Part shown: positions 1 to 64,000 of the stretch, piece after piece
How the letters are laid out: each line of letters begins with the position of its first letter
Numbering within the stretch: the first letter of the stretch is position 1
From: Chloroflexota bacterium
GTDB lineage: Bacteria; Chloroflexota; UBA6077; SHYK01
DNA: 64,000 nucleotides
Assembly (NCBI GenBank): GCA_009692845.1
Contig: SHYK01000002.1
Span: 186,001-250,000 of the forward strand
Direction of reading: 5' to 3'
Notes under the pieces: generated by a model
Seen by the model: the letters and a program-made list of their open reading frames with translations, nothing else
Told to the model about the DNA's origin: nothing
Database searches by the model: none
Program-made: the position numbers and the translations under genes

Positions 1-2
1 AG

Positions 3-146
3 GCGATGGATTCGGTGACGCTGGCTGACCTGTGTGCTCCTGGCATGAACGGTGCATTCATCCCCCTGAGTCAGATTACCCAGGTCAGCCGAAGCCCGTC
101 GGACGACGTTTGCGCGCCGGTCGGGATGGGGGAGCAGACGATCTGA
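3..146 (+). CDS. 3' end of a probable Rrf2-family regulator (5' truncated by window edge)
   Basis: An open frame runs from the window edge to a TGA at 144-146. Near its start it reads DSVTLADLC, resembling the end of the regulatory domain of Rrf2-family proteins (IscR/CymR type), which often finish with a TLADL-like motif; about 37 more residues follow. Rrf2 regulators frequently precede suf operons and sense Fe-S status, so the position fits. The last codons (GEQTI, stop) lie in the first copy of a 32-bp tandem duplication that also copies the sufB start. With under 50 residues visible, the family call is inference; it could be another small protein upstream of sufB. Confidence 0.45.
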
Positions 147-177
147 TGAAGTCACCAACCACAGAGCAAACGATCTG

Positions 178-195
<18 letters not shown>
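132..195 (+). repeat. Tandem 32-bp duplication spanning the sufB start codon
   Basis: Bases 132-163 and 164-195 are two adjacent imperfect copies of a 32-bp unit. Each contains the string acgatctgatg, so each has a TGA overlapping an ATG. Copy 1 gives an ATG at 146 that opens a 10-codon frame ([10 protein letters not shown], stop at 176-178). Copy 2 gives the sufB ATG at 178, whose protein starts MASPTT. The mini-frame stop overlaps the sufB ATG as TGATG, so translation could be coupled through it. Confidence 0.85.
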
Positions 196-1629
<1,434 letters not shown>

Positions 1630-1652
1630 CTCGGCGAGTGGATCTGACACCC

Positions 1653-2426
1653 ATGCTCGAGATTAAGGGCCTCCACGTTTCCGTCGCGGGCAAGGAGATT
1701 CTGCGCGGCATCGACCTCCAAATCGGCCAGGGCGAAGTCCATGCCGTCATGGGTCCGAATGGCTCCGGTAAGAGCACGCTCGCCCAGGTGCTGGCCGGCC
1801 ACCCCGCCTATGAGGTAACCGCTGGTCAGGTGCTCTACCAGGGACGCGATCTTCTGGGGCTTCCGGCCGAGGAGCGGGCACGGGAGGGCATTTTCCTGGC
1901 CTTTCAGTACCCAGTCGAGATTCCCGGCGTGAGCGTGGCCTATTTCCTGAAAGCGGGTCTGAATGCGACGCGCAAGCACCGAGGCCTTGAGGAGCTCGAC
2001 GCCATGGAGTTCCTGGACGTTCTGCGTGCGAAGCTGAAATTTCTCGAAATCGACCAGGCCATGCTCCAACGCTCGCTCAACGAGGGTTTTTCGGGCGGGG
2101 AGAAGAAGCGGCACGAAGTACTGCAGATGGCCGTGCTGGAGCCGTCCTTGGCAATCCTCGACGAAACGGACTCGGGGCTGGACATCGATTCGCTACGAGT
2201 CGTTGCCACCGCCGTCGACCACCTGAGGGCACCGGATCGATCGACCATCATCGTCACCCATTACCAGCGTATCTTGAACTACATCACGCCTGATTTCGTC
2301 CACGTGCTCATGGGCGGCCAGATCGTCCGCTCCGGCGGAAGCGAGCTGGCGCATGAGCTGGAAGCCCGAGGATATGACTGGGTGCGCGGTGAGGCAGCCG
2401 CGGCCGGATCCGAGGTAAAGCCTTGA
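1653..2426 (+). CDS. sufC: Fe-S cluster assembly ATPase SufC
   Basis: SufC is the ABC-type ATPase of the SufBC2D complex, driving conformational change of the SufB-SufD scaffold. The 257-residue protein shows Walker A (GPNGSGKST), the ABC signature FSGGEKKR, and a Walker B followed by ILDETDSGLDID, a hallmark of SufC. The ATG at 1653 begins MLEIKGLHV, the normal N terminus; the frame is open further upstream inside sufB, but that part is shadow. A GTG at 1638 is a possible alternative. The 3' end overlaps the TTG start of sufD as TTGA. Confidence 0.96.
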   Translation: MLEIKGLHVSVAGKEILRGIDLQIGQGEVHAVMGPNGSGKSTLAQVLAGHPAYEVTAGQVLYQGRDLLGLPAEERAREGIFLAFQYPVEIPGVSVAYFLKAGLNATRKHRGLEELDAMEFLDVLRAKLKFLEIDQAMLQRSLNEGFSGGEKKRHEVLQMAVLEPSLAILDETDSGLDIDSLRVVATAVDHLRAPDRSTIIVTHYQRILNYITPDFVHVLMGGQIVRSGGSELAHELEARGYDWVRGEAAAAGSEVKP

Positions 2427-3757
2427 TCTCGGAAGCGGCTCAAAGGCGCGGTACCTTGCAGTTGGGGGCACTCGATGCTTCGCCCGCGACTCCGGAGTGG
2501 GTGCGCGAGCTCCGAAGCTCGGCGCGCACTCGATTCCACGAGCACGGCTTTCCGACTCGACGGGATGAGGACTGGAAGTACACGGATCTCGCTCCGATCA
2601 CCGGCCGGTCGGAGCTCGGCCCAGGCGGTCGCCCGGACGGGCGGCCGTTCGAAGCCGCCATCAATGTCCGGCTAGAGACCCTGGCGCCCAGCGGTCCGCG
2701 GCTGGTGTTCGTAAATGGTGAGTTCGCGGCTGATTTGTCTGTTGCAATAGACCTCCCAAGCGGGACCCGGATCGGTGCGCTGAGTCAGGATGGAATCGAC
2801 CCATGGTCGTTGACCGAAGGTCAGTTGGGGACGTTGGCGCCAATCGACCGAAAGGCCTTCGTGGCCCTCAATACGAGTCAGTTCACCGATGTGGCGATCC
2901 TGCGGTTCGCCCGAAATGCTGCGCTCACCTCGCCATTTCACCTCGTTTTCGTCTCAGCGGGAGCAGTGGCTTCCTACCCCCGGGTCTTGCTGATCCTCGA
3001 GGAGGGCGCGGAAGCCACGGTGTTGGAAACCTACCTCGCGGTCGGAGGCTCCCCTTTCACCAATGCGGTGACTGAGGTGAGTCTTGCGGCCGGAGCAGCC
3101 CTTCAGCATTGCACCTTTGCGGTCGGCGGGGGTGATTCGGCGGCGATTGGGGCGACTCATGTCGCCCTCGGCCGGGACGCGCGATATCGGTCGCTCCAGG
3201 TTTTGAGCGGTAGCGCGATCAATCGCCGCGATCTCGACGTGGCGTTTCACGGAGAAGGGGGCGAATGCTCCCTCGATGGCGCCTACATCGCGAGCGGTTC
3301 GCAGAAGGTGGAGAGCCATACCTTCGTCGACCACGCCGTTCCCCGTTGCTCGAGCCATGAGTTTTACAAGGGCGTCGTAGCCGACCAGGCGGCGGCGGTG
3401 TTCAGCGGCCGGGTTCTCGTTCGGCCCGGCGCCCAGAAAACGGATGCGGCGCAGACCAACAAGAATCTGCTGCTGTCCGGGAGTGCGACCGTCGATACCA
3501 AGCCCCACTTGGAGATCCTGGCCGATGACGTCAAGTGCAGCCATGGAGCCGCGGTGGGACCGCCGGACGACGAGACGCTGTTCTATCTGCTGAGCCGGGG
3601 CCTGGGCCGGGCAGCGGCCACCGCGCTGCTGGCTTATGGGTTCGCGGCGGAAGTGCTGGCTGACACTCCCCTGTCGATTCGGGGGATGGCCGAGCGATTG
3701 ATTGGGGACGAGGTGAGCGTCGCCACCGGGGCGACGGTCTCGTTCCGAGACGAGTAA
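2423..3757 (+). CDS. sufD: Fe-S cluster assembly protein SufD
   Basis: SufD pairs with SufB in the SufBC2D scaffold and is needed for iron entry. The 444-residue product has a helical N-terminal region with the characteristic RRDEDWKYTDL motif near residue 45, then the beta-helix domain. The C-terminal part has DAAQTNKNLLLS and CSHGAAVGPPDDETLFYLLSRG, typical of SufB/SufD proteins. The TTG start overlaps the sufC TGA, so the two are probably translationally coupled. It lies in the expected sufBCDS order. Confidence 0.95.
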   Translation: MISEAAQRRGTLQLGALDASPATPEWVRELRSSARTRFHEHGFPTRRDEDWKYTDLAPITGRSELGPGGRPDGRPFEAAINVRLETLAPSGPRLVFVNGEFAADLSVAIDLPSGTRIGALSQDGIDPWSLTEGQLGTLAPIDRKAFVALNTSQFTDVAILRFARNAALTSPFHLVFVSAGAVASYPRVLLILEEGAEATVLETYLAVGGSPFTNAVTEVSLAAGAALQHCTFAVGGGDSAAIGATHVALGRDARYRSLQVLSGSAINRRDLDVAFHGEGGECSLDGAYIASGSQKVESHTFVDHAVPRCSSHEFYKGVVADQAAAVFSGRVLVRPGAQKTDAAQTNKNLLLSGSATVDTKPHLEILADDVKCSHGAAVGPPDDETLFYLLSRGLGRAAATALLAYGFAAEVLADTPLSIRGMAERLIGDEVSVATGATVSFRDE

Positions 3758-3770
3758 GGGCAGTTTCATC

Positions 3771-5000
3771 TTGAAGACACAGCCATTTCCTATCGAGCAG
3801 ATTCGTCAAGACTTTCCGATCCTCAGGCAGTCCGTCCATGGGCGGCCCCTGGTCTACCTGGACAGCGCCGCCACCAGCCAGAAGCCGCGCGCGGTGATCG
3901 ACACCCTGGTTCGCTATTACGAAGAAGAGAACGCGAACATCCATCGGGGCATTCACACCTTGAGTGAACTGGCCACCGCGGACTACGAGGCCGCGCGGCG
4001 TAAGATCGCGGCATTCATCCATGCCCCCGACCCGCGGAACGTGATCTTTGTCAAGGGTACGACGGAGGCGATCAACCTGGTCGCTACCAGCTACGGACGA
4101 GCCTTCGTCGGCGATGGCGACGAGATCCTGATCTCGGCTATGGAGCACCACTCCAACATCGTGCCCTGGCAGCTGCTTTGCGAGCAGGTGGGTGCCAAGC
4201 TCCGAGTCATTCCGATCACCGATGACGGCGAGCTCGTGATCGAGGAATACCAGCGGCTGCTCAACCCCAGGACGAAGATGGTCGCACTCGTCCACGTCTC
4301 GAACGTCCTCGGTACCGTGAACCCGGTCAAACAAATGATCGAGATGGCCCACGCAGAAGGCATTCCGGTGCTGCTGGACGGGGCGCAGGCGGTACCCCAC
4401 GTTCGGGTGGACGTCCAGGACCTGGACTGCGATTTTTACGCATTCTCTGGGCATAAGCTCTTTGGCCCAACCGGGACGGGCATCCTCTTCGGCAAGGAAA
4501 AATGGCTCGACTCGATGCCGCCCTACCAGGGGGGCGGGGACATGATCAGCACGGTGACCTTCGAGAAGACGACCTACAACGCCCTGCCCTACAAATTCGA
4601 GGCGGGGACTCCTAATATCGCCGGCAACATCGGCCTGGGGGCGGCGATTGACTACGTCGAGGGAGTGGGGCTGGAAGCGGCCGGCGCCTACGAGCACGAC
4701 CTCCTGGTTTGTGCCACTGAAGCCCTCCAGGCGATCCCGGGGCTACGAATTATTGGCAACGCGAAAGAGAAGACCGGCGTCATCTCCTTTGTGCTGGATG
4801 GGATTCATGCCCACGACGTCGGCACGATTCTCGATACCCACGGCGTCGCGATCCGGGCGGGTCACCATTGCGCGATGCCGCTGATGGCGCGCTATGGGCT
4901 CGCGGCGACCGCCCGAGCTTCATTTGCGTTCTATAACACCCGGGATGAGATTGCGGTGCTGGTTAAAGCCATCGACGAGGCCAAAGAGGTTTTCTCTTAG
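3771..5000 (+). CDS. sufS: Cysteine desulfurase SufS (group II)
   Basis: This PLP enzyme converts cysteine to alanine and leaves a persulfide sulfur for Fe-S assembly. The 409-residue protein contains the PLP-lysine motif SGHKLFGPTG near residue 225, THRGIH-like substrate residues near the N terminus (ANIHRGIHTLS), and the catalytic Cys in RAGHHCAMPLM near residue 363, as in SufS. The start is a TTG 13 bp after sufD. Its last base overlaps the GTG start of sufU, its expected sulfur acceptor. No sufE is seen, which fits a SufS-SufU pair. Confidence 0.95.
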   Translation: MKTQPFPIEQIRQDFPILRQSVHGRPLVYLDSAATSQKPRAVIDTLVRYYEEENANIHRGIHTLSELATADYEAARRKIAAFIHAPDPRNVIFVKGTTEAINLVATSYGRAFVGDGDEILISAMEHHSNIVPWQLLCEQVGAKLRVIPITDDGELVIEEYQRLLNPRTKMVALVHVSNVLGTVNPVKQMIEMAHAEGIPVLLDGAQAVPHVRVDVQDLDCDFYAFSGHKLFGPTGTGILFGKEKWLDSMPPYQGGGDMISTVTFEKTTYNALPYKFEAGTPNIAGNIGLGAAIDYVEGVGLEAAGAYEHDLLVCATEALQAIPGLRIIGNAKEKTGVISFVLDGIHAHDVGTILDTHGVAIRAGHHCAMPLMARYGLAATARASFAFYNTRDEIAVLVKAIDEAKEVFS

Positions 5001-5449
5001 TGTCCGACCTCCGCGAGCTTTATCAACAAGTGATCTTGGACCACAACAAATCACCCCGCAATTTCCGCAAGCTGGACTCGGCGAACCGGATGGCCGAGGG
5101 GCACAACCCGCTGTGTGGGGATGAGGTCACCGTTTACGTGGAGCTGGTAGACGATGTGATCAACGAGATCGCTTTCCAGGGCCACGGCTGCGCAATATCC
5201 AAGGCATCGGCATCGATGATGACGGCGGGGCTCAAAGGCAAGACGATCCAGGAGGCCGAGGCGCTGTTTACCGAGGTGCGCCAGATGGTCACTGGCGAAG
5301 GAGATCAGCCGAACGCTGACCTGCTTGGCCGCCTGACCGCTCTGTCCGGCGTGCGCGAGTTTCCGAACCGGGTGAAATGCGCGACATTGCCCTGGCACAC
5401 CATGCGGGGAGCGTTGAAGGGCGAAAAAGATGTGGTGTTCGATGAATAG
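5000..5449 (+). CDS. sufU: Sulfur-transfer/scaffold protein SufU
   Basis: SufU is an IscU-fold, zinc-binding protein that takes sulfur from SufS. The 149-residue product has the three conserved cysteine sites: NPLCGDEVTVY, HGCAISKASASMM and RVKCATLPW. An insertion relative to IscU between the second and third cysteines (GEGDQPNADLLGRLTALSG region) is typical of SufU. The GTG start overlaps the sufS stop. A second, shorter homologue lies about 0.6 kb downstream. Confidence 0.93.
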   Translation: MSDLRELYQQVILDHNKSPRNFRKLDSANRMAEGHNPLCGDEVTVYVELVDDVINEIAFQGHGCAISKASASMMTAGLKGKTIQEAEALFTEVRQMVTGEGDQPNADLLGRLTALSGVREFPNRVKCATLPWHTMRGALKGEKDVVFDE

Positions 5450-5467
5450 CCGAACGAGGCAGGTCAA

Positions 5468-6025
5468 TTGACGAGTTGGGATGACGCGATCGTCCTCAGT
5501 CGGGACATCGTAGCGACTGAAATCCCCTATGGATTCGAGGTGCCCCTTACGGCCGGGAGTAAGGTGGTCATCAGTCAGGCGATGGGTGGCTCCTTTACCG
5601 TAGTTACCCAGAACGGGCAGATGGTCCGCATCGTTTCCGCCGATGCGGACGCAATTGGGCAAGAGGCCAGAGCGGAAGCAGACGCCTCTTTGGCGATAGT
5701 GGAAACCGACGAGGATGTCGAGAAGCTGGTCTGGGAACAGCTGCGCACCTGTTACGACCCAGAGATTCCGGTTAACATCGCCGATCTCGGTCTCATCTAC
5801 GGCTGTTCGATTACACCAGCCGACGACAGCCAGCGGCGGGTCGATATTCAGATGACCCTCACCGCGCCCGGCTGCGGTATGGGGGAGATTCTCAAGGTCG
5901 AAGTCGAAGAAAAGCTCTCGAAGATCCCGACCGTCAAAGAGGTCGAAGTCGAGATAGTGTTCGAGCCCCCGTGGGAGATGAGCATGATGCCAGAGGCGGC
6001 CAAGCTCCAGCTGGGGTTGATGTAG
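5468..6025 (+). CDS. sufT: Long-form SufT, MIP18/DUF59 Fe-S maturation protein
   Basis: SufT proteins carry a DUF59 (MIP18) domain and help deliver Fe-S clusters to client proteins. This 185-residue protein is the long form. An N-terminal beta-rich part of about 75 residues (PLTAGSKVVISQAMGGSFTV) is followed by DUF59 with DPEIPVNIADLGLIYG and the conserved cysteine in TLTAPGCGMG. The start is TTG at 5468, 18 bp after sufU. Its place in the operon supports a role in late cluster trafficking. Confidence 0.9.
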   Translation: MTSWDDAIVLSRDIVATEIPYGFEVPLTAGSKVVISQAMGGSFTVVTQNGQMVRIVSADADAIGQEARAEADASLAIVETDEDVEKLVWEQLRTCYDPEIPVNIADLGLIYGCSITPADDSQRRVDIQMTLTAPGCGMGEILKVEVEEKLSKIPTVKEVEVEIVFEPPWEMSMMPEAAKLQLGLM

Positions 6026-6061
6026 CGCGGATCGGTCTAGCTGGTCCCGAGGCGGTCGAAT

Positions 6062-6478
6062 TTGGCTCATGACCTCTACCGAGAAACGATCCTCGCGCAC
6101 TACCGGAAGCCGTCCAACCGGAGAACTCTGGAGAACGCCAATCGCAGCGGCTATTCCCACAATCCGCTTTGCGGAGATGAGCTCACGGTGTATGCGCGAG
6201 TGGAGGATGGGCGAGTTGACGATGGCGCTTTCGAGGCCAGAAGCTGCTCGATCGTCCAGGCTTCTGCCGACATGATGATTGACCTGCTGCGGGGGCGCTC
6301 CATTGCGGATGTTGATAAGTTGATCGCTCGCTTTCAAGAGCTGATGACCGGGAATGTGGATTCCGCGCCCGAGCTCGGCGAGATCGAGGTCTTTCGCGAG
6401 GTCCGCAAGTTCCCGGTTCGGGTCAAATGCGCTCTCCTTCCATGGGAAACCCTGGAGCACGCGCTGGTGGAGGGTTGA
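6062..6478 (+). CDS. Second SufU/IscU-like Fe-S scaffold protein
   Basis: This 138-residue protein is clearly homologous to the SufU encoded at 5000-5449 and keeps all three ligand cysteines: NPLCGDELTVY, ARSCSIVQASADMM and RVKCALLPW. It differs in having RSC rather than GHGC at the second site, so ligand geometry or partner may differ. Start is TTG at 6062. Its stop overlaps the TTG of the DsrE-like gene. Two SufU paralogues in one operon suggest a split between SufS sulfur acceptance and scaffold or zinc-specific roles, but that is inference. Confidence 0.88.
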   Translation: MAHDLYRETILAHYRKPSNRRTLENANRSGYSHNPLCGDELTVYARVEDGRVDDGAFEARSCSIVQASADMMIDLLRGRSIADVDKLIARFQELMTGNVDSAPELGEIEVFREVRKFPVRVKCALLPWETLEHALVEG

Positions 6479-6903
6479 CCGCCGAACCTTCAGTCGGTCT
6501 GGCCATCACGGTCAGCCGAGGATCCTCCAATAACCTGTTTCAGGTCGCCACGCTGGTGCGAGCGGCGACCGCGCTCGAGATGTCGGTGCGGGTTCTGTTC
6601 CAAGGACCGTCGGCGGCCAAGCTGATGCGAAACCGGATCAACCTGTCCGAATGGAGCGCGATCTATCAGAAGATCGAGCCGCAGCTCAACGAGCGCCTGA
6701 GTGCAGCCGAGTTCAGCGACCTGGAGAGCTTTCTGCGCGACGCCAAGGAGCACGGGGAAGACGTGGCCTTCTGGGTATCGGAACAGACGGTGCTCTCCAG
6801 GAATCTCCACCTCGAAGACCTCGCCTCATTCGTGGATGGGGCGATCAGCGACCAGGCCTTCGAGGATCTGGCCGGTGGAGCCGCCGCAGTGCTGCGCTTC
6901 TAG
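6475..6903 (+). CDS. DsrE/DsrF-like small sulfur-relay family protein
   Basis: The 142-residue product begins near LAITVSRGSSNNLFQVATLV and continues with MSVRVLFQGPSAAKL. This is the alpha/beta layout of DsrE/F-like proteins, which in other systems carry sulfur on a cysteine. No obvious catalytic cysteine is seen here, so persulfide carriage is doubtful. The TTG at 6475 overlaps the stop of the preceding SufU-like gene (TTGA), consistent with starts in this operon; the open frame extends upstream only as shadow. Its operon position points to sulfur or Fe-S metabolism. Confidence 0.7.
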   Translation: MTAEPSVGLAITVSRGSSNNLFQVATLVRAATALEMSVRVLFQGPSAAKLMRNRINLSEWSAIYQKIEPQLNERLSAAEFSDLESFLRDAKEHGEDVAFWVSEQTVLSRNLHLEDLASFVDGAISDQAFEDLAGGAAAVLRF

Positions 6904-6904
6904 C

Positions 6905-7639
6905 ATGCCGCTTTTTCAGAATGACGGGCTGGAGCTGGCCTACGAGGATATCGGCGCGGGTCCGGCGCTGGTGCTAATCCACGGCTGGGCAGCGAGCGGC
7001 CGCGAATGGCGTGATCATGGGTGGGTGGAGCGGCTGTCCGGACGGCGGTTGCTGATGCTGGATGTGCGGGGGCATGGTCGAAGCGCCAAACCGCATTCAC
7101 CGGAGGCCTATGCCGTTCCGAAGCTGGCCGGGGACATGATCGCCCTAATGACGGCACTCGCTCTGCCTGAGGCTGATGTTTTTGGCTACTCGATGGGGGC
7201 CACTATCGCCCTGGGGGCGGCGGTTCTTGCACCGAGTCGGGTCCGCTCGCTGGTGGACGGTGCCGCGCCCGCCGACCCGCTGCAAGTAACAGCGCTCGGC
7301 CGCGCGCTGCAAGGGAGAGGAGAATTCGATCCGGTGCGCTTGGAAGCCTACCGGGCCTACGCGCTTCAGGATCGGAGTAACGATCTCCCTGCGCTTAGCG
7401 CTTGCCTGGAAGCTGGCTTGGGAGCTCCCCCCTGCGAGGAGTTGGCTATTTTCGGCGGCGAAGCCTTAATCGCGGTGGGGACCCGGGACCGCCGGTTCGA
7501 AGTTAACCAGCGCCTGTCCGAATGCCTTCCGGGTGGTCGTTTTCTCGCCCTCGAAGAGGCTGACCACATGGGCGCCTTCAGCGATGAACGGTTCCAGAGC
7601 GCGGTGGTCGGCTTCCTGGACGAGGTCAGCCCGCGCTAA
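6905..7639 (+). CDS. Alpha/beta hydrolase
   Basis: This 244-residue alpha/beta hydrolase has the oxyanion-region motif LIHGWAASG, DVRGHGRSAKP, the nucleophile elbow GYSMG (Ser near residue 94), and a late His in EEADHMGAF. These complete a plausible Ser-Asp-His triad. The ATG lies one base after the DsrE-like stop, so it is probably the last gene of the suf operon. The substrate cannot be told. Related proteins include MenH-like and esterase-like enzymes; the real menH candidate in this window is at 39090-39947. Confidence 0.85.
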   Translation: MPLFQNDGLELAYEDIGAGPALVLIHGWAASGREWRDHGWVERLSGRRLLMLDVRGHGRSAKPHSPEAYAVPKLAGDMIALMTALALPEADVFGYSMGATIALGAAVLAPSRVRSLVDGAAPADPLQVTALGRALQGRGEFDPVRLEAYRAYALQDRSNDLPALSACLEAGLGAPPCEELAIFGGEALIAVGTRDRRFEVNQRLSECLPGGRFLALEEADHMGAFSDERFQSAVVGFLDEVSPR

Positions 7640-7770
7640 AGAGCTTGGGGGGCAACCGCCGTGGGCACTAGCACTATCATCACGTCCAAGCGGGATCGCT
7701 TGTTCGCGACCAATTCAGAACCGAGGGCTACATTGAGGAGTTTGGTGAATTGACTTCCGGAGGGTCTGGA

Positions 7771-8313
7771 ATGATGCGTCGAGTTTTCCTTGGTCTTCCG
7801 ATCATCGCGGTGATCTGGGTCGGGTGCGGGTCCAGTGTGGCGACTCAAGGAGGGGCCTCACTGCGGGCTGAGGTTGCCGATGCCACTCTTCAAGCCTCGA
7901 CTCCGGCGAGTGGTGGAGATTTGCCGTCCAGCTACTCAGGAACAGTGAGTCCTGTGTGGACCCTCCCAATTGCCGCCAGGGTCTCAGGGACCATTGTCGA
8001 GATCGGCACGGACGTCGGGAAGCACGTGAACCGGGATGACCTGATTGCGGTGGTCGACCATCGCAGCCTGGATGACCAGGTGGCGGAGGAGGAGGCCAAC
8101 GTTCGAGGAGCGCAGGCGCGTCTCAATCGCGTTCTGGCGGGAGCGCGGCCTGAGGAAATCGCTGGGGACGACGCCAACGCCGCCGCTTCAGCCGACCAGA
8201 TCACGTCCGCGCAGGCGAACCTTGAGTTCGCTCGGCTGCGACTGGCGCTGGCGCAGGCGGGTGGAACTGCCGAAAGCGATCGCCCAAGCGGAGGCCAGAC
8301 TCGACGGGGATAG
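7771..8313 (+). pseudogene. Membrane-fusion (HlyD-family) lipoprotein, N-terminal part before a frameshift
   Basis: The frame begins MMRRVFLGLPIIAVIWVGC, a lipoprotein signal with a lipobox at VGC, preceded by GGAGGG at 7759-7764 with good spacing. A biotinyl-lipoyl-like segment follows (PIAARVSGTIVEIGTDVGK), then the start of a coiled-coil hairpin with QARLNRVLAGARPEE. The expected repeat continues in another frame from about 8276, and this frame then runs into a TAG at 8311-8313. One extra A in the aaa at 8273-8275 would explain the break: with two A residues the join reads TAEAIAQAEARL, as such proteins usually do. It could be decay or a base-calling error. Confidence 0.8.
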
Positions 8314-9163
8314 GGCCGCACTCAGAAAGCTGGTGAACGGCCCCACCCAGTACGACCTGGCGTCGGCCAGGCTCGCGGTAAATGAGGCCAAGGACAAGCT
8401 CTACGTCGACCAGACCTACTATGACTATCAGGTGTCGAAGCAGCAGGCGAGCGACCCTCAGAAGCAAGCGGGCCTGATCGCTGATAAGCTTGCTATCGAC
8501 CAGGCGATCAACGCTCTCGCCAGGATCACGGCGCCTGCGCGTGATGAGGATCTGGCTGTGGCACAAGCCGCGGTATCGGCCGGCCAGCAGACGGTAGCCC
8601 TGGCCAGGCAGCCATACCGCCCCGAGGAAATTGCGCAGTTCGAGCAGGCCGTAGTTGCCAGCCAGGGGCAGCTCGATCAAGCCCAGCACCAGGCCGACGC
8701 CTCCGCGTTGTCAGCGGCAAGGACGGCGCGTCCCTTCACGGTGTACGACGTCGCCGAGGCCAGGGCAACCGTCGACCACGCTCAAGCGACCCTCCGCGGC
8801 GCGCAAAACGCTCGCCTGGACGCGACGGTCACGGCCCCGGCCAGCGGCACCATCCGGGATCTTCCGATCATAGTTGGATTGCTCGTCGGTCGATCCGACC
8901 CCATCGCTACATTGATTTCCGATGATCTACAGATTGTGATCAACGTGGAGGAGACGCAGATCGGTAAGGTGCGCGAAGGGCAGGCCGTGACAGTAACCAC
9001 GCCGACTGGGAGCGAGGTCCCGGGCGAGATATTTCAGATCGCCCTTGCTCTCGATCCGAAGACCGGCGGGTTTCCCGTGAAGGTACGGCCTTTCAACGCT
9101 AGCGGCCTGCGCTTGGGGATGAGCGTCAAGGTGGCGGTTGATTCGTCGGGGGCATCTCGATGA
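8276..9163 (+). pseudogene. Membrane-fusion (HlyD-family) lipoprotein, C-terminal part after the frameshift
   Basis: This frame carries the rest of the periplasmic adaptor: a second coiled-coil half with AIAQAEARLDGDRAALRKL and AQAAVSAGQQTVALARQPY, the returning lipoyl half (DATVTAPASGTIRDLP), and a beta-barrel domain ending RLGMSVKVAVDSS. It has no start codon or Shine-Dalgarno of its own near 8276, so it belongs with the 7771 fragment. Such proteins link an inner-membrane exporter to the outside. No ABC or RND partner follows; the next gene is an amidase, so the exporter partner is missing here. Confidence 0.8.
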
Positions 9164-9177
9164 GTACGTTGCGGGTC

Positions 9178-9197
9178 GGCGGAGGGTAAGCTCCGCC
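9178..9197 (+). terminator. Possible terminator hairpin after the adaptor gene
   Basis: A 7-bp perfect stem (ggcggag / ctccgcc) with a 6-base loop begins 15 bases after the stop at 9163. Only a weak T-containing stretch (ttctggg) follows, so an intrinsic terminator is uncertain. The rest of 9198-9400 shows no gene or clear motif. Confidence 0.35.
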
Positions 9198-9418
9198 TTC
9201 TGGGCCTAGTTCCACCATCTGAGAACGCCGCGGACATTATCCGAGAAGTCTAGAGGCCAGCGCAGCTTGACGGCCAACAGATCCTGCTGGATGCGCCATG
9301 TCATTGGCGCTATCTCCGAGGCCCGCCACTCCCGACTGTTTCGGAGGCTCAGCGAGCATCTAGTCAGCGCACCAGGCTCCGAGTATCCTGCCGATGTCGC
9401 GAAGCAGGAGGACCAGTG

Positions 9419-10954
9419 ATGGAAGGCGAAGACGAACTCGAAGAGGCCACGATTGCCGGGCTACAGGTCCAGCTAGGCTCGGGTGAACTGACGGCCCGAC
9501 AACTGGTCGAGCGATTACTGGAGCGGATCGAAGCCATCGATCACAGCGGACCGACCCTCCGGAGCGTTATTGAGGTGAACCCGGACGTCATCAATATCGC
9601 GGATGCTCTCGATCGCGAGCGCGCTGAGCGCGGACCGCGTGGACCGCTGCATGGGATTCCTATCCTGCTTAAAGACAATATCGACACGGCCGACCGAATG
9701 CAGACCACGGCCGGATCGCTCGCCCTGCTGGGGATTCCAGTTTCGCAAGACGCCACCGCGGCGAAGCGCCTGCGAGATGCGGGCGCGATTCTGCTGGGCA
9801 AGTCGAATCTCAGCGAGTGGGCCAATTTCCGCTCTACTCGTTCGTCGGGTGGATGGAGCGGGCGGGGCCGCCAGACTCGAAATCCGTACGTCCTCGACCG
9901 GAATCCGGGCGGGTCCAGCTCGGGCTCAGCCGTGGCGGTCTCCGCCAACCTGGTGATGGCAGCTCTGGGTACCGAGACTGATGGGTCGATCATGAGCCCG
10001 TCCTCGGTGTGCGGCGTGGTCGGGATTAAGCCCACGGTCGGCCGCACCAGCCGAGCCGGCGTGATTCCTATCTCTCATTCCCAGGACAGCGTCGGACCGC
10101 ACGCTCGAACGGTCGCTGACGCTGCCATGGTCCTTGCGGCCATCATTGGCCCGGATGGTCGGGATCCTGCTACATCGTCGGCGCCAGCGCTCGGGGACCT
10201 CACCGGTAGGCTTGACCCGGAGGGACTACGAGGCGCGCGAATTGGAGTCCTTCGCAAGCTCCACACCGGCTTGAGCGAGCACGCGGACAAGGTTTTCGAG
10301 GAGAGCCTCGCCGTCTTGCGGGGCTGCCGGGTTGAGCTGGTCGACGAGGTCGAGATTCCGGGCGAAGCCGACCTCCGAGAGAACTTCGGCGACTCCGACG
10401 TCCGGGCAGAAATGCTCGTGATGGAATACGAGTTCAAGGCTGGAATCGAAGCCTACCTCGCTACGCGTCCCGGCGCCGAGGCTCGTACCCTGGCCGACTT
10501 GATCCGTTTCAACGAGGAGCATGCGGCCGAGGAAATGCCATATTTCGGGCAGGAACGATGGCTATCCGCCGCCGGCCGGGGTCCGTTGACGGATGAACTT
10601 TATCTGAAGGCCCGCGAGCAGAGTCGGCAGTTTCGGGATGGGCTCACTGAATTCTTCCGAGAGCAACGTTTCGATGCGCTGGTGCTACCCACCAACGCAC
10701 CTCCCCCGCCCATTGACTTGCTTCACACCACCCGTCCTCTCGGAGTGTCCGGTGCGCAGGCAGCGGCGGTGGCCGGGTTCCCGCTGATCACGGTTCCAGC
10801 GGGATTCGTGTTCGACTTGCTGCCAATCGGGCTGACCTTTTTAGGACCAGCCTGGAGCGAAATGGCCCTGATCCGGTTCGCTTTTGCCTTCGAGCAGGCC
10901 AACCCGGTTCGGCGCCCGCCCCGGTTCGTAAGAACGACCGCCGATCTCCCGTAG
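9419..10954 (+). CDS. Amidase signature family hydrolase
   Basis: The 511-residue enzyme has the amidase-signature Ser-Ser-Lys apparatus: Lys in ILLKDNIDTADRMQTTAGS, and the Gly/Ser-rich loop GGSSSGSAVAVSANLVMAA. The later conserved core reads SVCGVVGIKPTVGRTSRAG. The ATG at 9419 follows AGGAGG (9406-9411) by 7 bases; a GTG at 9416 is too close to it. Amide substrate is unknown. It stands alone between the broken adaptor and larB. A second, clearly different amidase lies at 58497-59837. Confidence 0.92.
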   Translation: MEGEDELEEATIAGLQVQLGSGELTARQLVERLLERIEAIDHSGPTLRSVIEVNPDVINIADALDRERAERGPRGPLHGIPILLKDNIDTADRMQTTAGSLALLGIPVSQDATAAKRLRDAGAILLGKSNLSEWANFRSTRSSGGWSGRGRQTRNPYVLDRNPGGSSSGSAVAVSANLVMAALGTETDGSIMSPSSVCGVVGIKPTVGRTSRAGVIPISHSQDSVGPHARTVADAAMVLAAIIGPDGRDPATSSAPALGDLTGRLDPEGLRGARIGVLRKLHTGLSEHADKVFEESLAVLRGCRVELVDEVEIPGEADLRENFGDSDVRAEMLVMEYEFKAGIEAYLATRPGAEARTLADLIRFNEEHAAEEMPYFGQERWLSAAGRGPLTDELYLKAREQSRQFRDGLTEFFREQRFDALVLPTNAPPPPIDLLHTTRPLGVSGAQAAAVAGFPLITVPAGFVFDLLPIGLTFLGPAWSEMALIRFAFAFEQANPVRRPPRFVRTTADLP

Positions 10955-11061
10955 GCCTGACGGGACGCACCTGACGGCTCTCGTCGTAGGTTGGCCCAAG
11001 CGACAGCATTAATGACCGGCGCAGCGATTCCCTGGCCGAGGGAGATTGCCAGCCGCGATTC

Positions 11062-11067
11062 TATAAT
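11062..11067 (+). promoter_or_regulatory. Putative -10 box for the larB operon
   Basis: A perfect TATAAT at 11062-11067 lies 31 bases before the GTG chosen for larB. No good -35 is seen at 17-base spacing. Its position in the gap after the amidase fits a promoter for larB-folC-larC. Confidence 0.45.
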
Positions 11068-11098
11068 CGGCTGAACATCCGGTTTGAACGGAGACTTT

Positions 11099-11863
11099 GT
11101 GCTCGACCCGTTTTCTGCATTGCGCGAATCCCTCGCGGCCGGCCCGTCCCCCACCGAGTCGGAGATCACTCCGGACTTCGATCGAGACGTCCGCACAGGC
11201 GTTCCGGAAGTGATCCTCGGTGAGGGAAAATCCATCGCGATGGTGGTCGACGTGGCGCGCCGCTTTCTCGACCGGCGCGGCCGTGCCATCATCAGTCGCA
11301 CCAAGCTCCGGCTGACCCGCGCCCTCCAGGAGGAATTCCGCGACGACGTGGTCGAGACTTATCGTCAGGCCCGCATGGTGGTCGTGCGACGGCAAGATTT
11401 TCCCGTCGCCACCGGTGACGGCAAGGTGGGCATCGTGACTGCCGGCACCTCGGATGTTGGCGTTGCCGAAGAAGCTCAGGTCATCGCCCAGGAGATGGGC
11501 TGCGTCACCCGCTTGGCTGCCGATGTCGGTGTTGCGGGGCTGCACCGGCTGGTGAGTCCCTTGCAGGACATGCTGGGCTGGGGAGCGGACGCCATCATCG
11601 TGGCGGCGGGGATGGACGGGGCGCTGCCGTCCGTGGTGGCCGGCCTCGTGGATGTGCCAGTGATCGGGCTACCTACGTCCCGGGGCTACGGCGTTGGGGG
11701 AGCTGGAGTTGCCGCGCTCTTGAGCATGCTGCAGAGCTGTGTCCCCGGCCTGGTCGTGGTGAATGTCGACAACGGCATCGGGGCCGGTGCGAGCGCGGCC
11801 CGGATCGCCAATCACATCGCGGCGGCGCGGGCCGAGCGGCTCGTTCAGCACGGAGTCCGGTGA
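11099..11863 (+). CDS. larB: Nickel-pincer cofactor biosynthesis protein LarB
   Basis: LarB carboxylates and hydrolyses nicotinic acid adenine dinucleotide in the first step of nickel-pincer nucleotide synthesis. The 254-residue protein carries the AIR-carboxylase-like C-terminal domain with VGIVTAGTSDVGVAEEA, AAGMDGALPSVVAGL, GLPTSRGYGVGGAG and VVNVDNGIGAG, characteristic of LarB. GTG at 11099 follows GGAG by 5 bases; a TTG at 11084 is an alternative. The stop overlaps the GTG of folC. larC follows folC, but larE and larA are not in this window. Confidence 0.93.
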   Translation: MLDPFSALRESLAAGPSPTESEITPDFDRDVRTGVPEVILGEGKSIAMVVDVARRFLDRRGRAIISRTKLRLTRALQEEFRDDVVETYRQARMVVVRRQDFPVATGDGKVGIVTAGTSDVGVAEEAQVIAQEMGCVTRLAADVGVAGLHRLVSPLQDMLGWGADAIIVAAGMDGALPSVVAGLVDVPVIGLPTSRGYGVGGAGVAALLSMLQSCVPGLVVVNVDNGIGAGASAARIANHIAAARAERLVQHGVR

Positions 11864-13290
11864 GCTTGGTCGAGGCGCTGCCTCCGACAATTGCGCGCGA
11901 GTCGATCCGCCCCTGGGATTTGCCTCCACCCGATCCCGGCGAGTCGCCAGAGTACTGGGCGGCCGTCCGCCGCATCTACGCCTATTCAGAAGCCCACCGA
12001 ACTCCAGCCGAGGTCGCGCTCGCCCAAACTCGCAAGATCGACCGAATGCGGGTGCTCCTCCAGCTTTTGGGTACGCCGCAGGCAGCTTTCTCGACCATTC
12101 TGGTGGCGGGGACCAAGGGCAAAGGCTCTATGACTGCGGTCCTCACCTCGATCCTGGCGGCGGGGGGTTATCGGGTCGGCCGATATACCCAGCCGCATCT
12201 GTACAGTTATCGCGAACGCATCTGGGCGGCTGGCGACTACGTCACCGAGGCGGAACTGGTCGATGAGCTGGAGGCCATGGAGGATGCGCTGGCGATAGTA
12301 GAGCGCCAACGGTCTGAGCTGGGCCCGCTCACCACCTTTGACGTGGGCACGGCGCTCACCGTGCTCCATTTCGCGCGCGCGCGAGTGCAGCTCGGGGTGG
12401 TGGAAGTCGGAGTCGGGGGCGCCAATGATGCGACGAACGCCCTCGAGCCGATCTCGTCGCTGGTAGGTCCGGTCGGCCTGGACCACGTCCAGCTGCTGGG
12501 CAACAGCCTCACTGAGGTGGCCACGCAGAAGATCGGAGTGGCCCGGCGGGGCATCGACGTCGTGATTGGGGCACAGGAAACGGAAGCCCGAGCAGCGCTA
12601 CAAGTCGGTGCCGCTGCAGTGGGCGCTCGCTTGCACGAGCTGGGAAAAGACTTCGGCTGGTCCGCCGATGATCCCTGCTCGGGCCCGTTCGAGTTTCGTG
12701 GCCAGGGCTGCTGGTCAGAGCTCGATACGCCGCTGGTCGGCCGGTTTCAGCGGGACAACATTTCCGTGGCGATGGCCGCCGCCGAAAGACTCCGCGCTCA
12801 GGGCTGGCCCCTGTCGGATGAGGCGATCCGGGCAGGTGTGGCTCAAGTCCACTGGCCGGGACGGTTTCAGTCGGTGGTGCTCGATCCATTGACGATAGTC
12901 GATGGGGCCCACAATCAGACGTCGGCGAGGGCGCTGGCGGAGACCATTCGGGAGTATCTGGGTGATCGTCCGGTTACCCTCGTACTCGGAATGACTGACA
13001 CCAAGGACATCCCGGCGATCCTGAGCGAGCTCGCGCCGGTGGCTCGGGAAGCGATCATCACCCGATCTTCACATCCGCAGGGGAGAGCCCCGGAGGAGGT
13101 CCTGGTGGCCGCTCGCAACGCCGGGCTGAGCTGTCGGGTGGTGCCGAGCCCTAGCGAGGCGGTGTTGGCGGCGTGGGCGGAACAGCGCAATGATGGCGTG
13201 ACCATAGTGACCGGGTCATTGTTCCTAGCGGGAGATGTCCTGGCCTGGTTGCGCCAGATGGCCCCGGAGGCAGTTACCCGAAATGGTTGA
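11860..13290 (+). CDS. folC: Folylpolyglutamate/dihydrofolate synthase FolC
   Basis: FolC adds glutamate to folates (and may make dihydrofolate from dihydropteroate). The 476-residue Mur-ligase-family protein has the P-loop VAGTKGKGSM near residue 85, the TFDVGTALTVLHF segment, the conserved VEVGVGGANDATNAL, LDHVQLLG, and a C-terminal domain with DGAHNQTSA. The GTG start overlaps the larB stop, and the 3' end overlaps the larC start by 8 bases. It is therefore embedded in a lar operon; a functional link to nickel-pincer synthesis is unproven. Confidence 0.93.
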   Translation: MSLVEALPPTIARESIRPWDLPPPDPGESPEYWAAVRRIYAYSEAHRTPAEVALAQTRKIDRMRVLLQLLGTPQAAFSTILVAGTKGKGSMTAVLTSILAAGGYRVGRYTQPHLYSYRERIWAAGDYVTEAELVDELEAMEDALAIVERQRSELGPLTTFDVGTALTVLHFARARVQLGVVEVGVGGANDATNALEPISSLVGPVGLDHVQLLGNSLTEVATQKIGVARRGIDVVIGAQETEARAALQVGAAAVGARLHELGKDFGWSADDPCSGPFEFRGQGCWSELDTPLVGRFQRDNISVAMAAAERLRAQGWPLSDEAIRAGVAQVHWPGRFQSVVLDPLTIVDGAHNQTSARALAETIREYLGDRPVTLVLGMTDTKDIPAILSELAPVAREAIITRSSHPQGRAPEEVLVAARNAGLSCRVVPSPSEAVLAAWAEQRNDGVTIVTGSLFLAGDVLAWLRQMAPEAVTRNG

Positions 13291-14473
13291 CGCGCAGCGC
13301 GGGCGGGCCGCGTTTTTCGACTGCTTCAGCGGCGCGAGCGGTGATATGGTGCTCGGTGCACTGGTCGACGCGGGCTTGAGCGTTGATCTCCTGCGGGCGG
13401 AGCTTCAGAAGCTGCCCTTCGATGGCTGGTCACTTGAAGCGAGCCGGGCGACCCGGTCCGGGTTAGCGGGAACCCAGGTCAAAGTGCGGGTCGAGAAGCC
13501 CGAACCCGGGCATCGCAATCTGGGCGACGTCGAGCAGATCCTTCGCGCCAGCACGCTGCCCGGCCGAATCACCGATCGGGCACTAGAAGTCTTTCGCCGG
13601 CTGGCTCGGGCGGAGGGACGTGTTCATGGCCTCCCTGCCGACGAGGTCCATTTCCACGATGTGGGAGCAATCGACGCCATTGTGGACATCACGGGGGCGA
13701 TGATCGGCCTCGACGCGCTCGGCATCGAGCGGGTCTTTGCGTCGAGTCTTCCGATGGGTCTGGGCAGCATCCCGAGCGCCCACGGCACGCTGCCCCTGCC
13801 GGCGCCCGCAACCCTGGAGTTGATCGCGGAGGCTCGGGCGCCCACCCGACCGTTTCCTACCGAGATGGAGCTGGTGACCCCCACCGGCGCGGCCATCCTC
13901 ACCACCGTGGCCGAGTTCAGGCAGCCCGCTTTGACCCTGGAGCGCATCGGGGTGGGCGTCGGTGGCCGCGATCTGCCCTGGCCAAATGTGCTCCGTCTCT
14001 GGCTGGGCACGATGGCCGAGCATGATGCGTACACTGGTGAAGTGACTGTCATCGAGACGAATCTGGACGACAGCTCGCCCGAGCAGCTGGGCTTCGCCAT
14101 GGAGCGATTGTTCGAGGCCGGGGCGTTGGATGTTTTCTTTACCCCCGCCCAGATGAAAAAGAATCGACCGGGGGTCGTGCTGACCGTCTTGGCGTCGCCC
14201 GCCCAAGCTGACTATTTGGCACAACTGATCTTGCGCGAAACGAGCTCGCTAGGCGTGCGTTTCCGGGGTGCCCAGCGTCTGATGGCCCCCCGGCGCTCAG
14301 GAGAGGTCGACACTGCATTTGGCCCGATTCAAGTCAAAGTGAAAAGTATTGACGGCGAAGAGGTCATAGCGCCAGAGTACGAGGACTGCGCACGGGTTGC
14401 CCGGGCACGGGGTGTACCCATCGGGACCGTCTACGCGGCGGCACTGACGGCCGGTGCCCTGGGCGCCAGGTGA
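13283..14473 (+). CDS. larC: Nickel-pincer cofactor nickel insertase LarC, single uninterrupted frame
   Basis: LarC is the CTP-dependent cyclometallase that inserts nickel into the pincer nucleotide. The 396-residue protein starts FFDCFSGASGDMVLGALVDA, then has EVHFHDVGAIDAIVDI and TPTGAAILT, with the C-terminal LETNLDDSSPEQLGF-type domain (here IETNLDDSSPEQ) and TSSLGVRF. In Lactobacillus plantarum larC needs a programmed frameshift; here the two parts are in one frame. The ATG at 13283 overlaps the folC end. The stop overlaps the next glycosyltransferase GTG. Confidence 0.93.
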   Translation: MVDAQRGRAAFFDCFSGASGDMVLGALVDAGLSVDLLRAELQKLPFDGWSLEASRATRSGLAGTQVKVRVEKPEPGHRNLGDVEQILRASTLPGRITDRALEVFRRLARAEGRVHGLPADEVHFHDVGAIDAIVDITGAMIGLDALGIERVFASSLPMGLGSIPSAHGTLPLPAPATLELIAEARAPTRPFPTEMELVTPTGAAILTTVAEFRQPALTLERIGVGVGGRDLPWPNVLRLWLGTMAEHDAYTGEVTVIETNLDDSSPEQLGFAMERLFEAGALDVFFTPAQMKKNRPGVVLTVLASPAQADYLAQLILRETSSLGVRFRGAQRLMAPRRSGEVDTAFGPIQVKVKSIDGEEVIAPEYEDCARVARARGVPIGTVYAAALTAGALGAR

Positions 14474-15435
14474 CGGGAACGCCCCTGGCGTCAGGCGAGC
14501 CTCTGGTCAGTGTCGTGGTGCCCAATTTCAATGGCGAAAGATTGATCAGGGACTGTCTCACCTCCGTTCTGGGCCAGACCTATCCGCGGGTAGAGTGCCT
14601 GGTCGTGGATGACGGCTCGACCGATGGCTCAGTTGCAATCATTGAGGCGGAGTTCCCCGAGGTGCTCCTGGTTCGCAGGGGCCAGAACGGCGGATTCGCC
14701 CGAGCGGCCAACGACGGTTTGCGAAAGGCCCAGGGAGAGATTATCGCCCTGCTCAATAACGACGCGGCCGCTGGACCCACCTGGGTCGAGCAAATCGTGG
14801 CGACGTTTCGCCGCCATCCCGAGGCGGGATCGGTGGCAACCAAGATGGTGCTGTGGGACTCGCCGCGGATCATCAACTCGGCTGGAGACCTGTTCCGACG
14901 AAACGGTGTCCCGGATAGCCGGGGTGTCTGGGAGACCGATGCCGGGCAGTATGACCAAGAGGTAGAGGTCTTCGGGGCATCGGGTGGGGCGGGAGCCTAT
15001 CGGCGCCAAATGCTGGACGAGATCGGCTACTTTGACGAGCGATTCTTCATGTACTGCGAGGACGTCGATCTCGCTTTTCGCGCCCAGACCAAAGGATTCA
15101 AGTGCATCTACGCGCCGGAAGCAGTCGTTCGCCACCGGCTCAGCGCCACGGGTGGCGGTCCGCTGGCCAGCTATCAATGCGGACGCAATTTCATCTGGAT
15201 CCTGGCCAGGGATTTCCCCGCTTTGGCCTGGCGCCGCTACTGGCCACGTGTTCTGATGACGCAGCTCGGTTTGGCCTGGCAGGCGGTTTCCCATTTGCGA
15301 GAACCGGCCGCGAGGGCGCGCCTGCGAGGCCAATTCGCCGGATTGCGCACCATGCCTCAGTTCGTGGCCGAGCGTCGGATGTGGGCGCAGGGCCGCCGGG
15401 TGTCTGACGACTACCTCGTTGCTCTCCTGACGTGA
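14470..15435 (+). CDS. Family 2 glycosyltransferase (rhamnosyltransferase-like)
   Basis: The 321-residue GT-A protein opens with VSVVVPNFNGERLIRDCL, has VVDDGSTDGS (nucleotide-sugar binding Asp residues), ALLNNDAAAGPTW with the DXD-equivalent region, and the acceptor-side motif DERFFMYCEDVDLAFRA. That layout is typical of wbbL-like rhamnosyl- or hexosyltransferases of surface polysaccharides. GTG start overlaps the larC stop. Its stop overlaps the start of the next glycosyltransferase, so the two are probably co-translated. Confidence 0.88.
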   Translation: MTGTPLASGEPLVSVVVPNFNGERLIRDCLTSVLGQTYPRVECLVVDDGSTDGSVAIIEAEFPEVLLVRRGQNGGFARAANDGLRKAQGEIIALLNNDAAAGPTWVEQIVATFRRHPEAGSVATKMVLWDSPRIINSAGDLFRRNGVPDSRGVWETDAGQYDQEVEVFGASGGAGAYRRQMLDEIGYFDERFFMYCEDVDLAFRAQTKGFKCIYAPEAVVRHRLSATGGGPLASYQCGRNFIWILARDFPALAWRRYWPRVLMTQLGLAWQAVSHLREPAARARLRGQFAGLRTMPQFVAERRMWAQGRRVSDDYLVALLT

Positions 15436-16175
15436 CGGAGACCCCACCCCGAAACGTTGACCTCTCGATTGTGATCCCGGCTTACAACGAGGCGGATCGA
15501 CTGCCCCCGACGATCGATCAGCTGCTGATCTACCTGGATACTCAGGCCTGGTCGGCCGAGATCGTGATTGTCGAGAACGGAAGCACGGACGGAACTTTGG
15601 AGGTGGCCCAAAGCCTGGCCGCGCGGGACGTCCGGATTCGAGCGCTCCATCTCGACGGTCGAGGAAAGGGCCTGGCGGTGCGGGCGGGCATGCTGGCCGC
15701 TTTCGGCAAGTACCTGCTGGAGTTCGACGCCGACGCTTCGGTGCCGGCGGATCAAATTCCGGCGCTATTGAAGGAGCTAGATGCGGGGGCCGATATCGCC
15801 ATCGGCTCTCGAGAGGCGGCCGGGGCCCAGCGCGTCGGTGAGCCCTCCCATCGTCACTTAATGGGGAGGGTGTTCAACCTGCTGGTGCGTTGGTTGGCCC
15901 TACCTGGCATCAGCGACAGCCAATGCGGTTTCAAAGCCTTCCGTCGGTCGGCCGCCCAGGACCTCTTCCAACGCCAGCTGATCGACGGCTGGGGTTTTGA
16001 CGTCGAGATCCTGTACATCGCTCGGTCCCGGGGATACCGGATCCAGGAAGTACCGGTGGTCTGGTACTACGGGACTTCCAGCAAGATCGAAGGGCGGCTG
16101 GTGCATAATACTTTCGCTATGCTGAAGGAATTACTGGTGATTCGTCGTAACGCCATGCGCGGCCGCTACGTCTAA
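15432..16175 (+). CDS. Dolichyl/undecaprenyl-phosphate glucosyltransferase-like GT2
   Basis: A 247-residue family 2 glycosyltransferase resembling ALG5-type polyprenyl-phosphate sugar transferases. Seen are LSIVIPAYNEADRLPPTI, IVENGSTDGT, GKGLAVRAGM, the DXD-like EFDADASVPADQ, SREAAGAQ, DSQCGFKAFR and the GWGFDVEILYIA motif. All of these are common in dolichyl-phosphate beta-glucosyltransferases. It likely loads a sugar onto a lipid phosphate at the inner membrane face, supplying membrane GT-C enzymes such as those elsewhere in the window. A strong terminator follows. Confidence 0.88.
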   Translation: MTETPPRNVDLSIVIPAYNEADRLPPTIDQLLIYLDTQAWSAEIVIVENGSTDGTLEVAQSLAARDVRIRALHLDGRGKGLAVRAGMLAAFGKYLLEFDADASVPADQIPALLKELDAGADIAIGSREAAGAQRVGEPSHRHLMGRVFNLLVRWLALPGISDSQCGFKAFRRSAAQDLFQRQLIDGWGFDVEILYIARSRGYRIQEVPVVWYYGTSSKIEGRLVHNTFAMLKELLVIRRNAMRGRYV

Positions 16176-16198
16176 GCTCCCCGAATAGTGCGTCGAAC

Positions 16199-16227
16199 AG
16201 GGGGGCATTTGCCCCCCTTCATTTTTT
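16199..16227 (+). terminator. Intrinsic terminator after the glycosyltransferase pair
   Basis: An 8-bp perfect stem, aggggggc / gccccccт in sense (A+6G+C paired with G+6C+T), closes on an ATTT loop and is followed by a run of six T at 16222-16227. This is the clearest terminator in the window and ends the larB-to-glycosyltransferase transcript before metG. Confidence 0.9.
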
Positions 16228-16301
16228 GGCGACGGCGCCAAGAACGCAATTTTCATTCGTCGTCAGCGCCCTTAGGCGGATGACCAAGCCAGGAGAAACA
16301 G

Positions 16302-17921
16302 GTGGCTGAGCGAGTGCTGGTGTGTGTGGCCTGGCCGTATGCCAACGGCTCACTGCATGTAGGCCAAGTGGCCGGGGCCTACCTTCCCGCCGATATCTTT
16401 GCCCGCTTCAACCGCTTGATCGGGAACGAGGTCCTCATGGTTTCCGGGTCAGACGACCACGGTACCCCAACCACCGTCCGCGCCGAGCAAGAGGGAATCT
16501 CTCCTCGCGAGGTGACGGATCGCTACAACGCCGAATTCAAGGAATCCTGGAAGCAGCTCGGTATCGAGTTCGACATCTTCACCCGCACCGGTACTGAGAA
16601 CCATCGCGAGGTAGCCCAGGCGTTCTTCTTGGATCTGCTCGATAAGGGGCACATCACTAAAGGCACCATGCAGGCCCTCTATTGTGTCAACGACAACCGG
16701 TTCCTTCCGGATCGGTACGTTGAAGGGATATGTCCCCGCTGCGGCTTTGACCCGGCGCGGGGCGATCAGTGCGACAACTGTGGCCACCCGCTGGACGCGA
16801 CAGAGCTCATTAAGCCTCGCTGTAAGTTCTGCGGGCAGGAGCCCATCGTGCGTGAGACCGAGCATTTCTTTCTCCAGCTTGGCCACTTTGAAGACCAACT
16901 GAAGGAGTGGGTCGGCCAGCAGCCCCACTGGCGCCCCCAGGTATCGAGCTTCACGAAGGGATTCCTGGACCAGGGGCTTCAAGCGCGAGCGATCACCCGT
17001 GACATCGAGTGGGGGGTGCCGATCCCGTTGCCCGGCTACGACAGCAAGCGGCTCTACGTTTGGTTTGAGGCCTGTATCGGCTATCTGTCTTCCACGATCG
17101 AGTGGACCCGAGCACAGGGCAATCCCGATGCTTGGAAAGACTGGTGGAGCCCGCCGACCCGCAGCTATTACTTTATCGGCAAAGACAACATCGTCTTCCA
17201 CACCGTCATCTGGCCGTCGATGCTGATGGGGCGAGGCGATCTGAATCTGCCCTTCGACGTCCCAGCCAACGAATACCTCAATCTGGAGGGGGCCAAGGTA
17301 TCGACCAGCCGAAATTGGGCGATCTGGATCCCCGAGTTTCTCCAGCGCTACGATCCCGACCCGCTCCGCTACATGCTGGCCGCCAACATGCCGGAGACCC
17401 GAGATGCCGACTTCGCCTGGGAAGAGTTCCGCCGCCGCAACAACGACGAGCTGGTCGCCTCGTGGGGAAATCTGGTCCATCGCACCTTGACCTTCACAGT
17501 GCGCAATTTCGAGGGAAAGGTGCCCGAGGCCGGCACCGAAACGACCGAGATCGTCGAGGCCCGGATGGTGGAAGGGTTTGCGACTGTACGGGAGATGCTG
17601 GCCGGTTGCCATTTCAAGAATGCGCTGCGGGAGATCATGAGCCTCACCCAGTTTGGCAACCGCTTGCTGGACGAACGGGCGCCCTGGCGCCAGATCCGTA
17701 CCGACCGGGTAGCTTGTGCCGACACGTTGGCGGGTCTGCTCACTTTGATCAATGGGGTCAAGGTGCTGACCTATCCGTTTCTGCCCTTCTCGGTCGAAAA
17801 GCTCCATGCCATGCTGGGCTACTCGGACACCGTCTTGAGCCACGGCTGGAAGCTGGAGCGGCTGGTCGCCGGCACGCCGCTGCCGGATCCCGAGCCATTG
17901 TTCAAGAAGATCGAGGAGTAG
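16302..17921 (+). CDS. metG: Methionyl-tRNA synthetase
   Basis: MetG charges tRNA-Met. The 539-residue class I synthetase has the HIGH-like YANGSLHVGQVAGAYLPAD, a connective-peptide zinc region with four CxxC-like pairs (CPRCGFD, CDNCGHP, CKFCG), and the KMSKS-equivalent KVSTSR near residue 330. The anticodon-binding helical domain follows. There is no C-terminal EMAP-like tRNA-binding domain, which many MetG forms lack. GTG start at 16302 follows AGGAG by about 7 bases. The gene after it begins 1 base past the stop. Confidence 0.96.
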   Translation: MAERVLVCVAWPYANGSLHVGQVAGAYLPADIFARFNRLIGNEVLMVSGSDDHGTPTTVRAEQEGISPREVTDRYNAEFKESWKQLGIEFDIFTRTGTENHREVAQAFFLDLLDKGHITKGTMQALYCVNDNRFLPDRYVEGICPRCGFDPARGDQCDNCGHPLDATELIKPRCKFCGQEPIVRETEHFFLQLGHFEDQLKEWVGQQPHWRPQVSSFTKGFLDQGLQARAITRDIEWGVPIPLPGYDSKRLYVWFEACIGYLSSTIEWTRAQGNPDAWKDWWSPPTRSYYFIGKDNIVFHTVIWPSMLMGRGDLNLPFDVPANEYLNLEGAKVSTSRNWAIWIPEFLQRYDPDPLRYMLAANMPETRDADFAWEEFRRRNNDELVASWGNLVHRTLTFTVRNFEGKVPEAGTETTEIVEARMVEGFATVREMLAGCHFKNALREIMSLTQFGNRLLDERAPWRQIRTDRVACADTLAGLLTLINGVKVLTYPFLPFSVEKLHAMLGYSDTVLSHGWKLERLVAGTPLPDPEPLFKKIEE

Positions 17922-17922
17922 A

Positions 17923-19383
17923 TTGCCGGCCGCCGTCCACCTGGTGGTGGCGGCTTTCGTTTTTCTGGCGGCCGGCTACGCGGTCGCGATCCCGCCGTGG
18001 AACAATCCCGACGAGCCAGCCCATTTCAACTACATTCGGCAGTTGGCGGACCACGCCGAACTTCCTATCCTCGAGTCAGGCGCCTGGGATGCCGCCCTGC
18101 TGGAGCGGCTGAAAGCCTCGAGATTCCGGGACGCTTCGATCGATTCGATCACCTATGAGGCGCACCAGCCGCCGCTGTATTACGCGCTAGAGGCGCCGCT
18201 CTATGTCATCAGCAGGGGCCTCCCGCTGAGCCAGGCGGTGCTGGTCCTGCGGGGGCTGTCGATTCTGCTCGGGGCGCTGGTCGTGTACCTGGCCGCGGCG
18301 ATCATGCGCGAAGTCAAGCCGGGCAGGGGTGACCTGGCGGTTCTGGCGGCGAGCGTGGTCGCATTTCTTCCGATGTTCACTTCGATATCGGCCGCGATCA
18401 ACAACGACGCGCTCGCCAACCTGGTCGGAGCGGCCCTGGTTCTCCTGGGCGTGCGCGGCCTGAATCGCGGGTTTCGGACCCGTGACCTCGGGATCTTGGG
18501 TGGACTCGTGGGGGTCGCCCTGCTCACCAAGACTACGGTCTATGCCTTGCTACCCGTGCTCGTCCTGGCGCTGGTTTGGCGGCGGCGGATTCAGGATCGA
18601 GCGCCTTGGCCGCTGACCCTGCGGGACCTGGCTATCGTCGCGGGGATCGCCCTGGTGGTTGGTGGCTGGTGGTTCATCCGAAACGCGGGCGTGTATGGCT
18701 GGCTCGACCCGCTCGCCTCGGCTCGACATGATCAGGTTGTGGTGGGTCAGCTGCGCAGTGACGATCCGTCCGCCCCGCCCCTGCTGAGTCGTCTGCTCAC
18801 CGTGTATGAGAGTTTCTGGGGCATCTTTGGTTGGATGGGAGTGCCGCTTCCCGATGGGATGTATCTCGCTTTTGGGGCGCTCGTCGGTGCCGTCGCTGCT
18901 GGAGCGGTGGCCTGGATGCCGCTGGACTCCGTCGATCGACGGGCTCGTCTCGCGGTTCCATGGCTGCTACTCAGCGTAGTCGTCGTGGGCGTCGCCTTGG
19001 CCGGCTACAATCGCCAGTTTGTTCAGTCTCAGGCGCGCTATCTGTTTCCGAGCCTCATTGCGATGGGGGCCGTGGCCGCGCTCTGGCTGGGAAGTCTTCT
19101 TACCGCTGGCCGCGGTCCCGCGGCCCTTCGTGCATTCGGTGCAGGATTCGGCCTGCTCGCCCTAGGGGTGGTGGCCATTGAAGCCGCCAGCGTGGTCTTC
19201 ACGGGGCTGCCGAGACGACTGGCCTACCTGGCCTTAGTCGCGCTCATCGTTCTTTTCGAGGCAGCAGTGGCCGGGAGAAACCTGAGCTGGGGCGGACCAG
19301 CACGGCTCGCCTTAGCGGTCTTGAGCCTGGCATGGGCTGACATAGCTCTGCTGTTCGGCGTTGCCGCGCCAGCCTTTCGTTGA
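17923..19383 (+). CDS. DUF2142-like polytopic membrane protein, probable glycosyltransferase
   Basis: The 486-residue protein has about ten or more hydrophobic segments. After the first membrane span it reads PPWNNPDEPAHFNYIRQL, a periplasmic loop with acidic residues typical of DUF2142 and GT-C-type transferases, then YEAHQPPLYYALEAPLY. This suggests transfer of lipid-linked sugars on the outer face of the membrane, in keeping with the polyprenyl-phosphate sugar transferase at 15432-16175. TTG start at 17923, nearly touching metG. Substrate is unknown. Confidence 0.75.
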   Translation: MPAAVHLVVAAFVFLAAGYAVAIPPWNNPDEPAHFNYIRQLADHAELPILESGAWDAALLERLKASRFRDASIDSITYEAHQPPLYYALEAPLYVISRGLPLSQAVLVLRGLSILLGALVVYLAAAIMREVKPGRGDLAVLAASVVAFLPMFTSISAAINNDALANLVGAALVLLGVRGLNRGFRTRDLGILGGLVGVALLTKTTVYALLPVLVLALVWRRRIQDRAPWPLTLRDLAIVAGIALVVGGWWFIRNAGVYGWLDPLASARHDQVVVGQLRSDDPSAPPLLSRLLTVYESFWGIFGWMGVPLPDGMYLAFGALVGAVAAGAVAWMPLDSVDRRARLAVPWLLLSVVVVGVALAGYNRQFVQSQARYLFPSLIAMGAVAALWLGSLLTAGRGPAALRAFGAGFGLLALGVVAIEAASVVFTGLPRRLAYLALVALIVLFEAAVAGRNLSWGGPARLALAVLSLAWADIALLFGVAAPAFR

Positions 19384-19406
19384 TCGGGTGACCTCGATCT
19401 CAAGCG

Positions 19407-20273
19407 TCAACTCGGAAACAGCTCGTCGGCGGAATAGAGTTGGCGGGTGATCTGCTGCTCGAAGGCATAACGCGCCAGCGTATCGATCGAGACGCGGTTG
19501 GGATTGAGCCCGAACTTGCCCCCGATCTGCCCGTTGGCGGGAGGCGGAGCGTTCACGCCGAGGGCGCGGGATTCATTAAGCACGCTGTAGAGCTCGTTGC
19601 GCAGCCAGGGGTTCGGGTCAAGGACTTGACGTTGCACTACTACAGTGTGGTTCACCGAAGCGATGCCGGTCTTCGCCGTCCACGCGGCCTCGGCGGCGTC
19701 GGCACCAGGGATCACCGTGCGCAGGTCGGGGTTCGTATTCGATCCGTCGATGCCGATTGCGGCGTCCACCTCTCCACTCAAAAGCAGGTCCAGGAGGCTT
19801 CGCCCGGACTCATCGCGTCGACAGCTTGATGGGTCGACGTACTCGTCAACGTGCGCGCCTTCCTGGGTGACCCAGCGGAGAGTGCTCAGATCGACATCGT
19901 ACTGGTCGGCAATGATCCCGCGGACCCAGGCTCCTGAAGTCTGGCTGTAGGCCCGCACCCCCAGGATGAGGCCTTCCAGGTCTTTGGGACCACTGATCTT
20001 CGAGTCCTTGCGGGTGACCAGCATTGGGAAAACCGGCTGCCGCATGATTGTGATCGGCACTCCGACAAACGGCCTACCGAAATCCAGGGCGAGCATGTAG
20101 GTGACGTAGGCGAGCTCGGATACGTCGAAGGCGAGATCTGTGGCCATTGGCTTGAAGGCCCGGTTGACCGGGCTGTAGCTCTTGAAGTCGAGGGTGATGC
20201 GCTCCGAGTGGACCTTCCCCTGCTTAAGGGCCTCCGTGTGCGAGTAGTCGCCCAGGGCACAACTTAGCTCCAA
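19407..20273 (-). CDS. 4,5-dihydroxyphthalate decarboxylase-like / periplasmic-binding-fold protein
   Basis: The 288-residue protein begins ELSCALGDYSHTEALKQGK and continues with FDVSELAYVTYMLALDFG, FPMLVTRKDSKISGPKDLEG and GVRAYSQTSGAWVRGI. This matches the family annotated as 4,5-dihydroxyphthalate decarboxylase, which has the fold of NMT1/THI5-type solute-binding proteins. No signal peptide is visible, so it is probably cytosolic. The TTG start follows GAGGAGG closely. No phthalate-pathway gene is nearby, so the literal substrate name should not be trusted. Confidence 0.75.
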   Translation of the reverse strand: MELSCALGDYSHTEALKQGKVHSERITLDFKSYSPVNRAFKPMATDLAFDVSELAYVTYMLALDFGRPFVGVPITIMRQPVFPMLVTRKDSKISGPKDLEGLILGVRAYSQTSGAWVRGIIADQYDVDLSTLRWVTQEGAHVDEYVDPSSCRRDESGRSLLDLLLSGEVDAAIGIDGSNTNPDLRTVIPGADAAEAAWTAKTGIASVNHTVVVQRQVLDPNPWLRNELYSVLNESRALGVNAPPPANGQIGGKFGLNPNRVSIDTLARYAFEQQITRQLYSADELFPS

Positions 20274-20452
20274 AGGACCTCCTCAATGTTTTCCTGTGTC
20301 CGGTCGAGTCTGCTCCTCTAATATACGGCAGCGAACGGGGCATCTCCCTAAAGCGCAGCCAGAGGCTCGTCACTTGCCTTGGTGGGAGATCTTCCGCTGA
20401 CGCTCAGGATGACCCCTGCCCGTCAGCCCGGACCTTAAAGTCACGATCTGGC

Positions 20453-20483
20453 TTGCGACGGGCCCCCTACCGCCGCCTATCAT
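20453..20483 (+). promoter_or_regulatory. Possible promoter for the Trm112/ABC operon
   Basis: TTGCGA at 20453-20458 and TATCAT at 20478-20483, separated by 19 bases, precede the Trm112-like gene. The spacing is longer than ideal. The rest of the 20274-20450 gap shows no gene; a TATATT on the minus strand (about 20319-20324) could serve the divergent gene. Confidence 0.3.
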
Positions 20484-20511
20484 ACGTGCCAACTTGCGGA
20501 GGCTGGACCTC

Positions 20512-20685
20512 ATGATCGATCAAGAGCTCCTAGACATCCTGGCATGCCCGGCCTGTAAGACCCCGGTTCATCTAGAAGAGGATCGCATCGCTTGCGATAC
20601 TTGCGGACGCCGTTATCCCATCCGGGATGGGATTCCCGTGATGCTGATTGACGAGGCGGAGCAGGGACAACCTGGCAAAGCGTGA
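20512..20685 (+). CDS. Trm112-family small zinc-binding protein
   Basis: A 57-residue protein with LLDILACPACKTPVHLE, then IACDTCGRRYPIRDGIPVML. These two CxxC pairs and the RYPIRDGIPVM ending are diagnostic of Trm112-like proteins, which often act as small partners of methyltransferases. GGAGG at 20498-20502 lies 9 bases before the ATG at 20512. An upstream TTG at 20494 lies over that Shine-Dalgarno and is unlikely. It precedes the ABC exporter genes by about 17 bases; a functional link is unclear. Confidence 0.9.
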   Translation: MIDQELLDILACPACKTPVHLEEDRIACDTCGRRYPIRDGIPVMLIDEAEQGQPGKA

Positions 20686-20702
20686 CGTGAGGCGATGATC
20701 AG

Positions 20703-21647
20703 TTGATAAGCGTTGAGCACCTAACCAAATACTATGGACCGTTCGCGGCCGTCAATGACATCTCCTTCGAGGTAGCCGAGGGGGAGATTCTCGGTTTTCT
20801 GGGACCCAACGGGGCTGGAAAAACGACCACCATGCGGATCCTGACCGGGTATATGCCTCCGTCGAGTGGTCGGGTGATCGTAGCCGGTTGCGACATTTTC
20901 AAGGACTCCTTGGAGGCTCGTCGTCACATCAGCTACTTGCCCGAAACAGTGCCGCTTTACACCGACATGTCAGCGCGAACCTATCTGGACTTCGTGGGCA
21001 AGATTCGGGCCCTCGACGGTCGCAAGCGCAAGGCCCGCATCGAGGAAGTGGCCGAGGAGACCCAGATCACCGAGTTCATGGACAAGCTGATCGGGAAACT
21101 CTCCAAAGGACAGCGACAAAGGGTGGGCCTCGCTCAGGCGCTACTCCCCGATCCAGACGTCTTGGTGTTGGATGAGCCGACCATTGGCTTGGATCCCCGC
21201 CAGATCGTCGAGACCCGAGAAGTCATCCGGAGCCTCCGCGGCCGCCACACAGTTATTCTGAGTACCCATATCTTGCCTGAGGTGTCAATGACCTGCGAGC
21301 GGGTGGTCATCATCAACCGCGGCAAGATCGTCGCGATCGACACGCCTGAAAACCTGCAGCGACGGATGCAAGGTGCTGACACGGTCGATGTCGAGGTGCG
21401 AGGGCCGGCTGAGGCTGTGCAAGCTGCCCTGAAGGCCATCCCTCAGGTGACGGATGTGCGCCAGCGTGGGAACGCGCCGGACAACCTGGTCTTTTCGGTC
21501 GATTCTGAAATCGGGGTCGATCTCCGGGAACGGCTTGCCAGCACGATCGTAGAGCGGGGCTGGGGGCTAAGAGGTTTGCGGCCGTCGACGGTCAGCCTGG
21601 AGGAGGTCTTCGTCCAGTTGGTGACCGAGGAGGCTCCGGCAGCTTGA
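20703..21647 (+). CDS. ABC transporter ATP-binding protein (GldA/CcmA type)
   Basis: A 314-residue ABC-2 exporter ATPase with Walker A GPNGAGKTTTM, Q-loop YLPETVPLY, signature LSKGQRQRVGLAQALL, Walker B VLVLDEPTIGLDP and switch His in LSTHILPEV. A roughly 90-residue C-terminal extension ends SLEEVFVQLV, common in Gld/Nos-type ATPases. The signature Ser-Lys-Gly rather than Ser-Gly-Gly also occurs in gliding-type ATPases. Start is TTG at 20703. It is followed without gap by the permease and the GldG-like subunit. Confidence 0.93.
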   Translation: MISVEHLTKYYGPFAAVNDISFEVAEGEILGFLGPNGAGKTTTMRILTGYMPPSSGRVIVAGCDIFKDSLEARRHISYLPETVPLYTDMSARTYLDFVGKIRALDGRKRKARIEEVAEETQITEFMDKLIGKLSKGQRQRVGLAQALLPDPDVLVLDEPTIGLDPRQIVETREVIRSLRGRHTVILSTHILPEVSMTCERVVIINRGKIVAIDTPENLQRRMQGADTVDVEVRGPAEAVQAALKAIPQVTDVRQRGNAPDNLVFSVDSEIGVDLRERLASTIVERGWGLRGLRPSTVSLEEVFVQLVTEEAPAA

Positions 21648-22360
21648 TTCGCAACATCTATGCGATCACCGAACGTGAGCTGAAGTCGTACTTCGCTTCC
21701 CCGGTGGCGTGGATCGTCACCGCCTTTTTCATTGCCATGTGGGGATTCCTTTTCGCGGCAATCGTCGCGAGTGGCCGCGAGGCGGTGATTCGCCCCTTGT
21801 TGAACAACTTCAGTGTCACCTTCTTGCTGGCCGGTCCCTTGCTGACCATGCGACTGATTGCTGAAGAGGCCCGGACCGGAACGCTTGAGCTATTGCTGAC
21901 TCAACCGATCCGGGAAGTGGAGCTGGTGCTGGGCAAGTACATCTCTTCGGTGGTTTTCCTGATGTTCATGCTGCTGATGACCGGTTACTTTGCGACTCTG
22001 CTCGAGATGTTTGGAAACCCAGATGAAGGCCCCATGCTTTCCGGCTACCTGGGGGTGCTGTTACAGGGTATGGCCTTCCTCGCGATTGGCTTGCTGGCTT
22101 CGGCGTTCACCCAGAACCAGATCGTCGCCGCGGTGGTGACCTTCGTTACCTTGCTCATCCTTTGGCTGAGTGATTCGCTGGCCAACACGGTGCTGAGCGG
22201 GACGGCGGCAGACGTCGTTCGGTACGTCAGCATCACGCAACGTTTCAACGACATGCCCCGTGGCATCATCGATACGAAGGACGTAGTGTTCTTCCTGACG
22301 ATTGTGGTTGGATGCCTGTTCCTGACCACTCAGGTCCTCACCGCCAGGCGTTGGCGTTGA
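21644..22360 (+). CDS. ABC-2 type permease (GldF-like)
   Basis: The 238-residue membrane protein has about six hydrophobic segments. After the first span and a short loop it contains LIAEEARTGTLELLLTQPI, the coupling-helix region conserved in GldF and NosY permeases. TTG start overlaps the ATPase stop (TTGA), and the 3' end overlaps the next TTG. It forms the membrane path for the ATPase at 20703-21647. The transported substrate is unknown. Confidence 0.9.
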   Translation: MIRNIYAITERELKSYFASPVAWIVTAFFIAMWGFLFAAIVASGREAVIRPLLNNFSVTFLLAGPLLTMRLIAEEARTGTLELLLTQPIREVELVLGKYISSVVFLMFMLLMTGYFATLLEMFGNPDEGPMLSGYLGVLLQGMAFLAIGLLASAFTQNQIVAAVVTFVTLLILWLSDSLANTVLSGTAADVVRYVSITQRFNDMPRGIIDTKDVVFFLTIVVGCLFLTTQVLTARRWR

Positions 22361-23922
22361 ATCTGCTCGACCGACTTCGCGCCCCGTCGGCGGTGCTCGG
22401 GGCCGTCACCCTCCTGGTTGCCCTGGCCCTGTTCTTGGTCGCAGGCGAGTTCAGCGTGCCGTCCCGAATTGCATTGGCGACTGCAGTCTTGCTTTTCGGA
22501 CTGTACGTCGCGATCGATCCTGAAAAAGCCCTGAAGTCGGTGACCGGACGCGAATGGGTTTACGGGTCGAACACCGTCCTGCTGTCGACCGCCTTCATCG
22601 GGATCCTCGTGCTGGTCAACGTGGTAGCGGTGCGTTTCCATCAGCGTTGGGATTTGACCGCTCAAGGCGACTTCTCCATGTCAGAGGCAACCCTCAAGAC
22701 CTTGCGTGATCTGCCGCAACCAGTACATGCGAAGGCATTTTTCTCAGCAGGACTGTCCGATCGGCAGAAAACAGAAGACTTGCTCAAAGAGTACGAGCAG
22801 CGGTCGGGTGGAAAGCTTAACTGGGAGATGATCGACACGTTCCAGCAGCCATCGCTGGCGGACCTCGAGAAGATCAACGTTGACGGAACGGTCCTGTTCA
22901 CCATGGGGGACCGCCGACAGATCACCATCACCAGTGACGAAGCTCACCTCACGACCGCGCTGTTGAAGCTCATAACTCCCAGCCAGCTCAAGGTGTATTT
23001 CCTGACTGGTCATGGCGAGCGAGAGCTGGACAAATTCGACGACCGAGGCTATTCGGACCTAAAGACCCAGATTCAGCAGGATAATTATCAGGTCGATCCT
23101 CTGAACCTCCTGGCCGCCGGGGACGTTCCCACGGATGCGGCCGCACTCTTCATTGCGGCACCTAAGAGTCCGTTACGGCCAGAAGAGCTGGCCGCGATTA
23201 ATCGTTTTCTGGATGCCAAAGGCAAGCTCATCCTATTGGTGGACGCGATTCCCGGGACCAGCAACATTCAGGAGATTCTGACTCGGTGGGATGTAATCAT
23301 CGAGGACGGCGTCGTGGTGGACCCGCCGAGTGCATTCCCTCAGGATCCTACCGTGCTCATCATCCAGCAGTATGGCCGGCACATCATCAGCCGCGACCTC
23401 AGCACAACCGCGGCGGTTTTCCCGTCTACCGCGGGACTCGATATTCCCGGGGACGCGGCCGGCGGGGTGGACGTACGCTCTCTGGCCCTGACCTCCGGAA
23501 ATCGTTCCTGGCTGGAAACGAATCGAAACCAGCTTCAATATGACGTCGGGGTGGACATCCAGGGCCCGGTGGTCGTTGCCGCGGCGATAGAGGTGATCTC
23601 CAACCCGGAGGTGCAGCAGGATGTGCCGCCTGGCTTTGAAAGCACACTCAAGCGGGTGAAGAACCGGGCGGTGATTTTTGGGTCATCCGAGTTCGTGGCC
23701 AACGGTCCGCTCAAGCTGGGGGCGAATCGCGATCTCTTCCTGAACTCCCTCAACTGGGTCACCGAGACCGACCAGCTTATCAGCACCCGGCCGAGGATCC
23801 CTGAAAACCGACCGCTCTTCCTGAATCCGGTTCAAAGTAACTTTGTGTTTTTCTCCGGAACCGTGTTTCTGCCGGTGATCCTGCTGGGGATCGGTGGAGT
23901 GGTCTGGTGGATGCGGCGCTAA
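22357..23922 (+). CDS. GldG-like ABC transporter auxiliary protein
   Basis: The 521-residue protein has two hydrophobic segments near its N terminus, a large extracytoplasmic domain, and a last membrane helix at the C terminus (FLPVILLGIGGVVWWMRR). Domain features include WDLTAQGDFSMSEATLKTL, a TGHGE-like motif (VYFLTGHGERELD) and RFLDAKGKLILLVD, as in the GldG / ABC_transp_aux family. TTG at 22357 overlaps the permease stop; an upstream ATG in frame lies inside the permease and is shadow. In other phyla this trio acts in gliding or envelope export; here no gliding genes are visible. Confidence 0.88.
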   Translation: MNLLDRLRAPSAVLGAVTLLVALALFLVAGEFSVPSRIALATAVLLFGLYVAIDPEKALKSVTGREWVYGSNTVLLSTAFIGILVLVNVVAVRFHQRWDLTAQGDFSMSEATLKTLRDLPQPVHAKAFFSAGLSDRQKTEDLLKEYEQRSGGKLNWEMIDTFQQPSLADLEKINVDGTVLFTMGDRRQITITSDEAHLTTALLKLITPSQLKVYFLTGHGERELDKFDDRGYSDLKTQIQQDNYQVDPLNLLAAGDVPTDAAALFIAAPKSPLRPEELAAINRFLDAKGKLILLVDAIPGTSNIQEILTRWDVIIEDGVVVDPPSAFPQDPTVLIIQQYGRHIISRDLSTTAAVFPSTAGLDIPGDAAGGVDVRSLALTSGNRSWLETNRNQLQYDVGVDIQGPVVVAAAIEVISNPEVQQDVPPGFESTLKRVKNRAVIFGSSEFVANGPLKLGANRDLFLNSLNWVTETDQLISTRPRIPENRPLFLNPVQSNFVFFSGTVFLPVILLGIGGVVWWMRR

Positions 23923-24558
23923 ATGGGCCGCTCCACCCTCGGCATGGTGCTGGTGTTTGGCGTCCTCGCGGCGGTTGTGTGGATGGTGCAAACCAACCGG
24001 CCGGCTCCCGTCGAAGGGGCATCGACCTACGTTCTCCAGGTTGACGAAGGAGCGGTAAGCCGCATCGACGTCACGACCTCGGCGGGAACCGCTGGCTTCA
24101 CTCGCGTGGAGCCCATCGGCTGGAACTTCGCGGAGTCAGGCCAAACCGCGGACTTCAGTCGAGTAAGCAGCGTGGTCAATCGAATCGCGAAGCTGCGCGC
24201 CCAGGCGAAAGTCCAAGACCAGGTGCCTAATCGAGCCGAGTTCAAGCTGGATCCGCCATTGGTCACGGCCCAACTCACGATGAAGGATGGGACGACTCAT
24301 AAGGTGCTCTTCGGTGCCCAGACCGTGACCTCGGCCGCTTATTACGCACTCGCTGAAGAGAATGGGATCTTGTACACCGTGAGCACGCTCATCGTCACCG
24401 ATTCCCAGGGGCTCATTACCAACCCGCCGATCCCCACGCCCACGCCAGGCACGCCATCGCCAGTGGCGTCCCCATCGGCCACTCCATCTGCCATCGTGAC
24501 CCCGCCCGCCACGACTCCCACTACAACGCCGGGCCTGCCAGCTCCCTCGATTTCGTAA
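23923..24558 (+). CDS. DUF4340 membrane-anchored protein with Pro/Thr-rich tail
   Basis: A 211-residue protein with an N-terminal membrane anchor (LGMVLVFGVLAAVVWMV), then a beta-rich domain with WNFAESGQTADFSRVSSVVN and TVTSAAYYALAEENGILYTV, matching DUF4340. This family regularly sits downstream of GldG-like genes. About 45 C-terminal residues are Pro/Thr/Ala/Ser-rich (TPTPGTPSPVASPS), likely a flexible surface or cell-wall-spanning region. ATG directly follows the GldG-like stop. Confidence 0.85.
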   Translation: MGRSTLGMVLVFGVLAAVVWMVQTNRPAPVEGASTYVLQVDEGAVSRIDVTTSAGTAGFTRVEPIGWNFAESGQTADFSRVSSVVNRIAKLRAQAKVQDQVPNRAEFKLDPPLVTAQLTMKDGTTHKVLFGAQTVTSAAYYALAEENGILYTVSTLIVTDSQGLITNPPIPTPTPGTPSPVASPSATPSAIVTPPATTPTTTPGLPAPSIS

Positions 24559-24582
24559 GCGGCAGCTTGCGGGGCTGATTTC

Positions 24583-25260
24583 GTGGTACCCGAAGCGCTA
24601 GCCGATTGGGTGTACGAGGATCTGCAGGACTTCTACGGCGAGCCGGCTCCCCGGCCGCTGCAAGCGCCTCTGGCCGAGCTTATTCAAACGATCCTCTCTC
24701 AAAATACGGCCGATTCGAACTCGGATCGAGCGTATAAGGCCCTGGTCGATCGGTACGGAGACGACTGGGATGCGGTTCGCCTGGCCCCGGTCCAGGAGGT
24801 CGCCGACACTATTCGCCACGGTGGATTAGCGGAGATCAAGGCTCGCCGCATTCAATCGGTGCTGCGCCAAATTGAGGAACGGCTCGGTGAGCTGGACCTG
24901 GAGTTTCTCCACCAGGTTCCGCTCGAGGAGGGCCGAGATTTCCTTCGGTCGCTGGATGGAGTCGGGCCGAAGACGGCGGCATGTGTCTTGCTGTTCGCTT
25001 GCGGCAAGCCGGCTATGCCCGTCGACACCCACGTGCATCGAGTCAGCCAGCGCATTGGCTTGATTCCCGAGCGGGCAACCGCCGAGCAAGCGCATGGTCT
25101 CCTGGAAGCGCTGGTGCCAGACGACCGAATGTATGCTTTTCACATGCAACTGATCCGCCATGGGCGCGAGATTTGCAAGGCACAACGCCCTCGGTGTGAT
25201 AAGTGTCCGGTGAGCTCGCAGTGTGGCTACGCTGCCCACTCCATACGCGGATCCGCGTAG
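24583..25260 (+). CDS. nth: Endonuclease III-like DNA glycosylase/AP lyase
   Basis: The 225-residue HhH-GPD protein has the helix-hairpin-helix LDGVGPKTAACVLLFAC with the catalytic Lys, and the conserved Asp in PAMPVDTHVHRV. The C-terminal Fe-S motif is C-X6-C-X2-C-X5-C in CKAQRPRCDKCPVSSQC. It removes oxidised pyrimidines or related lesions and nicks the abasic site; some relatives are thymine-DNA or broader glycosylases. GTG start at 24583, 24 bases after the DUF4340 gene. Confidence 0.9.
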   Translation: MVPEALADWVYEDLQDFYGEPAPRPLQAPLAELIQTILSQNTADSNSDRAYKALVDRYGDDWDAVRLAPVQEVADTIRHGGLAEIKARRIQSVLRQIEERLGELDLEFLHQVPLEEGRDFLRSLDGVGPKTAACVLLFACGKPAMPVDTHVHRVSQRIGLIPERATAEQAHGLLEALVPDDRMYAFHMQLIRHGREICKAQRPRCDKCPVSSQCGYAAHSIRGSA

Positions 25261-25264
25261 CAGG

Positions 25265-26560
25265 GTGGTGAGCGCCCTCCCGCGTTGGTTGGTCGAACTA
25301 CGGCATGAGTGGCGTGCAGCGGCGGCCCTCCTCATACCTCTGGGCATCGGGCTCTGGTTCCGCCTGTAGCAGGTGGACCTTACCCAGTTCTGGTCCGAGC
25401 AGACCGCCATGCTCGACAAGGCGGCCGCGCTCGTGGACCACGGCGAGATTCCGCTAACCACCGGTCTGCTGTTCACTATCGGGGTCCGCCACACTCCACT
25501 GGTGGCTTTCCTGCTCGCGATCCCAATGCTTATCAGCAAAGACCCGGTGTGGATCTCGGGCTTCCAGGCGGGGTTGGATGTGGTCGCGATTGGGTTCGTC
25601 TTCCTGATCGGGCGGAGTTTTGGAGGACTGCGGTGTGGATTCGCAGCTGCGCTGCTCTATGCGGTGTCCCCAGCCGCGGTGAATTACAGCCGACTGATTT
25701 GGGCACCCGACTACTTGCCTTTCCTGGGCGCGGTAGCGATGTGGGGGACGGTGTCCTTTGTCCGTGGAGGTGACCATCGACGACTTGCCATAGCTGTATT
25801 CGTGGCCTGCCTCGGGACGGAGCTCCACCCCAGCGCCGCAGTGTTGCTTCTCGTGCCGGCGGTAGCCGCAGCCCGCCGGCGTCAGGATCTTCGGTGGCGG
25901 CCATTCGCCATCGCGCTGGCTGCTTTTTCCCTTTTGACGGCCCCCTACGTCGTACTTCAGATGACTACGGCGTGGTCGGATATCCCCGCGTTCCAGGCAT
26001 ATCTTGCCAGGCCGAACGTCTTTTCCTGGCAGGGACCCTACATCGCTCTGGCTGTGGTCGGCGGAGACTTTCAGCGGCAAATCACCAGCCAATTCCGGGC
26101 GCCTGACCCTACCCTCGCCACGGAACCGCTCATGTGGGTCATGGCTGGGCTGGTCCTAATCGGCTCGGAGGTCGCTCTGAGACGGAACGGTGGTTGGGTC
26201 GTCGTTGGCTCGCTCGTGCTGCCAGTCTTGGCGACCGTCCGGTTTTCGGCGACGCTCTACCCGCATTACCTTTTGCCGATCCTTCCGCCGATGGCTTGTC
26301 TTGCGGCAATCGGGTTGACGAGGATCAGGCCACGCGCCCTGAGTCTGATAGTGGTCGCGGCGGTCGCGGCGGTCGCGGCGGTGCGATTCCAGCAGATCGT
26401 TAGCTTTGACAATGCGGTCGCGGAGCTGGAGCTCGGGCCGCAGTACAGCGTGCCGTTGCGGTATACCGCCGAGGCGGCTCGGCTGGGGCTTCAGTTGGAT
26501 GGGCCGCCGCGACTCTTTGTGGGCACTGACGGAGCCAACGGTGGCTATTTTCTTATCTGA
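25265..26560 (+). pseudogene. Broken membrane glycosyltransferase copy, N-terminal membrane part
   Basis: From GTG at 25265 or 25268 the frame reads to RL, then a TAG at 25366-25368, then QVDLTQFWSEQ. The intact paralogue on the minus strand (33498-35795) reads RLWQIDLAPF here, so a Trp codon TGG has become TAG. The remaining frame (GTG possible at 25373) encodes about ten membrane spans with motifs such as GEIPLTTGLLFTIGVRHTPL. It ends early at TGA 26558-26560, because one T seems missing in the T run at 26548-26551. The family is GT39/ArnT-like membrane mannosyl- or glycosyltransferases. Two separate defects support a true pseudogene. Confidence 0.8.
26353..26379 (+). repeat. Three tandem copies of a 9-bp unit
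   Basis: The unit ggtcgcggc occurs three times in a row, adding an Ala/Val repeat (VAAVAAVAAV) to a membrane segment of the broken glycosyltransferase. It is a likely slippage site but keeps frame. Confidence 0.75.
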
Positions 26561-27591
26561 TTAGTAATCGAGAGACGGTGACTCGTTTCGAGGACCAGAA
26601 CACGCTCGTATTTGGAAAGGAGGGCGGCGTCTATGTCGTTGGTGCAAACACACCGGCCGCCCGAACGCTCGCCGAGCGTGTTGTTCCGCCATCCGCCTCG
26701 GTAAGAACGCCGGCCGGGAAGCCGGTTTTCGACGTCTTCAAGGTGTCTCCAGATGCGGCTCGTGACTACCTGGGGAGCTTGCGCTTGAAGGCGGTCGACG
26801 CTGACATTGGTCGCGTGGTGGCGATCAAGGCTTATGAGGACGTCGACCTATTGGCCGGGACGCAATCCCGGCTGGGTCTGGTCTGGGACGTGAAGAAACG
26901 CGCTTTTCCCGCCTGGCCGGACCTCAAGCTGTTCGGCCACCTCGTGGATGGGGGAGGCGCCCCGTGGTCCCGAAATCCGGACCTGTCACCCTACCCGGTT
27001 CCCGATTGGGAGGACGGCGATGTGGTCCTTTCGTGGTTCGATCTAGATCCGCCATCGTCTACCCCGCTGGGCGGCTACTGGCTTGAGATTGGATTCTATG
27101 AGCCATACATCATGGCCCGGCCGCAGGTTTATGAGGGCGACCGCGAGTTGGGCGCAACTTTGAGGCTGGGCCCGATCAAGGTCCGGGGGGCGACCCAACC
27201 GGTGGTCCGAACGCCGCTCGGCGTGTATGGGGAGGATGAGATTTCCCTTGGCGCGATGGAGTCCCAGGGAAACGAGATCAAGCTGATCTGGCGGGCGCTG
27301 AAGCGACCAACCCGCGACTACACCGTTTTTATCCATGCACTGGACGCCGAGGGGCGGATGGTCGCCCAGCACGACGGGCGGCCCCAAGCGGGCAGCTATC
27401 CGACCGATCGCTGGGAGGTCGGCGAGGTGATCCAGGATTTGCACGTCCTGGATGGGAAGTTGGCGAGCGCCGTGAAATTAGAGGTGGGCCTCTACGCCCG
27501 ACCGTCTCTCGAACGTCTACGAGCCACGGCGCCGGATGGGGCGCCGAACGGTGACGCTCTCATGATAAGCCTGCCCCGACCGGAGGGTTAG
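26551..27591 (+). pseudogene. Broken membrane glycosyltransferase copy, C-terminal domain
   Basis: Read from 26551 the frame gives SYLISNRETVTRFEDQN, which aligns directly with GYLTRNRFPIARFDSRN of the intact paralogue, so the frame shift occurred at the T run just before. The rest is a soluble extracytoplasmic domain with AGKPVFDVFKV, FGHLVDGGGAPWSRNPD, GGYWLEIGFYEPY and TRDYTVFIHALD, all present in the paralogue. A GTG at 26578 could start a separate polypeptide but has no clear Shine-Dalgarno. Its stop overlaps the convergent lipoprotein stop. Confidence 0.8.
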
Positions 27592-28067
27592 GAGACCTGG
27601 CGGAGCGACGTGGCAGCCCAGATTCCAGTTTGGCCCTGCCGGCCAGGTTGGATCAGCTCAACGTCGTAGATTGCCGTCGGCAGTGTCAGTCGAACCAGGA
27701 TTTGGCGTCGCGCGGTTCCCGGCTGTGGGGGTAGATCGGTTCTGCTCGCCTGGGCCCGAGCCGGATCCCGACCTTCGAACTCGAGCGTAGATCGGGCGAC
27801 TTGCTCGGGGTCCAGTCGCCAGGGCTGCTGGCCCGTGTCGACTTCCTGCTGAAGCTCTCCGATGGACTTTTCGTCGGAGGAGTAGACCCGCGAGAGCAAG
27901 GTCGACTGAGCCCCCGACGTCGGCTGGTTAGTAGGTTGGACCAGCGCCCCCGTCGATCTGGGTGTCGAGCTCGCCGATGGCGGCGCGCAGTTGACCGAGA
28001 GCAAGCTCAAGGTCAATACGAAGAGCGACCCGGCCGGGGTTCTCGCTTGGAGAAAAGAAATTTGCAT
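27588..28067 (-). CDS. Small lipoprotein of unknown function
   Basis: The 159-residue product begins MQISFLQARTPAGSLFVL and has a hydrophobic stretch ending LLSVNC, a credible lipobox. A Ser/Thr/Pro-rich linker follows, then a domain with RLDPEQVARSTLEFEGRDPA and RRQILVRLTLPTAIYDVELI. No family was recognised. The ATG at 28067 leaves 19 bases after the upstream LysM/M23 gene; a longer start would overlap that gene. Co-transcription with the endopeptidase suggests an envelope role. Confidence 0.65.
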   Translation of the reverse strand: MQISFLQARTPAGSLFVLTLSLLSVNCAPPSASSTPRSTGALVQPTNQPTSGAQSTLLSRVYSSDEKSIGELQQEVDTGQQPWRLDPEQVARSTLEFEGRDPARAQASRTDLPPQPGTARRQILVRLTLPTAIYDVELIQPGRQGQTGIWAATSLRQVS

Positions 28068-28086
28068 TTGTGCTGCCCGCCCGGGT

Positions 28087-29043
28087 TTAAGGGAGGAACG
28101 CCAACGGATCCGTTGGAACACCCGCCTGCCTCACTTCGAAATGGAGGTGAGGGCCGAATGCAAAGCCAGTATCCCCGACCGACCCAACCTTTTGCCCGGC
28201 GCTGACGCGTTGCCCGGCGCTCACCGAAAAGGTGCTGAGATGGGCGTAGAGGGTGGTTAGACCACCGCCGTGGTCAACTTCCACTCGCTTGCCATAGCCG
28301 ATGTCGCTATCGACGACCACAGTCACCAGCCCGTCGGCGGCGGCGACAATTGGATCTCCCATCTGCCCCATGATGTCGATCCCGGTATGGCCGTTGTCGC
28401 CGAATAGTTGCGAAAGCCCGGCGCTCAGTGGCCAGCGCAGCGAAGCTCTTGGGCCACCCCGTCCAACTGGAGCAATGGTTGGGCTGAGGACGGCCACTAT
28501 CGGGGAGGCAGCGGCAACGATTCTGGTCGAGGTCGGAGCGGCTGCCAGGCTGGTTGCCGTAAGCGTGGAAGTGGGGGTCAAGCGGAGAAGGGTCGCCGTT
28601 GCGGTGGGTGGGATTGGAGTTGGAGTCAACAGCTTTCCACCCGGGATAAACAGCCGCTGGCCCAGGTAGACAAGGCTAGCGTCCTGAAGCTGATTGGCGG
28701 CAACCAGCCTGGCCGAGGTAACTCCGTAGGCGATCGATATGGATGACACCGAGTCGCCCTCTATCACGGTATGGACAACACCAGGCTCGGAAGGGATCAC
28801 CAGGACTTGACCAGCTTTGATCGTTCCGTCGGTGGGGAGCCGGTTCGCATTGGTGATGAGATCCGCGGACACCCCGGAGCTAGTCGCAATCCCAGAGAGC
28901 GACTCGCCCGCCAGGACCAGATGTTCCGAGAAGGCGGGTTTCGGCGTCGGAGTGTTCGACGGCTCTGCAGTTGCAGTACTCGTAGGCTCTGAAGTTGATG
29001 TCGGCGACGACTTCAACGTGGGAGTTGTCGTGACCTGAGTCAA
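28087..29043 (-). CDS. LysM-domain M23 peptidoglycan endopeptidase (start uncertain)
   Basis: This protein has two LysM modules (HLVLAGESLSGIATSSGVSA and HTVIEGDSVSSISIAYGVTS) and a C-terminal M23 peptidase domain with HTGIDIMGQMGDPI, LYAHLSTF and GPHLHFEVR, covering the zinc ligands. It should bind and cut peptidoglycan outside the membrane. TTG at 29043 is the first standard start, but it falls within a Thr/Pro/Ser-rich linker. The same frame stays open upstream to 29472 and encodes a membrane span (AGLVAGILVLVALSGWTVAL) preceded by GGAGGT at 29404-29399. The true start is therefore probably near 29394, either non-standard or hidden by an indel. Confidence 0.85.
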   Translation of the reverse strand: MTQVTTTPTLKSSPTSTSEPTSTATAEPSNTPTPKPAFSEHLVLAGESLSGIATSSGVSADLITNANRLPTDGTIKAGQVLVIPSEPGVVHTVIEGDSVSSISIAYGVTSARLVAANQLQDASLVYLGQRLFIPGGKLLTPTPIPPTATATLLRLTPTSTLTATSLAAAPTSTRIVAAASPIVAVLSPTIAPVGRGGPRASLRWPLSAGLSQLFGDNGHTGIDIMGQMGDPIVAAADGLVTVVVDSDIGYGKRVEVDHGGGLTTLYAHLSTFSVSAGQRVSAGQKVGSVGDTGFAFGPHLHFEVRQAGVPTDPLAFLP

Positions 29044-29425
29044 CGGGAGCCCCGGAGACGGGGATAGGCTGGAAAGGGGCGAGGGCGAGGTCGGGCTACC
29101 GTCAGGCGAGGCTGTTTCAGTTACCGCAACGTCGGCCCCCTGGGTGGGGGTTGGAGCAGGAGTGAGCGTGGGTTGGGGAGTGAGACTTGGGACCAGGGTC
29201 CGAGTTGGCGGTGCGGTCGGCGGCGCGATGGCAAGGCCGGGCCCACCACCGCTCAGAGGGCCGGTATCTCCGAGTTCGGCCAGGGCAACGGTCCATCCGC
29301 TGAGGGCAACGAGGACGAGGATGCCTGCAACCAGGCCAGCCGCGTCCGGTCGCCGTCCCGTTCCGGGTTGGCGACCCTGAGATTCGTTTTGAACAACTAC
29401 CTCCAGCGTTTGGCTGGTAAGTACT

Positions 29426-29456
29426 AGGATACGGTACTTTGTTGCCCGGTTGTCAA
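29426..29456 (-). promoter_or_regulatory. Possible minus-strand promoter for the LysM/M23 gene
   Basis: On the minus strand a perfect TTGACA (29456-29451) and TATCCT (29431-29426) are 19 bases apart, followed by a GGAGGT Shine-Dalgarno at 29404-29399. This supports translation starting near 29394 rather than 29043. Confidence 0.45.
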
Positions 29457-29557
29457 CGAGGCGGCACGGCTACGACGGGCAACATAGTGCTTGTGACCTT
29501 GATGTGAGGAGATTTCGAGCGGGAACGGCGCGGATTCAGTGCAGAAGGAGGGTCGAA

Positions 29558-30196
29558 TTGGCGACAATGTGCCCCGTGGCGACGACGGCAACCTTCGAAC
29601 CGAAAATGACCCTGGGCCCAAGGCGGACCGTCGCTGGTCGGCTGGTATTGATGGCTGTGTCCTTTGCCTTGATCGGCCTTGGCTGCACCAACAGCCCTTC
29701 CGAATCGAGAGCGACCGCTGAGGCGGCGACGAAGTCTGGTATCGCCCAACCGGTTGGAGGCGCGACCGCCGAAGCGACGGCTAAAACTGGCGCGACGCAA
29801 TCCATTGGAGGTGCGACCGTGGTCGGGAATGCTCCTGGAATTCCACAGCTAGACGGGCAGGTTCAGACGCTCCCGGATGGGTTGGCTTTTATCGATGAAA
29901 AGGTCGGGAACGGCGCCGTCCGCTCCGGACAGAACGTGACGGTTCATTACACGGGTTGGCTCACCACCGGTCAGAAGTTCGATAGCTCGGTGGATCGGGG
30001 CCAGCCTTTCTCATTCCCGTTGGGCGCGGGCCGGGTCATCAAAGGTTGGGATGAAGGCGTGGCCACGATGCAAATCGGGGGCAAGCGCCGACTGATCATT
30101 CCATCTTCGCTTGGCTATGGCGCTCAGGGGGCGGGAGGCAGCATCCCGCCGAATGCGATCCTGATCTTCGACGTGGAGCTTATCTCTGCGGCCTAG
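29558..30196 (+). CDS. FKBP-type peptidyl-prolyl isomerase lipoprotein
   Basis: The 212-residue protein has a hydrophobic signal ending ALIGLGC (lipobox), a low-complexity linker with two near-repeats (QPVGGATAEATAKT and QSIGGATVV), then one FKBP domain. The domain contains VTVHYTGWLTTGQKFDSS, GAGRVIKGWDEGVATM, GGKRRLIIPSSLGYGAQG and IPPNAILIFDVEL. It likely folds exported proteins at the outer membrane-facing side of the cell membrane. TTG at 29558 follows GGAGGG (29547-29552) by 5 bases; ATG at 29567 or 29606 are alternatives. Confidence 0.9.
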   Translation: MATMCPVATTATFEPKMTLGPRRTVAGRLVLMAVSFALIGLGCTNSPSESRATAEAATKSGIAQPVGGATAEATAKTGATQSIGGATVVGNAPGIPQLDGQVQTLPDGLAFIDEKVGNGAVRSGQNVTVHYTGWLTTGQKFDSSVDRGQPFSFPLGAGRVIKGWDEGVATMQIGGKRRLIIPSSLGYGAQGAGGSIPPNAILIFDVELISAA

Positions 30197-30360
30197 GCGC
30201 GGCATCGCTGGTCGCTCAGTGAGATCCGTTGAAACAGGTGTCGGCGAGCAGTTCAGGAGCCAGCCGTCCGTGGGCACTTGGCGGCCGCTGTGCGCACGTT
30301 CGTGGCAGCCCCGGCCGCTAGCCCGCCCTGGCCTGCGGGTTGGGTATCACGGAACCCCCA

Positions 30361-30366
30361 TATAAT
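30361..30366 (+). promoter_or_regulatory. Putative -10 box of the PspA cassette
   Basis: A perfect TATAAT lies 60 bases before the lipoprotein start, in the otherwise empty 30197-30425 gap. A weak TTGGGT at 30340-30345 is only 15 bases upstream. It probably drives the lipoprotein-DUF4178-DUF350-PspA-PspAA cluster. Confidence 0.45.
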
Positions 30367-30425
30367 CCTTTCAGTTAAATCGCTGGCCCCCAGCTTGCGG
30401 GCGCGGGCACGCCGAGGATGTGCTT

Positions 30426-31208
30426 TTGTCGAAACGGGTCGCCCCACTGTTATTTCTGGTCGCACTAGCAATCACTGGATGCAGCTCCAATAGCGGGCTG
30501 CCCGGTCAGCCGGGCACCTACGATGTCCGATCCGGTTCGGTCCGCTTCGACGGCGAGCGCTACCAGTTTTTGTGGACGGATGCGGCCTCGCAGATCCACA
30601 AGGCCGACGGTAAAGACTTCCGACTTGCTCAATCCGATCGGAACTCGCTTCAGATCGGCGACGGCAGTCCGGTTTTGAACCTGAAAGAGGATGAAAAAAT
30701 CGCCGTCCAAGGTGAGGACCGAAACGGCGGATACTCATCGTTCTGGTTCCCTTTCCTGCTCGGACAAGCGCTCGGAGGCGGGGGTGGCTTTGGGCTGCCT
30801 CACGCCACGCCAACCTATCGCTATCCACCCACGGATACCTTCGGCCGCGATGAAACCATGCACGGCACGGTCACATCCGATCGGCCGGTCCCGCCCGACT
30901 ACTCCCAGGTGAAGCCCGCCGCCAACTCGGTGAGCGGCCAGGCGGCTGGCACCGGTGGGGGAACCGCGGCGACCAACAAGTCCACGTCGCCGGTGAGCGG
31001 TCAGGCGGGCGGAGTGGGCTCCGGGTCTGCAGCCTCGACCAAAGGTGGATTTGCATCGGGCCCTTCGAGCTATGCGTCAAAAGGGGCGAGCATCGGATCC
31101 GGTTCTAAGATCTCGAGCGGTGGGCTGTTCGGCGCCTCGGCGGGGAAGGCCCCCAGCCGCGCGCTCGGGGGCCGTTCGAGCGGCGGGGTGCGGCTTGGGC
31201 GAAGGTAA
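30426..31208 (+). CDS. Lipoprotein with Gly/Ser-rich C-terminal region, PspA-cassette member
   Basis: The 260-residue product begins MSKRVAPLLFLVALAITGC, a lipoprotein signal with a lipobox at ITGC. A folded region of about 80 residues (RFDGERYQFLWTDAASQIHK) follows. The second half is low-complexity with repeated VSGQAAGTGGG / VSGQAGGVGSG and ends SSGGVRLGRR. No family was recognised with certainty; Gly/Ser-rich secreted partners are common beside DUF4178/DUF350 genes. TTG at 30426 has GAGGA 7 bases upstream; GTG at 30420 is too close. DUF4178 follows 28 bases later. Confidence 0.7.
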   Translation: MSKRVAPLLFLVALAITGCSSNSGLPGQPGTYDVRSGSVRFDGERYQFLWTDAASQIHKADGKDFRLAQSDRNSLQIGDGSPVLNLKEDEKIAVQGEDRNGGYSSFWFPFLLGQALGGGGGFGLPHATPTYRYPPTDTFGRDETMHGTVTSDRPVPPDYSQVKPAANSVSGQAAGTGGGTAATNKSTSPVSGQAGGVGSGSAASTKGGFASGPSSYASKGASIGSGSKISSGGLFGASAGKAPSRALGGRSSGGVRLGRR

Positions 31209-31236
31209 CTCAAGCCACCCGGGCGAGCGGTAGCTG

Positions 31237-31959
31237 GTGGAGCCAGCCGCATTGGTAGCCGGTCTGGTCGTGGTTGGCGCCGCCATCTTTTGGTATCGGA
31301 GGCGTCAAACTGCTCGTCCTATTCGTAAGGAGATAACAGAGCTGACGCTGGCGTCCCTTGCAGCCGGCGACGTCGTGAACCTCAACGGCCATTTACTCAT
31401 TGTCGAAGCGGCGGTTGATTGCCGAGAGGCCTTATTGAACCGAGAGACCCGCTGGCGGTGGCTGTTCCTTGGGGACGGTTCGCTGCTGGAGAGCAGCCCC
31501 AGCGAGAATATTCTGTATGCAGGCATTCAGCTGGTGCGTCAGGGGAGCGAGGATTTCCAGGAGCTAGTAGCGGATGGAGGCGTTTTGAAACGATTCGAAG
31601 AGCAGGTTCGATCGCTCGGCGCGGGAGCGGAGCTCGACTATCAGTCGCCGAGTGGGGGCGCTTATCGCATGCGCAGCACTGGGACCTTTGCGGTGGATGC
31701 GATGGGCACCCTTCCGGCGCGGGAAGTCTGGAGGGACATCAGCGCTAGCCAGCCGGATAACGTCTACTTCAAGCTCGCAGGTGCGGAAGACTCGTCCCTC
31801 CTCGGAGTTTGGACCACCCATATCGCGCTCTGTGCAGGGCGGCCACTAAGCGGCGGAGAAATCCTGGGCCTCTATCCGGGCCAGGATGGACTGGATGCGG
31901 CGGGGCACCACCGCTTGGGCGGGCTGATCGAACAAGACGGCCAGGGGATGCGCCGATGA
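31237..31959 (+). CDS. DUF4178-like membrane-anchored protein
   Basis: The 240-residue protein has one N-terminal membrane span (LVAGLVVVGAAIFWYRRR) and a cytoplasmic domain with LTLASLAAGDVVNLNGHLLIV, RWRWLFLGDG and AYRMRSTGTFAVDAMG. This resembles DUF4178, a family that repeatedly neighbours PspA and DUF350 in many phyla. GTG start at 31237. Its TGA overlaps the ATG of the DUF350 gene. Its role is probably in membrane stress, inferred from context. Confidence 0.78.
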   Translation: MEPAALVAGLVVVGAAIFWYRRRQTARPIRKEITELTLASLAAGDVVNLNGHLLIVEAAVDCREALLNRETRWRWLFLGDGSLLESSPSENILYAGIQLVRQGSEDFQELVADGGVLKRFEEQVRSLGAGAELDYQSPSGGAYRMRSTGTFAVDAMGTLPAREVWRDISASQPDNVYFKLAGAEDSSLLGVWTTHIALCAGRPLSGGEILGLYPGQDGLDAAGHHRLGGLIEQDGQGMRR

Positions 31960-32174
31960 ATCCGGAAATCGAACGATTCGCGCTGTCACTCGGCAACACG
32001 CTGCTCTGGAGCACCGTGGCAATCGTCTTGGTCATAGTGGTCTTCGAGGTCCTCAATCTGAGGTACCACCTCATGAAAGAGGTCTTTGAAGAGAACAGCG
32101 TGGCGGCGGCGCTGCTGGCGGCGAGCTTCGTTGCCGGAATCTTCTACACCGTCGTCCAAATCGTCATTCACTAA
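31956..32174 (+). CDS. DUF350-family small membrane protein
   Basis: A 72-residue protein with two membrane spans (LLWSTVAIVLVIVVFEVLNL and AAALLAASFVAGIFYTVV) around a short loop with KEVFEENSVAA. This is a short, half-size form of DUF350 (YjfL-like), which usually has paired copies of such a unit. ATG overlaps the DUF4178 stop by 4 bases. It ends 9 bases before pspA. The order DUF4178-DUF350-PspA parallels the E. coli yjf locus. Confidence 0.82.
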   Translation: MNPEIERFALSLGNTLLWSTVAIVLVIVVFEVLNLRYHLMKEVFEENSVAAALLAASFVAGIFYTVVQIVIH

Positions 32175-32183
32175 GGGGGAGTC

Positions 32184-32918
32184 ATGGGGCTGCTAGCTCG
32201 GATGAGCACACTCTTGAAGGCGAAGACCAGCTCCATCCTGGAGCGCACCGAGAACCCGTCGGAGACCCTCGATTACTCCTATGAAAAGCTCCAGGCCATG
32301 CTCCGACAGGTCCAGCGCGGCATCGTCGAGCAGGTCACCGCCAAACATCGCTTGGCCCAACAGGCGAGTCAGCTGCGGTCGCAGAGCGGCCAGCTCGACA
32401 ACCAGGCTCGGCAGGCCCTACAGGCCGGACGGGAAGATCTGGCCCGAATGGCGCTGCAGCGGAAGCAGGCTGCCGTGGAGCAGCTCCAGGGGCTGGACGA
32501 GCAGGTCGCGAGCCTGGAGGCGGAACAGCAGCGGCTCACTACGGCGGAAATGAATCTGCGCACGAAGGTTGAGGCCTTCCGGACCCACAAGGAAGTACTC
32601 AAAGCGCGGTATGTGGCCAGTGAAGCTGAAGTTCGGATCGGCGAGGCACTGCACGGGGTGGGGGAGGAGATGGCCGATGTCGGCTTGACGATCGAGCGAG
32701 CCGAGCAAAAAACCAGCCAGCTGCGGGCGCGCGCGGCGGCCATCGATGAGCTCGCCGCGGCGGGTACCTTGAACGACGTTATGGGCACCAGCCAGAGTGA
32801 CCTGAGCCTTCAGCTGGGTCAAATCACCGCGGCTCAGAACGTCGAAGACGAGCTCGCGCTGCTCAAGGGGAGCCTGGGGCCGGGGGCCGAGCCGAAGCAG
32901 TTGGCCTCCGGGCAATGA
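32184..32918 (+). CDS. pspA: PspA/IM30 phage-shock membrane-remodelling protein
   Basis: PspA-family proteins bind stressed membranes and form ESCRT-III-like assemblies. The 244-residue product is almost wholly helical and starts MGLLARMSTLLKAKTSSILE, the amphipathic membrane-binding helix. Long coiled coils follow (QLRSQSGQLDNQARQAL, LDEQVASLEAEQQRL) and the C-terminal segment with SDLSLQLGQITAAQ. A gggggag precedes the ATG. The stop overlaps the ATG of pspAA. Confidence 0.93.
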   Translation: MGLLARMSTLLKAKTSSILERTENPSETLDYSYEKLQAMLRQVQRGIVEQVTAKHRLAQQASQLRSQSGQLDNQARQALQAGREDLARMALQRKQAAVEQLQGLDEQVASLEAEQQRLTTAEMNLRTKVEAFRTHKEVLKARYVASEAEVRIGEALHGVGEEMADVGLTIERAEQKTSQLRARAAAIDELAAAGTLNDVMGTSQSDLSLQLGQITAAQNVEDELALLKGSLGPGAEPKQLASGQ

Positions 32919-33190
32919 TCGCCCGGATTATCGGCGGAGGCCAGTACCGAATTGCCGACGACGCCTTGGCTCACTTGAACCAACTCGACGACGCGGTCGT
33001 CGCGGCCGTCGCGACGGGGCGAGAGAGCGACTTTCGAGCCGCCTTCGAAGCGCTGCTGGCCGCGGTTCGAAGCAAAGGAGCTTTAGTTCCGCCAACCGAA
33101 TTCGTGACGTCTGAGCTAGTGCTGCCTTATGAAGGCATCACGCTAGCCGAGGCCCAGGACATTTTCGTCGGTCAAGGGCTGATTCCTTAA
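32915..33190 (+). CDS. pspAA: PspA-associated protein PspAA
   Basis: The 91-residue protein reads MIARIIGGGQYRIADDALAH near the start, then LNQLDDAVVAAVATG, FEALLAAVRSKGALVPPTEF and SELVLPYEGITLAE. This matches PspAA, a small domain tied to PspA in Actinobacteria, Chloroflexota and others. The ATG overlaps the pspA stop, so the two are likely made together. Its biochemical role is not established; it presumably modulates PspA. Confidence 0.88.
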   Translation: MIARIIGGGQYRIADDALAHLNQLDDAVVAAVATGRESDFRAAFEALLAAVRSKGALVPPTEFVTSELVLPYEGITLAEAQDIFVGQGLIP

Positions 33191-33212
33191 TCGAACTCAG
33201 AAGGAGCGGATC

Positions 33213-33494
33213 ATGACGATCAGACTGATGGTGAGTATCGCCGCACTGCCGGGCAAGGGCGGAGAGCTGGCGAAACTCCGGGCGCCCAGGGCGGCCGAGG
33301 TGCGTTTGGAGCCGGGGTGCGAGCAGTTCGAGCTCTTCCAGAGCACCGAAAACCCGGATCAACTGGTCTTGCTCGAAAAGTGGACGGATGAAGCGAGCCT
33401 GGCCGCGCATTCCAAACGCAATCAGGAACGGCCGCAGGTGGGGACCGAGCTGCGAGCAGGCGCCAGCGTGATGGAACGGTATGTCACTGAGTAG
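33213..33494 (+). CDS. ABM-family (antibiotic biosynthesis monooxygenase-like) protein
   Basis: A 93-residue dimeric alpha/beta-barrel type protein: IRLMVSIAALPGKGGELAKL, then EPGCEQFELFQSTENPDQLV and LLEKWTDEASLAAHSK. That is the layout of the ABM superfamily, including YgiN-like quinol monooxygenases. AAGGAG precedes the ATG by 8 bases. It is probably co-transcribed with pspAA, 22 bases upstream. Substrate is unknown; a quinone link is only suggested by the men genes 2.5 kb away. Confidence 0.83.
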   Translation: MTIRLMVSIAALPGKGGELAKLRAPRAAEVRLEPGCEQFELFQSTENPDQLVLLEKWTDEASLAAHSKRNQERPQVGTELRAGASVMERYVTE

Positions 33495-33497
33495 AGA

Positions 33498-35795
33498 CTA
33501 CCGAATGGACGTGGTGAGATGGTCTCCGATTGGCCGCCCTTGCGAGTCGACGACCGAGAGCCGCTCGAGCGATGGCCGCGAGTAGAGACCGATCTCGAGT
33601 TGAATCGCTGAACCTAGGTTTCCATCGAGCTGGTGGAGGTCCTGAATCGTCTCGCCAGCATCCCAGAGCGTTGTGGGATAGCTGTCCCGGGCCGGTTTGC
33701 TGTCGTTTTGGCCTACCAACTTGCCCGCTGCATCGAGGGCGTGGACGAATACCGTGTAGTCTCTAAGAGGCTTCCGGTTGGCGTGCCAGGTCAGGATGAC
33801 TTGCTGGTCGCGCAGCTCGACGCCCACCAGGCTGATCTCCTGGTTACCGAAGGTTGCTTGGGTCGCGCCAGCGGTCGCCGCATTGACCCCGCTGACCTTG
33901 AGCGGCCCCAGTCGGAGAAAAGTCCCAATGTCCCGCGCGCCATCGTACACGTGGGGACGGTCCCCCACATAGAGCTGATAAAAGCCGGTCTCGAGCCAGT
34001 AGCCGCCGGTCGGGGTATCGGGCCGGGGATCGAGGTCCAGCCAGGTATGGACCGAATCTCCGACACGCCAATCCTCAACCACGAACGGATTGATGTCGGG
34101 ATTGGTGGACCAGCCACGGCCATCTGTATCAACCAGGTGTCCGAAGAGGTGGAGGTCCAACCAGCGGGGGAAGGCGGTCGCGGTGACCTGCCAGGCCAGC
34201 TCCACGTTGGAGGGGTTGCCCGCTCTTAGGCCAGCGTCATGGTAGCCAATAACCCTGGCCACGTGACCGATGTCGGCATCGAGGGGCTGGGGTGGCAGGG
34301 TGGCGAGGGCAACGGCGGCGGCCTCGGGCGCAACGTCGAAGAGGGCGAAAACTGGCCGACCAGCCGGTGTGCTGACTGTAGCTACAGGAGGACCGAACGC
34401 CGAGGTGAGAAAGGGGACGGCGTGCCCCTCGGCTTCCGCGATGTAGAAGGCGCCCTCGGGGCGGAGCACCACTGAGTTGCGGCTGTCGAAGCGGGCAATG
34501 GGGAAGCGATTTCGGGTGAGATAACCGAAGAAATCGCCCCGGCTGTCCGGTCGTCCCACCAGGAGGTCTTTTCCGGGGTTGAGCTGGACGGCCAGCCGAG
34601 CGGCCTGTTCTGAGTAGCGCAGGGCGGGGCCGAAGGGCAGGATGACGTCCCGGGCCGCCACGGCCTGCTCGAAGCCGAAAGCATCGACCGATCGAGTCGC
34701 TACGATGGTGGCCAGGATCGTCACCCCGATCGGCAACGGCCTGATCGTGGAGAGCGCCACCCCGGCTAGGGCCGCCGCACCGGGCAAGACGTCGAGCAGA
34801 TAGTGCGGATAGACGGATTCCGCGCTGCGGAGCGCCAGTAGGATGGGAGTGAGCAGCCAGAGCAGGGCGACCCAGCCGCCCGGTTTCCGCAGTGCCACCA
34901 TGCCGCCGGTGGTGACGAGCGCCAGGCTGACCCAGGTGAGTGGCTCGGTGAAGAGGGACGGATCCATCTGGGTGGAGCCGCTGGTCAATTGGCGGCGGAG
35001 ATCCCCGCCGATCAGCGAGGCCGCGAGATAGAACGCTTCGCCCGCGAAGTGTTTGGGAATGCCGAGGTAGGCTCCCACCGCCCAGAGATCAGCCCAGCCG
35101 GTGGTGATTTGCAGCCAGATGTAGGGCGCCAAGATGAGGCCAAGCGCACCGGCCGCCAGGGCCAGTGGCTTCCACCGAATGTCCCGCCATCGAACGATGG
35201 CCACAATGCCGAGCACCGGAAGCAGGCTGGCCGCGCTCGGGTGAAGCTGGGCAGCGCAGCAAATTGCCAAGCCGCCTGCCGCGAGATGTCGCGAATCCCC
35301 GCGCAGGGCAAAACCCACGGCGCCCCACAGACCAATCGCGGCAAAAAAGGGGACCAGATCGGGGTTCCAGATCAATCGCCCATAGAGGATCGCCGCTGGC
35401 CACGCGGCGTAAAGCAGACCGGTGGCTAGGCCGGTCCATCGCCCACCGAGGTCCCGGCCGACCAGGTAGAGAAAGATGGCGCCCAGGGCATCCAGGGAAG
35501 CCTGGAAGGCGGCGATCCAGCTCGCGTCTTTGCTGACTAGCATCGGAAGCGCAAGCAGGAAGGTCACCAGCGGGGGGTGGTTGACTCCAATCGTGAAGGT
35601 GAGACCGCTGGTTTGAGGGATTCGGCCGCTGTCGACGAAAGCTGCGGCGCCGGCGAGCAGCCGGCCCTGGTCCGAATCGAAGGGAGCGAGATCGATTTGC
35701 CAGAGGCGGAGCCCCAGGGCCACTATCAGCGGCAAGAGAGGCGGAAGCGACGCCGCAAAGAGGCCTTGGAACCGAGGGCTGGAAAGGAGCTTCAT
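33498..35795 (-). CDS. GT39/ArnT-like membrane glycosyltransferase with C-terminal soluble domain
   Basis: The 765-residue protein has a GT-C membrane domain of about 450 residues. The first extracytoplasmic loop reads APFDSDQGRLLAGAAAFV, with an acidic residue as in ArnT/PMT enzymes, then TIGVNHPPLVTFLLALPM. The C-terminal half is soluble, with FGHLVDTDGRGWSTNPDINP, GGYWLETGFYQLY and LRDYTVFVHALDAAG. It probably moves a sugar from a lipid carrier outside the membrane. ATG at 35795 gives an N terminus matching the length of the broken paralogue at 25265; ATG at 35855 is a longer option. A 17-bp duplication covers this start. Confidence 0.82.
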   Translation of the reverse strand: MKLLSSPRFQGLFAASLPPLLPLIVALGLRLWQIDLAPFDSDQGRLLAGAAAFVDSGRIPQTSGLTFTIGVNHPPLVTFLLALPMLVSKDASWIAAFQASLDALGAIFLYLVGRDLGGRWTGLATGLLYAAWPAAILYGRLIWNPDLVPFFAAIGLWGAVGFALRGDSRHLAAGGLAICCAAQLHPSAASLLPVLGIVAIVRWRDIRWKPLALAAGALGLILAPYIWLQITTGWADLWAVGAYLGIPKHFAGEAFYLAASLIGGDLRRQLTSGSTQMDPSLFTEPLTWVSLALVTTGGMVALRKPGGWVALLWLLTPILLALRSAESVYPHYLLDVLPGAAALAGVALSTIRPLPIGVTILATIVATRSVDAFGFEQAVAARDVILPFGPALRYSEQAARLAVQLNPGKDLLVGRPDSRGDFFGYLTRNRFPIARFDSRNSVVLRPEGAFYIAEAEGHAVPFLTSAFGPPVATVSTPAGRPVFALFDVAPEAAAVALATLPPQPLDADIGHVARVIGYHDAGLRAGNPSNVELAWQVTATAFPRWLDLHLFGHLVDTDGRGWSTNPDINPFVVEDWRVGDSVHTWLDLDPRPDTPTGGYWLETGFYQLYVGDRPHVYDGARDIGTFLRLGPLKVSGVNAATAGATQATFGNQEISLVGVELRDQQVILTWHANRKPLRDYTVFVHALDAAGKLVGQNDSKPARDSYPTTLWDAGETIQDLHQLDGNLGSAIQLEIGLYSRPSLERLSVVDSQGRPIGDHLTTSIR

Positions 35796-35814
35796 TTGGA
35801 AGGGAGCTTCATCT
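35781..35814 (-). repeat. Tandem 17-bp duplication spanning the glycosyltransferase start codon
   Basis: Bases 35781-35797 and 35798-35814 are adjacent copies of a 17-bp unit with two mismatches. On the minus strand each copy holds ATGAAGCTCC. The upstream copy opens a 6-codon frame (MKLPSK) whose TGA overlaps the gene's ATG at 35795 as ATGA. The gene starts MKLLSS. Confidence 0.8.
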
Positions 35815-36028
35815 GCATATCGTCCGTTGGGGGCCCACCTAATCGGAGAGATCATGATTACTGGGAAGGGTCGACCTCATGTTGACTAAGGACCGCCTTG
35901 TATACTCAAAAGTCGCTCACCAATGCTGCTGAAGAACATGCTGATGGTGACTGCGCGGTCCATGATCACCTGAATCTGCCTGCTCGGAGACTGGGAGCAT
36001 TGGTAGCTCGGCCTGTCGAGATCTCCCA

Positions 36029-37315
36029 TTGATCCACAGTCGGGTCGAAAGTACCAGTTCCACCGACCCGATCGGCTTCTTCGAAGCGGCTTCGGGCCCG
36101 CGGTTTTTCTGGTCGACCCCGGATCGTCTGCTGACTCTAGTGGGTCGCGGAGAGCTGCAAGTCATCGCCGAGACTGGCGATGACCGGTTTGCTCGATCGG
36201 CCGCCTCCTGGTGCGCGCTGAGTCAAGGAACAGCGGTCGACGGAGAATCTGGGGCTCCGCATACCGGACCGATGCTGATGGGCGGGTTTTCGTTCCAGGC
36301 GGGTCTGGCCAGGATGCTTCCGTGGCGGAAGTTTTGGTCGAGTCACCTCGCACTTCCAGAGTCACTGCTGACCAGCGCGAATGGGCGCACCTGGTTGACC
36401 ACCAACGAACTTGTAGAGAGTAAGCTCGGACCAGTGACCCCGGCGAGGGTCGGTGACCGCGGTCAGGTTGATGTTGAACCACCGCCTTCGCGCGCGAGTG
36501 CGCTGTCCACTGGTGACTGGGAGGCCCTGGTCCAGCGGGGGGTCGACGAGATTCGGAGCGCGGATTCGGGAGTCGAGAAGGTGGTCCTAGCGCGTCAGAT
36601 TCCCCTCGAGTTGGACCGCCCCGCTGAGGTTGGAAAGGCCCTTCGGTATCTATGCGAGGCCTACCCGGAGTGTTATGTGTTCGCCTTTGGCCAACCCGGC
36701 CTCTGTTTCCTGGGCGCCTCCCCCGAACGCCTGGTTAAGTTGGAGCGAGGTATTGTTTCAGCCGGCAGCCTGGCTGGGTCGGCGGCGCGTGGACGGACCT
36801 TCGAGGAGGACCAGGCGCTGGGCCGAGCAATGCTGGCGAGCGACAAGGAACGGAACGAGCATGATCTGGTGACCCGGGGTCTGATGGAGGATTTGCAAGC
36901 GGCCGGGGTGGAGGTCATCGGTGGCTCCGGACTGCCGACGGTTACGAAAGTCCGTAACGTGCAACACCTGGTAACTCGAATCGAGGGTCGAGCACCTTCG
37001 TCCTTGACGGTTTTGGACCTCGCCGGCCGCCTGCACCCGACTCCAGCCGTCGGCGGCTACCCCCGAGAAGCGGCATTGCGAGCGATCGCCCGGCTGGAAG
37101 ATTTCGAGCGGGGTTGGTACGCCGGGCCGGTTGGATGGGCCGACCGCCATGGTGAGGGTGAGTTTGCGGTGGCCATCCGTTCGGCGCTGGTGCAAGGGAG
37201 TCGAGCGTGGCTCTACGCGGGTTGTGGAATCGTGGCCGACTCGGATCCGGAGCGCGAATTCGCGGAATCGGAGCTGAAGCTGCGACCGATGCGCGAAGCT
37301 CTGGCAGGCGACTGA
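36029..37315 (+). CDS. menF: Isochorismate synthase MenF
   Basis: MenF turns chorismate into isochorismate for menaquinone. The 428-residue chorismate-binding enzyme has KVVLARQIPL near residue 185 (catalytic Lys), FLGASPERLV, SLAGSAARGRTFEEDQ, SDKERNEHDLV, TKVRNVQHLVTRIEG and LHPTPAVGGYPREAAL, the conserved core. Start is TTG at 36029. A TATACT at 35901-35906 in the divergent gap is a possible promoter. The stop overlaps the menD ATG. Adjacent men genes favour MenF over a siderophore EntC or anthranilate-type enzyme. Confidence 0.93.
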   Translation: MIHSRVESTSSTDPIGFFEAASGPRFFWSTPDRLLTLVGRGELQVIAETGDDRFARSAASWCALSQGTAVDGESGAPHTGPMLMGGFSFQAGLARMLPWRKFWSSHLALPESLLTSANGRTWLTTNELVESKLGPVTPARVGDRGQVDVEPPPSRASALSTGDWEALVQRGVDEIRSADSGVEKVVLARQIPLELDRPAEVGKALRYLCEAYPECYVFAFGQPGLCFLGASPERLVKLERGIVSAGSLAGSAARGRTFEEDQALGRAMLASDKERNEHDLVTRGLMEDLQAAGVEVIGGSGLPTVTKVRNVQHLVTRIEGRAPSSLTVLDLAGRLHPTPAVGGYPREAALRAIARLEDFERGWYAGPVGWADRHGEGEFAVAIRSALVQGSRAWLYAGCGIVADSDPEREFAESELKLRPMREALAGD

Positions 37316-39087
37316 TGGCTGAGCTTTCCCACGCAACCGTCGCCGCCTTCGTGGATGACCTGGTGAGAGCCGGCGTCCGACATTTCTCGGTCTGCCCGGG
37401 CTCCCGTTCGACTCCGCTGGCTCTGGCCATCGCGGCCCACCCGGGGGCGAAACTCTGGATGCACCTCGATGAGCGCTCGGCCGCCTTCTTTGGTCTGGGT
37501 CTGGCCAAGGCCTCTCGCTCGCCCGTCGCGCTGCTATGCAGCTCGGGTACCGCTGCCGCGAATTTTGCTCCGGCGGTCGCTGAAGCGTTCTTGGCCCATG
37601 TGCCCCTGGTGGTCCTTACCGCTGACCGTCCCCAGCTGCTCCACGATTCAGGAGCGCTGCAGACCATTGATCAGACGCGGCTCTATGGCAGCCACGTGAA
37701 ATGGTCGGTGACGCTGCCCGAACCGGATAATTCGCCTGAGGTCAGTCGCTACTTGAGGGCCGTGGCCGGACGGGCGGTGGGGCTCGCGCGGGAGCGGCCG
37801 GCTGGCCCAGTCCACCTCAATTGTCCATTCAGTGAGCCACTCGTGCCGAAAGACGGTTGGGTGGCTATCCCGCCCGACCCTGGACTAGCGCCGAGGCCAT
37901 CGGTCGAGCTGGAGACCGCGCCCCGCGCGCTTGCGGCGGATCAAGTGGAGCGGTTGCTGGACGAGCTGAGCGGACGGCGAGGCGTCATCGTGTGCGGGCC
38001 TCAGGACGACCCAGGCTTAATCGAGCCGCTCCTTAAGCTCGCCGAAGCGTTGGGCTTTCCGGTGCTGGCGGATCCGCTCTCCCAGGTCCGCGGTGGCGCG
38101 CAAGATGGCCAGCCGATCATCGACGCCTACGATGCTTTTCTGCGCCATGAACCGGTGGCTCAGGAGCTGGCACCGGAGGTGGTCCTCCGATTCGGCGCCT
38201 ATCCGACCTCGAAGCCGCTGCAGACCTATCTCGAGCGATGTCTCGGCGCGCGGATGCTGGTAGTGGACGGAGACGATGGCTGGCCAGAGCCCAGCCACCG
38301 GGGCGCGATTTTCATTCATGCCGGCGAGCGGAACGTCTGCGAGGCGGTATTGCAAGCCCAGGGGGCGGCCCCCACTCGCTCCCCGTCTGGATGGTTGGAG
38401 CAATGGCAAACGATCAATCGGCGAACCCGTTCAGCCATCGAGGAGCATCTGGCCAAGCAGGACGAGCTCTTCGAGGGCCAGGTGTTTGCCGAACTGGCCC
38501 GACTCCTGCCCGACCAGGCAGCCATCTATGTGGGCAACAGCATGCCCATCCGAGATCTGGATACGTTTTTTCCCGCCAGCGAGCGGACGGTCCGGTTCTT
38601 CGGGAACCGGGGCGCCAGTGGCATCGATGGGGTGGTGTCCAGCGCGCTGGGGGCCGCCGCCGCAGGGGGAAATCGGGTCGTGTTGGTGATCGGCGACGTG
38701 TCCTTCTACCACGACTCGAATGGCCTCCTGGCCGCCCGCCGCTACGGCCTGGATTTGACGGTGGTGCTCCTGAACAATGATGGGGGCGGGATCTTTTCAT
38801 TCTTGCCGCAAGCAACCGCGATGAACGGGGTGACCTTCGAGCTGCTGTTCGGAACCCCTCATGGGCTCGATTTCGCGCCCATCGTGCAGGCCTATGGGGG
38901 CCGACATCAGCTGATTCGCAGCTGGCCCGAATTCCGCTCGGCCTTTGGCGCAGCGGGCGACCGGGGGGGATTGACGGTGATCGAGGTGCCCACCGAGCGC
39001 CGTCGCAACGTGACCGCCCACGAGGCGGTTTGGGAAGCGGTGGTGGCCTGCCTCCAGGCCCCCCAGCTGGCGGGCGAGGTCGTCTGA
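37315..39087 (+). CDS. menD: MenD, SEPHCHC synthase
   Basis: MenD is the thiamine-diphosphate enzyme joining 2-oxoglutarate to isochorismate. The 590-residue protein has SVCPGSRSTPLALA near residue 25, SSGTAAANFAPAVAEA, FFGNRGASGIDGVVSS, and the TPP/Mg motif VIGDVSFYHDSNGLL with VVLLNNDGGGIFSFL. These are the standard MenD landmarks. ATG at 37315 overlaps the menF TGA; earlier in-frame starts lie in menF. menH begins 2 bases after its stop. Confidence 0.95.
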   Translation: MAELSHATVAAFVDDLVRAGVRHFSVCPGSRSTPLALAIAAHPGAKLWMHLDERSAAFFGLGLAKASRSPVALLCSSGTAAANFAPAVAEAFLAHVPLVVLTADRPQLLHDSGALQTIDQTRLYGSHVKWSVTLPEPDNSPEVSRYLRAVAGRAVGLARERPAGPVHLNCPFSEPLVPKDGWVAIPPDPGLAPRPSVELETAPRALAADQVERLLDELSGRRGVIVCGPQDDPGLIEPLLKLAEALGFPVLADPLSQVRGGAQDGQPIIDAYDAFLRHEPVAQELAPEVVLRFGAYPTSKPLQTYLERCLGARMLVVDGDDGWPEPSHRGAIFIHAGERNVCEAVLQAQGAAPTRSPSGWLEQWQTINRRTRSAIEEHLAKQDELFEGQVFAELARLLPDQAAIYVGNSMPIRDLDTFFPASERTVRFFGNRGASGIDGVVSSALGAAAAGGNRVVLVIGDVSFYHDSNGLLAARRYGLDLTVVLLNNDGGGIFSFLPQATAMNGVTFELLFGTPHGLDFAPIVQAYGGRHQLIRSWPEFRSAFGAAGDRGGLTVIEVPTERRRNVTAHEAVWEAVVACLQAPQLAGEVV

Positions 39088-39089
39088 CC

Positions 39090-39947
39090 TTGCACATCCA
39101 GGTCAATGGGCTGGACTTCAGTGTCGAGCTGACCGGGGCGGGAGCCCCTGTGCTGCTTCTCCACGGATTCACCGGATCTACTGCCGCTTGGGGGCCGATT
39201 CGTTCCTGGTTGGCCGAGCACCGCCAGGTGATTGGGGTAGACTTGATTGGCCACGGGCGAAGCGCCTGTCCAGCCGACCCGGACCGCTACACGATGGAGC
39301 ATGCGGTCGCGGATCTGTCGGCGGTTCTGGATCGCCTGAATCTCGATCAAGTTGACGTAATGGGCTACTCGATGGGCGCGCGACTGGCCTTGTTCTTCGC
39401 GGTAGAGGCTCCGCAGCGGGTCCACTCGCTCGTGCTCGAGAGTGGATCGCCAGGCCTCCGGGAAGCAGCCGAGCGGATGGCCCGGGTGGCCGCCGACGAA
39501 CAACTCGGCGATTCGATCGAGCGGGATGGTCTGGCCGCATTTGTGGATTACTGGGAAGCAATCCCACTCTTTGCCAGCCAGCTGAGCTTGCCGCTCGAGC
39601 TTCGTCAGCAGCATCGTCAACAGCGCCTGGAGGGCTCCGAGGTGGGACTTGCGAACAGCCTGCGCGGGATGGGGACCGGGCGGCAACAATCGCTCTGGGA
39701 CGAGCTTGAAAAGCTGGCGTCGCCAGTTTTGATCCTGGCCGGCGAGATCGACGACAAGTACTGCACGATTGCGCGGGAGATGGACGCGCTGATTCCTTGC
39801 TCGCAGCTTTCGGTGATTCCGATGGCGGGGCACACCATCCACCTGGAGCAGCCGGAGCTGTTCCGACATTCGGTCGAAGAGTTTCTCGGCGGTTCGGACA
39901 ACGAAGCGGCCAAAAGAGTACCGGGAGCACGGAGGACGGGTCAGTGA
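39090..39947 (+). CDS. menH: MenH, SHCHC synthase (alpha/beta hydrolase fold)
   Basis: MenH eliminates pyruvate from SEPHCHC to give SHCHC. The 285-residue protein has [33 protein letters not shown], the nucleophile elbow [25 protein letters not shown] with the triad Asp, and the His in [12 protein letters not shown]. MenH enzymes share the GHGxS and YSMGGR-like motifs. Start is TTG at 39090. The position between menD and menB supports MenH over a generic hydrolase. The stop overlaps the menB GTG. Confidence 0.92.
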
Positions 39948-40762
39948 CGGTTGCATGGCAAGCGGTTCGCGAATACACAGACATCACTTACGGTCGGGCG
40001 GACGGAATCGCCCGGATTGCCTTCAATCGGCCGGAGGTGCGCAATGCTTTTCGACCTCAGACCATCGTGGAGATGCTGGACGCCTTTGCCCACGTTCGGG
40101 ATGACCCGAGCACCGGCGTCGTGCTGCTCACCGGCACCGGCACCCAGGCTTTCTGCTCAGGAGGGGACCAGAAGGTCCGAGGAGAGGCTGGTTATGTGGG
40201 GGAGGACGGTGTCCCCCGTCTCAACGTGCTGGATCTCCAGCGGGCGATTCGGCTGCTGCCCAAGCCAGTGATCGCGGTCGTGGCGGGTTATGCAATCGGA
40301 GGCGGGAACGTGCTCCAGGTGGTCTGCGACCTCACCATCGCCGCTGACAACGCGGTTTTTGGTCAGTCGGGGCCCAGGGTTGGTAGTTTCGACGCCGGTT
40401 ACGGGGCGAGTCTGCTCGCACGAATCGTGGGGCACAAGAAGGCGCGCGAAATCTGGTATCTGTGCCGACAGTACGACGCCCAGCAAGCCCTGGACATGGG
40501 CCTGGTCAATACGGTCGTGCCCCTGGCGGACCTGGAAACGACCGCGGTTGAATGGGCCAAAGAGATTCTGGCCAAGAGTCCGACCGCCCTGCGGATCCTA
40601 AAAGCCGCATTCATGGCGGATACGGATGGATTGGCCGGTCTGCAGCAACTGGCGGGTGACGCAACCTTGCTTTACTACCAGACCGAAGAGGCGCAGGAAG
40701 GTCGGAACGCCTTCGTAGAAAAGCGTCCGCCCGATTTCTCCAAGTTCCCTCGCTTCCCCTGA
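39944..40762 (+). CDS. menB: MenB, naphthoyl-CoA synthase
   Basis: MenB (a crotonase) closes the second ring, converting succinylbenzoyl-CoA to dihydroxynaphthoyl-CoA. The 272-residue protein has [21 protein letters not shown]-type start (split here: [18 protein letters not shown]), [32 protein letters not shown], and [19 protein letters not shown] with the MenB-type Tyr. GGAGG at 39931-39935 supports the GTG at 39944. Its family is longer at the C-terminal [15 protein letters not shown], as in MenB. Confidence 0.95.
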
Positions 40763-40781
40763 TCCAACGGAGCACTGGCCT

Positions 40782-41915
40782 TTGAAGATCGAGTCCGTCG
40801 CCTGGACGCGCTTCCGCATCCCCTTTCTTCGGGAATTTGTCACTGCACACGGCCCGATTCGGATCCGGGAGGGTTTGCTCCTGCGGCTGAAGGTCGGTGG
40901 CATCGAGGGTTATGGGGAGGCTTCACCAGTCCCCGGGTTCGAGGGCCCGAGCCTGATCGACACCCTGATCGCGATCGAGGCGCTCGGCCCCCAGCTGGTG
41001 GGCCGTGAGCTCGATGAAGTCGGCGCGATCCTCGGCCGGGCCCGAGGGATCCTGGCCGGGGCGCCGTTGGCCGAATGTGCAGTGGATATGGCTTGCTGGG
41101 ATGTGACTGGCAAGCGGGCAGGCGTACCGCTGGCGAGCATGTGGGGCGGAGACTCGCTGGTTCCGGTTCGGGTGAACGCAACCGTCGGTGTGGCGGACGC
41201 CGAGGGGGCAGCGGTGGCTGCGAGTTTGGCGGTCGAAGCGGGGTTTCGGTGCATCAAGCTCAAAGTTGGGGTGGCGGCAAGCCGAGAAGCCGAGATCGCT
41301 CGAGTAGCCGGGGTGCGGGCGGCGTTGGGTCCATTGGCCCAGCTGAGGCTGGACGCCAATGGCTGCTGGGACCGCGACACGGCAGTCGAGCTCATCTTGG
41401 CCCTGGAAGCTTTTGACTTGGAACTGGTCGAGCAGCCGGTGACCGCCAGTGATCTGGAAGGGCTGGCCGAGGTTCGCGCTCGGGTTCGGGTGCCAATCGG
41501 TGCTGACGAGTCGGTGGGGAATCCGGAGCAGGCGCGCCGGGTGATCGAGGCGGGCGCGGCCGACGTGCTGGTGGTGAAGCCGATGGCAGCCGGTGGGCTG
41601 ACAGCCTCCCTGGAGATCCTCCAACTCGTCCGAGATGCTGGACTGAGAGCCCTCGTGACGACGAGTATCGACAGCGGGGCTGGGATTGCCGCCGCCATTC
41701 ATCTGAGCGCGATGCTTCCCGAGCCGCGCCTCGCCTGCGGGCTGGCCACCGCATCGTTGCTGGCGGCCGACCTGGCTCAGGAATCAGTGGCCATCATTGA
41801 TGGAGCCGCCGTGGTCCCGCCCAGAGCTGGGCTCGGTTTTGCGCCTAGTGAGGCTGACCTCTTGACCTACACCGACCGTTGGCACGAGCTAGTACAAGAT
41901 CGCAGAAGTTTGTGA
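40782..41915 (+). CDS. menC: MenC, o-succinylbenzoate synthase
   Basis: MenC dehydrates SHCHC to o-succinylbenzoate. The 377-residue enolase-superfamily enzyme has the catalytic Lys pair IKLKVG near residue 165, metal ligands in LRLDANGCW, LVEQPV and GADESVG, and a second Lys in VVKPMAAGG. An N-terminal capping domain begins IESVAWTRFRIPFLREF. Some relatives are N-acylamino-acid racemases or Ala-Glu epimerases, but the men operon supports MenC. TTG at 40782, 19 bases after menB. Confidence 0.92.
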   Translation: MKIESVAWTRFRIPFLREFVTAHGPIRIREGLLLRLKVGGIEGYGEASPVPGFEGPSLIDTLIAIEALGPQLVGRELDEVGAILGRARGILAGAPLAECAVDMACWDVTGKRAGVPLASMWGGDSLVPVRVNATVGVADAEGAAVAASLAVEAGFRCIKLKVGVAASREAEIARVAGVRAALGPLAQLRLDANGCWDRDTAVELILALEAFDLELVEQPVTASDLEGLAEVRARVRVPIGADESVGNPEQARRVIEAGAADVLVVKPMAAGGLTASLEILQLVRDAGLRALVTTSIDSGAGIAAAIHLSAMLPEPRLACGLATASLLAADLAQESVAIIDGAAVVPPRAGLGFAPSEADLLTYTDRWHELVQDRRSL

Positions 41916-41999
41916 CCCCCCACCCAGCCCTCCACCGGAAGCGGGAGGGGGCTTATTCCCTCCCCCTCGATGGGGGAGGGCGAGGGTGGGGGTGAGGTC
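41915..41999. repeat. REP-like palindromic intergenic element
   Basis: The gap after menC holds a long imperfect inverted repeat: arms of the type accccccacccagccctcc and ggagggcgagggtgggggt, with inner C- and G-rich arms (gggaggggg / tccccctc and gatgggggaggg). It can fold into a large branched hairpin. It resembles REP/MITE-like C-rich palindromes found scattered between genes in several phyla. It may act as a terminator or mRNA stabiliser between menC and menE. Confidence 0.7.
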
Positions 42000-42043
42000 C
42001 TCGTTACCAACACAGCTCACGAATTTATGCGAAGGTCTACTAG

Positions 42044-43531
42044 GTGCCTGGCTTGAGTAGCCCCCTCCCCCTTGAGATTCTGCTTCCGGATTGGCTGGCT
42101 CAGCGGGCGTCGGTGCTGCCGGATCAGCTGGCCTTGGTCACAAGCGAGGGACGGTGGACCTTTGCTGATCTCGACCAGGACGTTCGGCGTGTCGCTCTGG
42201 CGTTGCGAGACGCCGACATTCAGCCTGGCGCTCGGCTTGGCTTGTTGCTCGGGAACACCGCCTTTTTTGTGAAGTTGGTGCACGCGGCGGCGCGTCTATC
42301 GGTGAGCCTGGTGCCGCTCAACATCCGCTTGACGGTCCCCGAGCTGTCGGAGCAGGTGAGGGATTCCGGCTGCTCCGTGCTCATATCGGACGGAGACCGG
42401 TCGCCTCTGGCGGCGGCCGTGCAAGTGGAGACCGGCATCCGAGTGCTCAATTCCATTCAAGTGGAATCGGCCACGCCGCTCGAGGCCGGAGGAGGTGAGC
42501 TTCAGCATCTCATCGATCTGAGCCACGTCCACACCATCGTGTACACATCGGGGACAACTGGACGGGCCAAGGGCGTTCGGTTGACGTACAGCAATCACTG
42601 GTGGAGCGCGATGGGGTCCGCGCTGAATCTGGGCATTCGGTCCGATGATCGGTTGCTCGCATGCCTTCCGCTCTATCACGTCGGGGGTCTCTCGATGTTA
42701 TTTCGAGCGGTGATCTACGGGGTTCCGGTGCTGGTCCATCAGGGTTTCGATGCCGCTCGGGTGAATGAGGCCATCGACCGAGACGGAGTGACTATGGTGT
42801 CCGTGGTGGCGGTGATGCTAGAGCGCATGCTGGCCGAGCGTGGTCACCGACCGTATCCACCGACGCTGCGGACGGTGCTCGTGGGCGGGGGGCCCGTCCC
42901 TCGCGCGCTGCTTGAGGAATGCGAGGCCCGCCAGGTCCCGGTGCTCCAAACCTACGGCCTTACCGAAACTGCCTCCCAGGCCGTAACTCTCTCCCCGGCT
43001 GACGCTTTGCGCAAGCTGGGATCGGCCGGAAAACCGCTCCTTCCGATGGAGCTCCGCATTGTGTGCGGCGAACACGAGGCCGAGCCCGCTGAAGTGGGCG
43101 AGATCTGGCTGCGGGGCCCGTCGGTGACTCCCAGCTACCTGGGCCAGGCGCCCACCCCCAATGGGTGGTTGGAGACCGGCGATCTCGGATGGCGCGATGA
43201 AGAGGGTTATCTCTACGTGGTCGACCGTCGGGACGACCTGATTATTTCCGGTGGCGAGAACGTCTATCCCGCCGAGATCGAAGCGGTTCTGCTCAGCCAT
43301 CCGGCGGTTGAAGAGGCTGGGGTTGGCCGGGCCGCTCATCCGGAGTGGGGCCAGGTCCCCTGGGCAGCGGTAAAGCTGCGTGCTGGGATGTCCCCGAGTG
43401 AGGCTGATCTAATCGATTATTGCGCGGGCCGGCTGGCGAAGTTCAAGGTACCCGTGCGAATCCATTTCGTCGATGAACTACCCCGGACCAGCAGCGGAAA
43501 GCTGATGCGACGGGAGCTCCGCGAAAACTAG
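42044..43531 (+). CDS. menE: MenE, o-succinylbenzoate-CoA ligase
   Basis: MenE activates o-succinylbenzoate as its CoA thioester. The 495-residue adenylate-forming enzyme has the P-loop YTSGTTGRAKGV near residue 170, LPLYHVGGLSMLFRA (typical MenE), TYGLTETASQ, TGDLGWRDEEGYLYVVDRR, ISGGENVYPAEIE and the C-terminal catalytic Lys in SSGKLMRREL. GTG start at 42044, after the palindromic element. With menF-D-H-B-C it completes the classical route up to dihydroxynaphthoate except the thioesterase; menA is elsewhere. Confidence 0.94.
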   Translation: MPGLSSPLPLEILLPDWLAQRASVLPDQLALVTSEGRWTFADLDQDVRRVALALRDADIQPGARLGLLLGNTAFFVKLVHAAARLSVSLVPLNIRLTVPELSEQVRDSGCSVLISDGDRSPLAAAVQVETGIRVLNSIQVESATPLEAGGGELQHLIDLSHVHTIVYTSGTTGRAKGVRLTYSNHWWSAMGSALNLGIRSDDRLLACLPLYHVGGLSMLFRAVIYGVPVLVHQGFDAARVNEAIDRDGVTMVSVVAVMLERMLAERGHRPYPPTLRTVLVGGGPVPRALLEECEARQVPVLQTYGLTETASQAVTLSPADALRKLGSAGKPLLPMELRIVCGEHEAEPAEVGEIWLRGPSVTPSYLGQAPTPNGWLETGDLGWRDEEGYLYVVDRRDDLIISGGENVYPAEIEAVLLSHPAVEEAGVGRAAHPEWGQVPWAAVKLRAGMSPSEADLIDYCAGRLAKFKVPVRIHFVDELPRTSSGKLMRRELREN

Positions 43532-43536
43532 CCAGG

Positions 43537-43559
43537 TTGCACCCGGAGGTATGGTGCAA
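43537..43559. terminator. Hairpin between convergent menE and ZIP genes
   Basis: A 7-bp perfect stem (ttgcacc / ggtgcaa) with a 9-base loop sits in the 36-base gap between the two convergent stops. No long T run is present on either side, so termination strength is uncertain. Confidence 0.4.
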
Positions 43560-43567
43560 TCTGCCTG

Positions 43568-44329
43568 CTAGCCGAGCATGGCCTGAATGACCAGGATGAC
43601 CACGGCGCCGGCCGCGGCGGCGAGGACGAGCGTCGGTGCCATGCCCGGCCTCCGGTGTTGGGCTTCGGGCAGGAGGTGGCCGGCGCCGATGGCAAGGAAT
43701 ACGCCGGCGAAAGCCCCCAGCAGGAGGCCAAGCTGGAACCGTGCCAGGGGCACCTGACTCCCGATCACGACTCCCAGGGCTGGAGCTAAAGCGTCCAGGA
43801 TCAAGACCACCCGGGCGATTCGCTGGCTGTTTCCAGCCGCCAGGGCCAATGTAACCACGTTCAACCCGTCCGCGAAGTCGTGCGCTAGGACGGCGACCGC
43901 GACCAGTATGCCCACGTCGGCGCTCGCACTAAAGCCGAGGCCGATGGCGACGCCGTCCAGCATGCTGTGAAAAATGATCCCAGCCGATTGGGCGATGCCG
44001 AGCGGGCTTATGGGCGTAGCACCCGCGTCTGGCTCAGGGGCGCCGACCCACCCGCGTTCCCAGCTCCGGGCATGGAGAAGCGCATCGACGGCCGAGAAAG
44101 CCAGGTAGCCGGCAATCATGGCGGTGGCCAGCGGAAGGCGCCCGACGTCATCTCCGATGAGCTCGGCTGCTTCGGGCATCAGGTCGGAAAGCGCGGTGGC
44201 GATGACCATGCCCGCCGCGATCGCCATCAATGGATGGAGGCGGTGCTGGGCGCGCAGTGCTGCGAGGCCGCCAATGATGGTCGAGAAGAAAGGCAGGATC
44301 GCGAAAACAATCAGAAGCGGCTGGTTCAT
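43568..44329 (-). CDS. ZIP-family divalent metal transporter
   Basis: The 253-residue membrane protein has about eight hydrophobic spans. The metal-site helices read AGIIFHSMLDGVAIGLGF (TM4) and LAHDFADGLNVVTLAL (TM5). These are HxxxDG variants of the ZIP HNxPEG and HxxPEG motifs, conserved in position. A loop with SWERGWVGAPEPDAG separates the halves. It probably takes up or moves zinc or iron. ATG at 44329; longer in-frame starts reach back to 44425 without support. It lies 119 bases downstream of sbcC. Confidence 0.83.
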   Translation of the reverse strand: MNQPLLIVFAILPFFSTIIGGLAALRAQHRLHPLMAIAAGMVIATALSDLMPEAAELIGDDVGRLPLATAMIAGYLAFSAVDALLHARSWERGWVGAPEPDAGATPISPLGIAQSAGIIFHSMLDGVAIGLGFSASADVGILVAVAVLAHDFADGLNVVTLALAAGNSQRIARVVLILDALAPALGVVIGSQVPLARFQLGLLLGAFAGVFLAIGAGHLLPEAQHRRPGMAPTLVLAAAAGAVVILVIQAMLG

Positions 44330-44448
44330 GGTAGGAATACGAGCCCGAGTCGCGTCAATAAAATCTCCAACGCCCCTGGAGGCGCCGGAGGATAGCGCTT
44401 GGACGACGCGAAAACCATTGCCCAATCACGCAAGTGCGGGTCGCAGCC

Positions 44449-46800
44449 TTAGCTCCGGACTTCGACTCTGCTGCCGGACTCCGACTTGATGACCTCTATT
44501 CGGGCAGGCATGCGCTCGGCCAGCTCCTTCAAATGGGTAATGACGCAGACCATGCGGTTTTGCGCGCGCAGCGCGTCGAGCGCGTCGGCCGCTCGATCCA
44601 GGGCCTCCGGGTCGAGGGATCCGAACCCTTCATCGATGATGATGGAGTCCAGCACTATCCGCTGGCTGGCCGCGAGCCCGGGGAGGCTCTCCGCCATGGT
44701 GAGCGCGAGGGCGAGTGACGCCAGGAAGGTCTCCCCGCCGGAAAGGGTCTTGACCGACCGCGTCTCGTCGCCGTTCCACGTGTCCACGACCTCGAATTCC
44801 TGGCCGTTGGCCGCGATCTGCAGGCGGTAGCGGGAGGCGGAAAGTGTCTCCAGCACCCGGGACCCGCCTTCGGCGAGCAACTGGAGGGCTTCGCTCTGGA
44901 CGAAAGCGCCGAAGCGGTTCGCTTGCATGATCTTGGCCAGGTCGTCGGCCACGTCGAACTTCTTTCCGAGTGCCCCCAGGTCGTGCTGGAACTGCTGCTT
45001 CTGCTCGAGCTTTCCCTGCAAGTCTTCGATGCGCTGGCCAAGCTGGCCCATCCGAGTTTGGGCTTCTCGCCGGGCGGTTTCGGATTCCTGAAGCGACGAC
45101 TGAATTGCTCGCTCCAACGCGGAGCCGGCGTCGAGGCCAGCGAGCTGCTCTCCCCACTCGGTGCCCCTGGCTAAGTCGCGTAGAGCGGCGATGTGGTCCT
45201 GGAGCTCGCCTTCGGAGCGCGTGGCGGAATCCTGGAGTGCCTCCTTCTGCCCCCCGAGGGCATCCAGCCCGGCCTGGGCGCCAGTCAGCCGATCCGCGAG
45301 AGTTTGCATTGCCTGCTGGAGGTTCGCACGCTCCCCGTTTAGTTTGGTAGCCGCGCGCTGCGCGTCCTGCTGCCGCGCCAGCTCGGTGGCGGCCGTGTCC
45401 GCCGACCAGTCGCCATCGGGCAGGGTGCTCGTTAGCTCGGCACTCAGAGTCGCGACTTGGCCGGCCAGGTCGTCCTCGCGCCGCTGCGCCTGTTCGTGCT
45501 TCGTGGCGGCGACCTGATGCTTAGCCCGAACCTGAGCTAGCGCACTTTCCGTCAACTTTTGGGCGGTGCGAATCTCCGCCAGCCTGCCTTGCGCTTCGTC
45601 GAGGTCGGCGCAATCGATATGGGGGAGCTCCCCGATTCGGCCGCCACAGACGGGACAGCTCTCCCCGTCCCGGAGGCCACGCTGGACGACCGCCGCCGCG
45701 TTGGCGGAACCGGCCGCTTCGATCGCGGCGAGAGCGACCTGGCTATCAATGTCCATGGCCAAAAGCTGGGCTGAGAGGCTGGCCTCCTGAGTTACACAGG
45801 CCCGTTCGGTTAGCTCGTGGTCGCGCGCCTCTTCCTGGGCTCGTGCCACTGACTGGGTGCTTTCGGCGAGCTGACGGTAGAGGCGGACGGCGATGGTCAG
45901 CGCGGCTAGCTGGTCCGGGTCAAATGAGTTCGCGCAAATCGCGGCGTCAGCCGCGCGCAGCTGTTCCGCGAGTCCCTGGATCTGGGCGTCTCCCTCCGCA
46001 ACCAGCGCCCCGGTCTCCTGCTGCTTGGCGGTCACGTCACGCAGCTGGGTTCGAAGCTGGTCGAGCTGGCCCCGCGCCTGGGCTACTGATCGAGCCAGGT
46101 CGCGGGCCGACGAGAGCTCTGCAATCCGGGCGCCGAGGGTGGCCTCCTGGGCCCCGAAGCTTTTGAACTGGCTCTTGCTTTCCTGGATCGCTTCGGGACT
46201 TACCTCGGCGTACACCGTTTGGAGCATCTGCTCGGTCGTCTGAACCCGAGCGTGAAGCTCTCGAGCGCGATCCGACGCCCGCTTGCGGATTCCTTCGTAA
46301 ACGTCCAGCTGGAGGAGACCGGCCAGCACCTCGCGGCGTTTGGCCGGGTCGCCAGCTAGAAACTCCTGGAACTGATCCTGCGGAAGCAGCACCGAGCGGA
46401 TGAATCCATCGAAGTCGAGCCCAACGATCTTCTCGATCTGGGCGTTGACCTGCGAGGCGCCGCCGTTGATGGGCTTCCAGTCTTCAGCTTCGTAGCGGTC
46501 CAAACGGATCGCGCGTTGCCCAGTTTTCTTGGTCTCCCGAAAGACTCGATAGCGTTCTTCGCCGGCGGCGAATTCCAGCTGGACCCACATCCGAGCCAGG
46601 CCCTGCGAAATACAGGCGCCGATGCTGGTGCCCACCCGCGGCACGCGCCCGTAGAGGGCGTAGGCGATCGCGTCGATGAGGGAGGACTTGCCCGCCCCGG
46701 TGGGCCCGGTGATCGCGAAGAGGTCCAACTCCCTGAAGTCGATGCAGACTTTTTCGCGGAAGGCCGTGAAGCCTTCGAGCTCAATCCGAAGTGGACGCAT
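44449..46800 (-). CDS. sbcC: SbcC/Rad50-type DNA repair ATPase
   Basis: SbcC (Rad50) is the SMC-like ATPase of the Mre11-Rad50 nuclease. The 783-residue protein has Walker A GPTGAGKSSLIDAI near residue 32, Q-loop VLLPQDQFQEFLAGDPAKRR, long coiled coils broken by a CPVCG zinc hook near residue 395, signature TLSGGETFLASLALAL and Walker B IIIDEGFGSLDP. It is shorter than the E. coli protein, mainly by shorter coiled coils. The ATG overlaps the sbcD end by 20 bases. Confidence 0.95.
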   Translation of the reverse strand: MRPLRIELEGFTAFREKVCIDFRELDLFAITGPTGAGKSSLIDAIAYALYGRVPRVGTSIGACISQGLARMWVQLEFAAGEERYRVFRETKKTGQRAIRLDRYEAEDWKPINGGASQVNAQIEKIVGLDFDGFIRSVLLPQDQFQEFLAGDPAKRREVLAGLLQLDVYEGIRKRASDRARELHARVQTTEQMLQTVYAEVSPEAIQESKSQFKSFGAQEATLGARIAELSSARDLARSVAQARGQLDQLRTQLRDVTAKQQETGALVAEGDAQIQGLAEQLRAADAAICANSFDPDQLAALTIAVRLYRQLAESTQSVARAQEEARDHELTERACVTQEASLSAQLLAMDIDSQVALAAIEAAGSANAAAVVQRGLRDGESCPVCGGRIGELPHIDCADLDEAQGRLAEIRTAQKLTESALAQVRAKHQVAATKHEQAQRREDDLAGQVATLSAELTSTLPDGDWSADTAATELARQQDAQRAATKLNGERANLQQAMQTLADRLTGAQAGLDALGGQKEALQDSATRSEGELQDHIAALRDLARGTEWGEQLAGLDAGSALERAIQSSLQESETARREAQTRMGQLGQRIEDLQGKLEQKQQFQHDLGALGKKFDVADDLAKIMQANRFGAFVQSEALQLLAEGGSRVLETLSASRYRLQIAANGQEFEVVDTWNGDETRSVKTLSGGETFLASLALALTMAESLPGLAASQRIVLDSIIIDEGFGSLDPEALDRAADALDALRAQNRMVCVITHLKELAERMPARIEVIKSESGSRVEVRS

Positions 46801-47998
46801 TCATCTCCTCGTGCAAGAGCTCGCGGAAGAGCTGGAGCGTCCCCGGTGTCGGCTCGTGTGCTCGACCCAGGGAGCTGCGGTAGAAAGCGTCGAACAGCTG
46901 CTCGGGCCCCAGAGTGGCCAGGGGAGGCTGCCCACCCGGCCGCTCAGCGTTGTGGCGCACGCGTTCGACGTGGACAGCGTGGGGAAGGTGCGCCCGCACG
47001 ACTTCGGGCAGGTTGGCGAGGGGCTCTTCGACCTCGATGAAGACCCGCAGCCAGGCGTCGCCGACTTCGTCGGCCCAGCTGGCCAGCTCGCTGAGGTGAA
47101 CCCCGTGCTGGCTCGTACCGACGTCCAGCATGGCGCGCCCCGCGGTCATGGGGAGCTGAGTGACGTCAGCCGACTGGCCGGGGTGGACCTCGACGAGATT
47201 GACGAACTTCTCCTGGCGCGCCTCGCCGAAGTCCTGCTGGATGGGCGAGCCGGAGTACCAGGCGGGCGGCGAGGGCCAGACCCGTTGCGGCCGGTGAACG
47301 TGCCCGAGGGCGATGTAGCTGGGAACGGTGTAGCTCGAGTTCGACTGGGTCGGAAGCATTTGGCGGGCGAGTCCATAAATCCCCTGGGATACGGTTATCT
47401 CGCGCTCCCCGCCGTCCTGGCCCACCACCGACTCATCCACAAAAAGATGCGCCATCAGGATGTTGATCGTGCTGGGGCCGAAGTCCCGGCAAAGGGCGTC
47501 AAGACCGAGTTTGACTCGCTCAGCGTACTGGGTGAGGCTTTTCGCAGACTCCGCCGGGAGCATGGCGAAGTCGATTGCGTCGCGATCCAGCACCCAGGGC
47601 AGCGCGGCTACGACCGCCGTCTCTCCGCCGTCGCGGGAGGGAATCACCACCACCCCACCCTGGTCGGGGCCCACCGGGTGGCCAATGGCGTGGACGTTCA
47701 GGGCCTTGAGGAGCGGAGCTACGGCATCGATCCGCCGAGGGTGGTCGTGATTGCCTGCGATCACCACCGCGGGAACGCGGAGGGCATGGAGCCCAGTGAA
47801 GAACTGGTAGGCGAGGCGTTCGGACTCGGGCGCGGGGGTTGAAGTGTCGAAAAGATCGCCGGCAACGAGCACGCAATCCACAGCGTGCCGCTCAGCGTGC
47901 TCGAGCATCTGATCGAGCATTGCTTGATGCTCGACCTCGCGGCTGTGCCCCCGGACGGTGCGACCCAGGTGCCAGTCGGCGGTGTGGAGAAATTTCAT
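46781..47998 (-). CDS. sbcD: SbcD/Mre11-type nuclease
   Basis: SbcD (Mre11) is the metallophosphoesterase nuclease partner of SbcC. The 405-residue protein has all core motifs: HTADWHLGRTV, VLVAGDLFDT, VIAGNHDHPRR, NILMAHLFVDES and IALGHVHRPQ. Together these supply the two-metal site. A C-terminal region binds Rad50. It overlaps sbcC by 20 bases and the herA stop by 4 bases at its start (ATGA), so the set is tightly coupled. Confidence 0.95.
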   Translation of the reverse strand: MKFLHTADWHLGRTVRGHSREVEHQAMLDQMLEHAERHAVDCVLVAGDLFDTSTPAPESERLAYQFFTGLHALRVPAVVIAGNHDHPRRIDAVAPLLKALNVHAIGHPVGPDQGGVVVIPSRDGGETAVVAALPWVLDRDAIDFAMLPAESAKSLTQYAERVKLGLDALCRDFGPSTINILMAHLFVDESVVGQDGGEREITVSQGIYGLARQMLPTQSNSSYTVPSYIALGHVHRPQRVWPSPPAWYSGSPIQQDFGEARQEKFVNLVEVHPGQSADVTQLPMTAGRAMLDVGTSQHGVHLSELASWADEVGDAWLRVFIEVEEPLANLPEVVRAHLPHAVHVERVRHNAERPGGQPPLATLGPEQLFDAFYRSSLGRAHEPTPGTLQLFRELLHEEMNASTSD

Positions 47999-49746
47999 GA
48001 GTTGCGAAAGATGAACGGGATATCGCCATCGGTCGGCACGGACGCGGCTTCGTCTGAGCGCGTCGCCCAGGCCGGGAAAGGGAACTGGACCATCAGGGGC
48101 ACGGGAACGTCGGGCTGGGAGAGGAACATGCTGCCTGGCTTGAGCAGCGCTGACCGCGCCCTCGCCTGGGGGGTCAGATACCCATATTCATCGCGCTGGC
48201 CTTCGGCCGTGTCCAAACGCCCGACCACCCGAAAAGAAGCATTCGCTGTGATTCGTCGCTCGATCTCGCTAGCCGTCTGCTGCGCGCCGATGAGGACGAC
48301 TCCGAGGCTGCGTCCACGCTCAGCAATGTCAAGCAGGACGTCTTTGATGGGGCTGCGGCCGTCCCGAGGGGCGTACTTGTTGAGCTCATCCAACACCAGG
48401 AAGACGAGGGGATCAGGGCTCGCCTGGTGCTCCTTGTCTTCCATCAGCCGCTTGACGACCACCCCAACCACGAAACGCTTGGCTCGCTCGTTGAGGCGGC
48501 TAATGTCGATAACGCTGATCTGCTTGTCCGCCCAATCGAATCGGTGGTCCTTCGCCTCGGATTCGCGCTCTCCTCGGATCAAGTCCCCGACCCCCAGCGC
48601 GGCTCCGTGGAGGCGTCGGTTGAACGCGCCGAGCGTGCTCTCGGCGGCATGCTGTGCGATCTGCGCCACGTGTTCGGTGAGGTAGTCCACCAGGTCGTCG
48701 AAGTCGTTCACGCGTTTGTCGCCGAACCGAACCCAGGGCGCGTCGGGGCTGGCATCCTTGGTTGCATCCTCGAGGTGCCGTTCCACTAAACCGATGACGT
48801 AGGAGAGTTGGCTGGACTCGTCGTCGGTCTCGGTGAAGAGAAAGCCCAGCAGGCGCTCGCGACAGAACTCTCGCAGCGTCCAGTAGTACGACGAGACGCC
48901 CTGGCGCAGGTTCCCGGTGGCCGGGAGCGCGGCGGCGCCTTTGGCCGGCGCCCACAGTCCGACGCTCCGAAACGGCTGAACGGGTAATCCGAGCGCTTCG
49001 TACTTCGTCCGGGCGAGCGGGTCTTTCTCATCCAGGCGCGAGTTGGGTCGATCCAGCCAGAGGAGGTCTTCGCCCTTCACGTTGAAGACGATGGCGTGGG
49101 CAGCGCGTCCGTTGCTGAACGCCCCGCCGTGAAACAGTCCGTACAGCAGAAAGAGCGCGTAGCTCGTCTTGGTGGCCACCCCAGAGATGCCCGAGATATT
49201 GACGTGCGCCCCGCTGGTGCCGTCGAGAAAATCGAGATTGCCATAGATGGGCTGGCCGTCCCGCGAGAGGCCGGCCGGGAAGCGGTGCTTCATCTGGTCG
49301 AAGTACAACGCGACCTTGCGGTCTTCCTCATTGGCACGCCGCACCGGCCGTCCGGGGCGGGGCGGGATGAAGACCTCCGGCTCGATCCGGGTCACGGCGA
49401 CGTGGGCGATCGTGGAGAGCCCCACCGGAAGCTGGCCATCTTCGACGCGGAAGACGTCGGAGTGAAAGCTTGCACCTTCGTAGGCCGAGCGCACCTCGTC
49501 GACCACGCCGTAGTGCATGACCTCTATTTTACCATCGGCCAGCGGCTCGGGAAGGGTGGTGGGCACCGCTATCACATCGTCTAGCTGTAAGTACCGGTCG
49601 TCATCAACGGCAACCCAGAAGTCGAGCGGTTGCGAGTCGCGAGTGCCCAGGACTTTGCCGGACTCCGGTAGGGGATGGCCCGCCGCCAAAGGTGGAGGCG
49701 GACCTTCGGGTTTTCCAACTGGATCCTGTCCCCGGTCGCCCGTCAC
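47995..49746 (-). CDS. herA: HerA-family DNA translocase/helicase
   Basis: HerA is a hexameric FtsK/HerA-type translocase that works with NurA. The 583-residue protein starts with a HAS-barrel-like domain (VLGTRDSQPLDFWVAVDDD), then a P-loop region ISGISGVATKTSYALFLL. It departs from a canonical GxxxxGKT by having Thr before Lys. Walker B is VFLVLDELNKYAP, with sensor GVVLIGAQQTASEIE. GTG at 49746 overlaps the nurA stop as GTGA, matching this genome's habit; ATG at 49794 would overlap nurA by 52 bases. Confidence 0.9.
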   Translation of the reverse strand: MTGDRGQDPVGKPEGPPPPLAAGHPLPESGKVLGTRDSQPLDFWVAVDDDRYLQLDDVIAVPTTLPEPLADGKIEVMHYGVVDEVRSAYEGASFHSDVFRVEDGQLPVGLSTIAHVAVTRIEPEVFIPPRPGRPVRRANEEDRKVALYFDQMKHRFPAGLSRDGQPIYGNLDFLDGTSGAHVNISGISGVATKTSYALFLLYGLFHGGAFSNGRAAHAIVFNVKGEDLLWLDRPNSRLDEKDPLARTKYEALGLPVQPFRSVGLWAPAKGAAALPATGNLRQGVSSYYWTLREFCRERLLGFLFTETDDESSQLSYVIGLVERHLEDATKDASPDAPWVRFGDKRVNDFDDLVDYLTEHVAQIAQHAAESTLGAFNRRLHGAALGVGDLIRGERESEAKDHRFDWADKQISVIDISRLNERAKRFVVGVVVKRLMEDKEHQASPDPLVFLVLDELNKYAPRDGRSPIKDVLLDIAERGRSLGVVLIGAQQTASEIERRITANASFRVVGRLDTAEGQRDEYGYLTPQARARSALLKPGSMFLSQPDVPVPLMVQFPFPAWATRSDEAASVPTDGDIPFIFRNS

Positions 49747-50729
49747 GAAGCTGCCTGCTGGAAAAGGTATTGCTCGATCGCTCGTCTCACCCATGCGGGG
49801 TCTCCCATCTCGTGGCGCAGGCGGGTTTCCAGACCGCCAATTGGCAGCAGGTTTTGAGGCGCGCGCGGGTCACGCTCGCGCGGCGACGCAAAGTCGGGCA
49901 GATAGAGGGTCGTTTGGTCGGCCAGTTCTTTCGCGCGCTCAATCCCGATTTCCGCGACCGTCTCCAGCCGCACGACCCCGGCCAGCGAATGGTCGATGGC
50001 ACGGGGATTGGTGAGCCGGAGATACCAGGAGTAGCGGCTGGTGCGTCCGAGGATCAAGAAGAGCGGCGAGCGTTCTCGGGCCCGAAGCTGGGGGAGAATT
50101 GGGGCGCACTCCGGGGGCAAGTACCGACGGTGAATCGTCTTCATGTAACCAACGAGGTCGGTGTGGGGGGTAGGAAACAAGCGCAATGGGCCGTCCATCA
50201 CGACCAGGGGTTCGCCGCGGGCGATCAGCCGCTGGCCGAATTGCGTCTCCAAGTCCCGCCGCTGGCTATCGATGGCGTCGCGCACCCCTTCAAGAGCCGG
50301 TTTTTTGGAGGGTCTCGGAATGAATTTCAAATCCTGCGACCCACCGTGAATCGTGAGTGGCTCTACCGCCGCTCCGCCCAGGGCGGCAAAGAGCCGCTGC
50401 CCGTCGCCCAGTGCGAGGGTCCGATGCACCAGTGGCTCTTCGAAGGTCATGGCGGTGTGCTCGGCCCTCACGGCCCCAATGGCGAGGGTGGCCATTACGC
50501 CGAAGAACGTCTCGCCCTCTTCCTCCAGGGTTACGTGGGCCTCTAGTCGCTGGGTCCCATCCACGAATGCGATGGAGCGCGGCCGCGGCAACGGATTCGG
50601 GGTGATTGGGCGCCACTCGGTGGGGGCCATTTCGACCGTGACGTCCACGTCAGGCTGGCTCTCGACCTCGTCCTCCGTCTGCACGGCGGCGCCGTAGTCG
50701 GTCGCCCAGGGGTCGATTCGGAGTCGCAC
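49743..50729 (-). CDS. nurA: NurA-domain 5'-3' nuclease
   Basis: NurA is the nuclease partner of HerA in end resection. The 328-residue protein has the NurA core opening SIAFVDGTQRLEAHV (first catalytic Asp), then PLVVMDGPLRLFP (second acidic motif), KTIHRRYLPPE and a late PRAIDHSLAGVVRLE. These match the RNase H-like NurA fold. GTG at 50729 has AGGGAG 5 bases upstream; TTG at 50732 is an alternative. It leads the minus-strand set nurA-herA-sbcD-sbcC. Confidence 0.9.
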   Translation of the reverse strand: MRLRIDPWATDYGAAVQTEDEVESQPDVDVTVEMAPTEWRPITPNPLPRPRSIAFVDGTQRLEAHVTLEEEGETFFGVMATLAIGAVRAEHTAMTFEEPLVHRTLALGDGQRLFAALGGAAVEPLTIHGGSQDLKFIPRPSKKPALEGVRDAIDSQRRDLETQFGQRLIARGEPLVVMDGPLRLFPTPHTDLVGYMKTIHRRYLPPECAPILPQLRARERSPLFLILGRTSRYSWYLRLTNPRAIDHSLAGVVRLETVAEIGIERAKELADQTTLYLPDFASPRERDPRAPQNLLPIGGLETRLRHEMGDPAWVRRAIEQYLFQQAAS

Positions 50730-50833
50730 CAATGCTCCCTGTTGACGCGCTGAAGGCGTCTATAGCAGGGACTTTAGCACAAAGGTTCGATAGATTTGGA
50801 GAGTGCCGGTTGACGCTTTGGCACGGATGGGGG

Positions 50834-51349
50834 TTAGTCCCGCAGCGTGGTCTCTAACTCGATGGAGAGGTGAATCGCGTCGGCGGCCATGAACACGCCT
50901 TCGACCAGGGTTGTGCTGATCCCGTAGTCCGATCTCCGAATCGCGATCTGAGCCGAGAAGCCCCGGTGGGTGATTCCGCGTTGGTCGGTCAGTTCGCCGT
51001 TGATTGTTGTCAGCAAGCGCACTTCGTGCGTGGCTCCGTGCAAGGTGAGGCTGCCGACGATCACGTATCGGCTTCCCTCCTGCTCTATCGCGGAGCTGCG
51101 AAAGTCAATGGTGGGAAAGCGCGCAACGTCGAGGTAAATGTCGCCCCGGAGGGTGTCGTCCCGCCGCTCGTTACCGGTGTCAATGCTGGTGGCGTCGATG
51201 ACGGCGGTGACGCTCGAGCGAGTCAAATCCTCATCGTCGATGCTCAAGGCGACCTCCGCCCGGTTGAAACGGCCTTTGATTATTGAGAGGCCGAGATGGC
51301 GGTTATCAAAAGCGATGACGGAGTGGTTCCCGTCGTAAACCCACGGCAT
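50834..51349 (-). CDS. YceI-family lipid-binding-like protein
   Basis: The 171-residue protein has the YceI lipocalin-like pattern: MPWVYDGNHSVIAFDNRHLG, SSVTAVIDATSIDTGNERRD, LDVARFPTIDFRSSAI, IVGSLTLHGATHEVRLLT and an ending typical of the family. YceI proteins bind polyisoprenoids or amide lipids. No signal peptide is visible, so it is probably cytoplasmic. ATG at 51349 is chosen because the family normally begins just before this motif; GTG at 51415 would overlap selA. Confidence 0.85.
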   Translation of the reverse strand: MPWVYDGNHSVIAFDNRHLGLSIIKGRFNRAEVALSIDDEDLTRSSVTAVIDATSIDTGNERRDDTLRGDIYLDVARFPTIDFRSSAIEQEGSRYVIVGSLTLHGATHEVRLLTTINGELTDQRGITHRGFSAQIAIRRSDYGISTTLVEGVFMAADAIHLSIELETTLRD

Positions 51350-51398
51350 CAGTACGTTCAACCCCCCCCGGTGGAGAAGATATTGCGTCCGCGACGAG

Positions 51399-52793
51399 TC
51401 ACGGCACTCGTCCAATTCCGCCTGGCTGAGCGCCCAGGCCCCGAAGCGCAGCTATGACTGAGGCGTCCTCCTCGGGGGCCACCGTGCGGAGGTCGAGCAC
51501 AACCCGGTCGTCGGCGATGCGAGCCACGATCGGTGGGTCGCCCGCGCGGAACCGGGCAGCGATTTCCTGGACCGTCTGGGGGGGCGGCGCAATAGCCAGG
51601 CCGTAGCTGGGCAATGTCTCGCCGGGGAGCGAGCCGCCTCCCACGGTGGCGGCGGTGGGCAGCACAGTCAGCCAGTCGAAGGGCGCCGCGCGAAGTATTG
51701 CCGCCGCTCGCACCTCGAGTGCCCCGACGGTCTCGGCGATCATTCGCCATACCGGAATCTCGCGGTCTGCCTCCTGTCGCTCGTAATGGGTCAGCGTGGC
51801 GTGGAGGGTGGCGAGCGTCGTTTTGTCCGGCCGGAACGCTCGGGTGAGCGGATGGCTGCGCAGGGTGGCCACCGCAGCAGCCTTCCCCACAATGATGCCG
51901 GCCTGCGGACCACCCAGGAGCTTGTCCCCGCTGAAGCAAACCAGGTCCGCGCCGTCCCCGATGCATTCCTGGACCATGGGCTCATGGGCAAGTCCGTAGC
52001 GCTCGGTCGCGAGCAGCGAGCCACTTCCGAGATCGTCCACTACCCGCAAACCCCTGGTTCCCGCGAGCTCGACCATCTCCAGAAGGCTGGTCTCATGCAC
52101 GAAACCGGTGATCTGGAAGTTGCTCGCATGGACTCGGAGCAGCAGGCGGGTTTCATCGGTGATGGCACTCGCATAGTCGCCAATGTAGGTCCGATTGGTC
52201 GTGCCGACCTCCACCAGGTGGGTACCGCTCTGGCGGAGGACGTCCGGGATGCGGAAGCCGCCACCAATCTCAACCAGCTGGCTCCGCGAGATGATTACCT
52301 CTCTCATCTCGGCCAGCGCTGCTAGCGCCAGGAGCACCGCGCTGGCATTGTTGTTTACGATCAGGCTCGCCTCAGCGCCGGTCAGCCGCTGTAGCAGGGG
52401 GGTCAGATGCTCGTGCCGCGAACCTCGCTCCCCGGCCTCCAGGTCATATTCCAGGTTGCTATACCCGGCCGCGACGGCTTCCATCGCCTGCCGGGCGGCT
52501 CTGCTCAGGGGAGCGCGACCGAGATTCGTGTGGAGAATCACTCCAGTGGCATTGATGACGGGCCGCAGTGACGGTCGCATCTGCGAGCCCAGCCGGTCGT
52601 TTGCTTGTGCCACGAGATGTTCGTCGCTGAGGAGTGCGAGGCCCCCGTTGGTCCCGGCCCGGGCCTCGGCGAGCGTGGCCCGCAATGCATCGACAACCAA
52701 ATGTCGGGGGTAGCTTTCCAACAGCGAGCGCGCTTCGGAGGCCTGTAAGAGGCGATCCAGGCTGGGGATGGATCGTCGCGCGTCATCAGGCAC
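51399..52793 (-). CDS. selA: L-seryl-tRNA(Sec) selenium transferase SelA
   Basis: SelA converts Ser-tRNA(Sec) to Sec-tRNA using selenophosphate and PLP. The 464-residue protein has RPVINATGVILHTNLGRAPL, YDLEAGERGSRHEH, ASLIVNNNASAVLLAL, VEVGTTNRTYIGDY, and the PLP-lysine motif CFSGDKLLGGPQAG near residue 290, all standard. Start is GTG at 52793. selB, selD and tRNA-Sec are not in the window. No gene here shows an in-frame TGA that looks like Sec. Confidence 0.93.
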   Translation of the reverse strand: MPDDARRSIPSLDRLLQASEARSLLESYPRHLVVDALRATLAEARAGTNGGLALLSDEHLVAQANDRLGSQMRPSLRPVINATGVILHTNLGRAPLSRAARQAMEAVAAGYSNLEYDLEAGERGSRHEHLTPLLQRLTGAEASLIVNNNASAVLLALAALAEMREVIISRSQLVEIGGGFRIPDVLRQSGTHLVEVGTTNRTYIGDYASAITDETRLLLRVHASNFQITGFVHETSLLEMVELAGTRGLRVVDDLGSGSLLATERYGLAHEPMVQECIGDGADLVCFSGDKLLGGPQAGIIVGKAAAVATLRSHPLTRAFRPDKTTLATLHATLTHYERQEADREIPVWRMIAETVGALEVRAAAILRAAPFDWLTVLPTAATVGGGSLPGETLPSYGLAIAPPPQTVQEIAARFRAGDPPIVARIADDRVVLDLRTVAPEEDASVIAALRGLGAQPGGIGRVP

Positions 52794-52898
52794 TGCTTGG
52801 CTGGTCGTGTTGGACTCCTATCTCAAAGCTAAGCGCAACCATAGGGGTTGGCGCTCGCGGTGCGCAACGCCCAATCGGGCACCCTGGTTTTGACGCCC

Positions 52899-52904
52899 TA
52901 TACT
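52899..52904 (+). promoter_or_regulatory. Putative -10 box placing the glycosyltransferase mRNA start near its ATG
   Basis: TATACT at 52899-52904 lies 6 bases before the ATG at 52911, and no Shine-Dalgarno is seen. If used, the transcript would be leaderless or nearly so. It sits in the short divergent gap with selA. Confidence 0.4.
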
Positions 52905-52910
52905 CTTGCC

Positions 52911-55316
52911 ATGGCACCCCCAAGCTCACCCGGTCAAGCGCGACCGGCCGTAGCCGTGATCATCCTGAATTGGAACGGCCGCCAATATCTCCAACTCTGC
53001 CTCGATGCGCTGGCTAGCCAGACCTATCCGAATTTCGAGATCTGGCTGGTTGACAATGGATCCACGGATGGCTCGGTCGAGCTCGTCGCTAGCCGATATC
53101 CCCAGGTGCACCTGGTGCGCAACCGGAGCAATCTCGGGTTCGCGGCGGCCAACAACCAGGCTTTTGGGCTGACCGACACGCCCTATGTTGCGACGCTCAA
53201 CAATGACACGGTCGTCGACCCCGGCTGGCTGGCCGCGCTCGTGGAGGCCGCTGAGGGCGACCCCAGGATTGGCTCGGTCTCCTCGAAGATGGTGTTCGCC
53301 CACAATCCTGGGATGATCAATTCCTGTGGAATCGCGGTGGACCGGCTGGGAATTGCCTGGGACCTGTGGGGGGGGCGGCCCGAGAGTATCGCGGATCGTC
53401 CCCGCGAGATCTTCGGAGCTTGCGCCGGGGCCGCTTTGTACCGGCGCACGATGCTGGATGACATCGGCCTGTTCGCCGAAGAGTTCTTTGCCTATCTCGA
53501 GGACGTCGACCTGGCCTGGAGAGCACGACTCCGGGGCTGGCGGAGCGTTTTTACGCCAGCGGCCGTCGTCAGGCACGTCCATTCAGCCACCCTGGGAGAT
53601 GCGTCGCCCCGGAAGCGATTCTTGTTGGCGCGGAATAGCATCTGGACCATCGGCCGCTGCCTTCCGAATCTGGATGTGCCGTCGGTGCTGCTCATGGCCG
53701 GTTATGAGCTGGCGGTGTTTGCCTTCCAGCGAATGGCTCGCAGGGGATTCACTCGGCGAAGCCAGTCCGCTCCGGGTGGGCCTTGGCGGGCCATCCTGTA
53801 CGGAAGGACGGACGGCTTGGCCCATCTGCCGCGAGTTTGGCAGCAGCGGAAAGCGATTCAGGCCGGGCGTACCGCGACGCTTCGAGAAATACGCGAAGCG
53901 TATTCCCCAGTAGTCGCGCCGTGGAACTTTGGCGACCGTTACCAGCACCTCATGGAAGGGAGGAAGCCTCGCCCGGCCCAGATGCCTAAAGTGCAATCCC
54001 CGCTGCGGGCGAGGATTCGGCTGCTCGGCCTGCGGGTGAGTGGCTGGCTTCTGGCCCATGCGGGGACTGCGCGGAAGAGGGTCCCGGGAGCGTCGGCGAC
54101 GCCTGAAATCCGTAAGATCGTCATGCTGCGGCCGGATCACCTGGGCGATGTCCTGCTCTCCCGACCGGCCATCCAACAGGTTCGGGATCGGTTCCCAGAT
54201 GTGCCGATCACGGTGGTGGCTGGTCCCTGGGCGGCGGCCTCGCTCCAAGGCCTCGATTGCCAGGTAGCGACCTTTGCATTTCCCGGCTTCGAGCGGCGAG
54301 GCCCTGGTGGGCTACTCGCCCATTATTGGGCGATGGCCGGCTTCGCCGCTCGCTTACGTCGGGAGCATTTCGATGCCGCGGTGATACTGCGGCCCGACCA
54401 CTGGTGGGGAGCCATGGCTTGCGCCCTGGCTGGAATTCCGGTTCGAGTCGGGCACGGGACCCCGGCCATGCTTCCTTTCTTGACCCTCCTGGTTACCCCG
54501 CAGGAGCGCGAATCAGCGGTCCAGTCCGCCCTCCGCACAGTTAACACCCTCGGATCTGCCGCTGGCTTGAATGGAGCGTCACGGGTACCGCTGGTGCGGT
54601 TCGAACCGTCACCGGCCGGGGTGGAGGAGATCCGGAAACGCTCGGCTCCTGGCCGTGATGCGGGCGGACGGCCCATGGTTGCTCTTCATCCGGGCGCGGG
54701 AGCCGCCGTCAAGCTTTGGCCAGCCGCTCGCTGGGCCGCCGTGGTGCAGGATCTGGAGGACGGGGGCGTCGAAGTGCTCATAGCACCCGGACCGGATGAC
54801 GATGGGCTGGTCCAGGGGATTCAGAAGAGGCTCACCAAACCGATTGCGGTGCTACCCGGTCTGAGCTGGGACCAACTCGCCGCCCTGTACCGACAGGTGC
54901 AGGTGGTTATGGGCATGGATAGCGGGCCGCTACATCTGGCTGCGGCCGTCGGGACTCCGACCGTGCGGCTGTACGGGCCGTCGGACGTCGCGATCTATGG
55001 GCCGGCGGGAGACCCAGCGAGGCACCGGGTGATTGTGAGCGACTTGCCCTGCGCCCCCTGCGCGAACCTCACAGATCCTCCCTGCGGATACCGGGAGAGC
55101 CCGCCTTGTCTGGCCCAAATCGAGGTCGCCCAGGTCGCCGCGGCCGTGCGACTGCTCTTAAACCAGGGCTCCAGCGGTGACCGGGAGCCGTCTTCGCACA
55201 GCCGGGGAGGGCTGGACGGATCGAAGACCAACGGCCTCGACGCCTCAGTCCACGGCACCGAATTCCGCCGCGCCCAGCTCCCCGGCGCCCAATCCCCCGG
55301 CGCCCAAGTCGAATGA
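52911..55316 (+). CDS. Bifunctional GT2-GT9 glycosyltransferase fusion
   Basis: The 801-residue protein joins two transferases. Residues about 10-330 are a family 2 GT-A enzyme: VIILNWNGRQYLQLCLDAL, LVDNGSTDGS, TLNNDTVVDPGW, FFAYLEDVDLAWRARLRG. Residues about 385-760 are a family 9 (heptosyltransferase-like) GT-B enzyme: IVMLRPDHLGDVLLSRPAI, ALHPGAGAAVKLWPAARW, MGMDSGPLHLAAAVGTPTV, LYGPSDV, and a late Cys cluster (PCAPCANLTDPPC). The tail ends with a short repeat (LPGAQSPGAQ). It probably adds consecutive sugars to a surface glycan. The stop overlaps the next GT9. Confidence 0.88.
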   Translation: MAPPSSPGQARPAVAVIILNWNGRQYLQLCLDALASQTYPNFEIWLVDNGSTDGSVELVASRYPQVHLVRNRSNLGFAAANNQAFGLTDTPYVATLNNDTVVDPGWLAALVEAAEGDPRIGSVSSKMVFAHNPGMINSCGIAVDRLGIAWDLWGGRPESIADRPREIFGACAGAALYRRTMLDDIGLFAEEFFAYLEDVDLAWRARLRGWRSVFTPAAVVRHVHSATLGDASPRKRFLLARNSIWTIGRCLPNLDVPSVLLMAGYELAVFAFQRMARRGFTRRSQSAPGGPWRAILYGRTDGLAHLPRVWQQRKAIQAGRTATLREIREAYSPVVAPWNFGDRYQHLMEGRKPRPAQMPKVQSPLRARIRLLGLRVSGWLLAHAGTARKRVPGASATPEIRKIVMLRPDHLGDVLLSRPAIQQVRDRFPDVPITVVAGPWAAASLQGLDCQVATFAFPGFERRGPGGLLAHYWAMAGFAARLRREHFDAAVILRPDHWWGAMACALAGIPVRVGHGTPAMLPFLTLLVTPQERESAVQSALRTVNTLGSAAGLNGASRVPLVRFEPSPAGVEEIRKRSAPGRDAGGRPMVALHPGAGAAVKLWPAARWAAVVQDLEDGGVEVLIAPGPDDDGLVQGIQKRLTKPIAVLPGLSWDQLAALYRQVQVVMGMDSGPLHLAAAVGTPTVRLYGPSDVAIYGPAGDPARHRVIVSDLPCAPCANLTDPPCGYRESPPCLAQIEVAQVAAAVRLLLNQGSSGDREPSSHSRGGLDGSKTNGLDASVHGTEFRRAQLPGAQSPGAQVE

Positions 55317-56536
55317 AAGCGCTCTTGCGGCGCCTGGCCGCCACTACGGCTCGGACGATTTTCGCGATTTACGGACTTTGGAGTTTGTTCCGTCGCCCCC
55401 GACTGGACTTGCCGTTGCCGGCATCGAGCATCCGGCGGGTACTGGTGATTCGTCTGGATCTGATGGGCGACGCAGTCTTTTCAGCTCCGGCTGTTGAAGC
55501 GGTTGCGCGGCACTTTCCAAATGCCGAGATCGATGTGCTGGCATTGCCGTACACGGCACCGTTGGTGAGGGCGATTCCGGTTGTGCATCACGTGTACGAG
55601 CTGGACGTCAATGCCTACCGGCGCCTGCTCGGGCTGGGCCGGCTCGGAGCACTCTTTCGCACCGTCCAGGCATTGAGGAAACGCGATTACGACCTCGTGA
55701 TTTCTTTGTCTCGGCTCGTAGGGGGTATTTTTGCCGGACTCAGTGGAGGTCGCTGGCGGGCCGGGGCGGCTCAGGAGACCTATTGGGGCTGCTACAACCT
55801 GCCGTCGCCGGGGCGGCGCTATGCGCCCGGGCAGCATGAGGTGGATTATTGTCTCGCCCTGGTTGGCTGGGTGGCCGAGCAGGTTCTCGGTACCCAATGG
55901 GGTGGGCCAGAATCTCCCGAGAGAGGGATCCCGGTCTTGTCCGCAACGAGGTTCTTCGGCGCGACGGCAGTGGAATTGGGCCAGTCTCCATATGTGGTCG
56001 TGGTACCTGGCGCGAGCAACGGCACTGCTAAGCAGTGGCCGATCGTCTACTGGGCGGAGCTAGCCGACCGGCTTGGCGCCGAGTGTGGGGTCGAAGTGAC
56101 CCTATGTGGCGGAAACGAAGAGCGTGGCCTGGCCGAGGCGTTCAAAAGCCTGGCGAAGCGCCCGGTCCGCGACCTGATCGGGCAGACCTCCGTTAGTGAG
56201 CTGGCGAGAATCGTGGCCGGCGCAGCGGTAGTCGTGGCCGGCGACACCGGCCCGCTCCACTTAGCCGTTTCCCTGGGACGCCCCACCGTGGGGATCTATG
56301 GGGCGACGGACCCGGTCAACACGGGACCGCTGGGTGATCGGAGCCGGGTGCTGCGGGCGGGGCTGGCTTGCAGCCCGTGCTATGACCTCCGCTCGCCGGC
56401 TGAGTGCAAGCTGCCCGACCGCAGTGTTGCCTGTATGTGGAAGGTCAGCCCGGCCGAGGTCTACGCGGCAGTGGCAACGGTTCTCAAGGATCGAGAAGCA
56501 TTTGCGGGCGGGGCAAGCCTGGTCGAGGCGGTTTAA
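55313..56536 (+). CDS. Family 9 glycosyltransferase (heptosyltransferase-like)
   Basis: The 407-residue GT-B protein has VLVIRLDLMGDAVFSAPAVEA, VVVPGASNGTAKQWPIVYW, VVVAGDTGPLHLAVSLGRPT and VGIYGATDPVNTGP, the standard family 9 donor-site motifs. A Cys-containing segment (CSPCYDLRSPAECK) lies near the C terminus, like the Cys cluster of the fused GT9 domain upstream. ATG overlaps the stop of the fusion gene as ATGA. In a probably LPS-lacking phylum it likely acts on another surface polymer. Confidence 0.88.
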   Translation: MKALLRRLAATTARTIFAIYGLWSLFRRPRLDLPLPASSIRRVLVIRLDLMGDAVFSAPAVEAVARHFPNAEIDVLALPYTAPLVRAIPVVHHVYELDVNAYRRLLGLGRLGALFRTVQALRKRDYDLVISLSRLVGGIFAGLSGGRWRAGAAQETYWGCYNLPSPGRRYAPGQHEVDYCLALVGWVAEQVLGTQWGGPESPERGIPVLSATRFFGATAVELGQSPYVVVVPGASNGTAKQWPIVYWAELADRLGAECGVEVTLCGGNEERGLAEAFKSLAKRPVRDLIGQTSVSELARIVAGAAVVVAGDTGPLHLAVSLGRPTVGIYGATDPVNTGPLGDRSRVLRAGLACSPCYDLRSPAECKLPDRSVACMWKVSPAEVYAAVATVLKDREAFAGGASLVEAV

Positions 56537-56585
56537 GGAAGCGCCAACTGGGTTAGCGAGACTGCCTCGCCTCCAGGCCGCCTGG

Positions 56586-56834
56586 TTAGGCCGAGGCGCC
56601 GTCTCGGGATCGACCTTTCGCGGTCGGGGCTTCGGGAATCCGCCAGCAGCCGCTGGTCGTGCACATGCAGCGCTGCTGCTCCTCGATGCTGACGGGCGGG
56701 GTGTCCATGAGGCAGATGACCTGGTAAAGCAGGCGGCATCCGTCGTCGCCGGGTTCATTTTCCGCCGACCAGCGTTCGCGGTAGTTGGGGCAAGCGCCCT
56801 TGTGGCGCCGCCAGTCGGGATGATCGGGGATCGT
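56586..56834 (-). CDS. Small Cys-rich protein with a non-standard start
   Basis: On the minus strand an open frame reads TIPDHPDWRRHKGACPNYRE, then DDGCRLLYQVICLMDTPP, EEQQRCMCTTSGCWRI and ends TAA at 56588-56586. Six cysteines in a spaced pattern suggest metal binding. It has no ATG, GTG or TTG before MDTPP (56708), which would leave out half of the Cys motifs. AGGGAGG lies 8 bases before an ACG at 56834, just after the DUF2851 stop, so ACG or CTG (56858) is the likely start, or an ATG has been miscalled. No family was recognised; 82 residues from ACG. Confidence 0.55.
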   Translation of the reverse strand, partial: TIPDHPDWRRHKGACPNYRERWSAENEPGDDGCRLLYQVICLMDTPPVSIEEQQRCMCTTSGCWRIPEAPTAKGRSRDGASA

Positions 56835-56838
56835 GGGC

Positions 56839-58188
56839 CTAGCCTCCCTGGCCTCCAGTGAAACTGGCCGATTTTAGCATAGTGCCCGGAGCCAACGGAC
56901 CGGCCGGACAGCTGGCACAGGCGCGGAAATCGCACCAGCCCTGATAGAGCTCGATCAAACCCTGCTGCCGGCACGCGGAATCAACCAGGCGAGGGTCGGC
57001 GTCCCCGAGGACCTGGCGGGACATGTGCCGGGTGATCTGGTTGTCGGCCAAGCGAGGGTGCTGGCGGTACGCGGAGAGGGTGGCCGCCTCAAGGCCTGGG
57101 ATTTCGCGCCGACGACTCAATGCGAGGGCCCAGGGTAAGACCACGTTGACCACAATGTCGGCGGCTCGCTCGTCGCCGAGCAGGGCAGTTGTCCGTTGCA
57201 ACGGCCGACCGAAGTCCGAATGCATCGTCCAATACGGGTCGGTGGCCAGCGTCAAGCGATGGCGAAGGGCGGTGCACGCGCTTCGAGGAGGAAGCTCCAT
57301 CAGCGCGGCCAGGAGGTCAGGTTCGAGGAAGGCGCCCGCCATTTCGAGCAATGCGGCCGCGGTTGCTACCCGCCGAACCGGGGTGTTGGCCGGGCGAACG
57401 CCGATCCAGTGCCAATGAAGTGGAGCCACGCTACTTGCTTCACCGGAATCCCGCCAGTATTTCTCCAGCATGAGGGCGTAGTCGTCCAGCGGCAGCCGCC
57501 CTCGCTGAGATGGCAGGAGGCCGGCCATCCCAAACAACCTGGCCCGGGCCTCGATGGGCGCGATCCGGAGCCAGGTGACAGCCGACGCGGGCGGGAATCG
57601 GTCGGAGAGTTGGCGCATCGGCTCCACGTTGCGGGCGTAGCCAAGAGCTTCGAGCGCTGCCGTCAACAGACTGTCGATCGGAGGCTGGGCAGAAAAATCT
57701 CCCTCGAACCGCGCCGCCTTGCCCGCGAGACGGGCTAGCCCCGCCCGGTCGAGCATGGTGACGGCCTCGGCGGGAGTCTGGCAGGCCATCGTCGGGTTGA
57801 CCCGGGGTGCGGCCTGCCACTCGATGAGCAGCAGGCCGATTGGCTCGGTCAGATGTTGAGCGATGGCTACGGTCGGCAGATCCGGCCCCTGGTCGCCCTC
57901 GCTTGCCCGAAAGATCACGTGGAGAATAGTGCCGCGATACTCCGGATCGCTGGAATGCCCATGGGTGACCCAATCATGAGCACGCACGTGCACTTCGACG
58001 GCGCCGCGCAGGACATGGTCATCGAGAGCCAGGAGCGCCTCTCGGAAATCCGGCCCCCAGCTTCCCCACCGTCGGCCCGGGTAGATCACCCGGAGCTTCC
58101 GGCCATCCAGGGTGGTCAGCAGCGATCCGGCTCGGCGAGTCTCCCAGAGCCACCAGACGAAGGCCTCGGGCACCCGCTCAGCTGGCAT
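56839..58188 (-). CDS. DUF2851-family protein
   Basis: The 449-residue protein opens VPEAFVWWLWETRRAG and has VIYPGRRWGSWGPDFREALL and GAVEVHVRAHDWVTHGH. A PDVDT-type nuclease-like core is plausible from WGPDF...EVHV: an Asp followed later by an ExH pair. It ends with a Cys motif, LYQGWCDFRACASCPAG. DUF2851 is uncharacterised. It starts 2 bases before the Xre gene stop and is followed by the Cys-rich small gene. Confidence 0.85.
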   Translation of the reverse strand: MPAERVPEAFVWWLWETRRAGSLLTTLDGRKLRVIYPGRRWGSWGPDFREALLALDDHVLRGAVEVHVRAHDWVTHGHSSDPEYRGTILHVIFRASEGDQGPDLPTVAIAQHLTEPIGLLLIEWQAAPRVNPTMACQTPAEAVTMLDRAGLARLAGKAARFEGDFSAQPPIDSLLTAALEALGYARNVEPMRQLSDRFPPASAVTWLRIAPIEARARLFGMAGLLPSQRGRLPLDDYALMLEKYWRDSGEASSVAPLHWHWIGVRPANTPVRRVATAAALLEMAGAFLEPDLLAALMELPPRSACTALRHRLTLATDPYWTMHSDFGRPLQRTTALLGDERAADIVVNVVLPWALALSRRREIPGLEAATLSAYRQHPRLADNQITRHMSRQVLGDADPRLVDSACRQQGLIELYQGWCDFRACASCPAGPLAPGTMLKSASFTGGQGG

Positions 58189-58189
58189 C

Positions 58190-58474
58190 TCACCCGCCTT
58201 TCAAGGCGGAGGGGTCGACGGCTCTCGGAGGTTGGCTTTCTGGTGCGTCAGGTGGCGGAGGGGTGCCTAGATAGGGCAGGCCAGCGTGTTCAGCTACCAG
58301 ATCCAGCACCTTGACCGACGCGCCGCGGGGAGCATACATGCCCGTTTCCCATTCGCTCACGGTCTGTTGGCGCACGCCGAGCTCCCGAGCGAAACCCTGC
58401 TGGGTCAGCTCAAGCGCCCTTCTGAGCTCTTTCACCTGGACGGCCGTCCAGCGCCGTCCTGATACGCGCCTCAT
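58190..58474 (-). CDS. Xre-family helix-turn-helix protein
   Basis: A 94-residue protein with one HTH domain: VKELRRALELTQQGFARELG, then VRQQTVSEWETGMYAPRGAS, a textbook Xre recognition helix. The C-terminal 30 residues are Pro-rich. ATG at 58474 begins MRRVSGRRW; longer in-frame starts run into the amidase region without support. It ends 1 base before the DUF2851 ATG, so it may regulate that operon. Confidence 0.82.
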   Translation of the reverse strand: MRRVSGRRWTAVQVKELRRALELTQQGFARELGVRQQTVSEWETGMYAPRGASVKVLDLVAEHAGLPYLGTPPPPDAPESQPPRAVDPSALKGG

Positions 58475-58496
58475 GCCGGATACGTGTAGCTGTGGG

Positions 58497-59837
58497 CTAT
58501 CCGATAGGCGGGCTAGGAAGGCGACCGAGCACCGATTCGGCCCAGGCGCCCACCCGAAGGAGCTGGTAGTCGGCCATGGGGCGGCCCACCAATTGCAGGC
58601 CGAGCGGGAGATCATCCGGCGAAAGCCCACCGTTCACGGTGATGGCCGGATAGCCCAGGCAGCTCCACGGACGCAGCATGGTCGTGTCGCCGGTCGAGTC
58701 GAGTCCTTTCGGGGCCGCGCCTGGAGCTACGCTGAGCAAGAGCGCGTCGACTTCAGTAAAGACCCCCTGAACCTCGGTATGGAGGTGGCGGCGGAGTCGC
58801 TGAGCGTGGACGTAATAGGAAGCGGGAATCAGGCTGTTGGCGACGGCACTCGCCGACCGCGACAGGCCCGGATCGCTGGCCGAGCGACCGCTCTGGATCG
58901 AGAGCGCTTCCACGCCGCCCACCAATCGGTGAATCGCCCAGATCGTGGCGAAATCGGGCGGAAGAAAGACGTCCCGGATCTCTGCCCCCGCCGTGCGGAA
59001 CCGGGCCACGGCGGCCTCAATGGCTTGATGCATCACCGGCTCGGTATGCTCGGGGAAGAAGTTGCGGATCACCCCCACCCGCGGCGGGCGCATGGTCTCC
59101 ACCTCCAGATCAGCGGGAGGAGCAGGCTCGGGCAGGGTGGTCGGGTCCCGAGGATCGGGTCCGGCTAGCAGCGAGAAGACGAGCGCCACGTCGGCCATGG
59201 TTAAACCGATGATGCCGACGTGGTCGTGGGAGTACGAGAACGGGTAGACGCCGAAGCGGCTGATGCGACCGAAGGTGGGCTTGAAGGCGTCGATGCCGCA
59301 GAAGGCGGCTGGGCGGAGATTCGAGCCGGCGGTCTGCTCTCCGAGGGCGACGGGGACCATCCGGGCGCTGACCGCCGCGCCGGAACCGCTGCTGGTGCCG
59401 CCCGGGGTATGCGCGAGGTTCCAGGGATTTCGGGTGGGTGGATTCACGCCGTCGATCGGCATGTGGGTCTTCCCCATGATCAGGGCCCCGGCGGCGCGGA
59501 GTCGGGTGATGGCCGCGGCATCCTCACGCTGGATCTCCGGACCCGCCATCTGGGTGACCAGCCCGGCCATGTGGAACTCGTCCTTGATCCCGATCGGAAT
59601 GCCGTGCAATGGGCCTCGAAACTGTCCCCGGGCGGCCTCGGCGGTCAGGATAGCCGCATCGGCCCGCACGGAATCGGGATCCAGATGGCTCCAGGCCTGG
59701 ACTCGATCTTCCAGGAGGTCGATTCGACCGAGGTAAGCCTCGGCGACTTCGCTAGGAGTGAGCTCGCCCTGGGCGATCGAAGAGGCGAGCTCGACGACCG
59801 TTAGGCGCGCGAGCTCGGGAGTCCCGGGTTTGGCCAT
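58497..59837 (-). CDS. Amidase signature family enzyme (AtzE/GatA-like)
   Basis: The 446-residue enzyme has catalytic Lys in GIPIGIKDEFHMAG, the Ser loop HTPGGTSSGSGAAVSARMVP, and GEQTAGSNLRPAAFCG. The Ser-containing QTAGS replaces the usual TDxxGSIR, as in some AtzE-like enzymes. It sits 12 bases after a 60-residue AtzG/GatC-like gene, which in cyanuric-acid pathway amidases forms a complex with AtzE. The substrate here is unknown. It differs clearly from the amidase at 9419-10954. Confidence 0.9.
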   Translation of the reverse strand: MAKPGTPELARLTVVELASSIAQGELTPSEVAEAYLGRIDLLEDRVQAWSHLDPDSVRADAAILTAEAARGQFRGPLHGIPIGIKDEFHMAGLVTQMAGPEIQREDAAAITRLRAAGALIMGKTHMPIDGVNPPTRNPWNLAHTPGGTSSGSGAAVSARMVPVALGEQTAGSNLRPAAFCGIDAFKPTFGRISRFGVYPFSYSHDHVGIIGLTMADVALVFSLLAGPDPRDPTTLPEPAPPADLEVETMRPPRVGVIRNFFPEHTEPVMHQAIEAAVARFRTAGAEIRDVFLPPDFATIWAIHRLVGGVEALSIQSGRSASDPGLSRSASAVANSLIPASYYVHAQRLRRHLHTEVQGVFTEVDALLLSVAPGAAPKGLDSTGDTTMLRPWSCLGYPAITVNGGLSPDDLPLGLQLVGRPMADYQLLRVGAWAESVLGRLPSPPIG

Positions 59838-59849
59838 TGGGCGCTTCCC

Positions 59850-60032
59850 CTAGGGGAAAAGCGGCTCGACATCGTCGGGCAGGACGACCGCGCTTACGGT
59901 GGCCATCGCCTCGGCGAGTTGGGCGAGCGCACTATCGAGATTTGCCGGGGGCGGGTTTAGCTCGAGCTGTTGAGTCTGCTGCTCGAGCCAGCGATAGACT
60001 TCATCTTTGGTCACCGTAGGATGTACGCGCAC
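59850..60032 (-). CDS. AtzG/GatC-like small amidase partner
   Basis: The 60-residue protein reads TKDEVYRWLEQQTQQLEL, then LDSALAQLAEAMATVSAVVL and ends DDVEPLFP. Two helices with a short acidic tail match the size and pattern of AtzG (DUF4089) proteins, GatC-like chaperones that wrap an amidase. GTG at 60032 has AAGGAG 5 bases upstream. The amidase gene begins 12 bases after its stop. The family call is from pattern and context, so moderate. Confidence 0.6.
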   Translation of the reverse strand: MRVHPTVTKDEVYRWLEQQTQQLELNPPPANLDSALAQLAEAMATVSAVVLPDDVEPLFP

Positions 60033-60147
60033 AGGGACTCCTTCTTGTCTGGCTGGGTCGCACTTGGCGCCCGGGTAAGAGCTTCCGTGCAGAGCACATT
60101 GCCACTTGTTGAGGTTTACTGTTTGCGAGGGTCGTGTTCGGTCTGGC

Positions 60148-61146
60148 TTAGGCGGGCACGGCCGTTTCGAGGCGGATGAGCTCGCGCAAAGCGTGGACGG
60201 CGACTTCGACCTGGGAGTCTTCCGGTTCTCGGGTGGAGAGGGTCTGGAGGGCCATCCCTGGGCCCATCACCCAAACTACCCAGGGGCGATCGGTGTGGGC
60301 AGCCGCCCAGCGGATGATCTCATAGCCGAGGCCGGCAATGACGGGCACGAACAGGACTCGCGAACCAAGGAGCAGGAGCCAGGACTCGGGGCGGCCAATG
60401 ACGGTGAAGACGGCAACCGAGAGGACGGCAATGACCAGCAGAAAGGTGGTGCCGCAGCGAGGGTGGCGGGTCGAGAATTGTTGAACCCGGGCGGTCTGCA
60501 AGTCGCCTCCACCCTCGAAGGCATTGATCGCTTTGTGCTCGGCGCCATGGTACATGTAGACCCGTCGGATGTCCGGGAAGCGGCCGATCACAGCGATGTA
60601 TCCGATGAGGAGGACGATCCGGATCAGACCTTCCACCAGATTGGCGAGCGGAGCGCTCTCGGTCCAGGCGTGGATGGGGACGGTCAAAGACGCGGGCAGG
60701 ACGAAAAATAGCCCGATGCCGACGCCGATGCCGAGGATAGCGGTCAGCCAGGTGAACCATTGAGTTCCAGGTCCATCCTTCGGCTCTGGCTTCGGCTCCT
60801 CCTCGGAGGTAAGCGCGATGTCGGCCGAAAACGACAATGCCTGGAAGCCGAGCACGAGAGCGTCCCAGAGGAGCAGGGTTCCGCGCAGAACGGGAATCCG
60901 GGCGATCCTGGCTTGATAGATGCGGCGGGGAAGCGGAGCCGTCTTGGTCACGATCTCCTGGTCGGGAGCCCGCACGGCGACGGTCATGTACTTCTGGCCG
61001 CGCATCATCACACCTTCGATGACCGCCTGGCCCCCGTAAGCCGGTAGTCGTTCGGCCGGCTTGCCCGCGTCCAAAAGTGGATCAGGGCGGCCTGCCGCGA
61101 GTTGTTCTGACTGAAGGGCACAGCAGACCAAAGCGCATAAAGACAT
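60148..61146 (-). CDS. DUF1385-family membrane protein
   Basis: The 332-residue protein has the family opening YGGQAVIEGVMMRGQKYMTV, then four or five membrane spans, MYHGAEHKAINAFEGG and STRHPRCGTTFLLVIAVLS, all diagnostic for DUF1385. The family commonly neighbours rpmE in Chloroflexota and Firmicutes. The start is uncertain: ATG at 61146 has no Shine-Dalgarno, and TTG at 61074 also lies before the conserved domain. It follows rpmE by 73 bases. Confidence 0.88.
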   Translation of the reverse strand: MSLCALVCCALQSEQLAAGRPDPLLDAGKPAERLPAYGGQAVIEGVMMRGQKYMTVAVRAPDQEIVTKTAPLPRRIYQARIARIPVLRGTLLLWDALVLGFQALSFSADIALTSEEEPKPEPKDGPGTQWFTWLTAILGIGVGIGLFFVLPASLTVPIHAWTESAPLANLVEGLIRIVLLIGYIAVIGRFPDIRRVYMYHGAEHKAINAFEGGGDLQTARVQQFSTRHPRCGTTFLLVIAVLSVAVFTVIGRPESWLLLLGSRVLFVPVIAGLGYEIIRWAAAHTDRPWVVWVMGPGMALQTLSTREPEDSQVEVAVHALRELIRLETAVPA

Positions 61147-61219
61147 TGGCGTTTAGGTTGGACGGCGGACCCGCGCGAAGGCGGGGCAACGAGGGACCAA
61201 AGAAACCGAGGCGTGGGGA

Positions 61220-61462
61220 CTAACCAGTGGGGGTAGCACCCTCGGCTTCGGGTGCAGCCTGGGTAGTCCGGTTCAGGCGGCGCATGAAGCGCTCGACCCG
61301 CCCGCCGGTGTCCACCAGGCGTTGCTCGCCAGTGAAGAACGGATGGCAGCGCGAACAGATGTCGAGCCGGATCACCGCCTTGGTGGAGCGGGTAGTAAAA
61401 GTGTTGCCGCACGCGCAATGCACGTTGGCTTCGACGTATTCGGGATGGATGGCTTTCTTCAT
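61220..61462 (-). CDS. rpmE: Ribosomal protein bL31 (zinc-binding form)
   Basis: An 80-residue protein starting [21 protein letters not shown], then [20 protein letters not shown], with the C-X-C and C-X2-C zinc ligands of the C+ form of bL31. The ATG overlaps the rpmA stop as ATGA, so it is translated together with bL27. The C-terminal 13 residues are an Ala/Thr/Pro extension. Confidence 0.96.
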
Positions 61463-61758
61463 TGACTCGCTTCCGATATTGCTAGTTCAGGGGACCCCTT
61501 CGGAGCCACCGCATAGACGCTGACCCGGTTTCGTTCCCGGGTAGCATGTTCGAACTTGACGGTTCCATCGATGAGGGCGAAAAGGGTATGATCGCGGCCC
61601 AGGCCGACGTTGTTCCCCGGGCGAACCGGAGTTCCACGCTGACGAATAATGATGGTCCCGGCCCGCACGAGCTGCCCGTCGGATCGTTTGACCCCAAGCC
61701 GTTGACCTGCGCTATCGCGGCCGTTGCGGGAGCTTCCGCCGCCCTTCTTATGTGCCAA
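61459..61758 (-). CDS. rpmA: Ribosomal protein bL27
   Basis: A 99-residue protein starting [20 protein letters not shown] with the mature-type N terminus near the peptidyl transferase centre; no cleavable extension. [20 protein letters not shown] and [12 protein letters not shown] are the family core. It lies 3 bases after rplU and overlaps rpmE. Confidence 0.97.
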
Positions 61759-61761
61759 TGT

Positions 61762-62076
61762 CTAACTCCGCGTAATGTCGGTGACCCGCACCTGGGTCAG
61801 CTCTTGTCGGTGGCCGGTCCGGCGGCGGTAGCGCGACTTGGCCTTGAACTTGAAGACGATCAATTTCTCGCCCCGATCGTGGCTCAGGACGTGGCCGAGC
61901 ACTTTTGCCCCCGGAACGGTGGGGTGCCCGACCTGGACCTCCGCGCCGTCCTCAACCAGCAACACCCGGTCAAACTCAACCACAGCGCCGGGCTCGGTCT
62001 CCAAACGTTCGATGGTCAGTCGGTCGCCGGGTGCGACCCGATACTGTTTTCCGCCGGTCTCAATAATTGCATGCAT
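61762..62076 (-). CDS. rplU: Ribosomal protein bL21
   Basis: A 104-residue protein starting MHAIIETGGKQYRVAPGD, with VLLVEDGAEVQVGHPTVPGAKV and FKFKAKSRYRRRTGHRQELT, the bL21 signature. It is first in the operon rplU-rpmA-rpmE-DUF1385. A TATAAT lies 11 bases upstream of its ATG, so the leader would be only about 5 bases long and no L21-leader structure can precede it. Confidence 0.97.
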   Translation of the reverse strand: MHAIIETGGKQYRVAPGDRLTIERLETEPGAVVEFDRVLLVEDGAEVQVGHPTVPGAKVLGHVLSHDRGEKLIVFKFKAKSRYRRRTGHRQELTQVRVTDITRS

Positions 62077-62087
62077 ATCAGGGGAGC

Positions 62088-62113
62088 ATTATAGCGGACC
62101 AGGTAGCACCTGG
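62088..62113 (-). promoter_or_regulatory. rplU promoter with an embedded palindrome
   Basis: On the minus strand TATAAT is at 62093-62088. Immediately upstream is a perfect 6-3-6 inverted repeat, CCAGGT-N3-ACCTGG, at 62099-62113. It lies where the -10/-35 spacer and the edge of the -35 should be. That position is typical of a repressor operator. No strong -35 is visible. Confidence 0.5.
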
Positions 62114-62169
62114 AAGCAGGGAATGAGTTTCGTGGGAACAAGGCTCATGCGTACCTGCGGCCGCGTTCC

Positions 62170-64000
62170 TCAAAGCGTGCGCCCGCGGCGGGCGAAAAAG
62201 AGCAGGCCCAGGATGCTGGCGAAGCCGAAGAGACTGACGGCGAGGCCGATTCGGACCGAGAGCGGCTCATAGCTGAAACGGACCTGGCTCGTCTCGGCGG
62301 GAACCCATACCGCCTTGAAAAAGCCGTCTGCCCGGAAGATCGGAGTCTCGGCATCATCTACCCAGGCCTTCCAGCCCGGGAAATAGGCATCGGTGAACGT
62401 CAGGTATCCGGAGCCGGCGCCGTTGGTTCGCGCGAATACCACCTGCTCGGGCGAGTCGGCCAGGCGGGTGAATTGGCTTAGCCCGCTGCCTGTCTCTAGC
62501 TGGAGGGCCGGGGGGCCGTCCACGTATACGACCTGAGCGCTCGACTCGGGATCGGTCCGCAGCGCTTCGATAGCATCGGCATCGTTCATCACGATCGCGT
62601 TCAGAACCAGGTTCACGACGCGGACGGACGCTTCATGCTCATAGAGCTTGAGCGGCGGGAAAAACGTCCGCCGGAGGCCGGGCTGCATTAAAACGGCTTC
62701 CTGGCCGCCATTCCTCCCGATGAGGCTCACCGCGCGAATCTCCCAGTCAGTCGGGCCCTGCCAGGTAAAACGAAGCTGATTGATCGGGGCTCCAGCGTCG
62801 AGCGGCAGGCGAACCAGTGTGTCATCCCCGTTCAAGCCCAGGACGGTGCGGCGACGGGCATGGATGGGCCCTGGGTCGGCGAAGGCGCGCACCTGGTTGC
62901 CCCAGGCGAGCGGGAAGTTGGCTCGGCTGCCATCCGTGCGGGCCAGGGTGAGCGTGCCGCCGCCTCCGCCGCCGGAATTCTCTCCGGCCGCGCTGGCCAG
63001 GAAGGCGATCTCCCCGGCATCGACCGGGCTGGGGAGGTCGATTACCAGGCTTGTGCCCGGCCTCAAGCGGCGGGCGGTGGCGGTGTCGAAATGAACGCCG
63101 CCCAAATCGACGTCGTTCACCTGGTTGGCGATGACCCACCGGATGTGGAAGAGGTCCAACAGCGGGGTCTCCGGAATAGCCACAAGGCGAGTGCGCAGCA
63201 CCCCATCGGGACGGAGGTTCTCCGAGGGAACGAGGAGGCTCGCGAGGTCCAGGTAGCGACGGAGGGGCAGAATTCCGCCGTCGTATCCATCCACCGAGCT
63301 CAGTCCGTAACGCAGGGAAACGTTGGGTGACATCACTTCGTCCAGCTTCAGTACGGTTCGGAAGGCCAGCGAAGCGGCCGGATCAAGCCCCGGGAACCGT
63401 TCGGCGAGCTGGGGAGCATCTTCGACCTCATATTCGGTGGGGGCGATGCTGAGCACCCGGCCGTCCGGATGCTGGATGAGGTGGAGTGGGAGCGGACGCA
63501 GCTCGGTATAAGCCGCTTGGGGCACCGGAGCCCGAACCGGCAGGGTCTGAGCGGCCCCACGCAGCTCAGACAGACTGAGGAGCAGCCCGGCCGCCGCTAC
63601 GATGCGGGTTGGCTCTCGAAGAGCCAGGCAGGCCAGCAGGCCGCCGCCGACCAGGGTGACCACCCAGAGGAGCACGATCCGGGGTGGGACTTCGGTGGCG
63701 AAGGGCACGAATAGGACCGCGCACAAGCTGAACAGGCCGAGCACGGTCGGGGCGCGCCAGATGCTGGGGTGGGGAACCGGCCGCGCGAGCAGCCATTCGA
63801 AGCCAAGGGCAGCCAGGGAGGCGGCCCCGAAAGCGTAGATGAGCAGCCAGCGGGACGGCACCCGGAACAGGTCGAAACCCGGGACCAACTGGTACAGCAA
63901 TCCGTAGGCGGGATTGGCGCCCCCGAGCGCGAGGAACAGACCCAGCAGGGCAAGACCGGCCGCGAAGGCGGTGCGGGATCCGCCGGCAAAGGCCAGGGCC
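62170..64000 (-). CDS. YfhO-like membrane protein, 5' end beyond the window
   Basis: The frame is open to the right edge. Its visible N-terminal part has membrane spans and LLYQLVPGFDLFRVPSRWLL, typical of YfhO-like GT-C-fold proteins. A large extracytoplasmic domain follows, with YGLSSVDGYDGGILPLRRYL and DAYFPGWKAWVDDAE, a motif common near the C terminus of the family, and a last span ending ILGLLFFARRGR. An apparent TTG start at 63900 is internal; residues upstream (LFLALGGANPAYGL) continue the membrane domain. It probably adds sugars to envelope polymers. Confidence 0.85.
   Translation of the reverse strand, partial: ALAFAGGSRTAFAAGLALLGLFLALGGANPAYGLLYQLVPGFDLFRVPSRWLLIYAFGAASLAALGFEWLLARPVPHPSIWRAPTVLGLFSLCAVLFVPFATEVPPRIVLLWVVTLVGGGLLACLALREPTRIVAAAGLLLSLSELRGAAQTLPVRAPVPQAAYTELRPLPLHLIQHPDGRVLSIAPTEYEVEDAPQLAERFPGLDPAASLAFRTVLKLDEVMSPNVSLRYGLSSVDGYDGGILPLRRYLDLASLLVPSENLRPDGVLRTRLVAIPETPLLDLFHIRWVIANQVNDVDLGGVHFDTATARRLRPGTSLVIDLPSPVDAGEIAFLASAAGENSGGGGGGTLTLARTDGSRANFPLAWGNQVRAFADPGPIHARRRTVLGLNGDDTLVRLPLDAGAPINQLRFTWQGPTDWEIRAVSLIGRNGGQEAVLMQPGLRRTFFPPLKLYEHEASVRVVNLVLNAIVMNDADAIEALRTDPESSAQVVYVDGPPALQLETGSGLSQFTRLADSPEQVVFARTNGAGSGYLTFTDAYFPGWKAWVDDAETPIFRADGFFKAVWVPAETSQVRFSYEPLSVRIGLAVSLFGFASILGLLFFARRGRTL

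Follow-up and report, generated by a model that had tools for sequence, protein, structure and literature searches.

A PspA–PspAA pair joined to a lipoprotein–DUF4178-like–half-length DUF350 module in a Chloroflexota genome

What, if anything, unites PspA and its associated protein PspAA with the lipoprotein, DUF4178-like and DUF350 genes that precede them in a Chloroflexota bacterium? We addressed this in a window of 64,000 nucleotides (G000:C5:186001-250000) from a 1.88 Mb, 89%-complete genome, using Chloroflexota metagenome bins as the source of related loci. ORF calls confirmed the six genes of the initial annotation, on one strand and in the order it gave (lipoprotein, DUF4178, DUF350, PspA, PspAA and ABM protein; 30426-33494). 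Successive junctions measure +28, -4, +9, -4 and +22 bp, the last lying between PspAA and ABM. The five co-directional genes at 30426-33190, separated by two 4-bp overlaps and gaps of 28 and 9 bp, form the core. This spacing suggests transcription as one unit; a scan inside the cluster found no consensus promoter and no convincing terminator, which neither proves nor disproves a single transcript. A plasmid collection contained no match to the locus DNA or to the DUF4178-like protein.

The sixth gene (33213..33494, + strand) encodes an ABM-domain (antibiotic biosynthesis monooxygenase-like) protein (PF03992, E = 1.5e-14, above cut-off). It starts 22 bp after PspAA and ends 3 bp short of a gene that converges on it and encodes a large membrane protein. 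Because none of the related loci examined carries a homologue, we reject it as a member of the unit and regard it as probably a bystander, contrary to the proposal that all six genes work together. The cassette combines known parts in a new way, a PspA-PspAA dyad with a lipoprotein–DUF4178-like–half-DUF350 module.

The dyad is readily recognised. The PspA/IM30 protein (32184..32918, + strand), of the ESCRT-III-like type, matches PF04012 over residues 2-229 of 244 (E = 2.2e-24, above cut-off), is the only PspA found in the genome and falls in the PspAA-associated clade of a PspA tree. Overlapping pspA by 4 bp, and so placed as PspAA adjacent to PspA in the manner that defines the dyad, is the 91-aa PspAA (PspA-associated domain A; 32915..33190, + strand), which matches PF22743 over its full length (E = 2.2e-27, above cut-off). 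We considered whether PspAA is a homologue of the CesT/Tir protein YjfI and dropped the idea after finding no sequence similarity in a low-power comparison with a single YjfI sequence. PspAA occurs in 63 of 350 sampled genomes of the phylum, and at nearly all PspAA loci examined a PspA is adjacent or fused.

Two membrane-associated proteins precede the dyad. The DUF4178-like protein (31237..31959, + strand) was described from alignment, a structure model and a TM scan: a single N-terminal TM helix (residues 2-25; 1-21 in the TM scan), with RRR inside its C-terminal end, is followed by a beta-rich domain predicted to be cytoplasmic. The model (pLDDT 73) shows the same N-terminal helix and beta-rich domain, and the family alignment has 27 invariant columns. 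The window's protein has no Pfam match and PF13785 is matched marginally by 2 of 16 family members (best E = 0.0054), so "DUF4178-like" is the safe name. Sequence and fold searches against the PDB returned nothing significant. A candidate relationship to YjfK (DUF2491) was rejected when profile comparison showed no similarity. The next gene, DUF350 (31956..32174, + strand), overlaps it by 4 bp and encodes 72 aa with two predicted TM helices. It matches PF03994 with E = 4.3e-5 at 24 bits, against a cut-off of 26, and covers model positions 70-122, the second half only; it is 58-69% identical to the DUF350 of ligase-free relatives. The half length, noted in the initial annotation as a difference from the E. 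coli yjf locus, is the rule in the phylum, since DUF350 measures 69-75 aa across related loci (unsupported upstream starts set aside).

The first gene (30426..31208, + strand) encodes a lipoprotein, which we studied through its ORF, homologues, alignment and a structure model. Its start is more likely the TTG at 30426 than the GTG at 30420, because a GAGGA site lies ~7-8 nt upstream of the former. The protein has a signal peptide with lipobox LAITGC, a beta-rich domain (~residues 30-116), a W-x-P motif and a long disordered Gly/Ser tail ending ...SSGGVRLGRR; the model reaches a mean pLDDT of ~70-80 over residues 31-110, a small beta domain, with the tail disordered. Homologues were found in 27 of the 350 phylum genomes. 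The protein has no Pfam match, DUF1190 included, and a fold search gave nothing significant and matched no known fold. Comparison with DUF1190 (YjfM/YgiB) aligned only the 15-residue W-x-P motif (pairwise E = 0.0035, probability 9%), a similarity too short to call it a plain DUF1190 protein. An earlier view that the Gly/Ser-rich lipoprotein is an addition to the E. coli yjf locus does not survive, because the yjf operon itself includes yjfM, a Gly/Ser-rich DUF1190 gene, and because lipoprotein-DUF4178-DUF350 is recurrent in Chloroflexota.

Of the 350 phylum genomes, 25 have the DUF4178-like family, as do 18 of the 29 class genomes analysed, mainly in two layouts. Layout A comprises the lipoprotein, ORFX, a GSP_synth ligase, and DUF4178 with a half DUF350, often convergent (L099, L102, L103, L120, L123); further genomes carry the lipoprotein-ORFX-ligase set with no DUF4178 nearby. 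Layout B, to which the window belongs, places lipoprotein, DUF4178 and DUF350 on one strand with no ligase. The lipoprotein-DUF4178-DUF350 module stands without an adjacent PspA in L106, L109, L111, L115 and L126, and the other neighbours of layout B are mostly unrelated, non-recurring genes. Only in L110 does a histidine kinase gene adjoin the module.

These neighbourhoods bear on a signalling cascade for the cassette, in which, as first suggested, the lipoprotein would sense outside stress and DUF350 would relay it, and in which PspA and PspAA would switch transcription. Topology permits such a route, and a signalling role of PspA in enterobacteria is textbook knowledge. PspB, PspC and PspF are all missing from the cassette locus, which therefore falls outside the classical PspF-PspABC type; their reported absence holds for the locus, but for PspC it does not extend to the genome, which encodes a PspC/LiaF-type protein at G000:C2:119270, a point in favour of a cascade. 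Against this, no transcription factor or anti-sigma gene occurs in the cassette or recurs beside relatives' modules, and the neighbours of ligase-free modules are mostly unrelated. We regard a transcriptional cascade as improbable.

The pairing of PspA with the module could also be mere juxtaposition. PspA lies beside DUF4178 in 5 of the 18 class genomes with the module (the window's genome G000, G038, G169, G193 and G105) and in JACPQD010000021 (L129), against ~0.05 such genomes expected by chance in our own arithmetic (1-2 PspA genes per genome, a 10-kb neighbourhood, ~4 Mb). The remaining 13 of the 18 have the module without adjacent PspA. All 29 class genomes have a PspA match, one of them below the curated cut-off: 19 have canonical PspA only, 8 PspAA-type only, 1 both, and 1 the single below-cut-off match. 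The PspAA type largely stands in for canonical PspA and vice versa, and the module coexists with canonical PspA in 12 genomes and with the PspAA type in 6. Co-occurrence of PspAA with DUF4178 and DUF350, on which the idea of a common unit partly depended, gave a mixed answer: both are present in 6 of 29 class genomes and physically linked in 2, G000 and G038. In G038 a layout A module stands beside a divergent PspA-PspAA pair; of the other PspAA loci examined, none but the window's has members of the lipoprotein, DUF4178 or DUF350 families. One PspAA locus (L058) contains a short match to the lipoprotein profile that looks spurious.

Gene order and phylogeny add a second line of evidence. G169 (L107/L125) and L129 share the gene order lipoprotein-ICMT/PEMT methyltransferase-DUF4178-DUF350-PspA; here PspA follows DUF350 immediately and takes the slot that PspA-PspAA occupies in the window. 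In a PspA tree built by a quick method with modest supports, the PspAs of the window and G038 sit within the PspAA-type clade and the remaining four PspAs beside a module group apart; the PspAs of L107, L129, L116 and L117 belong to a different clade from that of the window. Since module-linked PspAs fall in different clades, the linkage arose more than once. A canonical PspA of another clade fills the same slot in 2 of 6 PspA-linked loci, which makes the partnership look functional, and that two PspA lineages adjoin the same module favours a functional tie over chance. Under the chance reading, the module and the dyad have unrelated functions and have simply ended up in one operon of a small genome with closely spaced genes. 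It gains from the four genomes that have the module and PspAA on different contigs (G019, G113, G121, G129) and from the restriction of co-directional, one-strand PspAA-module linkage to the window's genome; the repeated adjacency of PspA, spanning two clades and several gene orders, makes it unlikely in our judgement. As a separate observation, the membrane methyltransferase (ICMT/PEMT) in the L125 and L129 operons fits a membrane-lipid role.

The absence of a peptide-spermidine ligase, which the initial annotation did not mention, is the most informative difference from yjf, and it coincides with a difference in the lipoprotein itself. A search of the genome, 89% complete, found no GSP_synth (PF03738) homologue. 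The 13 lipoproteins without a ligase all have Arg/Lys/His as their last residue, and the 17 ligase-linked ones all have Ser/Gly/Ala (0 of 17 basic; Fisher p = 8e-9). In this count L164 is scored as ligase-linked on the strength of an ORFX at the edge of its contig, and L162 and L163, not linked to DUF4178, are scored ligase-free since no ligase was seen in their genomes; the lipoprotein tree omits L157 and L170, which lack part of the N-terminus but have complete tails. Four genomes (G137, G225, G065, G177) carry both kinds, and each copy keeps its own tail rule. On the tree, the ligase-free and ligase-linked proteins are the two sides of one branch (bootstrap 93); the rule is one split and thus a single change, so the p-value overstates the evidence and the pattern may reflect inheritance rather than function. 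We accordingly discarded the notion of many independent correlated events. Partial independent support comes from Gly-terminal proteins elsewhere: the small Gly-rich proteins upstream of other-family GSP_synth genes (L171, L172, L174, L175, L176, L177), with no detected similarity to the lipoprotein, end in Gly, and E. coli YjfM and YgiB end in Gly-Gly. In E. coli, YjfC and YgiC bear the annotation peptide-spermidine ligase (Pederick et al. 2023, as cited in PMC10948618 and PMC12568646).

It is conceivable that the window still encodes a polyamine-dependent, yjf-like system, with the enzyme that modifies the lipoprotein tail lying elsewhere in the genome. The genome does carry AdoMet decarboxylase and spermidine synthase genes side by side (G000:C2:249518-250571, on another contig than the cassette), and the sister module has a GSP_synth-type ligase. 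Against it stand the lack of a GSP_synth match in the genome search and the Arg-Arg end of the window's tail, unlike every ligase-linked tail. Moreover, in G113, G129 and G169, which have the module, AdoMet decarboxylase went undetected and matches to the spermine-synthase family were weak, in genomes that are incomplete. We consider it very unlikely.

A broader generalisation, which we think rather doubtful, is that the lipoprotein C-terminus must carry a polycation: a ligase-attached polyamine on a neutral Ser/Gly end in one clade, an encoded basic end in the ligase-free clade of the window, with a PspA slot that takes either canonical or PspAA-dependent PspA. If it were true, the lipoprotein would be a physiological substrate of peptide-spermidine ligases.

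The reading we tentatively prefer, holding it at somewhat less than even confidence, is that the cassette is a membrane-maintenance unit made of two joined modules, with a tail charge encoded in the lipoprotein itself where a polyamine may provide it in the ligase version. PspA would polymerise into an ESCRT-III-like scaffold on the inner leaflet of the membrane, and PspAA, probably coupled to it in translation, may control or chaperone its assembly. Together, the DUF4178-like domain with its TM anchor and DUF350 with its two helices could form a membrane platform that brings PspA to a site. On the outer face, the lipoprotein might reach into the wall by its flexible Gly/Ser tail, whose basic end would bind anionic lipid or wall polymer and so mark or hold that site. 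For the sister version the prediction is that an ATP-grasp ligase of the YjfC type puts polyamine on a neutral tail; in the window the charge would be encoded as Arg. The expected outcome is local membrane stabilisation and not a transcriptional cascade. Whatever the mechanism, the arrangement shows the module with PspA and without a ligase, and shows its PspA partner to be exchangeable.

How new is this arrangement? None of the parts is new, and PspA has already been described in the company of DUF350, DUF4178 and a lipoprotein (PMC11237479). The literature searched, most subscription journals lying outside it, contained neither the combination of module and PspAA, nor a cassette of this kind without a polyamine gene, nor the tail rule; the same literature yielded no tested role for DUF4178, DUF350, PspAA or the cell targets of YjfC/YgiC ligases. 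PspA-PspAA dyads are adjacent genes in archaea and bacteria and are fused in some Actinobacteria and Chloroflexi (PMC11237479; PF22743). Their published contexts are two-component systems or metallopeptidase/PspAB/SHOCT (PMC11237479), whereas the window's is lipoprotein-DUF4178-DUF350.

Among the closest known systems are the operons of Ravi et al. 2024 (PMC11237479), which combine CesT/Tir-PspA with DUF350, DUF4178, a Ctha_1186 lipoprotein and 7TM-spermine synthase. They resemble the cassette, by description, in having PspA, DUF350, a beta-rich DUF4178 protein and a novel lipoprotein; the cassette has neither a CesT/Tir partner nor a spermine synthase-7TM gene, carries PspAA, and has a DUF350 with 2 TMs compared with 8 TM in theirs. 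The sister layout A of Chloroflexota has homologous lipoprotein, DUF4178-like and half DUF350 proteins, but adds an ATP-grasp peptide-polyamine-type ligase and has a Ser/Gly/Ala tail end in place of the Arg/Lys/His type. The parallel drawn with E. coli yjfI-yjfJ-yjfK-yjfL-yjfM-yjfC (NC_000913.3 4410133-4414191) is borne out, in that both loci have a PspA-family protein, a DUF350 membrane protein and a Gly/Ser-rich lipoprotein-like protein. The cassette differs by having no YjfI (DUF2170), YjfK (DUF2491) or YjfC ligase, by its half-length DUF350 and by PspAA in place of YjfI; it is a PspA-centred membrane cassette that resembles the yjf locus without being yjf.

The ABM-domain gene (window 33213-33494) starts 22 bp past PspAA and has a good ribosome site. 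It is probably a passenger, because no ABM homologue was found near PspAA or DUF4178 among the relatives' loci. Around the cassette, two adjoining plus-strand ORFs of 395 and 337 aa, in different frames (25373-27591), are both homologous to a 785-aa protein encoded on the minus strand (33498-35855), and the plus-strand copy either looks frameshift-split or is a degraded paralogue.

Two kinds of gene were noted immediately 5' of a GSP_synth ligase (YjfC-type ATP-grasp, a predicted peptide-polyamine ligase). ORFX, roughly 185-230 aa and matching no Pfam family, occupies this position in L099, L100, L102, L103, L108, L120, L123 and L156-L160; some of these loci carry an extra ORF of roughly 70 aa between the lipoprotein and ORFX. 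Small Gly-rich proteins with a C-terminal Gly stand there in L171, L172, L174, L176 and L177, from other Chloroflexota families; they are candidate ligase substrates, and no similarity between them and the lipoprotein was detected.

The lipoprotein ORF of L165 (2903-4687, minus strand), whose tail is out of frame relative to close relatives L166-L168, probably carries a frameshift, and we excluded it from the tally of lipoprotein C-terminal residues. Elsewhere, an ICMT/PEMT-type membrane methyltransferase gene (L125, 6602-7312; L129, 6267-7031) separates the lipoprotein from DUF4178, and PspA is the last gene of both operons.

A different contig of the window's genome (L161, C2:117000-121500) encodes a protein that has a PspC domain and a TM region of LiaI/LiaF type (1944-2492, minus strand); a LiaF/Toastrack-looking protein (952-2088, minus strand) follows it. 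This pair, the other half of a Psp/Lia system, lies apart from PspA in this genome.
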